Shown here: in pieces, positions 1 to 64,000 of the stretch | Numbering within the stretch: the stretch's first letter is position 1 | Layout: each line of letters begins with the position of its first letter | DNA from: Siphonodentalium dalli | Taxonomy: Eukaryota > Mollusca > Scaphopoda > Gadilida > Siphonodentaliidae | Assembly: GCA_032622095.1 (NCBI GenBank) | Contig: CP136066.1 | Coordinates: 92,525,319-92,589,318 of the forward strand | Reading direction: 5' to 3' | DNA: 64,000 nucleotides | Position numbers and translations under genes: made by a program | Notes under the pieces: generated by a model | The model's input: only the letters and a program-made list of their open reading frames with translations | What the model was told of the DNA's origin: nothing | Databases searched by the model: none

Positions 1-891
1 CCAAATTTCAAGTCGATAGCTCCACCCGTTTCCGAGATATGGTCTGCGCATGCGCGAAGCTGGCGTCGCACGGGCTCGGCGACTCGATAAAATTCGTATA
101 CGGGGCAAGATACATTCACATACCAAATTTCAAGTCGATAGCTCCACCCGTTTCCGAGATCTCGTCTGCGCATGCGCGAAGCGGGCGCCGCACGGGCTCG
201 CCAATACGACATCGTCGACCGCCTGGTCAAACTACACACACGTACCAAGTTTCGTCCCGATCGGTCGGGAATCGTAGATTTGTATAAATGATATACAGAC
301 AGACAGACAAACAGAGGTCTTCAAACTATATATGAGAAGACTAGCAGATGAGCCCGACGTTGTCCGGGCTATTCAAAAACCAAATTTCAAGTCGATAGCT
401 CCACCCGTTTCCGAGGTCTGGTCTGTGCATTGCGCGAAGTTGGCGTCGCACGGGCTCGGCGACCCGATAAAATTCGTATCCGGGGCAAGATACATTCACA
501 TACCAAATTTCAAGTCAAAATCCGTCGGGCAGTTTTCCCGGCCATAGCTAACACACACGCAGACAGACAGACAGACAGACACACAGAAATCCCAAAATAT
601 ATAGTAGACTAGCCGATGAGCCCGACGTTGTCCGGGCTATTCAAAAAACAAATTTCAAGTCGATAGCTCCACCCGTTTCCGAGATCTGGTCTGCGCATGC
701 GCGAAGCTGGAGTCGCACGGGCTCGGCGACCGATAAAATTCGTATACGGGGCAAGATACATTCACGTACCAAATTTCAATTCGATAGCTCCACCCGTTTC
801 CGAGATCTTGTCTGCGCATGCGCGAAGATGGAGTCGCACGGGCTCGGCGACCCGATAAAATTCGTATCCGGGGCAAGATACATTAACATAC

Positions 892-1013
892 CAAATTTCA
901 AGTCGATAGCTCCACCCGTTTCCGAGATATGATCTGCGCATGCGCGAAGCTGGCGTCGCACGGGCTCGGCGACCCGATAAGATTCGTATCCGGGGCAAGA
1001 TACATTCACATAG
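892..1013. repeat. Example 122-bp monomer of the array
   Basis: One complete monomer from caaattt to the next caaattt. The same 122-bp spacing is seen at 2 and 124. Because 122 is not a multiple of three, the reading frame rotates in each copy, which argues against a protein repeat. The monomer contains a self-complementary core, tgcgcatgcgc. Variants replace that core with a tgcgctgcacgggcg form. Confidence 0.85.
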
Positions 1014-1794
1014 CAAATTTCAAGTCGATAGCTCCACCCGTTTCCGAGATCTCGTCTGCGCATGCACTGCACGGGCGTCGCACGGGCTCGCCAATACGAC
1101 AAGGACGACTGCCTGGTCAAACTACAGACACATACCAAGTTTCGTCCCGATCGGTCTACCAGTTTTCGAGATCTGATCTGCGCATGCGCGAAGCTGGCGT
1201 CGCACGGGCTCGGAGACCCGATAAAATTCGTTTCCGGGGCAAGATACATTCACATACCAAATTTCAAGTCGATAGCTCCACCCGTTTCCGAGATCCGGCC
1301 TGCGCGTGCGCTGCACGGGCGCCGCACGGGCTCGCCAATACGACAACGTCCACCGCCTGGTCAAACTACACACACGTACCAAGTTTCGTCCCGATCGGTC
1401 GAGAATCGTAGATTTGTATAAATGACAAACATACAAACATACATACAAACAGAGGTCTTCAAAATATATATGAGACTAGCAGATGAGCTCGACGTTGTTC
1501 GGGCTATTCAAAAACCAAATTTCAAGTCGATAGCTCCACCAGTTTCCGAGATCTGGTCTGTGCATGCGCGAAGCTGGCGTCGCACGGTCTCGGCGACCCG
1601 ATAAAATTCGTATCCGGGGCAAGATACATTCACATAGCAAATTTCAAGTCGATAGCTCCACCCGTTTCCGAGATCTTGTCTGCGCATGCGCGAAGCGGGC
1701 GCCGCACGGGCTCGCCAATACGACAACGTCGACCGCCTGGTCAAACTACACCCACGTACCAAGTTTCGTCCCGATCGGTCAACCCGTTTTCGAC

Positions 1795-2205
1795 TGGCGT
1801 TGTTGGTCAGAAACCTTCCCTTCCTATGAACGATAGCACAACACGCATTTTTTGTTTTTCATGAATTAATTCATGGTACCCGTCCATCAAAGACTGACCC
1901 GATGAAAAATTCCCCTGTTCCTAGGACATATATGACACAAGAACCCATTCTGCCTTATTAATCGAGATAATTGCATTCCGCGTTTCGTTTTGCATCCGTA
2001 TTTTACGCATGGGTAGCCGTTTAACAGCTTCGATTGAAATAAAGAGCGTTAATCCTTAACACCTCCGAATATGGTCAATATAAAGATCGTTAATGCCTTA
2101 ACCCCCGAAGTGGCGTTTGCGGTGATTTTGATGATTGGGGGTGGAGAATCGGTGCTCAGAGCTTGTCCAAAATGCGACGTCGACGATCCCCGTGGTTTTT
2201 TACAC
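1795..2205. other. Non-repetitive spacer inside the array
   Basis: Array modules stop at about 1795 and resume near 2206 with a diverged copy of the gatcggtcaacccgttttcg segment. The spacer contains a local near-duplication around 2041-2105 (a gcgttaatccttaac-like phrase repeated). No coding region is recognised. Confidence 0.5.
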
Positions 2206-4540
2206 TTATATTCGAAATTTGGTCTCGATCGGTCAACCCGTTTTCGATTCTATAAAGGACATACAGACAGACAGAGGTCTTCAAAATATATATGAGACTA
2301 GCCGATGAGCCCGACGTTGTCCGGGCTATTCAAAAAACAAATTTCAAGTCGATAGCTCTACCCGTTTCCGAGATCTGGTCTGCGCATGCGCGAAGCTGGC
2401 GTCGCACGGGCTCGGCGACCCGATAAGATTCGTATCCGGGGCAAGATACATTCACATACCAAATTTCAAGTCAAAATCCGTCGGGCAGTTTTCCCGGCCA
2501 TAGCTAACACACACGCAGACAGACAGACAGACAGACACACAGAAGTCCCAAAATATATAGTAGACTAGCCGATGAGCCCGACGTTGTCCGGGCTATTCAA
2601 AAACCAAATTTCAAGTCGATAGCTCCACCCGTTTCCGAGATCTCGTCTGTGCATGCGCTGCACGGGCGTCGCACGGGCTCGCCAATACGACAACGACGAC
2701 CACCTGGTCAAACTACACACACGTACCAAGTTTCGTGCCGATCAAGGTCAAGGTCAGTTCGGGGTAACGATTTGACCCGTCCAAAAGACTCCCCGTCCAA
2801 AAGTACCTCTAGGTTTCAACAATGTTATTGAGTAAAAAATATGATAAAATGCATACGTGCCCAAGATACAAATATATGTAATTACGTCGACAGTATATAT
2901 AACGTATATATAATTTGTACCCGATTTGACCTTGAATTGACCTTTTTGAAGGTCAAGGTCAGGTCGGGGTCACGATTCGACCCGTCCAAAACCATCCCTG
3001 GAAAAAATTACCCCTAGGTATAAAATTCGTCAAAATCCGTCGGGCAGTTTTCCCGGCCATAGCTAACACACACACAGACAGACAGACAGACAGACACACA
3101 GAAGTCCCAAAATATATAGTAGACTAGCCGATGAGCCCGACGTTGTCCGGGCTATTCAAAAACCAAATTTCAAGTCGATAGCTCTACCCGTTTCCGAGAT
3201 CTGGTCTGCGCATGCGCGAAGATGGCGTCGCACGGGCTCGGCGACCCGATAAAATTCGTATCCGGGGCAAGATACATTCACATAGCAAATTTCAAGTCGA
3301 TAGCTCCACCCGTTCACGAGATCTCGTCTGCGCATGCGCGAAACGGGCGCCGCACGGGCTCGCCAATACGACAACGTCGACCGCCTGGTCAAACTACACA
3401 CACGTACCAAGTTTCGTCCCGATCGGTCGGGAATCGTAGATTTGTATAAATGATATACAGACAGACAGACAAACAGAGGTCTTCAAACTATATATGAGAA
3501 GACTAGCAGATGAGCCCGACGTTGTCCGGGCTATTCAAAAACCAAATTTCAAGTCGATATCTCCACCCGTTTCCGAGGTCTGGTCTGCGCATTGCGCGAA
3601 GTTGGCGTCGCACGGGCTCGGCGACCCGATAAAATTCGTATCCGGGGCAAGATACATTCACATACCAAATTTCAAGTCAAAATCCGTCGGGCAGTTTTCC
3701 CGGCCATAGCTAACACACACGCAGACAGACAGACAGACACACACACAGAAGTCCCAAAATATATAGTAGACTAGCCGATGAGCCCGACGTTGTCCGGGCT
3801 ATTCAAAAACCAAATTTCAAGTCGATAGCTCCACCCGTTTCCGAGATCTGGTCTGCGCATGCGCGAAGCTGGAGTCGCACGGGCTCGGCGACCGATAAAA
3901 TTCGTATACGGGGCAAGATACATTCACATACCAAATTTCAATTCGATAACTCTACCAGTTTCCGAGATCTGGTCTGCGCATGCGCGAAGATGGCGTCGCA
4001 CGGGCTCGGCGACCCGATAAAATTCGTATTTGGGGCAAGATACATTCACATAGCAAATTTCAAGTCGATAGCTCCACCCGTTTCCGAGGTCTGGTCTGCG
4101 CATTGCGCGAAGCTGGCGTCGCACGGGCTCGGCGACCCGATAAAATTCGTATCCGGGACAAGATACATTCACATACCAAATTTCAAGTCAAAATCCGTCG
4201 GGCAGTTTTCCCGGCCATAGCTAACACACACGCAGACAGACAGACAGACAGACACAGAAGTCCCAAAATATATAGTAGACTAGCCGATGAGCCCGACGTT
4301 GTCCGGGCTATTCACAAAACAAATTTCAAGTAAATAGCTCCACCCGTTTCCGAGAACTCGTCTGCGCATGCGCTGCACGGGCGTCGCACGGGCTCGCCAA
4401 TACGACAACGACGACCACCTGGTCAAACTACACACACGTACCAAGTTTCGTCCCGATCGGTCGAGAATCGTAGATTTGTATCAATGACATACAGACATAC
4501 ATACATACAGACAGAGGTCTTCAAAATATATATGAGACTA

Positions 4541-7476
4541 GATGGTGGACCCGACTTCGTCCGGGCTGTTTTCCCTCTGTTTTTCGGCGAATTGCGCGAT
4601 TTGACCTTGAATTGACCACTTTGCAGGTCAATGTCAGGTTTGGATCACGATTTGACGCGTCCAAAACATTCCTCAGATAAAAGTAACCCTAGGTATCAAA
4701 TTTTGTCAAAATCCCGTCAAAATTCGCGATTTGACCTTGAATTGACAATTTTGAAGGTCAAGGTCAGTTCGGGGTAACGATTTGACCCGTCCAAAAGACT
4801 CCCCGTCCAAAAGTACCTCTAGGTTTCAACAATGTTATTGAGTAAAAAATATGATAAAATGCATACGTGCCCAAGATACAAATATATGTAATTACGTCGA
4901 CAGTATATATAACGTATATATAATTTGTAACCGATTTGACCTTGAATTGACCTTTATGAAGGTCAAGGTCAGGTCTGGGTAACGATTGACCCGTCCAAAA
5001 GACTCACCGTCCAAAAGTAACTCTAGGTATAAAATTTCATCGAAATCCGTCCCGTTTTACCCGATTTGACCTTGAATTGACCTTTTTGAAGGTCAAGGTC
5101 AGGTCGGGGTCACGATTCGACCCGTCCAAAACCATCCCTGGAAAAAATTACCCCTAGGTATAAAATTCGTCAAAATCCGTCGGGCAGTTTTCCCGGCCAT
5201 AGCTAACACACACACAGAAAGACAGACAGACAGACACACAGAAGTCCCAAAATATTTAGTAGACTAGCCGATGAGCCCGACGTTGTCCGGGCTATTCAAA
5301 AACAAAATTTCAAGTCGATAGCTCTACCCGTTTCCGAGATCTGGTCTGCGCATGCGCGAAGATGGCGTCGCACGGGCTCGGCGACCCGATAAAATTCGTA
5401 ACCGGGGCAAGATACATTAACATATCAAATTTCAAGTCGATAGCTCCACCAGTTTCCGAGATCTGGTCTGCGCATGTGCGAAGCTGGCGTCGCACGGGCT
5501 CGGCGACCCGATAAAATTCGTATCCGGGGCAAGATACATTCACATAGCAAATTTCAAGTCGATAGCTCCACCCGTTTACGAGATCTCGTCTGCGCATGCG
5601 CGAAGCGGGCGCCGCACGGGCTCGCCAATACGACAATGTCGACCGCCTGGTCAAACTACACACACGTACCAAGTTTCGTCCCGATCGGTCGGGAATCGTA
5701 GATTTGTATAAATGATATACAGACAGACAGACAAACAGAGGTCTTCAAACTATATATGAGAAGACTAGCAGATGAGCCCGACGATAGCTCCACCCGTTTC
5801 CGAGGTCTGGTCTGCGCATTGCGCGAAGCTGGCGTCGCACGGGCTCGGCGACCCGATAAAATTCGTATCCGGGGCAAGATACATTCACATACCAAATTTC
5901 AAGTCAAAATCCGTCGGGCAGTTTTCCCGGCCATAGCTAACACACACGCAGACAGACAGACAGACAGACACAGAAGTCCTAAAATATATAGTAGACTAGC
6001 CGATGAGCCCGACGTTGTCCGGGCTATTCAAAAACCAAATTTCAAGTCGATAGCTCCACCCGTTTCCGAGATCTCATCTGTGCATGCGCTGCACGGGCGT
6101 CGCACGGGCTCGCCAATACGACAACGACGACCACCTGGTCAAACTACACACACGTACCAAGTTTCGTCCCGATCGGTCGAGACTTGTAGATTTGTATCAA
6201 TGACATACAGACATACATACATACAGACAGAGGTCTTCAAAATATATATGAGACTAGATGGTGGACCCGACTTCGTCCGGGCTGTTTTCCCTCTGTTTTT
6301 CGGCGAATTGCGCGATTTGACCTTGAATTGACCACTTTGAAGGTCAATGTCAGGTTTGGATCACGATTTGACGCGTCCAAAACATTCCTCAGATAAAAGT
6401 AACCCTAGGTATCAAATTTTGTCAAAATCCCGTCAAAATTCGCGATTTGACCTTGAATTGACAATTTTGAAGGTCAAGGTCAGTTCGGGGTAACGATTTG
6501 ACCCGTCCAAAAGACTCCCCGTCCAAAAGTACCTCTAGGTTTCAACAATGTTATTGAGTAAAAAATATGATAAAATGCATACGTGCCCAAGATACAAATA
6601 TATGTAATTACGTCGACAGTATATATAACGTATATATAATTTGTAACCGATTTGACCTTGAATTGACCTTTATGAAGGTCAAGGTCAGGTCTGGGTAACG
6701 ATTGACCCGTCCAAAAGACTCACCGTCCAAAAGTAACTCTAGGTATAAAATTTCATCGAAATCCGTCCCGTTTTACCCGATTTGACCTTGAATTGACCTT
6801 TTTGAAGGTCAAGGTCAGGTCGGGGTCACGATTCGACCCGTCCAAAACCATCCCTGGAAAAAATTACCCCTAGGTATAAAATTCGTCAAAATCCGTCGGG
6901 CAGTTTTCCCGGCCATAGCTAACACACACACAGACAGACAGACAGACACACAGAAGTCCCAAAATATTTAGTAGACTAGCCGATGAGCCCGACGTTGTCC
7001 GGGCTATTCAAAAACAAAATTTCAAGTCGATAGCTCTACCCGTTTCCGAGATCTGGTCTGCGCATGCGCGAAGATGGCGTCGCACGGGCTCGGCGACCCG
7101 ATAAAATTCGTAACCGGGGCAAGATACATTAACATATCAAATTTCAAGTCGATAGCTCCACCAGTTTCCGAGATCTGGTCTGCGCATGTGCGAAGCTGGC
7201 GTCGCACGGGCTCGGCGACCCGATAAAATTCGTATCCGGGGCAAGATACATTCACATAGCAAATTTCAAGTCGATAGCTCCACCTGTTTCCGAGATCTCG
7301 TCTGCGCATGCGAGAAGCGGGCGCCGCACGGGCTCCACAACACGACAACGTCCACCGCCTGGTCAAACTACACACACGCACCAAGTTTCGTCCCGATCGG
7401 TCGAGAATCGTAGATTTGTATTAATGACAAACATACAGACAAACATACATACAGACAGACAGACAGAGGTCTTCAA
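4541..7476. repeat. 1,716-bp higher-order tandem duplication
   Basis: The segment beginning gatggtggacccgacttcgt at 4541 recurs at 6257, a shift of 1,716 bp, and the two stay closely matched for more than 1.1 kb. Each unit holds a block of short GACCTTGAATTGACC / AAGGTCAAGGTCAG inverted pairs, an A+T-rich bridge, and then GACA and 122-bp modules. A partial earlier relative begins near 2744. This points to recent unequal exchange or replication slippage. Copy collapse or expansion in assemblies is likely here. Confidence 0.85.
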
Positions 7477-7563
7477 AATATATATGAGATGTGCCAGGCA
7501 AATTTACCAGCGTCTGAACGTAACCATAGATATGTCCCTACATGGCACCGATACGAGTGTTAT

Positions 7564-8016
7564 TCAATGCGTGCGTGAACTTTTAACAGAATACATACCC
7601 GTATCATTTACTTCTGGCGATTGTCTGGTCTCACTGTCGATCCCATTAGGAATGCCATTTATCCTAGTGGGCCCAAGCACGTCAGAAATTCGACCCTCAC
7701 TGTCAGTTGTGTCGTTTGAATTCGGTGCGCCACCGCCAGTTGTGCCAATATCGTTATTAGAGTGTACAATTTTCCTCTTCGTTTCGCGGGCCAAATTGGT
7801 CCATTTCTTTCTTATATCGGTGACTGTCCACTGAACAGAGCAAGTGTTAACAGAATTAACCCTCCGACAAATGTCCGCCCATAGTTTGTCCTTCCTTGCA
7901 TTAGTAACTGTGCTTTTGAATTTACTTAACAAAACATCCTTATTTGCATGGACAGCCTCTGTTAGTGCCTCCAGTTCGTGATTGGAAAAAATTGGATTTC
8001 TTTTCGTTGTTGACAT
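7564..8016 (-). CDS. Myb/SANT-like DNA-binding protein (Harbinger-associated type)
   Basis: An intact 150-residue ORF from ATG at 8016. Residues about 5-85 read as a tri-helical Myb/SANT-like domain. It begins NPIFSNHELEALTEAV, has the hallmark KLWADICRRVN turn, and closes with DIRKKWTNLARETKRKI. This is the pattern of the Myb_DNA-bind_5 / NAIF1-MSANTD family, which includes the DNA-binding partner proteins of PIF/Harbinger transposons and domesticated host relatives. The remaining ~65 residues are Ser/Asn/Thr-rich and look disordered. A host factor or transposon protein of this kind would bind DNA in the nucleus. No matching Harbinger nuclease is seen nearby. The stop lies about 75 bp from the edge of the tandem array. 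It has no introns and no in-frame stop, so it may be recent or under constraint. Function is inferred from the domain only. Confidence 0.7.
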   Translation of the reverse strand: MSTTKRNPIFSNHELEALTEAVHANKDVLLSKFKSTVTNARKDKLWADICRRVNSVNTCSVQWTVTDIRKKWTNLARETKRKIVHSNNDIGTTGGGAPNSNDTTDSEGRISDVLGPTRINGIPNGIDSETRQSPEVNDTGMYSVKSSRTH

Positions 8017-9194
8017 TTCGGAAGCAATGCGTCTAGTGACAATATTATCCTATTCGAAATGGCTGGAACATTATCACGTGGTGCTTTTTGGACATTAAAT
8101 GTCCACGCCCATGTCGCGATTTTCAAGACTGTCCAAATTTTTGTCATGTTTTATTTTTTTGCAGGGGTGGGATGACCATTGTACAGCATACAGCATATAT
8201 GATATACACACCCGTAACGATGACACCCCTTAATGCGAGTGTGCTAATAAAAACGTAGTTATATAGATATGCATGGTATGGCAACCGATAGATATACATC
8301 TGCATAAAAATAATAAAAAGTTACTCTAACAAATATTTGTCATTTCCCTTTGAATCGAAAAATGACCTGTGTGTCCCGATGACATCGCCGATTTATTTTG
8401 ACTATTGCTACACGTAGAGAGCGGTAGTCGATAATACACGAGTTATGTCGGCTCACACACAAAAAAACTCGCCGTCTGATCATTGCTCTCAGTGGATTAA
8501 CTCGGCGTGAATGCATGGTCGCAGTACTGCCATGCATCGATCCATATAATTATATTGTCTTATTTATGACACCGCCACTCGTCAGTAAACACAAAGCTCG
8601 TCATTTTAAGAGCCTGCGATGTACTCATGTTCGAATTCACATCGTGGAACTCATACAAGTCTCAGATCCATATGCGAATATAAGGCCACTGACTATAGAC
8701 ACTAAGATACATGCGCTGATTCGCCCACCCCCACCCCTGCCGCTATCCAGCATCCCTGTTACACAATAATGTCAACTCTGACTCGGCACTTTCTCGATAA
8801 CCTCTCAATGCCGTACATAAAGATTGTACAAGCCCACATGTTTTGTTCCGGACTGTAGAAAGTTGTCGATAACCAGTCTAAACTTACTACTTAAGTGGGA
8901 CTTAATCTTGTTTTGTGAAACGCGTTCTTGAAACGGAAAAGTTACATCATAAGATCCACCTTAGATCTTAGATTAAGTCCATCTTAAGATAATCTTATGA
9001 CCTTGCTTCATGAAACAGGCCTCAGGTGTCCAGCATATGCGGACGGGTTGATTTTATGATTTTTGGTATGTCGACTCTTGTCCTTTCCTATTCAATATTG
9101 GTTTTCATTTAATCATTCTAATTACCACATGAATATATCCTCGGAAATATAACGGGGACTTAAATTTTGCAGGTGTTTATAATGCTGTAAATAC
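8017..9194. other. Non-coding stretch; receptor M4 exon not found
   Basis: On receptor phasing, the next exon after the S2 exon (M4 and the cytoplasmic tail) should lie below 9195 on the minus strand. I could not find an M4-like hydrophobic exon here. A decayed repeat at about 8890-9020 is rich in cttaag and atcttaag steps and ends ttcatgaaacaggcc, a phrase typical of degraded marine-invertebrate repeats. Nothing else is recognised. Confidence 0.4.
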
Positions 9195-9448
9195 CTGTGA
9201 TCGAAAGCTTGCTTATATGGCGCTTTCTTTGGAACAACGAAGGCTAAAGTAGCGGAATTGAACGTCTCTTCAGCTACAACAAGGCGGCCACATTCGATTA
9301 TAGTGTAATAGTCGAGTTCCGATCTGTCAGTCATAAAGGCATACTCTCCAGTTTTAGCAAGCCGAATGCCGTCAGATGTGTTATCGGCAAATACGTCATT
9401 CTCCCCGATTTTACTCCAGATCTTGCTGTAGAGATCGCCACTCGATTT
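9195..9448 (-). CDS. iGluR exon: main part of S2
   Basis: 254 bp, acceptor tgtcatatctcag and donor GTATTT, starts phase 0 and ends with two bases of a codon. It encodes [18 protein letters not shown], then a stretch with [19 protein letters not shown] and [12 protein letters not shown]. The Asp of MTDRS aligns with the acidic residue that contacts the ligand amino group. The cysteine in ECGRL is where family members have a conserved S2 disulfide cysteine. It ends near PYKQAFDH, just before the final S2 helix and M4, whose exon was not found. Confidence 0.92.
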
Positions 9449-12400
9449 CTGAGATATGACACAAATAGGAGATGTGTTATGACTGTGCTGCGTGACTAAA
9501 AATTATGGAAAATCCAATTTGAGCATATCATAATTAATATTTATGCTCAAATAGTGGCTAGAAGCATAAATATGAGAACTGTAGTTTCCACCAAAGATCT
9601 TCTCTGGAAGTAGTCAGCGAGACATACAGGCCGGATTCGTCATCTCAGGTTTAAACCTGGTCTACGTAAACATCCAGGTTTAAACCGCTATGAGTCAGCA
9701 AAATCAGTGGTTTAAACCCGAGACCGCAGGTCTAAGTCAAGCATTCGTCATCTCTGGTTTAAACCTGGTCCAACCAGACCAGTGGTTTAGCAGTAGTGTC
9801 TCTGTATCGTCGAGATAATTAAACGTACTTTCCTAATGCGAACCGCCTCGTTTTATTGATTGTGAAAATCAATAATTATATGACAGCGGTCATATCTTGA
9901 TTGGAAATTTATAAGCGAGAAGCAGTCACACATATAAAGCGTATGGGGATAAGTATTTTGTCAATTTCAATATTGTTTTTGCGTTTTATAAGCTTAAACC
10001 GGCAACTAAACCATTTAATTTGGCGGTCCAGCTAACCGTCTTTATCGAGGCTAAACTTGATATGACGAATCCGTCTTTTCTTCATAGCGGGTTAGAATTG
10101 TCAAACAATCAGTCAAAGGGTGGAGCTGTAAATAATCTCGAGTGAGGGCGTGTCTAAGTGGCGACTGCTGACTGGTGTTATCATGTCACAGTTGATTCAT
10201 TCGCACGCGAGCTTTGCTCAGATATGGACATGTTCCTATATATATGATTTTTACAACTATTTTGTGGTTCTTTTTATTGGCTTGTGGCAATCACAAATAC
10301 TAGTGTTTTCTACTAATTCATTTGAAGGGTCCAACGTTTTAATTTTGACACCAAAACGATGCTACTGCATGACCAGATATGCTATACACATAGTTTGCAA
10401 TCCTAAACTTATATTGCTATATAAGCCAAATTTGATAACTTATTTTGATGCAGATCATGCCACAAATCTCCAATCTGGCTACGCCCATAAATTCCCATAA
10501 TATTCTACCGCTTCAAAACCTGGGAACCTTTTTGATTTTCTGCATGACTGGAGATTTATGACATTGAAAAAAAATCAACGCATGTAATATATATCTTTGT
10601 TAAAGCTGTCCCTCCGCATGGTTGCCCACTTCCAACAGTTCAGATGCCGCTTATAAGCAAATTGCCTTTAATTGACAGGCCTCTTGGTCAAGGATTGACT
10701 CGATTATGGAGATTTTATTCAGCGCCAGAGGGGCTTTGCGCACATTTTGATCACTTGAACATTTTAATTTAAAACAAAATTATTTAAATTTGAAACAAAC
10801 AAATGTTAATTTAAATTTTAAATTTCGTTTCTTTTTAGATTCAACTTACTCAATTTATGTCACTTTTTTAATTCGTTTTAAATTACATTTTTGCTTATTT
10901 TTAAATCAAAATTTTTAAAACCTAACGCCGTTATACCACACGAATCACCACACCCGTAATTTAATTGACATCGGTCCAGGGGTATTGGAGAACAGTTGCG
11001 AACAGACAAACGGACATACAGATAGACAGCTCCTTTATCCTTTAATATATACAGATATACATGTAAATACACCAACTTGTGTATTTGCTGGTGAAGCATC
11101 TTGCAGAAATCTATCACAAACAAAAGTTATGAACAGAGCGTGAAACTCGTGTTGAGAGACATGCCCTTTGTTAAACTGATTTAAACACAGAATGAGATCG
11201 GATTAATAGTCAATGAGCGATACTTGTTTCTCAATGAATAAATCCATTGAGCGTGTACGCTGTCACAATAATTTATGACTTGTCAATAACCATTATATCG
11301 GCCTATCTTTTGGTCCGATTGGTAAGAGGGTAGTTTGATTGCATAATCATATCACCGAATCGAGTTGTCAATTAGCTGGCAACTGAACGACAAAAACACC
11401 CACTTGGACCCGGTTTGGCTGGACCGCCAATGTAGATTTAAACTCGGAGGTTTAAACCGGAGATGACGAATCCGGCCATAAAATCTCACATAGTATCATA
11501 TTTGTTATATAAACTAACATGTCATCCAAGATCAAATTTATTTGTGAAATTAATTATTTGCCTCTTTATGTAGAAGTATTCCTAGAATAACTGATATTCT
11601 CATAAATCAAGGGATATTAACCCTTTATATGCTTTCTTTTGTGAGTGAATTATCCCACCAAGTTACAAAAGTATACATTGGAATGGTCTATTAACGACGA
11701 GTTCGAGTCGTGTATGTAGATTATGGGCGGACGTGCGATACAGTATGCTGTGTCGAGAAATGTTCTTGTTCGAGAAATAACATCACGTAACTTCAGGCAG
11801 TGGTTGCAAAGAAGCGCGGAATCGGCAATGGACGAACGCAATGAAATTAAATTTGCAACATAACAACTTCCGAAATGAACCATTTAAGTTTGTATTTATT
11901 TATAACCGTTATTGTGAATAAATAGGTTCATATTATATAAATTTCCTTAGCCTACTGGAATCCAGTTGCAACCTAAACGTTATTTGTCTTGACATGACTG
12001 ATCTTGCCATATATCTTACAATTTAGCTTATTTCCTAAAATACACGCGAAAACGCCTAGGCGGTTTCAGATCTTGTATCCTGGGTGGCAACAATGATATC
12101 GTGGATGGCAACAACGAGTGCACGTGAGTTTTCAAACTGGCTTGTTTTCAAAACAAAGCGCCTAAATAACCAATTTAAAGCCGTAAAATAACATCAGCGT
12201 TCGCAACGAACGTAACATAATAAATGCTTGTGTTAACAAAGTGGAAAGAATGTGGAGAGAGCACAGGACCGAAGAAAACAAAAAAATGTACCGCAAAATG
12301 TTTGGAAATTAAAAAAGCAACACATTGTTTATAGCGCGGCCAGGGCGCACAAATACGGACTATTTCAACAATTTCTATTAAAAGCGAAGTAGGGAATTCC

Positions 12401-15400
12401 CCGTAATTCAGTACGGTCTTGATCAGAAGCTGCTGACGGCAATTTTTATTCGATAAAATACAGAAGGGAAATTGAAATAAAATTATATTTTGTTAAGGAT
12501 ACAAGAGAGATTACTTACGAAAAGTCCGTAATTTCATTGCATTTCCCATGTCATATAATTAATTTTAATGGGTGATTTAGATGCTTTTAAAGCGTCGTCT
12601 GCATTTGCAATTCTGCAGAGTTCACAACGTAAATCGATCGATTCTTGCGATTGTACATGTACGTAAATTTAAAACAATATGGAATTTAACGAGGTATCAT
12701 ACGATGATCTAATGCAGCTATTTCGAGAAGATGACGATTTGCATGATGTTGTGAGCAGAATCGACAAAGAAAACAGTTCTAAAACTAGTGAAAGAAATGT
12801 TTTAGTTGACAGTCAGTGTACTAATTCTCAAATGTTGCATGCAGATGCCACTATCTCAGCCAGTGTTTCTGATTATGGGTCCTCAGTTCCATTATTCGTA
12901 TGAGCCAAATGTTTGGAACTCACTGAGACACGACACAAGATTTACAAACTCTCTGACCGATTTCAAAACTTTGTTAAAGAGTGAATTATTCTGTGCTCAC
13001 TATGGGGAAGTTACCTCAGATGTTGTTTAATTATTTTGATGTATGTGTATATCTATGTGGTGTGTATAGATGTATGTATATCACGTGTGATAGAGGGCAG
13101 GGTACTAGTAGGAATGTAAGCGCTCTGGGCCATATGGGATAAAGCGCTATATAAAAACTAGTTATTATTATTATTATGGGGATGGAGAAGGAAGAACAGC
13201 GAAAATAACAACATTAACAATACAACTGCAAGTACTTCAACTGCTAATACTACTGTTGTTACATCACCACTGACAGAAGTAAGTGCTCAGCAGATACCAA
13301 CAATGGCAACATCCAAAGCACCAACATTTGTTAATGTTCAGGACTCTGACAAAGATGACTTTGTATCTAGTATGCATAGTGAAGAAAACCCAAGTTGTAA
13401 TAAGAGCATTTACAAAATTTATGTCCCAGAGGAATGAATCGAATTTCGGGCTATTGAGACGATTGATCCAATTCACATGGACAATTATATAGGGTCCTTC
13501 ATACTGTATGTCAGGAAAGCAGATGGATCTGATTATGAGCCGGACTCATTGACATCCTACCACCGCGGTATCGATAGATATTTGAGGGAGAAGAAGTATC
13601 CATATCTAATATGCATGGACCGAGAATTCGAAAGTTCTAGGACAGTATTGGCAAGTAAGAGGAAGTAGTTAAAAGAAGCTGGAAAAGGTAATCGGCCAAA
13701 TGCAGCTGAACCAATAACAGAAAGTGAGGAATTTCTACTTAGGGAAAGAGGTGTGCTAAGCGTTGACTGCCCATATGGATTGCTGAATATAATGTGGTAT
13801 AACAATCTGAAATTGTTCGGCATGCACACTGGATGGAATGGAATTGTGCTTGAAAAGGACGCAAATGGAATTGAATATTTAAAACATAATGAAAGTTCGA
13901 CAAAAACCCGAAAAGGAGAAAGTTCCAATACTCACCACCGAGCATTCATTCCGAAAGCATTTGCAAACCCTGGAGTTCCAGCTACAGAATGTCCAGTTGC
14001 AGCCTACAATGTTTTTGCATCAAAGCATCCATTGAACACTTTGCAGCATGATTCACCATTCTACATTCAAGTGAATCATAATCGGAAACCAGATTCACCT
14101 ATCTGGTATAAGGCTCAGCCTATGCGTGAACACGCCTTAGCCAAAATCATGAAGAACATGGCAGAGAAAGGTGAGCTTCCTGGTATAAAGACCATACACA
14201 GCATGTGTGTAATTGTCTACTCGCATCCAAAACGATCTACAGGATTAATCAGCCATTCGCGTCGTTACCATGACCTTTCGCAATGTTCTTCCCCTTAACA
14301 CCACTGTATGGTAGTTCAATTTGGCTTGCATATTATCACATTATTCATTTGGAGGGATGTTCAGGAAAACTAAGCAGACGACAGATATAGGAACACGAAA
14401 ATAGAAGTTCAGAAGGATTCATATCCATTTAAGGAAATGTTTAGATAATAAGTTTAAAAAACGACTTGTGGTCGTTTTGACGAACTTAGTATCTGAACTT
14501 TAATACTAAGGGATCGATGAGTATTTAGTAAAGAGAGGATTAAGTTGGGAATGATGTATAGACATGTGACCTAAAACGCATCTCATACGAGCTCATGGGT
14601 CGAATTTAGTAATTATATGGTACAGAAACGTACCAACATCAAATCGGATGTGACATATTTAAGGATTTCATGCCATAAACGTGTAAAATTGATTACCCAC
14701 TCAAGCCTTGAAATAGTGTCTGTCATTTGCAGAATGAGGTCCCCAGAGGGAGAGTTTAGTGACTCTATCCCCCAATGCGGGCTAGCTTCACCAAATTTAC
14801 CCTCTGGGAACATCATTGAATATTTGTATTCCATCTATTCTATTTGTATTCCATTCTCGACCTACACCCATACAACGAGCTGTAAACTGGACCCCAATTT
14901 ACAGCTTGGAGCTGTATAAAAGCATGTGTTAGCACAAAGATTCCATTCATTACCAATTGACAGCTCCGAGCACTGTTTTCACGGACAAAGCTATATAGCT
15001 GTCACTACTCATCAACACAGATTGCGACTATCTGTACATGAATGCCGAAGTCGGGATTGCATGGCATATCCTGTTTACGGTATCAATTACATACCGGTAT
15101 AGACTATTATACAGGCACGCTGTTAGATTTAAATTCCATCACATCGTTAATAATTCAGATATAGTTTTAAACAGCCTGTTGATACGGTACCAGTTTCTCA
15201 TTTTCGCGCTTCGATCTTCCATAAAGTTGCTTTGTTTTGTTCTCGAACATATTTGATCAGCACTTCTCATGTGTGTTGTATGGCGATCCATAGGTAAGTA
15301 CGCTATATTGTTCCATTCCCGGTAGGATTTAATTTTTGATTGGCAATAATGTCTAACCCTACCCAACATTTGGTAAAAGTTTCCAACGGTGTAAATTTGG

Positions 15401-18400
15401 AAAACAGTGCAAAAGATAATCTTTTAACCATATTCTGTCACATATATGTTGAAATTGTTTTAGACATTAGTGGGGAAAATGTTGTTTTTAGACAACAACA
15501 GTCAACAGCATATATTTTTTTCAGTTTGCCATACTATTATGTTAGATATTTCTAACACTTCGACAGTTCGAGATACATGGGAGTTCGGTCTGGTTCAATG
15601 ACAGAGGTATCACTAAGTGGTGTACAGCTTAGTCATCTCCTCCTCATCGTCGGGGAAATGTGCAATGGTAAGCCAGATACCATTACGGTATAATAGCACC
15701 ACCCCCCGATCGAGATCGATCGTATATTATAGTCCCTGTGTCGGTGGAATACTGGTGCCATCCCTGTTCCGATGTCTAACTCACCCCCGCGACGAAACCC
15801 CTCTATTCACGTTCATATATATATGTTATACGTTGAATAACAATGATCGGACATAATTATTACGATATAAAAATTTATTCCGGTGGATATGTTCAGTCAG
15901 GAAGTCCCTCATGTGTGTGGGGAGCACCTCAATATGTTGCCAAGTATCATTAAGAAAGAAAGAAATAACAAAATAATAAGTAGATGCTTAGCGTGATTAT
16001 TGTTAAAAATGCCAATGTATACATAATTTTATCAAAGAGATAGGATTTTTTTGAAAGTGAGTTTCTGTCACTATACATCCATTTTCTTACAATCAAGTTA
16101 CATTTACTCTGGTACAATACCATAATACGATTTTAAAGTCGATAATCTTAGAAAAAAGTGCAGGCAGGTAAGTCACCCTGTCCCCAATAACAATTATAAC
16201 TAGAATGCACTCAGAGAGATGCAAACGTGCGCAAAATGTAATAAACAATAATTTAAAAATAATTTCACTGTATTTTACTTAATTTATTTAATTTAATTTA
16301 ATGTTAGCAAAAAAAGACAATTACCATTTCTCATTTCATCACAGATAAAAGGCAAATTACTATATTAATCATTTAAGTAATTAAAACCAATTCCATGTTG
16401 CCGAAATGATGAGACTTTAATATCGATTACATTTTTTTCAGCGGCATATTTTAATTTTCATTTTCCGGTAGTCAAAGTTGACAAAGGAGCAATTACAAGA
16501 AATAATTAATACCATTTGTGTAAATATTGATAGCAGCCAATATGCAACAATAAATATCAATAATTAATCAATAATTAATCAATAACGATCATTTTATGTA
16601 ATAATAAACTCTTCAAACGGTGTTTGTGTCAACAAATGCGTTTTGTTTTGTGTTACGTCATTCGTCGTATTTGACCCGGAACTCGGCTGAAGGTTAGGCT
16701 ATTCAGCCTATTGCGTCGAATTACGAAATCGCGTTTTGAATGTCTCTTTTTCCGCACGATAAAAAGAGGTCTTCGCACGAACCAAAAATGATAAAACTTC
16801 CCAATTATAAGTAAAAATACCCAAAATGAAGGAGTCTATGTATGTCCCGAAGGAGTCAAAAGACTCTTTGATGTAGAGTTCTGATGGAGAAAATGTAGGT
16901 CGATCTCTTTTTGTCATAACTCTGAAGTATTTTGACCTCGAAAAAAATCGAAATCGAAGCTCACTACGAGCATGCCAGTTTTAAATATAGAAACAGGGAA
17001 TCCCGACAAATGGCGATATCGGCGACAAACAAATAATCGAAAACAACATATAAAATAAACATAGCAAAAACGCGACACAGTAAAAATGTCAGAACGCCAC
17101 GAGGTGTTACGTCATTTTTGGTGACGTCATGGAGTGAAACGGAGTAGTGTGACACCAACGTACGAATCTGTCTGATCGCCATACTGTTGCGCGAGCGCAC
17201 GTAATTAGGATACAATTCAATGAGTCACTAATATATTAAATTATTCTTTCTTTCAGGAGCTACACTGAGCTTGCACAGGTTAGCATCAACCGAGTATCTG
17301 CGAAAAAACATCGGACACAACATACGGATGGTACAATCTTCTCAAGTTGGTGTGTTATAACCGAAGTACCAGTACCGGTACTAGGCCTAGGGTGTGTATG
17401 CGCGAGTGTGACTGCATAACAGATTCCTTGATTGGTTCAATGAAATCTCGTATCTACAATTATGGTCTATTACATATAGCACCATCTCAAACATATTCTA
17501 GTGAATTATGGACTGTTCCGCGGTATTGCTGGTGTCAGCTGGTTCCAATAAATCGAGAATGTTCAACAGGAACTGGCACAGAAATGCACTGAACATAATG
17601 TTACAAGATTTGTGAAAATTTAAGTGACTGAGATATTCTGATACACGAGACAGTTCAATTACTCGAATATAAGACTCAGCGACGACAACCTGCTTTCCTA
17701 TAAGCATGCGATGGCAACTGATGCACTGTCTGATATATAAAGTGTACAGATGCAGGACGGTAGTGTTTAATTTAGTTGTTCAATGATATTTCGGATGTGG
17801 ATTTTCATGAAGAAATAATGTTGCAAATACATTGGGTGACCAACCGGACATGAAAATTTCTGGATATGTATACTGGTATGGAGAAATCAAGTACATGGAT
17901 ATAGGAATATGTTGACTGTTGTGCCACTGATTCATCAGTTTATCAGTTTCATTAAATGTTATTTGTCTACATAATATTTACATATTACTATTAAGCGAAA
18001 GATGTTGTCTTTGTATGTTTTTTTCAAAGAATGTTCTATCCTGAAAACGCGCTAACCTATATGCGATAACCGTCTGTGCGTTTTATTTTATAGATTCCAT
18101 TGACACTCTATACTTACTCAAACTATACATACATATATATTAGCAGTGAAATTGGACAGCTGGATTTAGCATAGTTGCAGTTAAGCTAAATGTGCACAGA
18201 AAGTTATCTCATAAGTTAATGCATTTTCAGGTTAGATAACTCATGAAATACATACAAAGACACTTTCAGCTTTACTAAGGTTGTATGAAACCACCACAGT
18301 TGCATATGCATTTCACATAATACATGTGTCTGTCCGGAGTTGAATTTACAATATTGCTAAATATATTTGAAATTATAAGGAATAGATTTTCAATTTTCAA

Positions 18401-21400
18401 TCATCAGGCCTATATTAATGACCACAAAAGTCAATACATGAACAGACTAATACTAAGAATGTGGCTGTAACTGATAAATGGGCAGACCGTGAAAATTCAC
18501 TGTTTTGCTGTAAATTTTTTAACGGCATAACCGTTTAATTCTACGGTTCAATTGTAAAGTCAAGAACGGACAGACCGTGAAAAATTCACGGATTGTCTGT
18601 AAAATTTTTAATGGACAGACTGTGAAAAATTCACGGATTGGCTGTAAATTTGTTAACGGCAAGACCCTGAACAATTCACGGTCCAACCGGCGAAAAATCA
18701 CGGTTCTGTTTTAAACAGTGTATGTTTATCCCCATAAGGTGGCGAAAGTGAACCGTTATAACATGAGCGGTATTGTCAGTCATGAACTGCATAAACGGTT
18801 TGCATCCATTTTTTTCATAAATTGTGGTACTCTGGGAAAAAACATTTCGTAGCAAAATCGTTGGATGACTGAAGGAATGTTCTATAACATTTCCTCAGCA
18901 GTGTCTATGGTATGCCCTTATTATGTGCTGTGTTATAGCGACGTGCATAATCCAGGTACCAATATTACTGTAATATAAATATAATATAACTTATATTAAC
19001 ATCAAAACTATTTTCACTGGACGTATTGGTTTTAAAACGATGACTTACCGAGAACAAATCTTGCATGTTGGTCCCTTTTACAATAAGTGGTTTTATCTTG
19101 TCCTGATCAGCCAGGTCTCTGAGACTGTTGATAGGGTTTTGTGGAGCGGGCGCAGTTAGAAAAGCTGCAAGATTAGCTGTGTACGTTGACGCCATTACGA
19201 CTGTGAACAACCACCAGACTCCGATGATTATTCTGCTGGATACAGCCTGTGGCTTCGGGTCAGTGCCTGCATAATTAGAACCAGAAAATTGTCACAATTG
19301 TGACGTCCTAGACACACGTAAAAAAAACAGGGCATTTTCAATAAAGAATATCTTCGCATCTATACAACAACTCTTTAATTTCACACACCTTCACCAGTCT
19401 GTAACAGAGCTCACCAGTCTTACTCCCTTTCTTACTAAGTCACCGACTGGGTACTAGTCTGTTGTTTCCTGTATTTAGCGCGGGGTTTTCCAGGACAAAT
19501 GGCGAAACCGATCGCCCCAATTGTTTTATGTGCTTTGAGAACAATTCTCGCACTAATAACTTAATGACAACATGGACAATTAGTTACTCGTCAAAATTGC
19601 AGCAGTTAGTACCCTTGTACCATGTGTGTTGTGACAATGTCGTCCATGTGCGCTTAGACATTTGGTTTGATAAAATAATCGGAGAACCAAATCACACCGT
19701 TTCGCAATATAGTTCTTTGGTTCTAGTGAGACTTTCAAAACTTAAGGTACAAAATTACACACACAATCGATATTTAATGTGCTTCATAAGGGCAAACTGT
19801 TGCTCTGCTCGCTTAGTATATATCTTAATATCGCGAAAGTCCAGCAAGAACAAATAATGTGGGTAAAATGTCGCCGGTTTCCGAGTCATCAATGGCCCAT
19901 GAATGGAGTTTGCACCATCACATCATTTTCACTGCCTCATGTAATATTAATAGCTATTATGAGCAGATCGCATATTTCGATACATTCAATATATTGATAT
20001 TAATTTAGTTTTTGTTTCTTTAGGTACCAAGAACTGAACAGACCTGGGAATTCTCAAACATGAAGATTGTTTATTGGCGATTGAATCTAGACATTAAATT
20101 CCCTTTCACGATCTTCAGATTTGATATCATGAGCGTATATAAACTCCCCAGTGAAATCGGTATATGTCGCAGAAGTTATTGGTACCTGCAGTAATTAATT
20201 TTGAAGATTTTATCATGTCATGATTGAAGGTTATTAAGTATTGTGTTATTTACATCAATCAGATGTGCCCAATTTTTAAAGGAAATTCCATTTTGAAAAA
20301 ATCCATTATGAATCATCAATAATGTCAGGCAAACCTGTATCTTGACCATAATATACACGTACCTTGTTCCATGAAGCAAGAAAACGCCAGCCACACATGA
20401 TCGAGAAAACCATGGTCAAGATACTCGTCGCTTCTTGTTCGCCACCGGATATGTGCAACAACAGTTAGTGTTAAACCAACCACAACAACAGATAAACCGA
20501 TAAGACACCACACTGACCAGGTAAAGGGTTCGAATGGCTTGAACATCGTATCTGATGCATTACTATCCTCGCTGGTAATTATGCCAACTCCGTCATCAGC
20601 GAATGGCTTGACAAAGTCTATAATAGTCCCTCGGATTTCAGTCACAGTGAATGGTCCGACGGCCAAGTCAGCTTCCTTTGAACAAGATAAGACACGAGGA
20701 TGGGTTATACTCACGAAAAATGTTCCAGTCTCATCATATATAATTAGCCCACATTCTTGTGAAATCAGCACTGACGTGAATGTTTGATACATGTTTTAGA
20801 TAGTTTGGATGTGATTAGACTTCGACATACCTATGTTTGGAAACCGCCCTGTGACAATATGTTGGCATATAATATAACGTGTAGTACTGAAAGGTACACA
20901 TCTCGTCAACTAAGCCGATAATAAAACATGTCACATTCATACCTTAGTTCTGCCTTAGTGACAACCTCTGGTCGTTTCAACAAAGTAATAAATGGCGAGT
21001 CCATAGCTTACAATTTTATCCCGTAAATAAGCTCATATAAAACTTATTTAAAAACACAAATGAGCCCATATAAGGATTATTTGAATCTCAATTAAGCTCT
21101 ATATGAACCTAAGTGGGATACCATAAAACAGTCGTATATGAGCTTATTTAAATTTGAAATAAGCTCATATGGGCACTAATTAATCTACTTTTTCACCGAC
21201 ACGACGTGCCATATGAACGTGTCTTAACCGCGCCATACAAGGCAATAGCCGGTTTTAGTCCTTATGGGCTTATTGCAGAATCAAATAAATTCCCTATGAA
21301 CCTACGTGAATATTTAGGGCCTATTTCAACCTCTTTGCATTAGGATATGTTGCATAGCCATATTCATACCCAAAGCCACACATAACATGTCCTTTATAAG

Positions 21401-24400
21401 TTATTGAGGATATTTTGTCCATGAGAATAATTGGACACCACTCGAAACCAATACATAGTCATCAATATATCATATGCATCACATCAAATTTATCACTTCT
21501 GACCGTAGCCATCATTAAGTTTCATTAGCAGATGAACGCCGGGGTGAGGGGCTCAGATAATATGACTTGTGTCCGACCCCATGTGCAACCACATTGTTTC
21601 ATGTTATTATCCCGTATGTATATGCTATGTATTTAGTAGGTAAAATATGTTCAACATAATTCAAGGCACGTCGATGAGAAACTTAAAGAGACATAACAAG
21701 GGAGTTCATACATACGGCAAAAGTAGTGTCCCTTTATGAATGTCGCTTATTACAGTAAGCGAAGCATGTATGTGTATAGAGGTATTATAGGCCACTAATA
21801 AGACGCTGTTAGTTGCCTGGAGATATGTGAGTCTTGTCCGGATTCTGGGCCGCAAAGCCAAATGACGTTCTGACGTCATGAAATAATTATATCATGACGG
21901 CTTAACTGGTATTCATTAATCTAACCAACACAATTGAACTGACATGAATATATTTACATATACGAAATGTTTATAAATAACTAATTTAATTGTTCATTAT
22001 TCCACGGGAGTTCATCGGATATTGTGAGATATCAAATCGTCTTTTCATCGCATTTGACAGTTGCTGATTCTGTGCTCTGTTGGAACCAGGAAGTCACAAA
22101 TAAGTGTAATCCCTTGAAAATATAATCGATATGTTCGGTTGGATATTGTATATTATGTATGTTACCTATATAAGACCCAAGATCGAAACTTTGCATCGAG
22201 AGCAGTCTATAAATTACAGGGCACCTTATACCTCACATTTACATTAAGCGTCAATATGAGTTGGTGATTTCTTAAGACAGTGTATGTAATTGCGCCCACA
22301 ATAGCCCCGCTAACTATATGTATACTTTTGAAGGTGTTGGCAATTTAGCCAGTGGAAACTATATGATTTGAAAATATTTTATATAAAATACAATACATGT
22401 AGATCACAACGAAGCAAATAATTCACTCCATGTGGGCCGGGTGTAGAATGGGCCTACCGCCCCACTGCGAGGGGTAAGAATCCCCTAATGTGGCACCCAG
22501 TTTGCCTTGGGTGCATCCCGAGAGGTGCAGTGTATGAGTCATGTAGGTACTATGGCGGCTGTATCGCGTGATGCATCGACCTGCGGATATTGCTTAGCTC
22601 ATGGTACTCCTGGTTGAGTGGACTCGGCTCAAACACTCGGCTAGTCACGACTCTGCAGTGTTTCAGATTAAATTTCTGCTATCTGTTCTATTATACATGT
22701 ATTCTGGTGTCTAGTTGTGTCTTCTGTTTTTCATAGCTGTTCCTTTCGTGTCATGTCTGTTTGCATTTCATCTTCATCATTGTCAAATGTTTCAATTGTG
22801 CACTGTTCACGCCTCTCACTGTGGCGAGGTACTCTGGGGCTGCTATACGCAGTTTAGCCAGTGGAAACTATATGATTTGAAAATATTTTATATAAAATAC
22901 AATACATGTAGATCACAACGAAGCAAATAATTCACTCCATGTGGGCCGGGTGTAGAATGGGCCTACCGCCCCACTGCGAGGGGTAAGAGTCCCCTAATGT
23001 GGCACCCAGTTTGCCTTGGGTGCATCCCGAGAGGTGCAGTGTAGGAGTCATGTAGGTACTATGGCGGCTGTATCGCGTGATGCATCGACCTGCGGATATT
23101 GCTTAGCTCATGGTACTCCTGGTTGAGTGGACTCGGCTCAACCACTAGGCTAGTCACGACTCTGCAGTGTTTCAGATTAAATTTCTGCTATCTGTTCTAT
23201 TATACATGTATTCTGGTGTCTAGTTGTGTCTTCCGTTTTTCATGTCTGTTTCTTTCGTGTCATGTCTGTTTGCATTTCATCTTCATCATTGTCAAATGTT
23301 TCAATTGTGCACTGTTCACGCCTCTCACTGTGGCGAGGTACTCTGGAGCTGCTAGACGCAGTGGCTAAACGGGTCACCGCTTCAGATATGTACCAGTCTT
23401 CGGTCCGACCATAATTCGAAGGGTAGTCCGAGGCGGCTGCTTGGCTAGTTGTCAATTATTTGCTTTTCATATAGCAACTTATAACAAACAAAAGCGTAAA
23501 AATGACCATCCGTTAAGTTCAACTAATGCTGAGGTCTATCCTCAATACTTGGTTTTGATCCAAATGTCAGAGGCCTTTTGTATTTGTGATTGATAAATTT
23601 CAACAAAGCATAGCCGGTAAAATAAAATCTGTAAAACCGATCAGGACTTGGCCACACAGTGGCTCTCTTCTGATCGAATGTTCAAGAAAAATTAAAGCTG
23701 CGCTCTTGTGCAATTGTCATCTATTGCACAAACACCAGTGTTGGTTACTCCTCACAAGACATTGAACAGTCGCAGAGCTGTGTTGAAATTTCGCGATATA
23801 GCTGTTCTTCTGAGTCAGATATTGGCTGAGTTAGCACCACGTAGTTACATAAATCCGTAGATTTACGAAGACAGTTGATGGTCAAAAAGTTCAGTTGAAC
23901 ACTTATCTTCAGACCGATCATCCACCGACATTGAATATATGTACATATGTTCCAAACTTGTTCCAAATATGTTTTAAATGTCAGTGGCATGGTCATGGCC
24001 AAGAACATTGTAAAAGTAAAGAAACCTTATGTACTCGATGTTCTATTTCTGGTCATGATCATAGGGATTGTACGAATCTTAACAAATATTCAAACTGTCA
24101 AGGTGCACATGCTGCAATGGATCGTTCATGTCCCATTTATGTTCCGTTTGGGATTATTAGTTCAAGATTCAACGACGTAAAGCGAGAAACATCTGTCATA
24201 TATAGATACTAAGAACAAAAGTTGGTACCCGACCATCCATTCCGCAGGTCACATACTCAGCAATCGTGTGTACCAAAAAGTGTGCCAATGCCTGCACTCA
24301 GACACAGAGTCAAACCAAACTCGTCAGTATATCACTACATGTAGCAACACAAATTGAGGAGACTGATAGTATTCCTTATCCAGAACATGTAGAGCAGGTC

Positions 24401-26107
24401 ATTGAGACATTTCCTCCGAAACAATCTTGGTTCTGCTGTTCCAAAAGAAAAATCGCCTGTTGCTTCAAAACAGAGATATACAAAGTCATTTAAACGTTGG
24501 GTGAATGATTACATTCTGTCTCGCCCACCGAATCATCAGCTTGACGCATACCTTATCGCTGAAATATGTTATTTTAAAAGCTACTTTACATATTTCGATG
24601 TGGATCCTTGGTAATTTCGTGTTCTTTATTTGCTATTTATTCAGGGGGGGGGGGGTCGGAAAAAATTTTCAGGCACGTATGGCATTTTTTCCCTTTCGAT
24701 CATATTTTGTACCCACCCACCCCCACCGCCAAATTTTTTTCCGTTTACGACTGTTTTTTCCGACCATTTTTTTACACCCCCCCCCCCTTTTAACACTAAA
24801 ACAGATTTGCGGGGGGAAATTTACTGTAAACAGCTGTATATGGATTTCTGTGCATACTATTTATCATGGATGTTAACATGGACATGTAAATAGGAATGAG
24901 TCATTTTGAGGTCATTCGGCCAAAAAAACATGGCTGCCAGCGGCCATCTTGGATTTCAAAATTTGCAACAAAATACAACACGATAACTGCCTGCAGTCAG
25001 TTTACCAGTTAGAATTACATTATTTCTCTCATTCAAAGTGGTTTTGAAGCCCAACTCATTGCCAAAACACTGAAAAAACAAGTAGAATTTTTTTTTTTAG
25101 TTGCGGAAAAAATTGCTTGTTGGTGGCTTTGACCACCCACCCACCCCGGCATATGTGCCTGAAAAATGTTTTTCACCCCCCCCCCTGATTTATTATCTAT
25201 TTTTGTAAAGCTTTTATACGTTTTCCAGTATGGTTGCAAGCTAGTCAGTTCTTGAATTTATATTCCTGACTCCAAGTGGAAAAACTCCTCTCTGGTGCTT
25301 TTATTTGTACATAGCTCATCATTGCATCGTTTTAATCTAATCCACTGGCTGATATTTCTACACAGTTGCTTCGCTACGAACTTGTTATACCCGATTCTGT
25401 TCTATGCTAAAACGACGTTAAACTCTCAATCAATCAATCAGTCAATCAAATAATGCAGAACAAAATATGAGCAATATAGTTTATGTTCTTATTATAATAG
25501 TGCTTACCCCTCTCGATACCATACCGACCATCCCTGTCCATGTCCCATCCGGTTTCTTTGCACCAAACTCACTATCCTCTGGCTCGATTATATCGTATCT
25601 ATAAATATTCTCTTCAGTTGAACCATTTACAGTGAGGAAAAAACATGTTATGAACGCAACATAGACTTTGGCTATTACCAGTTTATTCATAATATGTGTC
25701 CCTAATATGATACACGAACAGAATGGTATGGGAAGGTGTGACGGGGAAAACAATATATTGGGTCCAATATCCGATTCGACGATACGAGAACACGGCTCAT
25801 TTCAAGAATTCGGAACATGTCCACCAATGGAGATATAGAGGGAACAGAAAATAAATTTTTTCGCGGTTGAGTCACTGTCTGGTTTCGGCAAGCGCTATCG
25901 TTAGGAAACTTCAGAAATCCAGCAGAACAGAGGACCGAATGGGAATTGGAGTATAAATCAATCGCTGAAGTAAACCCTATTGCCGGGTGACTCTAAAGCC
26001 AAGATATTCTTGTATATGTTGTAAGATAATAGGACGACGTCTCATATAAAGTAATTATCTGCCTTCCAGAGAATACTCAATGCAGTGAACTGATGGGTCG
26101 ACAGGCG

Positions 26108-26174
<67 letters not shown>

Positions 26175-29100
26175 CCCGTCGTGTGTGTGAGAGGGAGGGT
26201 GTGTCTGAGTGTGTATAACTCGGTCACGCTTTTGGCGCGATTATAACTTTTCAACCATGCGTGCAATGTGGCCCAAATATGTACCACGGCCTATACTGTG
26301 TCGTAAAAGATGACCCACTAAATTTCAAGTCGATTGGTCAAAGCAAACCTGAGATCTAACATGATCCAGAAATGCAGTATATACACTCAAGTATAGACAC
26401 TATTTCTTATGACCTTTGTCGAAATGACGTCATGTACGCAAACCCACATTAGCTTTCTATTGTCGACGAAACTTCCATGCGCGCTAACAGCGTTGTTGGA
26501 AATAGGCGCTAAATTAATTTGTCAGTTCATGTTGAGTGTGAATATAAGTCAAGAATGTTGATTGTGTCGCGGAAGTGCATGTACATATATAGTGGGGGTG
26601 TGGAGTCAAGACTCGAACGATCTAACGTCGTTGGGAATGGGTGCTAATATGGTATTTTAATTTGCCAGTTCGGTGTGAACATAAGTAATGGATGCTGTTT
26701 TTGATGAAAGTTGTGCATTGAGTGTTGAATCGAAGGAGTACCAGTATACCCGGAAGATGGCGAATGGACACAGTCTGATCTCCCACCAGTGGGTACCGGT
26801 ACCGTTTAGTAGATTCGCCGGAACTCAGTTAGAGAAACCATATTTCCGGGCCGGGACTAATAATACAGTGGAAGCAATACTGCCGACGCTAATTAATGCT
26901 CTTTTCATATTTCAGTTGAATGCAAATCTGATAAAAGAATGTTTAAAAAATCAAAAAGTGCGCGAAGCGCACGCTGTTTATAAGATAATATAATGTGCGC
27001 GAAGCGCACAAAGATGCCACAACTAAATAAAGGCCCCCGAATGGAGTCTGTTTCAGTTAGTATATAATAAAGTAAAATATCTTGATTGTAGCGTTCCATA
27101 TGTGCATGCATATATGTGGGTTGGGGTAATGGGGGGGGGGGGGTAGAAATACAGTTTTAGTGAAATGAAGTGTTCCCACAAATGGGCCGCGCAGTGCAGG
27201 GCGTGTGATCCTTAGGCTGCATGCTGAATACAGATTACAAAGGCGGTCCGTTCAAAATGAGCCGCAAACTCCCTTCGTCGTTGAATAAAGGCTCCTAAAT
27301 TGAGTATGTTTCAGTTGGTGTATAGTATTGTTTAAAGTAATATGGTGATTTTGTTTCGTTCAATATGTGCATACGCATATGTGTGCTGGGTGTGTATAGA
27401 ATTACGGTTTTTAGTGAAATAAAGTGTTCCAACGCGCATCCAAAAAAGAGAAGCATGACCATTCATGACCGCGAACACTAGAAAACAACAAAGAACATTT
27501 ATATACCCGTCATTTTGTGACGGGCAACCCCCTAGTATCTAAATAATTTTCCATTCCAGACGAGGTTAACTTCGGTGCATTGGGAGGCCAAATAAGATAT
27601 GTTTTTGCCCGAATTGCGGGTCAATATACTCCGATTGGAATACCAGGGTTTCAACATATCCTTGCCCAAATACGCATATAATCGACTTTAATGTGAGATA
27701 TGTAAAAGTGTGATTATTTGATTATGAAATAAGCCGATAATGGACTCATATCCGTTATTTCGCCTAGGGCTCAAGCCACAGTGAAAACATATGTTAAAAC
27801 GTGTATACCTTAAATTCTAATTATGCCTAGAATCGCCATATTATGAGTCGATAATGTGACTAACATGCTCTCTTTTTCATCACATTATCGACTCAAAATG
27901 AGGCGATCCTAAGCACATTGAAACAAACGATTATAGAAAGGGTTAAAGTTATCAGGAACACCTGGGTGTCAAAACGGAGTAGCAAATGTTTGCTATAAAC
28001 GGTGAAGATACTGTGAATATTGTTAGTGGAATCATTGCCTTATGTTTACAATCCAATAATTGGTCAAGAAAAAAATATTAACTATATACATGTGTGCGTT
28101 GTTCAAACGTTGTTTTCTCACAGGAAATGAGATTGGAATGTTCGACAACCCCAGTTGATTGTTATATTCTGCCAATAGAGATAGTATTTGAGTAACAACT
28201 TGTCAGTTTTATTCACTGGAACATATTGTAACAGTGAGGATATACTTAAAATTGCAACAACCCCACACGCTCGGTGTATTATGTTTTTGATGTTGGAGTG
28301 TGTGACACATAAATACGTACTTAAATTTGAGATTTGACGCCATCATTCGTAGTATATCCATTAACATCCCAGTATATGACGTTATGTTGGTTTTACGTTT
28401 GACAATAAATGGGTGGAGCTGCAAGTAAACGGAATATAACGTTGATTCATGCGACACTGCTCGCACCGCCCCGATATCAAGACAAGAACCAGGTTTATAG
28501 CCACATATATGAGTAACTTGTAACGTGTGTTACCTTTACTAACGGAAAATCACCTGATCCACGCAACTATTCCGCCTACATGCACTTACATGGTTAAGAA
28601 AGCGTCTCATTCGTGAATTTTCAAAAAGGTCAATTTCGAACTATCAATTTGAAGGAAAAAATAATTACCCCCTATAACAGCCGTATGCTATAGTAATATA
28701 ATAACAACCATTTACCATCACCATATGAGAGATATTTTCCATCTATGTAAAAAAGTGGTTTAAAAAACCCCCAGATTTGTTTTAGGTAGATCGATAGCGA
28801 ATTTGACAGGAATTATTTGCAAAAACCACCTTCAATTATCTGGACTATCAACGAACTAGGGTTTGCGTCCCGTCTACCATCATGACTGTATGTGTGAAAA
28901 TGAATCAAACAATTTTCATTGAATTATTCTGATTTTTTTGGCAGCCATTTGCATAACCTTTTTTTTAAAAGAAAAATCATCATAAAACTTCATAATATCT
29001 GAATAAATGAATCAGTATTGAGTGCTTATATCTGCCAGATCATTGAAAACGTTGTTGAATAGTACTTGATGTTGTTTTATGTTGTTTTGTTCCTTCAGCC

Positions 29101-32100
29101 AATAAAAACAATGTTCTAAAAATGACTGCCAAAAAATGTCAACATCTCGAAAACAGTCGATTCCGTGCATTTCCGGATAAATTCATACCAGAGCTCGTCG
29201 AATATTTTCTAGGCTGACACAAATGCGAGGTTGTGAAAATAATAATTTCAAAAATCTAAATCTGATAACTCTGAACTTTAAGGGATGGGTTCCTCGACTC
29301 AAATCAACTAAATTTTATTTTACCCCCTGAAGCCGAAGAGATCGTAATTTAGGGGCGTAAATCTCGTTGTGTATCTTTAATGTATCACAAATTACGGCTA
29401 CATGATCTCACCTCCACAGTGACAACCCTGATTGTAGACCAATTGAAGTGCTTGAATGTGTGGTCAAACAAATCATCATTAATCACTACGAGTCCTCTCT
29501 CTGAACTCCACTCGCCAACCTTAGACAGACTGCCGTCACCCTGGGTACTTGTAGAACATATCTGGAATATCTGGTCCAGCCGGTAATTATCTGTACCAAA
29601 TTGTATTATGCCTGACTCGCCTTCGAACGATATCTGCAATAATTATACGTCAATTGCTAGAAATAGAAACGTTTCGCATACGAATAGGGCTTTCCGTCAG
29701 TTGTCGTTTTTGCCATATATGTAGTTACGATTACAGTTTCGGGTTTGCAACAGATTTCACAAATACATCAGATAGTAATAATATCCTAATTGTTTCTTTG
29801 GTCCTCAATGTGGGAGTTTACAATGAGATTGTTGTCCTTACGTTGTAATTGTCATGTGATCTTCTCTCTTAGCGGCAATGGAATGAGTCATATGTACATA
29901 ATTCAAAATTAAAGACATATTATGTATTATGTACTTGTCCGGGAGCGTGACACTGATAAGTTAATAGTCGGGCGCTATTTCAACTGGGTGAATGTAACAT
30001 TACTAAAATCGCCGAAACTTTGAAGCAAATCGATCGTACCACTCCATAGAAAACATCGTTTCAACAACGCTCAATTGTAAATATTTACTACTCGATGCGG
30101 GACGCAAATATTGGCGATAAACTAACGAAACCGATTTCGCCATCGACAGTCGCTGTATTTAATAAATATATAAGAATGATGTGGGACTGTGTGTGTTGTT
30201 TATTTGGATAATATATATTTTAAAAATTACTACTTTGAGCATGAGTATTGTCAATTTATATTTGGTCACCCTATCGGTGTGTTTCACATCACATTGAGTA
30301 CATACTAATTCTGGCAGACAGTACTATATAACCTTACAGCTAGTGGTGAGAAGTTTGAAGAACACCATTTTCTCAAAGTTGTCAATTATGCGAAAAGTGT
30401 TTTGGAGGGTCCGAAAACTGTGCAATGGACGTAACCATTATCAGAAAAGTCTTCTACAGTAATGCCCTAAGTAATCGACTCCTTGACCTCATCAGAATTA
30501 TGGGTAACTTTTCAGGATTTAGTCGGAAATACGGCTTGTCGCCATTTGTAGGAAAGCTCTCAAACTTCATTTGAGAAATTTGCGACTCTGGCATAATGTG
30601 GTGAGAAGGGAACCAGCTATGAAGAACCAATCGAATCAAGTAAAGTAAATTCCTTCCTGGCCAAATGTAGCTCCACTGACGGACAATATTACCAATTTGT
30701 TAATAAAAATAATAAAAGCACTTCTTGGACGATTATCTCATGATGATATTTATTATATCGCATTCGTAAAGCTACATTTCTCCCCAGGCTCCATCGCCTC
30801 TTGCGAATTCTTAAAGACACACAGTTGATGCGGAAAAGCTTTTGGTGAGTCCTAAATCCGTCAATTCGCCACTTAAAAAATTGGTTACTGACATTCCGTA
30901 TTTTATCTAAAATGTGTAAAAGAAAATGTAAGGATATACCGTATGTGTATAACAAATGTGATGGCAGCAAAATTTCCAGCACATTGTGACGTAAAGTTAC
31001 GGATATTTTTCTCAGTTTATTTCGCTGACTAACTTCGCACGCTTCTGTAACTGTTTTCTTAATTCGCAATGGCTTACACTAGTTAGTGTATAACAGTATT
31101 TGTGAACACATTATTGGGGAAACAATACAAACATGATATTTTAGGTTTGACAAAGCTTTTTATTGTTTAATAAGAGCAGGTGTTCATGAAATTAATTGTA
31201 CCCTGCAACTCTTTGGTTATCCGATGTCTGATATCTCTGAAGTTTTAGTATGGATCGAATAAGCTCGTAATTAAAAATACCACTTGACCATGTTTGTTTA
31301 GTTGATTGTAATTTACGATATGGAATACTTCTTGCATTTTACACTTGATCATTCGCGGTTATCTCTTATCGATATTGCCGCTTTCTGTTTTGTAATCTGT
31401 TCTCCAATTAGGGAAAATAGTTGGCTCTCAAAATGTTAGAGCCCACTAGCATGTGACTCAGCAGAATTGCTCGTTCAATATAGTCAGATAAAGATGTCTA
31501 GTTGCCGAATGTCCATACATGCATGCAGATATATACGAAAATATTATATGCTATTCTCACAGGACGCAAGTTGTTGTATGCGGATTTAGATACTAAGATG
31601 CAAATGCTATAACATTTTCTCTCACATATACCGTCATTCCTTAACCGATCCCATGGAATTGATACTGATATAAATGGAATTCAACTAGTGTATTTATAAA
31701 CATGTGCACAAGTGCACTTGCACACATGTCATTAAGTGAGGCAATACACATCTCTGGAATTTCAAAGTTATAGTATGGTTCGAAATAACTCGTAATTAAA
31801 CATGCAACTTTAAATAACCATCTGCATTTAGTTGAATAACATTAATTTTATTGAATACTCCTTTTATTTTACACTTGATCATTCCCGGTTTCTCACCGCA
31901 TTTTGCAGTGTGCTCTAATTTGACCACTCGCGAAACCAAGTAAGGCTTAAAGGATCAAACGCGCGTTATTCCAAGACATTTTCAACCGACTAATTCCTTG
32001 GATCTGTCCAGCGACAAATCTTGAATTTCACATATGCTTAGCTTCATTGTATATAGAATATGGAAAGCCATTAAGAGATGACAAAACAATGTATATTAAA

Positions 32101-35100
32101 TGAAAATATAATTTTCTTATTTGTCCCTTTAGGTACCAAGGACTGCTAGAATAACTAATAATTTCGCACACCAATCCAATCACTAAATAGCTTATTGGCT
32201 TTGATCTATGAGAGGAAGCTTCATTTGTGTAATAATTGGTATTTACTCACCGTTTTAAGATTTTCGACTATGGGATCGTTGATGACCGAGAGCAGCCCAC
32301 CAGACACATGCGAACATAGTGTTACATCGGTGTTTCCTGACGCCGTTGTGGTGTTGATGGCGGCAATAGTTAAAGCTTGCACTGCGTCCCTCAGCGTTGT
32401 TGCAAACTTGTATCAAGAATATGAAGAAAACCATAGTCGGAAATGGTATATAACGCCCTCAAGATCATATTATTAGGCATATATAAAATACATTAGAGCT
32501 TGGGCCTTCACCTGTAGTGAAATATATTATTAAGGAACAGATAAACTACGAAATATATTACCTGCACTGTTTTTGCAATGTAGTAAACTTATAGAATTCC
32601 ATGTCAAAACAGCAACAATTTCCCAGGTTTTGAACTAGTGGAGCATCATCTGTACGGGTGTAGCTGGACTAACGATCCGTGGCATGATATAGAGGAGACC
32701 ACAATTCCTCGCTATGTGCAGTTATCAAAAGGAAGGGCAATGATGCTTTCTACCTGGCAGAACGAGGCAAGGTATACTACCGGAGAATTAGTATGCATGT
32801 GCAATTCTACTAGTGTAATTTTACCAGAGTAATTCTACCAGGGTGATTTATTAGGGTAAAGTTATTATGGTAGTACCGAGGTGCACTTTCAGAACCTTTA
32901 ACATTTACGATAATAGATTTGAAGCCATATGAATCACACATGTGATCACCTAAGGTGTTAAACACTGGATTTAGCCTACTTATTTATTAGAATAGTCTTG
33001 TACCATGCTGTTAACTTTTGAGTATGATACCGAGTTTGTTTTCCACTGATTAACGAACAGAATATGATTTTATTGTGACAAAAGAGACAGAAAATACCTC
33101 AGCCGAAAGATGTCCTATTATGAAATATATTGATCGCTCATAATTACTATAGTAACACAAAATAAACCATGGTTTACATTCCTCTACTCTGGTAAAATAT
33201 GGTATAGTCAGATATACAATGATATACTCTGATAAAAGCCATGTAAAGTTTATGTAAAATGACATATCCTTATAAATTCCAAGTAAAGGCATGATATAGC
33301 CCACGTACATTATGCTATTGTAAATCCTGATGTATTACCATTACACACAACACATTAACCAACATGGGAGCCTATGTACCAGCCAGTTTGAGATTGGTTG
33401 GACTCCATCTTGTAGTGTTGTTTCCGTTTTTGACCTTAACAAACCCACCCAAATTCTTGTTCCTGGTTGAAATACAGTTTGTAAGATCAGTAGCTTGAAG
33501 TCTGAACTGCTACAGTGACAACATACCAGACTTTAGTCTAGAAATAGGACTAAGATTCATAATATCATTCCCGTCGTATCACTTGTATATTATTGTACAG
33601 TCACTTTCCCAGTTCGGGATAACTGATCGCATTCTCTCTGCACAAACTTTCTCGGTTGATTTGCATGGTCATACATTGTTCCAAGACATAAGAAAACATA
33701 TTCTCTACACTATTTATAATGGTTTTTAGGTCGAGCTTCAACGAAAAAAAAGTATTTGGTTCTGAAATTACCCTGCTCATTTTTCCCAGTTCGGGATTTT
33801 TTTTGCCGGTTCGGGATAACTTAATGTTTGACATTGCTGTTAACTTATCTGTCATTTTATGTGTATTAATATTTTATTTTATGTGATTTTATGCTAATTT
33901 CTTTCAAAAGAATGCATATTTGAGCTAATAAAATTGCTTTATGAGTGCGTGATTGGCTTTTGAAAATGACTGTTGAACTGTTGATATCATGTTTTATTCA
34001 GTTTAGGAATCTTTTTATTTTTTGTTGAAACCTGCAGTGTTTGCTTGATTCCAATGGTCATCTCATGTTTCTTGATGTGATTCTAAAACATTTACTCTCC
34101 ATTATTAAAAAAAATTGTCTTCCTAATGAATAATTTGTTCAAAGAAGAGAAAACAATACTACTAAAGGAATATGTTTGGCCAGTGTAAAAAATATGCATG
34201 CAATGGTCTACAAATAGAACGTTTAATGCAGCAACACTATCTTTGCATTGCTATGTGGTGTTACCCTTGGTGGGGTTTCTTTTGGCATGAGAGATTTCAT
34301 CTCTATATGTCAAGGTCATACACAAAGGTCAAGGTCATTCACCAAATTATTGGCTTTTTTCATATCGGGTCATACATTTTCTACTCACTGATTTTACATA
34401 TCTGTTTTGAAGACGTTATCTTTGCTCCGAAATAATCTGTAGCGTATGTGCTACATGGAGAACTGCATTATTGTTGAAACCGACATGTCAGTCATGATAT
34501 ATAGGCCTTTAAACTTGGTGACCATTTTCAAAAATGGGTCAAAATCAGTTATTTCCCGAATAGTAGAGGCAAGAGCCTCTACTATTCGGGAAATAACTGA
34601 GCTTTGTGTATGACCTTGACATATAGAGATGAAATCTCTCATGTCCAATTTTTGGCTCCCGTGTGCATTTTGTGAAGAAATATAGCCACTATGCTCATGA
34701 TGTTGCTTGATATCTGGGGCACCAGTAAACAAATGTTAGACACCTGTGGGTTGCGACTGGGTGGATTTATGACGTCATCAAGATGGCCGCCATCCAAAAT
34801 TTCAGAGTATGCACTGAATCAGTTTAATTAATAGCTAGTAGTGAATGTATGATAGGAAATATAATATTTCTCTACTGTTGTGATACTATGATAACAGACT
34901 TTAACAGAAAAATTTATCACATTTAACCAAGATGGCCGCCAAAATGGCGACCGAAGTTCGGGAAAATGATGAATTTTCACACATGTCTCTTAAAACATTC
35001 ACGGTTGTTTGAAATTGGTGGCTAATAGCAACTTAATTTTAAATACATTTGAATACCTAACCATTTGAACATGATAATATGTCATAATTTAGGTCTTATT

Positions 35101-38100
35101 CCTACAAAATGTCGTCAAAATGTGAATTCATAAATATGATATGAAATTTTACCAAATATCGATTTTGTAATTCGAGCCAAGTGTTAGCCAGAAAATAGCT
35201 GAATTTGATGACAAACATTTGCAACAGGTTTAAACATATAGATTGCCATATAATTACATGCAAAAAAGTGCATCTGTATTCAAGATGGCAACCAAAATGG
35301 TTGCCAAAATTGATAAATCACTAAAATTTGTCAAATTTTCTTTGATATCACTCCTAATGTGCGATTTAGTGAATATTGGTGAATATATTTGCTCCGTGTT
35401 GACGTAATAACATGGAGATATGAAACAATGTGAATAGTTTGTGAACAATGGCTGTTTATACTCAAAAATTCTAGAGAATGAAACGACGAAAATGAGATGA
35501 AATCATCAAAATGGCAACCATGAACAATTTAAGAGTTGGCATTGAGTCTGGGAGGAAAATTTAGATAGTGAAATGATTATGTTTCGCGACCAATAATACC
35601 ATTGCATTGGATCACACTTCCTCTTGACGGTGCAATTTAGACCTCAAAATCCAAGATGGCTCCCAAAACGGCGACCGAAATTCTAATAATTGATGATTTT
35701 CACACTCGCCTCTTAAATTATTCACAGCGGTTTGAAATCGGTGGCTACTAGCAACCTTATTTTGAATAAATTATACTATCTAATCATTCGACAACCATGA
35801 TATGTTAGATTAACATATTATTATCCATTTGAATCTAAATTCAGGATGGTGACTCAGATGGTTACCAAAATGGAGAAATCATCCAAATTTGCTAGTTTTC
35901 ATTGATAACGCATCTAAGGTGGGTTTCAGTGACTACTGGTAAACATATTTGTTCCCCTGTTGACAAAAGTGTCAGGAATGCTGATACAATCTGATACAAT
36001 ATGAATATTTTTCGAACAGTAGCTCCGAGATTTCATGAGAATGGAAACAGAAACCATGAAAAGTAGATAAATTCATCTGCTGTTGACCTATTTGAAAATA
36101 TCCAAATCTGAATATATGCTGATTACATCCATCATTACATGTACATCGGAAATGTCCTGATTGGGTGACTCGACTGGAGAAAAATCCCTACCTCAACAAT
36201 AAGGCTGTCGGTATTGAGCAATACTTTAATTACTTCCCCTTGATATCGCCCCCCTTATGGGGTTTGGATAATAATTTGTCACTTGACTCCTGTATTGCTC
36301 ATGTAATGCCATCACACTAAGTCAATTCTACCGAAATTCAGCTGCTCACGGATATTAATTGAATGGACATCACACAATGCAGTACCCAAAACAGTAGCGG
36401 CATATAATGCGTTGACATTACAGACATCTTCCATGTTAACAAGCTTAATAATTAGTGTATACTAAGTCCAAATATAAGAATAGGAGCTAATATTTGTGTG
36501 ATTCGTTCTTATTAATATATGTGTACGAGAACACAGGTATGCTTTTGTGAAACTGAGAAAATTTACAATTACTCGTCCTTGAATAACATCTAGTTCAAAT
36601 TGTGTGTGCATCAGGGGATTATATGACAGTAATTGCTTTGTCGCAGACTGCCAAACGAGAGCGTTCAGATGTAAGCTCTATGTGTTTCTGCGAAGAAGAA
36701 TCGCATTGGCTAATTTTTACCAGACCTCTGCTTATTACATGTGATCTATAGCGACTAGAGATAAATTATGTTCAGCTGTGGAGCTCTGGACAGCTCATAG
36801 GTCAACTCACTGACTCCGTGCCCAAGATTTGCGAAAGCGTGTCTGATTTTGATCGAGCTAGGATCGGAAGATAGCCTCATATAATGTGTTCAATTGGTAT
36901 ACATGTGTATTTGAGTTCCACAGAGATAGTTTTCTGGACATCGCATATACTGCAATTTCGTTCCGTGTATGATCCCCATCTTCCTGTGCAGAACTTATGC
37001 ACTCATCAAGTTTATATTAGATACACCCATGTCATATTTGTCACATGTGTTATCGAAGTTCTTTCATGCTTGCGTTATGCGGTCTCATCAAAATGGCATA
37101 CAAGAAACATATTCACAACAAAATTTCTTTAAATGCCTGCATTTCTGTAATTGTATCGGCTATCGACAATGTTCCAGATAAAATTGATAATAATTTCTCG
37201 CACCAATGCACAGTTCGACTTGGCCGTAGAGGCAATTCAACTCACCGACATGTTGAGGTACATGTATTATTATTGGGTGGAAAGTTTGTAGTATTATTTC
37301 CAGATGTTTTATACAGGAACATTTGATATCCCACTACAATGAAATCAGGTCTGCAGAAAACTCAGGTCGTTAAACGTTGAAATCTTATACCTTCCTGTGC
37401 AATAGTTTAAGTAAATTTCAGTTATGGACTCTTCAAATAGCTTAAAATCCACAATCTTCTCTCAACTCAAGCATAACATTGTTATCTATTACTTCCAACC
37501 AGAAAATTCTATAAACTACATTTGTTCGATGGACAATTAAAGGATTTCGTTCGAGATTGCGGGGTTTCTGTGATTCGAAGATCTTTACTTTCTGTGAACT
37601 AACAGTTTATGTATAATGCTAATGAATGTCCCCATGTGGACGTTTTGCAAGAATTCTTAATAAACGTTCCATTAAATTATCTTGATGACCCGTCACTGTA
37701 TTCATTACTTCGATGCACCATCATATGGCATGGTCCAAAGATGAGCTTCTGGTGTTTCGATGAGGTATTTCATCAATAAATATCCAGGCGCTAGGCATAG
37801 GCATTTTGATTTCACGATATTTTATCGTTGACAACCAGGAAGAAGTTGAGGAGCCGTTATTGTCACTTGCTGGACTCGACATGGAGAATGACAAACCTTA
37901 GGCTATTTTTGCCCGATACTGATATTTTGACATATTCTAAAATAAACTGACAAGCATTAACTCGGTTATGTGCACAGTTATGTTAGACTACATCGAAGTG
38001 AATATGCAAGGTATCTGCTATGAGGTCAGCGGCCGTATTGAAATTGATTTATTAAATCTGTATTATGGACTCTCCATTCCACAACCGAAGCAAACATTAT

Positions 38101-41100
38101 ATATGGAGTCTCTGATATGCAGTCCGAGAGTTTTGTGGTGAGCTCTGTTAGCTTGCGAGATGAGTTTGTAATTCAACTGTAGTTGCTGGGGTGAGTTGGT
38201 TGTAAATAGACTACCATCAATGTGACCATCTATTGGACGAAGTAACAAGAGTGGTACATGTGCTGACTCACGTCTTGAGAAGTGTGACAATGTCTCAACT
38301 ATTCAAACGAATTTCGGGTGGTCAAACACAGATATGCCAAAAACAAGAAACTGAACAATGCAATATCCCCTTATTGTATCTTATTAGACACAACTGTTTC
38401 ATAATTAGATACGAAATAATGTTTGCACTAACATGTAATGCCTGTGTATTTCTAAGTTGAGCAATTATATTTCCCGGTAGAAGTATGATAGCAATGCAAC
38501 TTCGACTTCGATGAAGTCAAGGTGTGATATTGTTCCTGAATCTTCTAAATTTTTGTGGCCGGGCGAAATCAACGTGGTCAACAATTCATCAAGAATAGGC
38601 AACGAATAAAGCAGATCTGTCCCAAACGAAATAATATAGTCATAAAGTTGGATTTCTGTCTGTATTATGACTGCAGGGATTCTTTTGCGTTCGAGTACTC
38701 GTTATGCTCTTATAATGATACAGTCAGCACATATCCGGTTTGACTTCCTTCCCAGGAAACGGGCAGGATCGTTTAAATTATATTGGGCAATTTCATGTTA
38801 GGTTTCTAAGAGTCCATTCTAATATATTCTCGATTATAAACAAACTATGTTTGGTCAAACATAGTCACAATATACCTTAACATGAAAGTATTTAATTTAG
38901 ATTAGGAGAATATATCCACCTCCTTTGCTAAATGCCGTTTGAGAATATAAAGATTTGTCACATTTTATAACTGAGTTTTTTTGGGGGCCATTCTGGCGAC
39001 CATCTTGGGTCAAATAGATCAATGTCGAGTGTAATTGAATTACACTAACGATATTTAAAACTGTGTACACTTTTGTTTATTTTAGTATGCCTATTTCTGT
39101 CCAATGTTAATCTAGAACCTCGAGAAGCAAGTTTAGTTGTGAAATTACATAGCGCATTATTTAATTTGCATTTTTCGGAGTATGGACAACAATTAGACAC
39201 AAATTATAACATAAGTAATATGTACTTGGTGTCATAACTGATAAAAACAAAGACAATTCCTACTCGCCACAGTTTACAAATAACCGAAAATGATGTAAGG
39301 GCATGTGTAACAATTCAACACATTTCTATATTTCGGTCGCCATTTTGACAGCCATCTTGGTTTTTTTATCAATCTTGTTCTTTCAAAAGGAAGCTTGGTG
39401 CAATTTTATCATTTCCGTAGAAATATTTATCATTTTCTGTGTTAAATTTTCTTCCTCACTCAGTGCCCATTCTACAATTTTGTGTGGCTGCCATGAAGAT
39501 GATTTGACTCAATTTTTGTGGTATAATACTGTTGAATTCTCGGTTATAAGTAGATATATGGTTCACCAAATTTACAAATTATTCCATAAGTCCATGGATT
39601 TCAGCGAAAAAGTAGCACATATTCACATATATTTACTTTTCCCCAACACATGAGTGATATCAATAAAAATTGGACAGATTTTGGTGATTTCTCCATTATG
39701 GCAGCCATCTTGGCCGCCATCTTAAACGAAAATGCACTATTTTCAGTGTAGCTATATGGCAATTCACATATTTAAAACATTTTTACATTATCTTCATCAA
39801 ATTCAGTTATTTTCTGTTCAACTCTTGGCTAGAATCACATAATTGAATTTTGGTTAACTTTCATAGCACATTTTTGAAATCACATTTTAAAGATAGCTGG
39901 CAGGAATGAGATCCGAAATATGATTTATTATGTTGTAGAAATGGTTGGATACTAGAATTTAATCAAATTTAGGTCTTTATTCGTTACAAATTTCAAACAT
40001 CGGTTAATGATTCAAGAGGAAAGTGTGAAAAATCATCAATTTTCCGATTTTCGGTCGCCATTTTGGCGGCCATCTTGGATTATGGTAGCTACTTTTCTCT
40101 CAAATGGAAGTATGGTGTATTAGTTTCACGTCGGTGGTGAGATAATCAAATTATTATAATAAATTCACAAGTAGATATTAATCAAACTGACTCAGTGCAT
40201 ACTGTGAAATTGTGTATGGCGGCCATCTTGATTACGTCATAAATACACACAATCGCGACCCCAAGGTGTCTAACATTTGTTTTCTGGTGCCTGAGATATC
40301 AAGCAACGTGATTGGCATAGTCGCTATATTTCTTCACAAAGTGCACACGGGAGTACACAAGAGCCTCTACTACAATATATCATGCTTCTGTGTAATCCAG
40401 GCGATTGGTGCATGGAAAAGTAAGAATTACACAAATTATGATAAAAGCATGAAACTTGCCACATATGTTCCTTGGACCTTACTGATAATTTTCAGATATA
40501 GACCCAATCGAGATTTGGCCCTGCTTAACAACGGTTGCTAGGCAACTACCCGAAAGTATAAAATGCTCATATAAGGAGGCAGTACAGTATTTTATTCAAC
40601 TTTAGTTCGTTTGAATTGCATATTTGAGGTATATTTGTGACATAGGATGAATTACACAGACTTATGACGTCGTTTCCTATCATAATATCCATCACAACTG
40701 TTGCTATGCAGCTACCAGACAGTAAAATGTATAATCCCCACTCTTCTTGATGGCATTTTGGACCAGCATAGATGGTAGATTTGTCTTAACTACATTTTAT
40801 ATATGCTAATACATCACATAGTGTATATTATAATAATATAGATGGATGGTTTCTGCTGTTGGAAGGTGTCATTGCGATCGTTCTTAAGAGAACAACCCAT
40901 ATTTTTAATTTTCAAAAGCATCAATGATCATAACGCAAGTTGTATCTGATGAACACAATTGACTATTCTGCCTTATACACATTGAATACTAACATTTATG
41001 ATGCATCTTGATTAATTGTTACTATTTTAAAGGCACGGGCGGCGTTCGTTGCAGAAAAATTTATATTTGTTCAAATCGCCATCAACAGAAGGAACACCAA

Positions 41101-44100
41101 ATATACAGTTCCGCTCATATGCCAAATATAATCAGCGCGTAAATAGTATATTGTCGTCAAGACGTACGCTGGTGTACTTAAACAAGAGACTGCTCGTATT
41201 ACAGAAGCTGTGCTTCTGTTTACATAACGCAGCGCAATTCTATTGGTTAATCACACAAAAATGATATAAACGCTCTTTATTATTTCCATAACAGGAAAAC
41301 AGTAACAAATAACGCTCTTTATGTTTACCATATCCGGATCTAAACAAAAGCCAGGAAAAGTAACTTTTTTTGCTTTTGTTACATAACAAAAGGGAAAAGT
41401 TGACAATAACATACTGTTTATGCCATATTTCTGATTGACATAAGAACAAAGTCTGTCAATATCTTACTATTCCTTCTGTTTATGGCGGTTTTTGACGGAG
41501 ATGAATATTGTAACAGCATACCCACCGCCAAGGCCTGCCGTATCTTTAACCACTGACATAATATAATTATTGGATTTTTATATCACAGATTTGACATCAA
41601 AATCGGCAAAATTTAAGTTTTCAGGTTTGGACCATTTTTTCAAGTAAAGTGGAACTATATTTGGTATCAAAGGTGCTTATTATTTCACTAGGGGATTTCC
41701 CGTCTAAAATGACGGGTAAATAAATGTCCTTTGATACTTTCTGGTATTCGCGTGCATGATCAGATTCTTATTTATATTAGAAATGGAATGGCTAATATTA
41801 TTATCTTTTATTGCCTCCTATCGGGAGAGTTTATATATTTTTACCACCCCGCTTCAGCAGGTATGCATGCATGGGTGTAGCCAGTTTGCTCTAATGCGGA
41901 TTCGTCAGCTGATAGCAATGACATAATTGATGCGGTGAGCCCAGCAGATGGGCGGATATCCAATATCATGGACGCCTCACACACCAACACTTTCAGAATT
42001 CCTCATGACGAACAGTATGAATAATTAACTTTCATTTCCCTATTTAAGCTATATAATCGAACCACTGCAGGGGTAGTTCATGTGCGACATATTGATATAC
42101 TTTTCAGCTATTGTCTAAGTGGATTAATGCCAATAGTTTAGTACGAAAGGTTCTGGTCCTCTGGACGCCTACCAATTCTTCAGTTCGAGAGTATTCGGGG
42201 CACAACATTAATATTTAAAATAGCACCCAGTTCTAACGATGATTGAACGTTCGACTCTACAACCCATGCAATTCCACGACAAAATCAACGCCCTTACTTA
42301 TATTCACACTCAACATGATGACCAATTAATTTTGCGCCCTTTTCCAATGTTATGGTAGAACGCTTGGAAGTTTCATCTGTACAGTAGCAAAGCAAGTGTG
42401 GGTTTGTGTGTGACCTCATATGACGTCATTTACGTCATAAGAAATAGTGTCTACTTGAGTGCAAATACGGCGTTTGTGAACCATGTTTGATCTCGTGCAT
42501 TCGTTGACCAATCGGCGTGAAAGTTGGTGAGTCATCTTCTACGACACAATGTAGGCAGTGGTCCAAATTTGGGCTAAGTTGGACGCATGGTTGAAAAGTG
42601 ATAAACGCGCCAAAAGCGTGACCGAGTTATACACACACATTGACACACATATTCTGTCTTAAACCCATATATGCCGAACTTTTTTTTCTTATTTATTGTT
42701 ATGATATTATATAGTTTCAGGTTAGTAATGGGCAAAATCAACATTGGATGGCAATGTAAAGGGTCTTTTCCCAAATTTTAACCCAGCCAAAGAACCGTCC
42801 TTTATAAGGGATGCTAGGCATACACGTGGTCAATTTATGTTCATTTTAACTATATTAATTAGATCATGCAACATGAAATAACATTTAGTATCATCAAGAA
42901 CTGTGAATTGATACCCACCGGCAAGTGTTGTATTCCTTATTCGAAAAAAATATATTTAGGTCAAATAGAGTGTGTTCTAGGGTGGCCCCCAAGAAACTCT
43001 TTCAACACACCCCACTCACCCCACCCCGCTCAAAAATGGTCGCCGTCCAGAGTGGTTCAAATAGGGCACCATGCCATATCTCGGCCATTTGACCGATTTA
43101 GGTCAAATAAAGGGTATTGCAGAGTAGTCCCCCAAGACATTATACTTCTCCACCCTCTCATCCCACCCCCGATTTTTTCATCTTCTCCCCTCACACCCCA
43201 CCCTATCCAAAATGTCCGCCGTCCAGAGGGGATCAAATATGGCACCCATGCCATATCTCGGCTACTTGACCGCTTTAGGTCAAATAAAGGGTGTTGTACG
43301 GTGGTCCCCAGGACATTCTACATCTTCACCCACACACCCCACCCCGATTCAAAATGACCGCCGTCCAGAGGGCACCCATGCCATATCTCCGCTATTTGAC
43401 CGACTTAATTAGGTCAAATAAACGGTGTGGTAGGGTGGACCCAAGACATTCTACATCTTCACCACTCACACACCACCCCGATCCAACATGGTCGCAACCC
43501 AGAGGGGTTGAAATAGGGCACCCATGTCATATCTCCGCTATTTGACCGACTTAGGTCGAATAAATGGTGCTGTGTGGTGGCTCAAGACATTCTACATCTT
43601 CACCCCTCACACCCCACCCCGATCCGAAATGGTAGCCGCCAAGAGGGGTTGACATAGGGCACCCATGCTATATCTCGGCTACTTGACCATTTTATGTGAA
43701 ATAAAGGGTGTTGTATGGGTCCCAAGACATACTACATCTTCACCCCTCACACCCCACCCCGATCCAAAATGGCCGCCGTTCAGAGGGGTCAAATAGGGCA
43801 CCCATGCCATATCTCCGATATTTGACTGACTTAGGGGTCAAATAAAAGGTGTGGTAGGGTGGACCCAAGACATTCTACATCTTCACCCTACCCCGATCCA
43901 AAATGGTCGCCGCCCAGAGGGGTTGAAATATGGCACACATGCCATATCTCCGCTATTTGACCGACTTAAGTCAAATAAAAGGTGTGGTAGGGTGGGCCCA
44001 AGACATTCTACATATTCACCACTCACACCCCAACCCGATCCAAAATGGTCGGCACCCAGAGCAGTTCAAATAGGGCGCCCATGCCGCCTCTCGGCTATTT

Positions 44101-46111
44101 GACCGATGTAGGTCATATTTCGGCTATTTGACCGATTTAGGTAAAATAAAGGGTGTTGTAGGGTGGCCCCTAGCAAACCGGTGTGCTACGCCGCTAGTTC
44201 TTATAACCTGAAATCTCTGTTTGCATTACCGCAAAACCTACACAATAGAATTCATAACATTAACATTGTAAACATTTGACCATGCATATGCCTAGTATAC
44301 TTTATAACGGATCGAGAATCAAAATATTCGGAGCCCCAGCCATGCCTAGCGTCCTTTATAAAGTACACTAAGTCAAGGAGATATTTTCGCTAGATATATC
44401 CACAAATTGCAATAAATTTATCATATATTCATTTAAAAACAGTATTGTGATAATACTGAAATAAGTTATAGCATGGGGTTAAAAATATTTATTGTGTGAA
44501 ATTACCTCCCTTGTTGGTTTATTTTCCACGAAAAAACAGCAACAATTAAAACCCGACTTACAGGCAAAAATAATGCTAAAATTGCTGATCGAATTTAGTA
44601 TCATGCTGTACTGTCAAGGATGTTCTATATTTATACATTCACGAACGTTCAAAAGTGGAACATTCCACTACAAATCACCCATCTAAGCAGAAATTATAAG
44701 CGTCCTTTTAAAAGGACGCTAGGCATATATGTCAAACTGATGTGGTTTGTAGACAAAATAACTCAAGATGGCTTACAAAATGGAAACAAACAAAAAAAGT
44801 TGATTTTCCTCATATACCCAAACATTATTCTCTGCTCCGAAAATGTAGCAAATTGTGACACGGTTGGTTATTAACCATGTTACTTTATCAACTTACAACT
44901 AAAATTAATTATCTATTCTGGTTGTCTCATATGAGATATGAAAAATTCATTTTAAAGGATGCAGTGTGGAATTTTGCCAAAAACGTCTCGGGCCATGTTT
45001 TGAACGGAAATGCGCACAAACGGAACTGAGCGAGACCACATTATTTGGCTACTGTCGCACATTAGCATCAACATTGATATATACATGGTTTATATCGAAA
45101 TAGCAGCCAGGGACTGACTGGTGAGGTAAGATGAACTAGGTTGTACTAGGGGTGGCTATATGGTGATGGGTGGGGTCCACAGTGAGATGATAGGAATACA
45201 TGTATAAGGAGTGGTCATGTGTGAGGTGAATATGTATACATGGAGTGGCTATATGGTAATTGAAGTGTTGTATGTGTAACACAAATGTCGCTACACAGTT
45301 GTCTGTGTAGTTTATGTATATATGGAGTATGGTCATGTCTGCATGTGTACCTTGTGTGGCTGTATTGTCATGGCTGGGGTATACATATGTTGGCTGTATG
45401 ATCACGGATGGGGTGTATGGATAAATAGGGCAATGTGTATAGGTGTACATGGAATGACTGTATGGTCATGATTGTTGAAATGTATATGCATACATGTACA
45501 GCTTGTTGGTCATTGGCTGGCGTGTGAGTATATATGAAGTGACATTGTGGTCTGGATGTATATGGCATGTCTATGATATTTTCTGTTACTGACATATTGT
45601 CATTGGTGGGTGTATATGTATACAGGGAGTGGCTGAATTGTCATGGATGATGTGTATAAGCAAATCTGGAGTGTACAAATGGACATATGTTAGGGGTATT
45701 GGTATATAAATTCAATGGTAGTGTGTATATGTACACCTGGAGTGAATATATGGACAAGTGTGGGGTGTATATGTATATCGTGAGTGGCTATATGGCCATG
45801 CATGGGTGTGACAAATATGTATACAGGGAGTAACCATATCCATATGGCCAATGGTGGAGTGAATATGTATCCAAGGTGTGACTATGTGTCCACAACTGTG
45901 GTGTATGAGTATATTGTATGGCTGAATTATCATGGGTAATCTGAAAATGCAAGTATGGAGTGCATGGGTGGCCGTGTTTACAGTGTATAAGCATATATTG
46001 AAAGGCTGTATCACCACGGGTGTGGCGAATATGTAGATGTATACAGGGAGTGACCGTATGGCCAAATTGTAGAGTGAATAGGTATACACGGAGCTGTATG
46101 GCCATTGATGG

Positions 46112-46160
<49 letters not shown>

Positions 46161-49100
46161 TTGGGAGTGACTCTATGGTTATGTGTGTGGTGTATATGTA
46201 TATCTCTAATGGCTAAATGGCCATGTGTGTGGTATACTAGGTATACAGGGAATAACCTTGGGCCAATGGTGGAGTGAATATGTATACAAGGAGTGATTGC
46301 GTGGTAAATTGGTAATACATTTGGTGTATGATTGTCATGGGTGAGGTGTATATTCAAACCCGGAGTGTATGAATGCCGAGTGTGCGGGTTATTGGTATAT
46401 ACAGGACTGTATGGCCATAGGGCATGGGTTGTATATGCACACTTGGAATGAATCTATGGTTATGTGTGTGGTGTATATGTATATCTTGAGTGGCTATATG
46501 GCCATGGGTGTGGCGACTATGTATACAGGGAGTGACTGTATGGCCAATGGTGGCGTGAAAGGGTATGCAAAGAGTGACTGTATGGTCCAGTGTGGTGTAT
46601 GCTTGTCATGGGTGAGGTTCGTATTCAAGTCTGGAGTGCATCAATGGCCGAGTGTGCAGTGTAATGGAATAAACAGAAGGGTTTTGTGGCCATTGGCGAT
46701 GTGTATACTATTTACACATGGAGTGACTCTTGTCAGGAGTGGGGTGTATATGTATAGCTTGCGTGTTTATATGGGCATGGGTGTGGCCAATCTGTATACA
46801 CGCTCATTCTTTGGTCATGTCCTGACTGATCAGGCATAAATAATTCTGAGTCCGATAATCTTCATTGGAATCAGCTGAAAAAATGTAGTTTACCTGAAAT
46901 ATTTGTAAGTTTGTAAATATGACCACATATTGTCAATTGGATTATTTGAGTGGGTTGGTTGTAGTTACCTAGCAACCATTGCTAAAGAAACAATGAATAA
47001 ATGTGCGATGAAAGCCATATAACTATCGATTCCGTGGTAGTACACATAGTGTTAAGTATTTTCGCCAGGCGTTTAGTGATTTACAAAGTGTTATGACTAC
47101 TGAAGATTTATAAAAAAAATTTAGGGTGGGTCCCTAGCAGTGGATTACCAAATGCTATCCCTAATAACTTTATATCCGAAACGTCACTGAGAAGAGTAAA
47201 AAAACAATTCTTGTTCGGGAAATGTTAGTTGGGTGCTGGAACGTTGTGAGCATTAATTTTTGCAAGAACTGATAGTTGTAGGTCATATATCCATCGCAAA
47301 TTCCCCAACTCACAACTTTCTCTAATATTGTGGCCTATGTACTGTTGATTGCTCCCTGCTTGGTGTATGGCCTGCATACCGACACTGTATTCACTGGTTA
47401 TTGAATGTAACTGTTGTTCCAAATGGCTGCTCTCAATTTTCCAGCACACAGCTAACAATATGTTCAAATTGTTGAAGCAGTGTTGCTCTCTAGTAAATAG
47501 TCCTTCGAGCCTTTTACTAGTTCAGATCATGTACTGTTTATGGCAATTATTCATTTCCAATAATTTTTTATACTTGCGGAGAACCCTCCTCGAAAACTTT
47601 CCCTTCTAAAAGATGACTAAAGTCAACTTTGTGACATTTTTATTGTTATTTAATATGCTTGATGTGATCTCAGGTAGCATAGATTCTTTCAGGTGGTTTA
47701 ACAATTAACTATATGTATATATAGGTCCGTCTGGACTTTCCACTTCCTGGGATAGCTCAGGTGTGGAAACCCATTAAGTCGGGTTTGATCGTGACTTTTG
47801 TATTTGTATAAACACAAGGCTCGTCAGATTGTCAACTGTAAGCTTTTGCTTTTTCAACTGTTCCCCAAATAGTTAATGTCATTGACATAGGAACTATATT
47901 TTATCTGGATATATGACCCCTCCTCTTGGCACCCCCCTCTAAAACGTTTCCAATATAACCATGAAACAGTTAAGTGCAGTATCGTGTTTGACCTCTCACT
48001 GGGGACTCCGTCCAAAAAGTGTCCATTATAACTACGCAACACATATGTGAAGTTACATGCTTTAGTTACTAAAGTCACAAAATTGCAGTTATTTTGGACT
48101 TGATGGTAATGCATCGTGGCTTATGTACTGTCACAATTACAATAACAAGGTAGTACTCAAAATTCAGATTAAAATGTGATTAAAATGTGCCATATACCAA
48201 ATTGAACATGGTGATTGGACCCTAATTTTTTGGCATTATGATGGGGGTTGACTTCCATGGCTAATGCACTAAGGGTAGCAGAATATGAAACAACTGACAA
48301 ACAAATTGCCAAAAATATCACATTTCCCCCAATAACCTTGACCTTGGCAACTGACCTTGACCCTATATGGTATAGTGGCCCAGACCATTAATGAGCTAAC
48401 TATGAGTTAACATAATTTTTTTTTTTTTTATTCAAATATATGGTGTCGTTGTCACGGAAACCTGAATTTATAACGACATTGTACCCACCTCCACATGGGC
48501 ACGTCCTCCAAAAAGTTTTCCCTAGAACTAACCAACATATATTTGTATAAGTTCCATGCTTTAGTCAATAAATTCACAATTCAACCCTTAAAGTCCCAGA
48601 TAAGTAAATAACTCTATAATATACACAAAATCAGGATATCTTGGGAAATAAATGTTTTTGACCCATTTTGGAAAATGGCCACAAAGTTTAGAGGCCTATA
48701 TCTCAAGACTGCCTTATCGGTTGCAACAAGAACACAGTTCTCCTTGTAGCCTGTATGCTCTAGATTATTGCCGAGTAAAGATAACTGATATACAAACTCA
48801 GTGGGTAGAAAATGTATGACCCGATATGAAAAAGGCCAATATTTTGGTCAATGACCTTGACCTTTGTCTATGACCTTGACCTCTAGATGTGAAATCTTCA
48901 GTGTCAAATGAAAGCCCACCAAGATTAGCACCCCATATTAATGCCAACATAGAGTTACCGCATTAAACTTTCTTGGTATAGACCATTATAGGCATATTTG
49001 TTAAACCGGCCAAAAACACTATCCGTTGCCATGGAAACACATTTTCCACACTAAGCTACACTGCCCAGTATGCCCCAGCACTGACATAAACTTCAGATAA

Positions 49101-52100
49101 TGAGCTTTGTGAAAATCGTTGGTAGAATTTGCCCACCAAATTGGTACCATTTTTCTATTTTTGGGGAGCCTGGCTCATGGACTATGTCAAAATCTTTCAA
49201 CAAACACCTTGGAATTTCCGAACTGGCATATCACAGCCTTGATTTTAGTTTATTTGATAAATATCAGTCTTTGACTAACTACCGATGAGGAAATTCAGAC
49301 ACAGGAGGTGGTCGTATACAATTAGTAGACTCTATATAGACTTATAATATTTTCTCATAAATTAACTGGACTAACATATAATAATACATCGTCGTCTTGT
49401 CTAGCGTTATCCGACAAAGCCCGGATACATTACGCAAAACACATGACTTTCATAAAAGATAACCCAGCGTTAATCGCTACCTAGTCTGTGTGTTAATTAA
49501 TTACTGGTAACTAAATGCCGAACATAAGCTTGTGTTCGTCTTTTCTATGCCGAACACAAAACGCGTTTTACAAAACATCAAATAAAACACTTATTATTGA
49601 CCCAAACTTCGTATGGTAATAGTATGAATACATATGCCTATGAGCTTTATTTGTTATATTTCCCATTATTTGGGCTTGTGTTCGGTTATGTTCGGTTGTG
49701 TTCGGCTTTTATGACGACCGGTAAAGTTTTGTAAAGTACAGCACTAGTAAGTTTGGACTGACTTCTAGGGAGTTACTGTTTCTGAGAGGACAAGAGCCAT
49801 TCTAGCAAATAATTAGGTGATTTGGCCATACATGTATATGTAAATATTGGGTTGTGGTAATACTTGGAAATCTACTAGTAAGCAGGTATAAATATACAGA
49901 TTAACTTTAATAGACAATATCATTGTGAGTTGAACAATGCCTGGGGTCAGCCTACCCAAATTTGGCTTATGTCTGCGATTGTAAGCATTGGTATAGTATT
50001 ACAGCATTTGAGTACTGGGTTAATAGACAGGCTAGCATTTCATTCATTCACTCAAAAACAGTCGCGCAATTGATCCCACTACTGAGTAATTAAATATGCT
50101 CAATTTAAAACAAATTTCCTTTTCTTTGGATAAATTTTGCCAGGAGAACTAAATTTGTTAGAATTGTAGAGTAGCAAACATGTTACTCTAAAGTTTTGTT
50201 CATGGTTTTCAAGATGTTTAAACAAAATATTTTATATATAAAAAAAAAAAAAAAAAGAGTCAATGTCTCAGAATGGTTTGTTGTCTGTCAAAGCATTGTG
50301 TTTTTAATATTTGATTGCAGTTCTATATACAAAGGAAATTGCAAATAATGTTATCGAAATCTTGCAGTAGATATGAACAGCCATAAAAATATGTAAAAAT
50401 AAAATAAATAGACTAAAAATAATAATTCAAGCCTAACTACGGACCCATTTTTTTCTGACATGTAACTCAAACCAGATATTTATTTTTCTTTCCATGCCTA
50501 AATGGTAATGCAAATTTATGCCGAAAAAAACCTTGATGAAGGCTAAAGAAAACAATTATAGACAAAATGTAGCCATGCCCAGGATATATGTTCACTCATA
50601 ATTTCATAAGTGCTGCAGGCTTTAAGGGCCACCCTGTTATGTTTGTACACCTTTATGTTGGGTTATCTATAATCCTTGCATGCAGCATTATGGTTGTTTG
50701 CAGCCCAGATATGTTGTCTGTTTATTATATCCAGGTCTTAAAATCTATACAAATTTTTCAGAATCAAAATGTACTAGTAGCATTTCTACAGTGAATCAGC
50801 TGCTTCAACGAGAATAATGATTCTGATTCTCATCAGATTCTAAGCCCAGATATCTACCCTTTGGATCAGATTCAATGGAGAGCAAATCCTTAATGTAATG
50901 CTGAGAAGATGAGAAGAATGTTGGTAGGAAGAAAAACCTATAATTTTTAATTGGGACTTAACAATATACTCCTGATTGAGTATGATATTTAGAGCAGGAG
51001 CTATGACTCATTTGATAACCAAAATATCTTGGGTGTTGGGTATAGATGTTGTTGTTTTTGTTGTTGTATAGTCAAGGAATTCGATAGCAAGTGCTGGGCA
51101 AGGCTCACAATAGTGCTGAATTTATTAGAACAAAAGTACATTTTACAGTTGGCAACAGTTGCAATGCTTGGAAAATTCCAACCCAAGGTGCCATGGGTAG
51201 GGACAACATTTTATTTCTCTGAATTGTGGGGATCTGGGTCTGGTATGTTCTACTATTGGGAGGTGTGCAATTTCTAAGGTGGGTACCTTCTTGTCTCTGA
51301 ACTTAAGTGTATGATCCTAATATGAATGAGAGCGTAATGTATTCTTGGGAGTGCATCGTCAGGGACGAGTCTAGAGGTTTCCAATTGGGAGAAGTGATTT
51401 CTCCCTGTTTGGATGGAAGTTCAATATACACCCAACAACACCATTCTATGTTCCAGTAAGTATAAGGCTTGAGGCCATTAACTATAAAACTATTATAGTG
51501 AATAAGAACACCATTATAATCTATAAAATTATAAATATACGTTAAACATGGTGTTGGCATGATGGTATATGAGAGAGAAGTCACTTCTCTCTGTGATATG
51601 AGATAAGGAAGAAGTGGCACATTTTAGGGAGATGTCTCCCCAGTCAGCCTCTAGACTGGCCCCTGTACATAGTACTGGTACATATGCCATATTATAGCCC
51701 ATGTTCATTGTCAATTTGGGAGGGAGTGTAACCCAGATGCTATTAGGGCTGGGGTGCCACCAATTATAGCTTATGTGAATGATGAACATTGAAATTTTAG
51801 GGAATTTAATTTGAGCATTGTTACATGTATACCTAGTATTGATATTCTCAGTAAGTAAAGTTGTTGTGTCAATTTGGGGCGGGGAATCCATGATTTTGTT
51901 TGGGGGAGGCGGTTGCTCCATGTGTTCCTCCAAATGCTCTGATGTAGCCTTTAGAAGTTAAGTTTTGAGTGAAAACTTGCCAACTATTTATGAAAAATTG
52001 ACTGCAGACATTGCAGAGTATGACCACTACATTGATTAGTATGACACTGTGGCTGGGATTTGTGAATACAACGCTACGGTGCACACCCCATGCTTGTTGT

Positions 52101-55100
52101 TGGCATTCTGCCTTGGATATTATAATGGAAGAGAGATAACTCTTTATTCTGGAATATAGAAATGACGAAAATAACTCGCAGTCTGGGACTATTAGATTAC
52201 TAGTTCACCAGATCGTGAAATTTAAACTCAGAAGTCATTAGTTTTCGTTCTAAACGTATATACAATACCCGTTCTTGATATTTTTACCGTTAAATTATGA
52301 ATTTCGAGTGGTGATTATGTCCACGAAACCATTCCACCAAGAGGCGGTCGAATTGATGTCTGGTGAAGCTACCAAACTTGTTACACGAAACTGAATCAGT
52401 ATTTTTTCTTGGTAAGAGTTTATTTGACTTCAAACACTTTCTGTGCTATAATAGGGTAAATATTTGTGTACATATCGCGATCGTTAGTTACATAATTGAA
52501 AATTCAATTATCGAGATATTTGGTTCCAAAATAAATTCCGATTTTTGAAAACTCCCATAAATTCATTTCCGCTTTAATGATGGTTTAGAAAAAACGTGGA
52601 TTGCTAGCAACGAAAATGTTTTATTGTGCTAGTTTTGTTTCTATTTTGGTCTTCAAGAAGATAAATTATCGGAATATGACTGTATGGCATGTTTTAGTCT
52701 GCCTCATGACTAGAACCAACCCATACAAAAAGCAGTATGGTTGCATAGCGTCACATAACATTAATACTAGCGAATGTAGAACTAAGTTATTCACAAAATC
52801 CATTTCTGACGGGAACCAACCCATAAAAAAAACACTATGGTTGTATAGCGCAAAGTTTTTAAGTAACTGACGCCTCGAAAAAAATGTATATTGACTAAAT
52901 AACTAAGGTATTCAGAATGAAAATATAATACAAACATTTAAATAACGTTTTTTCTAGAAGAAGTGCTTTACTACAGTATGTTCTAATTTACATCGGTTTT
53001 ACCCATATTTTTCTGTTTCACCAGCATTTTACTTGCATGGGATTTACAAGGGTGTGTCTTTTTACATGGGTGTAGATGACTTTTGACAGAGCTTATTATT
53101 GTTAACCTGACTTTGTCATGATTTACTTGGAGCTGACACAGGTATGTCATTTTTACATGACTTTTGCCAGAGTATATCATTGTTAACCTGACTGTACCAT
53201 GATTTACTTGGAATTTACAAGGGTATGTCCATTTTATATGGCTTTTACGAGAATACATCAATGTAAGCCTGACTACCACACCCTTAATGACAATTAACCA
53301 GGGTATGTCATTTTAAGTGGATTTTACATGGCTTTTTCCAGAGTATGTCATTGTAAACCTCACTTTACCCGCTAGCAATCCACGTTTTTCTAAACCATCA
53401 TTAAAGCGGAAATGAATTTAGGGGAGTTTTCAAAAATCGGAATTTATTTTGGAACCAATTACATGGTTTACGGGATTTAACCAGAGTGTTTTATTGTAAA
53501 CCTGACTTTTGCACATTTTGCCAGATTAGAGCCAGGTAATTCATGATTAACCGGGAATATACCAGAGTGCTTGTAAGCGGTGTCCACCTGCAAATGCAAA
53601 TTTAAGTTTTCGCGGTGGCGAAGAGCCAACGACTGCCAGAGCGTAAAACCACACAACGTAATAGAACAGATTTCACAGACCATGATTCAAAGGACGCATC
53701 AATCGGGGCGAAATTAAAGCGATAGTGCGACACCGTATTACATAGTGTAAGCTGACCGATATACAATGAACATACCAAACAAGTATGCAAAATACAGAGT
53801 ATGTTTTTTAGACGCGGCCAAATATGCTTGTCAGTATGCACCATAAGAGGTGTAATAATGTCAGTATCACAGGAGTAGTTACTGAGCATAATACCATGCA
53901 GTGTATACTATCTACAGTTTAGAATGTTTGTGACAATCTGCTAAAGAAATTTAAGAGGTGGCAATCTAGAGGTCACGTTTTCTTACCGATATCCACCAAC
54001 TGATATACATATCCGTGTCACGATGAATCAAATCGTGTGATTTAAATTATGAAAACAAGTGATGGTCGTCGCAGTCAGCGATGGGTGTCGTACAGGGGCC
54101 ACTGAATTTATGAAATTGTTATGGCCTATTTCCACAAAACATATATATACTCCATGAATCCAGTGGTTCGACAATATAAATAAGATATAGTCTAGTTTAA
54201 CTATTCGGAATTAGCGACCTTTCAGTCCGGGATCGGATTCTGAGCACTAAAGAAGCCAATGAGACGGTTTTGTATTGACATTAGTAAAGGACTGCAGAAC
54301 TACATAACCAACTGTGTCTATTGTTAACACTAGAACACATCGCGTACGTTGGGTTAATTACCAACCCTGGAAAAGCCGCACAACCCTGTAATTCTCTTTG
54401 ATGCGAACGCTATCGAATCCGCCCCACATAAATACATGTTCAACCAGTCTTTTGATTATTCACATGCCATGTTATGTGCAGGTCAGTTTAATAAGAGACG
54501 CCTGTTTGTTATCACCCACCAGACGTCGCTATGACTATTGGGGTCCAACTAGAGTAGATATATAACTACTGTACATGCTGCTTATTGTTGGTAGTTATTG
54601 GCAATTCATATGTATGGGCACATACTCCCCTCCGAGGCATGGTATTTGTGCGGCCATTATATTCACGTGATGTCTCATTGACTTATTATTTTAAATAAAG
54701 ACAGTTTACCACCCGTTATGTTAATTGGTTGGACTAACGCCAGTATGTCGTATACATACAGGCAATTGCTCACTTTTCCTAATGTCGCGTAAATCGGCTT
54801 ATTCTAACAGTGCCGTCAGGTTTTTTCACGGTCATTTACTGCGCCTTCAGTCAATATGGTTCTGTGATGTCAGATTGTAAGTGTGATTTTACAACATAAA
54901 GCTATCCCCGATAATAGCAACCATCAAGGGTGCTTATACCTTAGACAGGTGAATGACGTCATATATATTATATCCATCAGTGATTTTTTAGATCGCTGGT
55001 ATGGATTTTTGAGAAATGATCACGTGACTTCAGGTTAGTAAAAGTGAGGAGATTACAAAAAAACGCGGATTTGGGAATGAAGCATCGCGATGAAAATGAA

Positions 55101-56459
55101 ATTAACTAATTCACAACTTGCGAAGAATTCACATGTGATTTAGCTAGGCTATTAATTTCAATTAATCCAATTTCTTTGGTTAGCTTAATGAAAACGAAAA
55201 ATGAAGACTCATGACACCGTTTCTGACGTCATTTTTGATTTGTGGGCCAGAATCCAGACAAGATTGCACAATCCACGACACGTCTTGTCAAGATGGCATG
55301 CATCTCCGTCGCGATCACTGCATGATGTTACATACATTATATATTCTTAGCGCTATGTCGCCGATAAAAGGCAAATTTGAGGCACAACATGTGTGGTTGC
55401 ACCGCTGCCTGTCACGTACGCTTCATATTAGAACCACTTACGGAAGCGTCATCAGATCCATCGTCTTTTCTCGGCACAGCATCAGACCAACACTCCGATA
55501 TGTTAGCTGCCAGGCCACCACGATGACTGGCGACTAAAAAGTTGGGAGCCGTCAAATTCATATCAGCGTTGAAGAGGCCTCCTTCGACAACCACCAACCA
55601 ATGGTAATCATCTGACAGCATTCCACGGGCCACTGCCTAAATTATAAATAACTACAATGTTTATAACAATGCGAAATTACATAATAATATTGCGGACAAT
55701 TTGGTAGACGGTGGGCATATAACTATGGATAGACATCTTGAAAAGTGCATGTATAGGGCATGTTGACAACATCATATAGGGTTTCAAATTTATAAAAAGG
55801 ACACATTTTCGTCGCGATTGTTCCAGAGAAGTCCAGTCCAGTCCAGTCCAGTCCCCGCTCTCGCGAACGGGTAGTTATGTTCTAATGTCGGTGGTATCAT
55901 GTGCCCATATACGGTCTGAGGTATCATGATATCCATGTTATCTATACGTTCACTGTAGCGCATATCACACCACTGTTGCTGGATTATTCTATTCTTCTAC
56001 TCATACCTGTGTTGTACAATGAGTGCAACCATTCATCCGAAATTAAGATATGATCTTGTTAAGTATGTGTGTACACTCGTATTCATCGTATTATATGTCT
56101 CTCCTGTACATATTGCTTACCACTACACAATTAGCCCTATCAATACAATCATTGGGGAAAGGAAGTGTATTCTAGATCCGGGAACACATATCAACTATAA
56201 CGATACTATATTATGTATTATCGGCCAGAACCCCGGTGATTCGTGACATTTTACAATCATACCAATCTGAAGAACACTTCTCCATTTTCTCTGCTACATG
56301 CGATGACGACTTGTTTTATTCTCGACGAGGCTATTCTCTCGAAAATATCTCCAGAGAATCCATTATTGGTGTCCTGTCGACGAGAAGTCATGTCCAGATG
56401 CAGAACACGTGTGAAGTGCCTCGACAACCGCATCGTAATATCCTGTATCTGTGCACTTC
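9195..56459 (-). CDS. Ionotropic glutamate receptor gene, partial (nine exons)
   Basis: Nine minus-strand exons (56459-56263, 55636-55442, 32406-32251, 29633-29412, 28418-28321, 25598-25508, 20675-20363, 19266-19049, 9448-9195) join without any phase conflict into about 581 residues. The order is that of an iGluR subunit: ~256 residues of amino-terminal domain, S1, M1, pore loop, M3, S2. Family hallmarks are present: YTANLAAF in M3, the S1 arginine after PFTVTEIR that would bind the ligand alpha-carboxylate, and an acidic aspartate in S2 ([10 protein letters not shown]). The family forms tetrameric, ligand-gated cation channels in the plasma membrane. The aspartate resembles NMDA and delta receptors more than AMPA/kainate (usually Glu), but the subclass is unclear. 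Missing are the signal peptide, roughly 100 or more N-terminal residues, and M4 with the tail. The ligand is not predictable. Introns range from 0.6 to 23 kb. Confidence 0.9.
9629..11477. mobile_element. Non-autonomous DNA transposon with 29-bp terminal inverted repeats
   Basis: The left end (9629-9657) starts ggccggattcgtcatctc. The right end (11449-11477) is its reverse complement with one mismatch in 29. Sub-terminal DNA at both ends is packed with gtttaaac-type palindromes and flipped copies (for example 9696-9720 and 9742-9785). A third, weaker end copy (tatgacgaatccgtc) at about 10056-10074 could pair with the left end to define a ~445-bp element, so this may be nested. No transposase is present. 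A target-site duplication could not be settled. The left end sits 180 bp upstream of the S2 exon acceptor. Confidence 0.75.
12679..14300 (+). pseudogene. Crypton-type tyrosine recombinase (DUF3504/KIAA1958-like), broken
   Basis: The coding signal begins [18 protein letters not shown] at 12679. It is interrupted by a LINE insert at about 12.88-13.18 kb, then resumes at about 13198 and runs to ~14300. The catalytic part reads [49 protein letters not shown], then [16 protein letters not shown]. Later strings are [31 protein letters not shown] and [14 protein letters not shown]. This order matches the DUF3504 domain found in Crypton transposons and vertebrate genes derived from them (KIAA1958, ZMYM2-4, QRICH1). 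In-frame stops occur near 13432 and at 13666, and the frame is lost after KTIHSM, where the active-site Arg/His/Tyr segment should be. It is therefore a dead copy in the receptor intron, on the opposite strand. Confidence 0.8.
12885..13178 (+). mobile_element. 5'-truncated LINE 3' end nested in the Crypton relic
   Basis: The translated start reads [20 protein letters not shown], then [10 protein letters not shown]. This is the usual last segment of CR1/L2-like reverse-transcriptase ORFs ('WNSLP..IR...SL..FK..LK..LF'). It is followed by a stop, a 3' UTR containing gcgctatataaa, and an (ATT)n tail at about 13161-13176. It splits the Crypton coding sequence, so it inserted afterwards. The exact left edge is uncertain by some tens of bases. 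Confidence 0.7.
14301..18484. other. Intronic stretch without recognised genes
   Basis: A+T-rich sequence with only short, non-conserved ORFs. Small items are an imperfect inverted pair at about 14732-14813 (cccagaggg against ccctctggg), a caattaatcaataattaatc-type simple run at 16555-16585, and an agtaccggtact palindrome near 17370. No exon with receptor-like content was found. Confidence 0.55.
18485..18718. repeat. Diverged ~60-bp tandem repeat
   Basis: Four to five degenerate units contain agaccgtgaaaaattcacgg or a variant, followed by ctgtaaattttt-like DNA and an aacgg or atgg step. Each unit is itself a short palindrome (cgtgaaaaattcacg). This resembles the internal repeats of short DNA transposons. 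No flanking terminal repeats were identified. Confidence 0.65.
19049..19266 (-). CDS. iGluR exon: M3 gate helix and start of S2
   Basis: 218 bp, acceptor ctaattatgcag and donor GTAAGT, phase 1 in and phase 0 out. It encodes [20 protein letters not shown], then [19 protein letters not shown]. The canonical SYTANLAAF gate motif is kept except that the first Ser is Thr. S2 follows with [14 protein letters not shown] and [13 protein letters not shown] lies where AMPA receptors have the ligand-contacting GST string. Confidence 0.95.
20363..20675 (-). CDS. iGluR exon: S1 end, M1 and pore loop
   Basis: 313 bp, starts phase 0 (acceptor ttgttcaaag) and ends after one base of a codon (donor GTACGT). 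It opens [20 protein letters not shown] and continues FVKPFADDG. The usual ligand-contact string P-L-T is P-F-T, and the essential arginine is present. M1 is about 20 residues from [15 protein letters not shown]. The pore loop reads [14 protein letters not shown]. Aligned with the AMPA-type string GAFMQQGCD, the Q/R site residue is glutamate. That spacing is ungapped, so the assignment is fairly firm. Confidence 0.93.
21015..21180. repeat. Palindrome-rich patch with a 14-bp-arm hairpin
   Basis: Positions 21136-21149 (atatgagcttattt) pair perfectly with 21157-21170 around a 7-nt loop. Related words (ataagctcatat, tgagcccatata) recur in both orientations from 21030 on. Likely the remains of a MITE. 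Confidence 0.6.
22344..23362. repeat. 509-bp direct tandem duplication
   Basis: Copy 1 is 22344-22852 and copy 2 is 22853-23362. Both start tttagccagtggaaacta and include ccgccccactgcgagggg and cttagctcatggtactcc. They differ at only a small number of positions, so the duplication is recent. Beyond copy 2 the sequence continues gtggctaaacgggtcacc, which copy 1 lacks, so copy 1 appears to be the truncated partner. Both look like a dispersed repeat of unknown class. I saw no convincing tRNA-type promoter boxes. Confidence 0.85.
23560..24620 (+). pseudogene. LINE ORF1 relic with CCHC zinc knuckles
   Basis: A frame at 23895-24212 encodes [14 protein letters not shown], then [14 protein letters not shown], then [12 protein letters not shown]. 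These are consecutive CCHC knuckles spaced as in Jockey-type ORF1 (gag-like, nucleic-acid-binding) proteins. Upstream, a different frame around 23640-23710 reads [20 protein letters not shown], the typical 'G..LLIEV' piece of the RNA-recognition part of the same protein. Frameshifts and stops separate the two, so this copy is dead. No ORF2 follows; the element is internally deleted before its 3' tail. Confidence 0.75.
24641..25188. mobile_element. MITE with G-run terminal inverted repeats and TTTAT target duplication
   Basis: The left end begins tca(g)n tcgg and contains ttttcaggcacgtatggc. The right end (about 25147-25188) is its inverse, with gcatatgtgcctgaaaaa running into c-run and tga. 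TTTAT flanks both sides directly (24636-24640 and 25189-25193), a 5-bp target-site duplication. Inside is a small inverted word pair atggctgcc / ggccat near 24930. It has no coding capacity and sits inside the LINE relic. Confidence 0.78.
25189..25450 (+). mobile_element. LINE 3' end with (TCAA)n tail
   Basis: Past the MITE, the sequence ends with ctaaaacgacgttaaact and then a (TCAA)n run at about 25426-25449. That is a classic 3' end of plus-strand non-LTR elements in lophotrochozoan genomes. It is most simply the 3' end of the element whose ORF1 lies at 23.6-24.6 kb. It ends about 60 bp from the receptor donor at 25507. Confidence 0.65.
25508..25598 (-). CDS. iGluR exon: S1 lobe, part 2
   Basis: 91 bp. 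Its first base completes the codon split with the previous exon, and it ends in phase 0 at donor GTAAGC. It encodes [20 protein letters not shown], then [10 protein letters not shown]. This matches the family pattern 'Y-E-h-x-x-x-x-D-G-x-Y-G-x-x-x-x-x-G-x-W-x-G-M-h-G-E-L'. The start was chosen at acceptor atatttatag because it gives a phase match and the expected FKYD junction. A more upstream acceptor would insert extra residues. Confidence 0.85.
26107..26173. repeat. (TA)n microsatellite
   Basis: About 33 TA steps with one imperfection (tac) near 26133. It abuts the left part of Helitron-like element A. Confidence 0.95.
26174..27535 (+). mobile_element. Helitron-like non-autonomous element, copy A
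   Basis: The 3' end shows the textbook Helitron signature: a hairpin cccgtca-ttttg-tgacggg (27506-27524), an 11-nt tail ending CTAG (27532-27535), and a T immediately after, as expected for insertion between A and T. The left half (about 26210-26560) matches 42240-42640 in reverse orientation. The element has internal duplications: 26456-26560 resembles 26590-26690, and 27020-27170 resembles 27283-27432. Two exact gtgcgcgaagcgcac hairpins lie at 26958 and 26995. There is no Rep/helicase gene. The 5' end was not fixed. Confidence 0.75.
27845..27894. repeat. Perfect 15-bp-arm hairpin
   Basis: gagtcgataatgtga (27845-27859) pairs perfectly with 27880-27894. The arms extend imperfectly outward to gccat / atgaggc words. 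Probably the centre of a small MITE. Confidence 0.7.
28321..28418 (-). CDS. iGluR exon: S1 lobe, part 1
   Basis: 98 bp, starts in phase 0 and ends with two bases of a codon, acceptor gtttacttgcag and donor GTACGT. It encodes [11 protein letters not shown], matching the 'EPPFVM' strand and loop, then [19 protein letters not shown], matching the helix normally written 'GfcvDLLdeiAxxLgFxY'. A four-residue insertion or deletion relative to relatives in the loop is possible, because the usual aromatic 'GF' is 'GM' here. Confidence 0.85.
28419..29411 (-). other. Intron within S1, 1.0 kb
   Basis: Donor GTGAGA at 29411 and acceptor CAG at 28419. A+T-rich, with no repeat or gene recognised. Confidence 0.75.
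29412..29633 (-). CDS. iGluR exon: end of amino-terminal domain and start of S1
   Basis: 222 bp, 74 codons, phase 0 at both ends, acceptor ataattattgcag and donor GTGAGA. It begins [18 protein letters not shown], the well-conserved last strand block of the amino-terminal domain. [13 protein letters not shown] follows, then [11 protein letters not shown], the first strand of the S1 ligand-binding lobe, where most iGluRs read 'L-x-V-T-T-h-x-E-x-P-F'. NWS is a possible glycosylation site. Confidence 0.9.
29634..32250 (-). other. Intron, 2.6 kb, with a ~150-bp diverged duplication
   Basis: Donor GTGAGT at 32250 and acceptor CAG at 29634. The segments 31226-31372 and 31749-31894 are diverged direct copies; both hold ctcgtaattaaa and end ttttacacttgatcattc. 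A near-palindrome, caagtgcacttg, lies between them at about 31709. No gene seen. Confidence 0.65.
32251..32406 (-). CDS. iGluR exon: amino-terminal domain, part 3
   Basis: 156 bp, phase 0 at both ends, acceptor tcttgatacaag and donor GTGAGT. It encodes [14 protein letters not shown], the helix matching the 'YDAV-hh-hA-AL' segment of iGluR amino-terminal domains, then [11 protein letters not shown] and [13 protein letters not shown] and NTD follow the helix, and NTT is a possible glycosylation site. It joins in frame to ISFEGESG in the next exon, which reproduces the family's 'L-x-x-hxFeGxTG' junction. Confidence 0.82.
34262..34544 (+). repeat. Dispersed repeat with paired TCAAGGTCA words, copy 1
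   Basis: It contains gtcaaggtcatacacaaagg and then tcaaggtcattcacc, followed by tttcatatcgggtcatacat and ataggcctttaaact. The segment 48630-48925 is the same repeat in reverse orientation along nearly its whole length. Its right end runs straight into the perfect hairpin at 34545. Confidence 0.8.
34286..34645. repeat. Inverted repeat around copy 1
   Basis: The segment 34286-34331 (gagatttcatctctatatgt and flanks) recurs inverted at 34601-34645 with only a few mismatches. The 34545-34600 hairpin lies just inside the right arm. A copy of the dispersed repeat thus seems to have been partly copied back on itself. Confidence 0.75.
34545..34600. repeat. Perfect hairpin, 26-bp arms, 4-nt loop
   Basis: Bases 34545-34570 are the exact reverse complement of 34575-34600, separated by aaga. 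It contains atttcccgaatagtagaggc in one arm. Twenty-six of 26 pairs with a 4-nt loop is far beyond chance and shows no decay, so it is recent or maintained. Confidence 0.95.
34655..40354. mobile_element. Large foldback structure with >1.1-kb inverted arms
   Basis: The left arm (about 34655-35800) and right arm (about 39220-40354) are diverged reverse complements. Landmark AAGATGG-type words sit at 34780, 34929, 35281 and 35651 on the left and, inverted, at 40230, 40077, 39714 and 39360 on the right, with near-equal spacing (148/153, 352/363, 370/354 bp). The outer ends share ctcccgtgtgc (34656) with its inverse (about 40343-40353). Each arm is itself a tandem of ~360-bp units with an NNAAGATGGCNNCCAAAATGG-type core. 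The centre (35.8-39.2 kb) has no recognised gene. I infer a foldback-type element or an inverted pair of one satellite-bearing element. Confidence 0.75.
41688..42680 (-). mobile_element. Helitron-like non-autonomous element, copy B
   Basis: Read on the minus strand, this copy ends with hairpin cccgtc-attttа-like loop-gacggg (arms at 41711-41716 and 41699-41704), then CTAG at 41691-41688, followed by T. That is the same 3' architecture as copy A. Its 42240-42640 part is the reverse complement of 26200-26560 (shared words gtgtataactcggtcacgct and ttttcaaccatgcgt). There is no coding capacity. The 5' end is unresolved; it lies near or beyond 42680. Confidence 0.72.
42960..44165. repeat. ~140-bp satellite, about eight copies
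   Basis: The word ccatatctc or a variant recurs at about 43074, 43251, 43381, 43528, 43668, 43808, 43945 and 44090. Each unit has agacattctacatcttcacc, a C-rich caccccaccccgatcc, and aaaatggccgccgtccagag. It also has a tatttgaccgacttaggtca step. Open frames across it are by-products of the repeat. Unit spacing varies from 130 to 177 bp. Confidence 0.88.
44194..44720. repeat. Cluster of 'ctaggcat' hairpin ends
   Basis: A perfect 22-bp palindrome (agcgtcctttt and its inverse) at 44699-44720 is followed by aggcatat. Diverged or inverted relatives lie at 42797-42825, 44288-44310 and 44342-44362, all with cctttata and gcctag words. A CTAG followed by T also occurs at 44194-44198. These look like ends of a small, repeatedly inserted element of unknown class. 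Confidence 0.5.
45130..46830. repeat. Irregular GT-rich minisatellite
   Basis: Units of roughly 45-60 bp are built from variants of gtgtatatgtatacagggag, tggctatatggccatg and ggtgtggtg. Spacing is irregular and units differ considerably. A pure (TA)n run lies inside at about 46115-46160. ORFs on the minus strand (Ile/His/Thr-rich) are by-products. Confidence 0.85.
46115..46160. repeat. (TA)n microsatellite inside the minisatellite
   Basis: About 22 uninterrupted TA steps replace the usual tatatgtata word of a minisatellite unit, so it probably grew from it. Confidence 0.95.
47900..48629. repeat. GACCTTGACC-bearing diverged repeats
   Basis: The segments near 47935-48075 and 48480-48590 share gtccaaaaag and catgctttagt words and look like diverged copies of one unit. 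In between are taaccttgaccttggcaact and tgaccttgaccctatatgg. No coding content. The family appears to be the same as the neighbouring 48630-48925 repeat. Confidence 0.5.
48630..48925 (-). repeat. Dispersed repeat with paired TCAAGGTCA words, copy 2
   Basis: This is the reverse complement of 34262-34544, matching across ~290 bp, including ctaaactttgtggccatttt, atatcgggtcatacattttc and two tcaaggtca words 20 bp apart on the minus strand. It lacks the inverted duplication and hairpin seen at copy 1. Confidence 0.8.
49300..52519. other. Intronic stretch, nothing recognised
   Basis: A+T-rich, with a poly(A) run at 50241-50256 and no coding region or structured repeat that I can support. Open frames are short and lack recognisable domains. 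Confidence 0.5.
52520..53458. mobile_element. TIR element with ~89-bp ends and internal 81-bp repeats
   Basis: The left end 52520-52608 and right end 53371-53458 are inverted copies differing by one substitution and one base of a poly-A run. Both carry ttggttccaaaataaattcc at the outer edge and gtggattgctagc at the inner edge. The interior 53035-53365 is a tandem of about four units of ~81 bp with tgttaacctgact or a variant and gggtatgtcattt. No coding capacity. Possible target duplication not resolved. The near-identity of the ends implies recent mobility. Confidence 0.82.
53459..55441. other. Intronic stretch, nothing recognised
   Basis: No gene, repeat or structured element that I can support, apart from scattered short ORFs without recognisable motifs. 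Confidence 0.5.
55442..55636 (-). CDS. iGluR exon: amino-terminal domain, part 2
   Basis: 195 bp, phase 0 to phase 0, between acceptor ataatttag and donor GTAAGT. The translation opens [20 protein letters not shown], the typical iGluR motif of a helix followed by 'Y-x-W' and a beta strand. It continues [13 protein letters not shown], with a likely N-glycosylation site (NLT). A second possible site is NIS. A polar, Asp-rich end ([10 protein letters not shown]) leads into the next exon about 23 kb away. Confidence 0.85.
55831..55856. repeat. (GTCCA)n pentanucleotide repeat
   Basis: Five tandem gtcca units just upstream of the second receptor exon, in the 626-bp intron. Confidence 0.9.
56263..56459 (-). 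CDS. iGluR exon: amino-terminal domain, part 1
   Basis: The exon follows a pyrimidine-rich acceptor (cttttttcag) and ends at the donor GTATGA. It starts with two bases completing a codon and ends in phase 0. The translation contains [12 protein letters not shown] and [15 protein letters not shown], the region in periplasmic-binding-protein-like domains where a helix leads into a hydrophobic beta strand. It joins in frame to the exon at 55636. At least one more coding exon must exist upstream; I did not find it up to 64 kb. Confidence 0.82.
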
Positions 56460-56640
56460 CTGAAAAAAGTGGATTGTCAAGCCATAAACTACGTAATAAA
56501 AGAGAACGGAATTTGATTTTTTGCAATTTAAATAAATAGATATCCAGATGGTGGTTCTAGTTAATCTTAATCACAATGTTAAGAGGTGTTCCATTCGAGT
56601 TGACGTAATAAACAATACCATTGGAACCTTTTCATAACAT

Positions 56641-56704
56641 AAATTTAAACAGATCCTACCCCTGAGCCGATTAAATTTAAACAGATCCTACCCCTGAGCC
56701 GATA
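56641..56704. repeat. 32-bp perfect tandem duplication
   Basis: The 32-bp unit beginning aaatttaaacagatccta is repeated twice with only the last base differing, about 180 bp upstream of the first receptor exon found. Confidence 0.9.
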
Positions 56705-57429
56705 ATTGTTTTTATTTTTGTGGTCAGACTGCTGAAAAAGCGATCCATTATCAAGAGGGTTCTCAATATGTTCTAGACGTTTTCAATGTAAAACTGTTTG
56801 ATGCTTTAATGGGTTTTTTCTATTTTCACGAATGTTGTTATGTAACTGATTTTAATTGTTTCCCCCCGCAAACTGTAAACTGGCTCATTATGACATTTTG
56901 CCAACTTTGGTGTCAAATCGTACTCTGCATCTTCAAGAGTGGTGGTTAAATGTGGTTAGACTAAAGGCCCACTTAAGCTTAATTTTCAAACCACCAGATC
57001 ACACCATATCAAATATATGCCATATGATATACCCTTTGGAAGAAGAGGCTCCAAACATTGTAGTATTAACTTATAAATCCGACGTAATAATCTGTAAACA
57101 TGTTCTTTTTTGAGGTACCGACGTGTTTTTATGCTTAAGTTTCATCTGCAATCTACTGCAAAGTTTATTATTTTCAATGGCAGGGAATAACTCTATAACT
57201 TAGTTTGAATTCTGTTGCGTTCTGGGATCGAAACCCGGGAAATATTTCTATGATTTCAGTTATTTTCTATTACTCCTTCTTAGAAATGATGTTCCAAATA
57301 GTGATGGATTATAGTATTGTAATCGTATTTATGTCATAGATTGTTATTAAAACCGTATATCAAGGCACTATAACAAAATCGTGACTCGATAATTAAATGT
57401 GCCTTTAATAAACAATTTGTGTGGATGAA

Positions 57430-58850
57430 TTTTTTCCATCCCACCACGCGACAGTAGCCACTTTCAAAATGCCAATCTTTGTTTCCGAGTCAAACCTGGG
57501 ATTATGGGAGCGTCTGCTTGTCTGGTTTGTATACTATATATTGCAATATTCTTGGGAGGAACGTGACTATGCAAATGGGTAGGAGACTTTCCATTAATCA
57601 GTTTGTAGAATAGTCGAAGTTTGAGTTTGTTTCCCTGCGCTTTCAAAGTTTCCCATCCAGTTTCCTTCAATAACTTGGAATTACTAACATATCTGTTGCC
57701 ACGTGTTGTGCTTCGTGCGGATTCGTATTGTATTTGATCTATTTCGTCAGACTCAAGAGTATTTTAATATGGGTCTGAACAGGGTAAAATAACATTTGTG
57801 CAGAGATGATCGATCCAGATTATATAGATATCTTCGGAGGTAAGATCAAGATTTCCATGGGAAGTCGTGATTTGATTGATATGCGTTCCCCAGGCACTAT
57901 ATTTGCTCAGTAAAACGCCTAGGCGGTTATGGGCTTCAACTTCTTTAATTGTTTATTCGTTAATTTGTAAGACTGGGTGTGTGATAAGATTATAATTCAT
58001 GGTGCATGTTAGGGATTTAGTTTTTGAACCGTTAAATTTCACAAGCCATCATTTTGATCACAATTCGAGGTGGGAGATATCCTCCTGGAATCAAGACTTC
58101 GGTCATCAATGCGAATAATGAAATGGACATGTCGTCGGCGAAAAGACGGACGTTGCATGATAAATTTGGTACATGACCCCTCCTGACTCCGAGAAGTATG
58201 ATCATAGCACATCGTGTTCTATGATTGGTGTATGAATCGAACCACTTCGAAATTGTTTCATATTCCTATCGAATGAGTTTGTACAATATACCAAACCATG
58301 TCAAACGCTTTCGGTATGTCAAAGAATAATAGTTGATTTCGCGCCCAGTATCTATAGAGTTCAACACATCGTGGTAAATGGCACATAACTGGTATAAGTT
58401 AAGTTACCAGGCACCAAGCCTGATTAACTTCGGTTAGGACAGTGTTTGTTTGGAGGAAACACTTATCATAACATGTTTCGCAACGCATTTTTCAAAGAAC
58501 TTGCTTAGACAGTTTCGTCATGGTATTGGTCGATAAGTTTCAGGGTTACTGCGGTCTCTTTTTTTTAATACTGGGGCGACGTGAGCTTGTTTCCATTCCG
58601 GTGGGAATCAGGGCTTTGTGAGGTAGCGGTTGAATATTTTTGAAAGGGGGTGCTGGGGCAATGTTTGAGTATATATACGAGGGCTGATACCATCTGGACC
58701 AGAAGCTTTTTCTGGTTGGATACTTTCTCAACTTAAAAATGTCTTCATAAACAAACAATTGTCGAGAAAGATAAGAACGGTCGACTTGGGTTGCCCTAAC
58801 AATATGTTGGTATATCATGTCATGGAAATCTACTCTTGCCATGCCCGTAT
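57430..58850 (-). pseudogene. Non-LTR retrotransposon reverse transcriptase relic (CR1/L2-like)
   Basis: Reading down the minus strand, pieces of one reverse transcriptase appear in shifting frames. First comes a fragment with RKSFWSRWYQPSYIYSNIAP and later KKKRPQ, the 'GPDGI...I..KK' start. At ~58310-58350 is LLFFDIPKAFDMVW, the 'F-x-D-h-S-K-A-F-D-x-V-W' motif. At ~58100-58150 is LFADDMSISL, the catalytic F-A-D-D. At 57464-57670 is ETGWETLKAQGNKLKLRLFY and the rest of the CR1/L2-like C-terminus. Many stops and frameshifts show it is long dead. Confidence 0.75.
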
Positions 58851-59025
58851 ATATTCATGGCATGGTTTATTATGTTGGCGGCTCGAGACGTAACCATGGA
58901 ATTGTTTCTCGACTTTCTAGCCAATCAAATCCATTTCTTCGGAGCCGACATATTAAACGGACATTGCTCATTCGATTCTCAAAATTTTGTCGATGTAATT
59001 CGGAGAGAAGGATACGATATATCGA

Positions 59026-59100
59026 TAAATATTGGTATTCCGGTATGTACACGAAATATTGGTATTCCGGTATACACGAAATATTGGTATTCCGGCTGCA
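59026..59100. repeat. ~24-bp tandem repeat
   Basis: Three copies of aatattggtattccgg, spaced by tatgtacacga or tatacacga. It immediately precedes the GATA run. Confidence 0.85.
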
Positions 59101-62100
59101 TAGATAGATAGATAGATATATAGATAAGTTTAATTGGCAAAAACATCCTTATAAGGACAGTATGCATACATAATAACATATAATTGTACATTTTGTATTG
59201 AACAGTATAATAAAATTATATTAATATAAGGTCAAGCTGAATGTGCAATGGGTCGTCTATTCTGTATTTATTCATTGATTTATGATACGATGCTCATCGC
59301 GTGCGGAGAATAATCTTCGGATCATATGACAAATTGAAGTGCATGTATTTGAAATATTGTTGGATATGATTTTGACAAGCTGTTCAGTTTGGGTCATGCT
59401 TTCAAAGTCTGAGAACTGTGTCTTCATACGGTTTTGGAGATCGAGACGTTGTGTGCGATAAGCGCTGCATTCTAGCGTTTTTCGTCTTCAATAGCATTAT
59501 CGTAACAAAATATGCTAAACCTTTGTCCCACTGCCGTCGGCGGTTGTGTGTGGCGCCGCTTTTCAATAGCCAATGTATGATTACTTATTCGCAGTCTAGT
59601 GAAAACGATTCTATTTTCTACTGATGTTGTGTGAAGAAGATATGGTTCTATTTCGTACTTAAGTTTGAAAAGTCGGTATGTTCGTAACTTATTACTTCCC
59701 GTTTTTTAACATTAGTCAGTGAGACTCTGTCTAAAATATATATAATAATAATCTTCAATGAGATTTCTTTTGAACTGACTCAGTACGGGACCAGGGTTTT
59801 GGAGGTCTGCAATATTCCACCCAGTGATTATGCCGTTTTAAAGATTGATTTCTTAACCGATGCCACCTGCCGTTCAACGCAGCACTGCGGAGAAGATTAC
59901 AGTCCGACCGTGACATTAACTTAATTACATATGATGAAAGTCTGCATGCCACATTAAATGAATAGTGGGTGGCTCCCTAACTCAGCGCGGACAGCGTTGT
60001 TCGAAGAAAATTTACCGACTCCGAGTAACCGTTTACAGTATTTTAAGTGTACCTTTTCACATGGCAGGCGGTCGTGATTTTTGGTGGTTATTTCAACGCC
60101 CAATAATTCGCTACCATATAACAGTATCGGCTTAATTAATCTATCGAAGAGTTTTAAAGACGTCGATATTGGAATCGGTGCGTCTTTTGTACATGTATTA
60201 AATAGTGAATGCATTGCTTTGAGACCTTTAGCACTTAACTCTTCCATTGCATGTATGAATCTACCAGTATTACTAAATTTAATTCCAATATAATTGTATT
60301 CAGTGACATTTTCCAACTTTTGATTTCCAATGTGAAAGTCTGGTGAAGTTTTAGCTTTCCTAGATCTAAACACCCTACATTTAGTTTTATCAGTGTTCAT
60401 TGTGAGTTTATTGGTCTCCGTGTATCTATTTAGTCTGTTTAGACACCACTGAAGCCCATTTGGAGTATCCGAAAATAAAACTAGGTCGTCAGCGAATAAA
60501 ATGTGATTAAGTGAAGCATTGCCTATACGGACAGCATCACAAGGACTGTCAAACGCATTTTTAATGTCATCAATAAAGATTTTGAACAGATTTGGTGACA
60601 ATTTTAACCCTTGCCTGACACCTCTCGTGGACAAGCATGAAGGCCCCAACCTTTTCTTTGTTTTTGGTGATATAATAGCTATTGTCATATAGTGACTGAA
60701 TTACCCGCAGTATGTGTCCCTTAATGCCCACGCATTTCAATTTGTTTTTAAGTATTTGCCTGTTAACTGTGTCGAACGCCTTTCTAGAATCTATGAACGC
60801 AGCATATAGCGGCTTGCCCAATCCTTTGTGTTTTTGTATGGCCGCTTGCAGAACGAACGCTCTATCAATGGTGCTCTTCCCTTTCGAAAAACAAAATTGG
60901 TTTTCGCTGATAATATTGTTTACATCCAAGAACGCGAATAACCGACGATTAATTATTTTATTAAACAATTTACCGACCGCCGATGATACTGATATTGTCC
61001 GGTAGTTATTGGGATCACTTTTGTCTCCTTTTTTGTGAATTAAAGTGAGGGTACATTCGCTCCACTAACTCTGATACTGTCCTCTCTCTAGAATTAAGTT
61101 AAACATTTTTTTCAATTCACCAATCACCAGAGGAACGAGCGACTTAAGCAATTCGTTAGAAATTTGGTCGGTTCCAATTGCCTTTCCGTTTTTTAATTCT
61201 AGTGTAGCAACAAGTACTTCCTCTGTTTTGATTACATCATTTGATTGGAAGATTATATATGATCGAAGATAATCCACAATCTGGGACAATAATGCTTAGT
61301 GAAGAAATCAACTGATCTATCAGCATCAAGTTCATTTTGGAAACCGGTTTCTGTCGGCCCCCACCCCCCTGGAATACGGAATACCACTTAACACAGAGGG
61401 TGGAATACGGAGTACCAGTTAAGATAAGATAAGATAATTTATTGATGATAAAAGGATCTAAAAGGCAACATGATAGTAAAACTTGTAATACAGAGTTATT
61501 TTCCGGATAAATGTTCTATTGCCGTACGAACTCCAATCATCCCGTAGTGTCCACGTCTAAAATGATCTAAAATGACGATGATCGACGATCTGTATGTCAA
61601 ACCGTGAATTTAGTGTGACAAAAATCGCATTTATATTATTATTATTATCATTTTTTGGAAGGTCGACATACGAATACAGGTATTTTTTAAATACCGAATA
61701 CCTCCTAACAGAGGGCCGGAATACGGCGTGCCTCATAACAGGGCATGGAATACGGTGTACGAAAGGGGGGTTGGGGCCTCATTTGTGGCACGGCAAACAT
61801 CGTGCTGATAGGGATACGTTTTATAATTAGATAAGCGTCCCCACATGGACGTATTATGCATGACGTCGCGTAATTTCTCATCACTATGATCTGCCGATTT
61901 AAGATGTGTTCTTATTCGGGTATATGTATATTTGTTTGATGATTGGCATCGTTCATTGTCATATTTTAAGTGAAGAACTAATTGACAATGGTCAGAGAAT
62001 TCCGTTGGAAGTTTAACACAAAAGTAATCAACGTCACAAAGAAAACTCTCTGTTATAAGGATATAATCAACGACGCTCGCCCCATTATATTGATAGCTTG

Positions 62101-62630
62101 TGAAATGACCAAGTCGATCGCCTGTAGATCGTCCATTACTTATCCGAATACCACTACTTTGGCAAAGAGTAATGAGTTTTGGCGTCCAAAAGAGTTTATA
62201 CGACTATCCATACTGACTCTATTAGGGCACGTGTCTATTATATAATCAGCTGGGAGCGGCGTGTGCTCATCACTGTCAGATACCACGTGGTCTGGCAATT
62301 CACATGTGCGTGCATTTAAATCCCCGCCGAGAACTAAAAGTTCATCGTTCTTGTATCGAGCTAATGCCTTCTCGACACACTCAAAAATATCATCATCTTT
62401 ATCTTTCGTCTTCCAAAAGCTAGAATTGCTGGGAGGAATATACAATGACACAAATATTACTTTTGTGGATTGGTTAAGTAATTTACCATCGAACTCAACA
62501 ATTAGTGCTACCTCGTTTACAGTGTAGACTTTTCGCATGTACTTTTTGAATTTTTGAGAGGAAATAAATGGCGATACCACCTTTTTTCTTGCCCTTGGCA
62601 CGACTTAAATTTAGATTTTCGTAGCCTTCT
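59101..62630 (-). pseudogene. Non-LTR retrotransposon with endonuclease and reverse transcriptase, 5' truncated
   Basis: On the minus strand, an APE-type endonuclease is seen first: KGGIAIYFLSKIQK, then VSLYIPPSNSSFW, LLVLGGDLNARTCELPDH, and after a frameshift GIRISNGRSTGDRLGHFTSY, GASVVDYILIT and TEFSDHCQLVLHL. The SDH motif is catalytic in this family. The reverse transcriptase follows: LELKNGKAIGTDQISNELLK, NYRTISVSSAVGKLFNKIIN, AAFIDSRKAFDTVNRQIL, GLKLSPNLFKIFIDDI and HILFADDLVLFSDT with its FADD catalytic pair. A C-terminal stretch LLGVGKFSSNNAVRAELGSH follows. Frameshifts near 62530, 62155, 61300 and 60680 and an internal insertion kill it. The end likely extends to a (TATC)n tail at 59101-59126. 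It lies upstream of the receptor exons. Confidence 0.85.
61356..61778. mobile_element. Small insertion inside the LINE, G/C-run inverted ends
   Basis: About 420 bp separates endonuclease from reverse transcriptase homology. Its ends are inverted: ggcccccacccccc at 61356 and ggggggttggggcc at 61765-61778. Inside, ggaatacgg words recur (61371, 61403, 61712, 61748) and a gataagataagataattt phrase lies at 61420. It has no coding capacity. Possible TC duplication at the junctions. Confidence 0.6.
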
Positions 62631-62639
62631 CAGATTTTT

Positions 62640-64000
62640 TGGGGACACCTGTTTTTGGGCAATGATATTCCGAAGGCATATCCTGAAGGCCTGAGCGGAG
62701 GAAGGTTTGGGAGGGGGACTCCCTGCTGATGGTGGGGGTATGTTCTTCCCCTGGAATTGTTTTGAAAATCCATTGCATTGAGAGCTAATCTAGGGCTCTT
62801 TGAGTCAGTATTTTGAATTTTACTGAGAGGTAAATTTGATCAAGTTTCTCAACCATAACTTTGGGAATTTGTTATATATGTATGGATTGGAAATGCTTAT
62901 AAGTTATTGTCAGATATCTTATGGTTCAATGGAAGGATTATGCTTATCCTGCTTGAAATGAGACTTACCATTATCACTCTAATTCATATACTATGCTATT
63001 TTCTAAAATTCAAGTGAGACACATACATACCATACTAGTACAGAAAAAATGTCTATTAAGTTAGTAATTAAGTACTATTAGTACTAATCTCTATGTTAAT
63101 TTCTCATTTTGGTGTTATGAGATCCCACCTGATAACCAGGTTTATTTGATGAAATTGTCACTGTTCCAGTACTGTTTTTGATTGAAATACTGAAGTCTGA
63201 AGCCTGAATGATAACAAACCTGAATTAAACTATTTGAAGTTTTAACAGATGAAAGCTTGATAAAACAAAGTATACTTTTACAGTATGACTCCAACTGTTA
63301 AACTTAAATATTTTTGTAAACTTAAATGTCTTATGTCAATATATATAACTAATTTGCATCTTGTTAAGATATGAATTCGGACCTTTATTGATTGTTTTTA
63401 TTTGTCAAATGTTTTTTTGGGCGCATGGAGATTGGGCGCCCAAACCGGTAAACAGTATGAAAAACGGCCTGGATATGTCCCTGCAAGTTCTAAATCAGTA
63501 TCTGATGAATCTTGATGCCACGTTTCTCCCAGAGTAATAAACTCATATCTCTCTATTTGGTGTCTAAATTCTGGAACTCTAATATTTTACGGATCTATGC
63601 ACATTCCAGCTTGTATATCGGATTGTATTACTTTGATCTGTTGTACTCATGTCTGACATAATTTCAATATACTAGCCATGGAGCTAGTAAGCCTTCCGAT
63701 TCTCCCTAAAATTTACTATTCACCTAAATTCACCTAAATCGGCGGAACTCGAAACAACATTTGAAGTGCAGTCCAACATATAAGTATACGTAAATAATGA
63801 GTTCATACTTAATATAACAACATACTAAATATAACAATATGGTGAATACATCATGCATGGCAACATCATAATATACAGTGGGTCTAGTTATTACTACAGG
63901 AAGATTATCCAAGGGGACAAGATTGTTTGTTTATTTATCTATGTATACATAGTCAAAGTGAAGGCCTGTTTCTCAAATCAGATTTGGTTTACACTAAGGT
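62640..64000. other. Stretch without recognised features
   Basis: A+T-rich DNA with no coding region, repeat or RNA gene that I can support. Missing 5' exons of the receptor, if any, could lie here or beyond the window. Confidence 0.45.

Follow-up and report, generated by a model that had tools for sequence, protein, structure and literature searches.

A glutamate at the Q/R/N pore site in an expanded clade of ionotropic glutamate receptor genes of Siphonodentalium dalli

In ionotropic glutamate receptors (iGluRs), the principal switch known for calcium permeability and for polyamine block is the Q/R/N site of the pore loop. In a 64,000-nucleotide stretch of the Siphonodentalium dalli genome (here, the window; C6:92525319-92589318 of 2.23 Gb in 9 contigs), an initial annotation had read glutamate at this site of a receptor gene. 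We asked whether the acidic residue is correctly placed, whether it belongs to one gene or to many, and what kind of channel it would make.

The receptor gene of the window and its pore

The residue lies at the end of a minus-strand exon (20363-20675) that, by sequence reading and alignment, encodes the end of S1, with the ligand arginine in TEIR, then M1 and the pore loop, and closes with SCFMEQ/G. The GAA codon at the Q/R/N site occupies 20367-20369 (minus strand). A GT splice donor follows the exon directly, at 20362-20361 of the same strand, and the next exon (19266-19049, minus strand) opens GC ACT GAC CCG, which supplies bases 2 and 3 of the glycine codon. Across this junction, FMEQGTDPKP aligns to FMQQGCDISP of GluA2 without a gap (HMMER); the pore is also gapless against the FVQQGGE stretch of GluD1, and the Glu falls on the same position. 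With both alignments free of gaps, the Gln of the EQG string is ruled out as the Q/R residue, and the original placement of Glu in SCFMEQG, followed by TDPKP, is correct, coordinates included. The gene therefore has Glu in place of the Gln or edited Arg typical of AMPA and kainate receptors and in place of the Gln of GluD1 and GluD2. The exon at 19049-19266 encodes an acid four positions past the Q/R/N site (+4; the Asp of TDPKP), M3, and the gate, YTANLAAF. Gate and ligand arginine had both been described as intact, and both are; the view that the gene looks functional in its pore part is borne out.

The remaining exons are spread widely on the minus strand. The S2 exon (9195-9448), ∼10 kb from the M3 exon, reads YAFMTD, in which the Asp aligns with Glu705 of GluA2. 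One S1 exon lies at 25508-25612 (start approximate); another (28317-28415, ends approximate) is conserved in a tandem paralog and falls in the Lig_chan-Glu_bd match of the joined protein. Pfam Lig_chan matches M1, the pore loop, and M3 at 106.7 bits (cut-off, 30.8), and Lig_chan-Glu_bd matches the split S1/S2 region of the joined protein at 74 bits. A region read by eye as a probable amino-terminal-domain exon (29385-29642) lies inside a block conserved in the paralog and had no Pfam match. In a Pfam search for the amino-terminal domain, none of three open reading frame (ORF) peptides contained a receptor domain, and two of them matched unrelated families below threshold. The ORF at 34451-34735 was dropped as a receptor part because it lies outside the blocks conserved in the paralog.

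A matching M4 exon at C6:92512861-92512962, 12.4 kb to the left of the window and 97% identical to the M4 stretch of the paralog, is a candidate for the last part of the gene. Given this exon and the S2 exon, a truncated gene is unlikely. The tandem neighbor, whose exons run from C6:92622365 upward, shares conserved blocks over parts of window 9 to 57 kb. Over 261 codons, the two genes differ by 20 synonymous and 34 amino-acid changes, with no stop and a dN/dS of 0.48.

The pore residue across an expanded clade

A Pfam Lig_chan search of the genome gave at least 124 matches, and the M1-pore exon of the window gene, used as a query, gave 82. Fifty-two of the latter are M1-pore exons of the same type (loci L009 to L060), which we treat as one clade; they cluster on C3 (71.8-79.4 Mb), C5 (32.6 Mb and 188.7-189.5 Mb), C6 (88-95.7 Mb and 138.8-139.0 Mb), and C7 (49.5 Mb). 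Two with broken frames, L044 (C5:189325279-189326091) and L054 (C6:138951734-138952564), are likely decaying copies and were set aside; EQG can still be read in another frame of L044. Among the 50 in-frame exons, 49 have Glu at the Q/R/N site, encoded by GAA in 37 and by GAG in 12, and the sole exception, L035, has Gly (GGA). Collapsing at 95% identity leaves 42 exons, 41 of them with Glu (32 GAA, 9 GAG, 1 GGA). The Gln and Gly next to the pore Glu are invariant in the clade. Elsewhere these exons have diverged considerably, with pairwise identity at a median of 40% and a minimum of 25%.

Outside the clade, none of the 27 tabulated exons has Glu at the site. A script read Gln in 7, Leu in 2, Ser in 9, Ala in 4, and Thr in 1; the four in which it found no motif (L002, L003, L004, and L006) have Gln, Arg, Gln, and Leu, respectively, in a gapless hand reading against GluA2. 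This tabulation leaves out L069 and also L073, L086, L091, L092, and L093, in which no Glu was seen by eye. Some of these loci are unusual in their own right. In L003 (C5:84149020-84149331), a hand alignment (GTLLRGSLIS) places a genomic Arg at the Q/R site, and the +4 acid is lacking. At or close to the Q/R/N site, L092 (C2:161643356-161644162) reads SLTPQG, with Pro, and L093 (C4:122964908-122965708) reads TLLWQG, with Trp, both by eye.

These counts rule out a single-gene oddity and confirm that the acidic residue in the window gene is real and not a chance reading, common as it is to nearly all in-frame clade exons and written with both Glu codons. At one gene per in-frame M1-pore exon, the clade would hold about 50 genes, and, judging from their sequences, members of this large, provisionally delta-affiliated group normally carry an acid at the Q/R/N site. 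Since the Glu is kept while the exons diverge to a quarter identity, it is probably held by selection.

Neutral drift, or decay of the genes that carry it, would be a different account of the residue. It could draw on the broken frames in 2 of the 52 exons and on L035, whose S2 exon (L136, assigned by position) also lacks the ligand acid, but it does not sit well with Glu in 49 of 50 exons, synonymous GAA/GAG variation, and the depth of divergence, nor with the dN/dS of 0.48 and the uninterrupted 261 codons shared with the tandem paralog. We consider it extremely improbable.

L035 and L136 (C3:72.97 Mb) mark the only in-frame member of the clade with a Gly pore; the gate reads STHTANLAAL, and the acidic ligand anchor in L136 is gone. 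In two other members, L019 and L017, the beginning of the M1 exon is partially matched a second time, ∼240 bases before the exon itself (C5:189196494-189196649 and C5:189029631-189029783, respectively); each of these extra matches is a decayed or alternative exon copy.

The genomic residue might also differ from the translated one if the Glu codon were recoded to Gly by A-to-I editing through an exon-intron hairpin, as at the Q/R site of GluA2. Folding does place a 16-bp exon-intron stem around the codon (arms 20424-20409 and 20352-20337, minus strand); only 5 of 2,000 shuffles gave a stem as long (6 of 2,000 with ends off by one base), and the GGA of L035, which is genomic there, is the codon that such editing would yield. 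The stem region, however, was picked after the fold had been seen, and the whole fold is ordinary, with 11 of 100 shuffles as good. In the 86%-identical paralog, the stem is not part of the best fold. In a duplex test, the window gene was equaled by 6 of 100 shuffles; among 51 genes, only 4 were equaled by no more than 5 of 100. The Glu codon itself sits between the stem arms. According to the text of PMC6626132, a 5′ G disfavors editing, and a GAG codon at the Q/R site is predicted to be ∼90% less edited than CAG. Editing of the window codon is unlikely because GAA shares this 5′ G; the stem is probably not functional, and hairpin-directed recoding to Gly seems to us very improbable.

Kinship and the ligand site

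Kinship was examined with three trees. The first, of 81 M1-pore rows and 112 columns with the Glu column included, resolved the clade as one branch (100/97) adjoining GluD1 and GluD2 (94/92), and the Gln-type genes of the same genome fell near GluA2 and GluK2. The second comprised 42 rows (34 clade genes) in which M1, M3, and S2 exons were matched up by location and joined without the pore triplet; the clade was again recovered (100/100), and its placement is not resolvable there since this tree has no outgroup. The third took in 15 of those 34 clade genes, with two NMDA-type genes from the S. dalli genome as outgroup; the clade (100/100) joined GluD1/GluD2 (98/94), and forcing delta with AMPA/kainate was disfavored (p-AU, 0.037). 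Pairwise scores against PDB chains were nearly equal (GluD1, 165 bits; GluK5, 164 bits; GluA2, 163 bits). We provisionally regard the clade as delta-affiliated, on trees with few columns in which Phi, group II, and the protostome deltas are not represented. As to the phylum, mollusc haemocyanin and annelid linker families had no match in this genome, but they were equally blank in all 14 control genomes, and the result carries no weight.

Those classes bear on an alternative, that the clade belongs to Phi or to the uncharacterized AKDF group II, in which Glu at position 586 would be ordinary and already visible in published figures. As described in PMC6307864, no Phi subunit has Q586, and amphioxus Phi proteins often have altered ligand residues; PMC12226733 reports Phi receptors from lophotrochozoans and group II receptors from molluscs, annelids, and others. 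The clade is like Phi in lacking the Gln at 586 and in its often changed ligand residues, a likeness to Phi as it is described in PMC6307864. Against this stands the set of residues named at the site for epsilon receptors, namely, Ser, Ala, Leu, Gly, and Phe, with Glu not among them in the text of the sources consulted (PMC12226733 among them). Natural Glu at the Q/R/N site was likewise not found in the literature text surveyed, as distinct from figures and supplements; the survey included PMC10642201, PMC5225553, and PMC12837371. We make no claim to a first report, as Glu may appear in published figures of Phi or group II receptors; membership of the clade in one of these classes appears rather unlikely.

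The ligand site is consistent with the delta affiliation. The ligand arginine of S1 is present in all 50 in-frame clade exons. For the lower lobe, 40 of the 58 other matches to the S2 exon were compared with that of the window. At the Glu705 position, the window gene has Asp, as does GluD1, and lacks the Glu characteristic of AMPA and kainate receptors; over the 41 exons, the residue is Asp in 25 (the window gene and 24 of the 40 paralogous exons), Glu in 3, and another residue in 13. C3, C7, and two C6 locations account for the 13 exons without an acidic anchor. Glutamate is probably not the likeliest agonist of the window gene, because Asp rather than Glu stands at this position and because the trees place the gene with delta receptors. 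On this point the initial annotation is to be amended: the receptor is probably not gated by glutamate. Because Arg and Asp serve as the ligand anchors, we infer that the gene product binds a small amino acid, for which glycine, D-serine, and GABA have precedents. Several invertebrate delta receptors are GABA gated, and an oyster delta receptor that was tried gave no current, as the text of PMC10861852 has it.

The acidic anchor is gone from 13 of 41 S2 exons, yet 49 of 50 M1 exons keep the pore Glu. This also fits a chemosensory clade in the manner of the ionotropic receptors (IRs), in which a Glu filter would be kept for calcium entry into sensory cells and ligand sites would diverge freely; the large tandem expansion points the same way. 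IRs are marked by loss of the amino-terminal domain and of the glutamate-binding residues. The window gene keeps both Arg and Asp, its probable amino-terminal exons were read by eye, and the S1 Arg is present in all 50 in-frame clade exons. Moreover, a separate clade in this genome looks more IR-like. It comprises 14 exons on C5, C6, C8, and C9 (L070, L072, L074, L076 to L078, L080 to L085, L087, and L088), with Ser in 9, Ala in 4, and Thr in 1 at the Q/R/N site, and by its resemblance (EKYNPYYARNN) we take it to be IR25-like. A chemosensory role is conceivable, and we hold it with some doubt.

For a delta-affiliated clade, the likeness to GluD1 and GluD2 extends to the S1 Arg, the Asp as lower-lobe ligand anchor, the gate, the acid at +4, and the grouping in the trees. 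It ends at the Q/R/N site, where GluD1 and GluD2 have Gln and these genes have Glu, and in the number of genes, ∼50 in tandem.

A predicted double acidic ring

The Glu is not the only acid in the filter. Among 41 M3 exons (40 fetched and that of the window), 37 have an acid at +4 (27 Glu, 10 Asp); the others have Gly (2), Gln (1), or Asn (1). The text of PMC12226733 describes this acid as critical for polyamine regulation in GluA2 and in a placozoan receptor. From these residues, the filter of the clade is predicted to hold two acidic rings, the Q/R/N Glu and the acid at +4.

The nearest functional precedent is human GluA2 Q607E, found de novo in a patient (PMC6626132), which has Glu at the equal pore position, followed by QG, as in the clade. 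In HEK cells its kainate currents exceeded those of the wild-type control, which carries the edited Arg, and the authors credited the loss of that arginine (PMC6626132). Homomers were strongly inward rectifying, a sign that block of the polyamine type persists; surface protein was reduced, and fewer cells survived (PMC6626132). Since Q607E cuts surface expression and cell survival, a natural Glu filter must be tolerated in some other way. Simulated Q586E conducted 92 pS with a fully charged ring and ∼20 pS when partly protonated, against ∼10 pS for the wild type (PMC12854771). Judged from Q607E and the simulation, a 4-fold carboxylate ring conducts and rectifies inwardly. Raised calcium permeability of the clade channels is likely by analogy, from electrostatics and the acidic filters of other channels, and polyamine block would be altered by the Glu filter.

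Q607E is a pathogenic de novo change in an AMPA subunit, whereas in the clade Glu is usual and is written with both codons. A closer parallel for a natural, noncanonical Q/R/N residue common to a subfamily is placozoan GluE1 epsilon; there, however, the residues are neutral (Ser, Ala, or Leu), with Ser lowering calcium permeation and polyamine regulation, while here the residue is acidic and the clade is of AKDF type (PMC12226733).

Taken together, the window appears to carry most of a full-type iGluR gene from a tandemly expanded, delta-affiliated clade in which selection would keep the pore Glu. Four subunits would then form a carboxylate ring at the narrowest point, with a second acidic ring below it, and this double ring would make for a cation channel that conducts strongly, rectifies inwardly, and is more permeable to calcium. 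The window gene would be gated by glycine, D-serine, or GABA and not by glutamate; its sister genes without the acidic anchor may take other ligands or encode silent subunits. As a likely role, the expanded set would serve calcium entry in sensory cells or at synapses. We favor this reading as a whole, with its selected Glu filter, calcium-permeable rectifying channel, and nonglutamate ligand, and consider it somewhat probable. More speculatively, and with less confidence than doubt, the ∼50 genes might form a delta-related family of channels whose double acidic ring makes calcium dominate and which open to GABA, glycine, D-serine, or ligands from the environment; such a filter would match, by convergence, the glutamate ring found in voltage-gated calcium channels.

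Naturally set at a residue that is pathogenic in human GluA2, the clade offers test material for a 4-fold carboxylate ring and may show how animals tolerate a Glu filter. A natural mutant series is available in the Gly variant and in sister genes that have or lack the ligand anchor.

The window also contains repeats and probable mobile elements. Positions 1-7465, between the receptor S2 and M4 exons, are a GC-richer satellite of 122/268-bp tandem units. An ORF at 7564-8049 (minus strand) encodes a Myb/SANT-like DNA-binding domain (PF13873), presumably of the kind that accompanies Harbinger-type transposons. At 13438-14298 (plus strand), ORFs match DUF3504 at 69 bits, with a further sub-threshold match to QRICH1; they probably belong to a Crypton-type mobile element.
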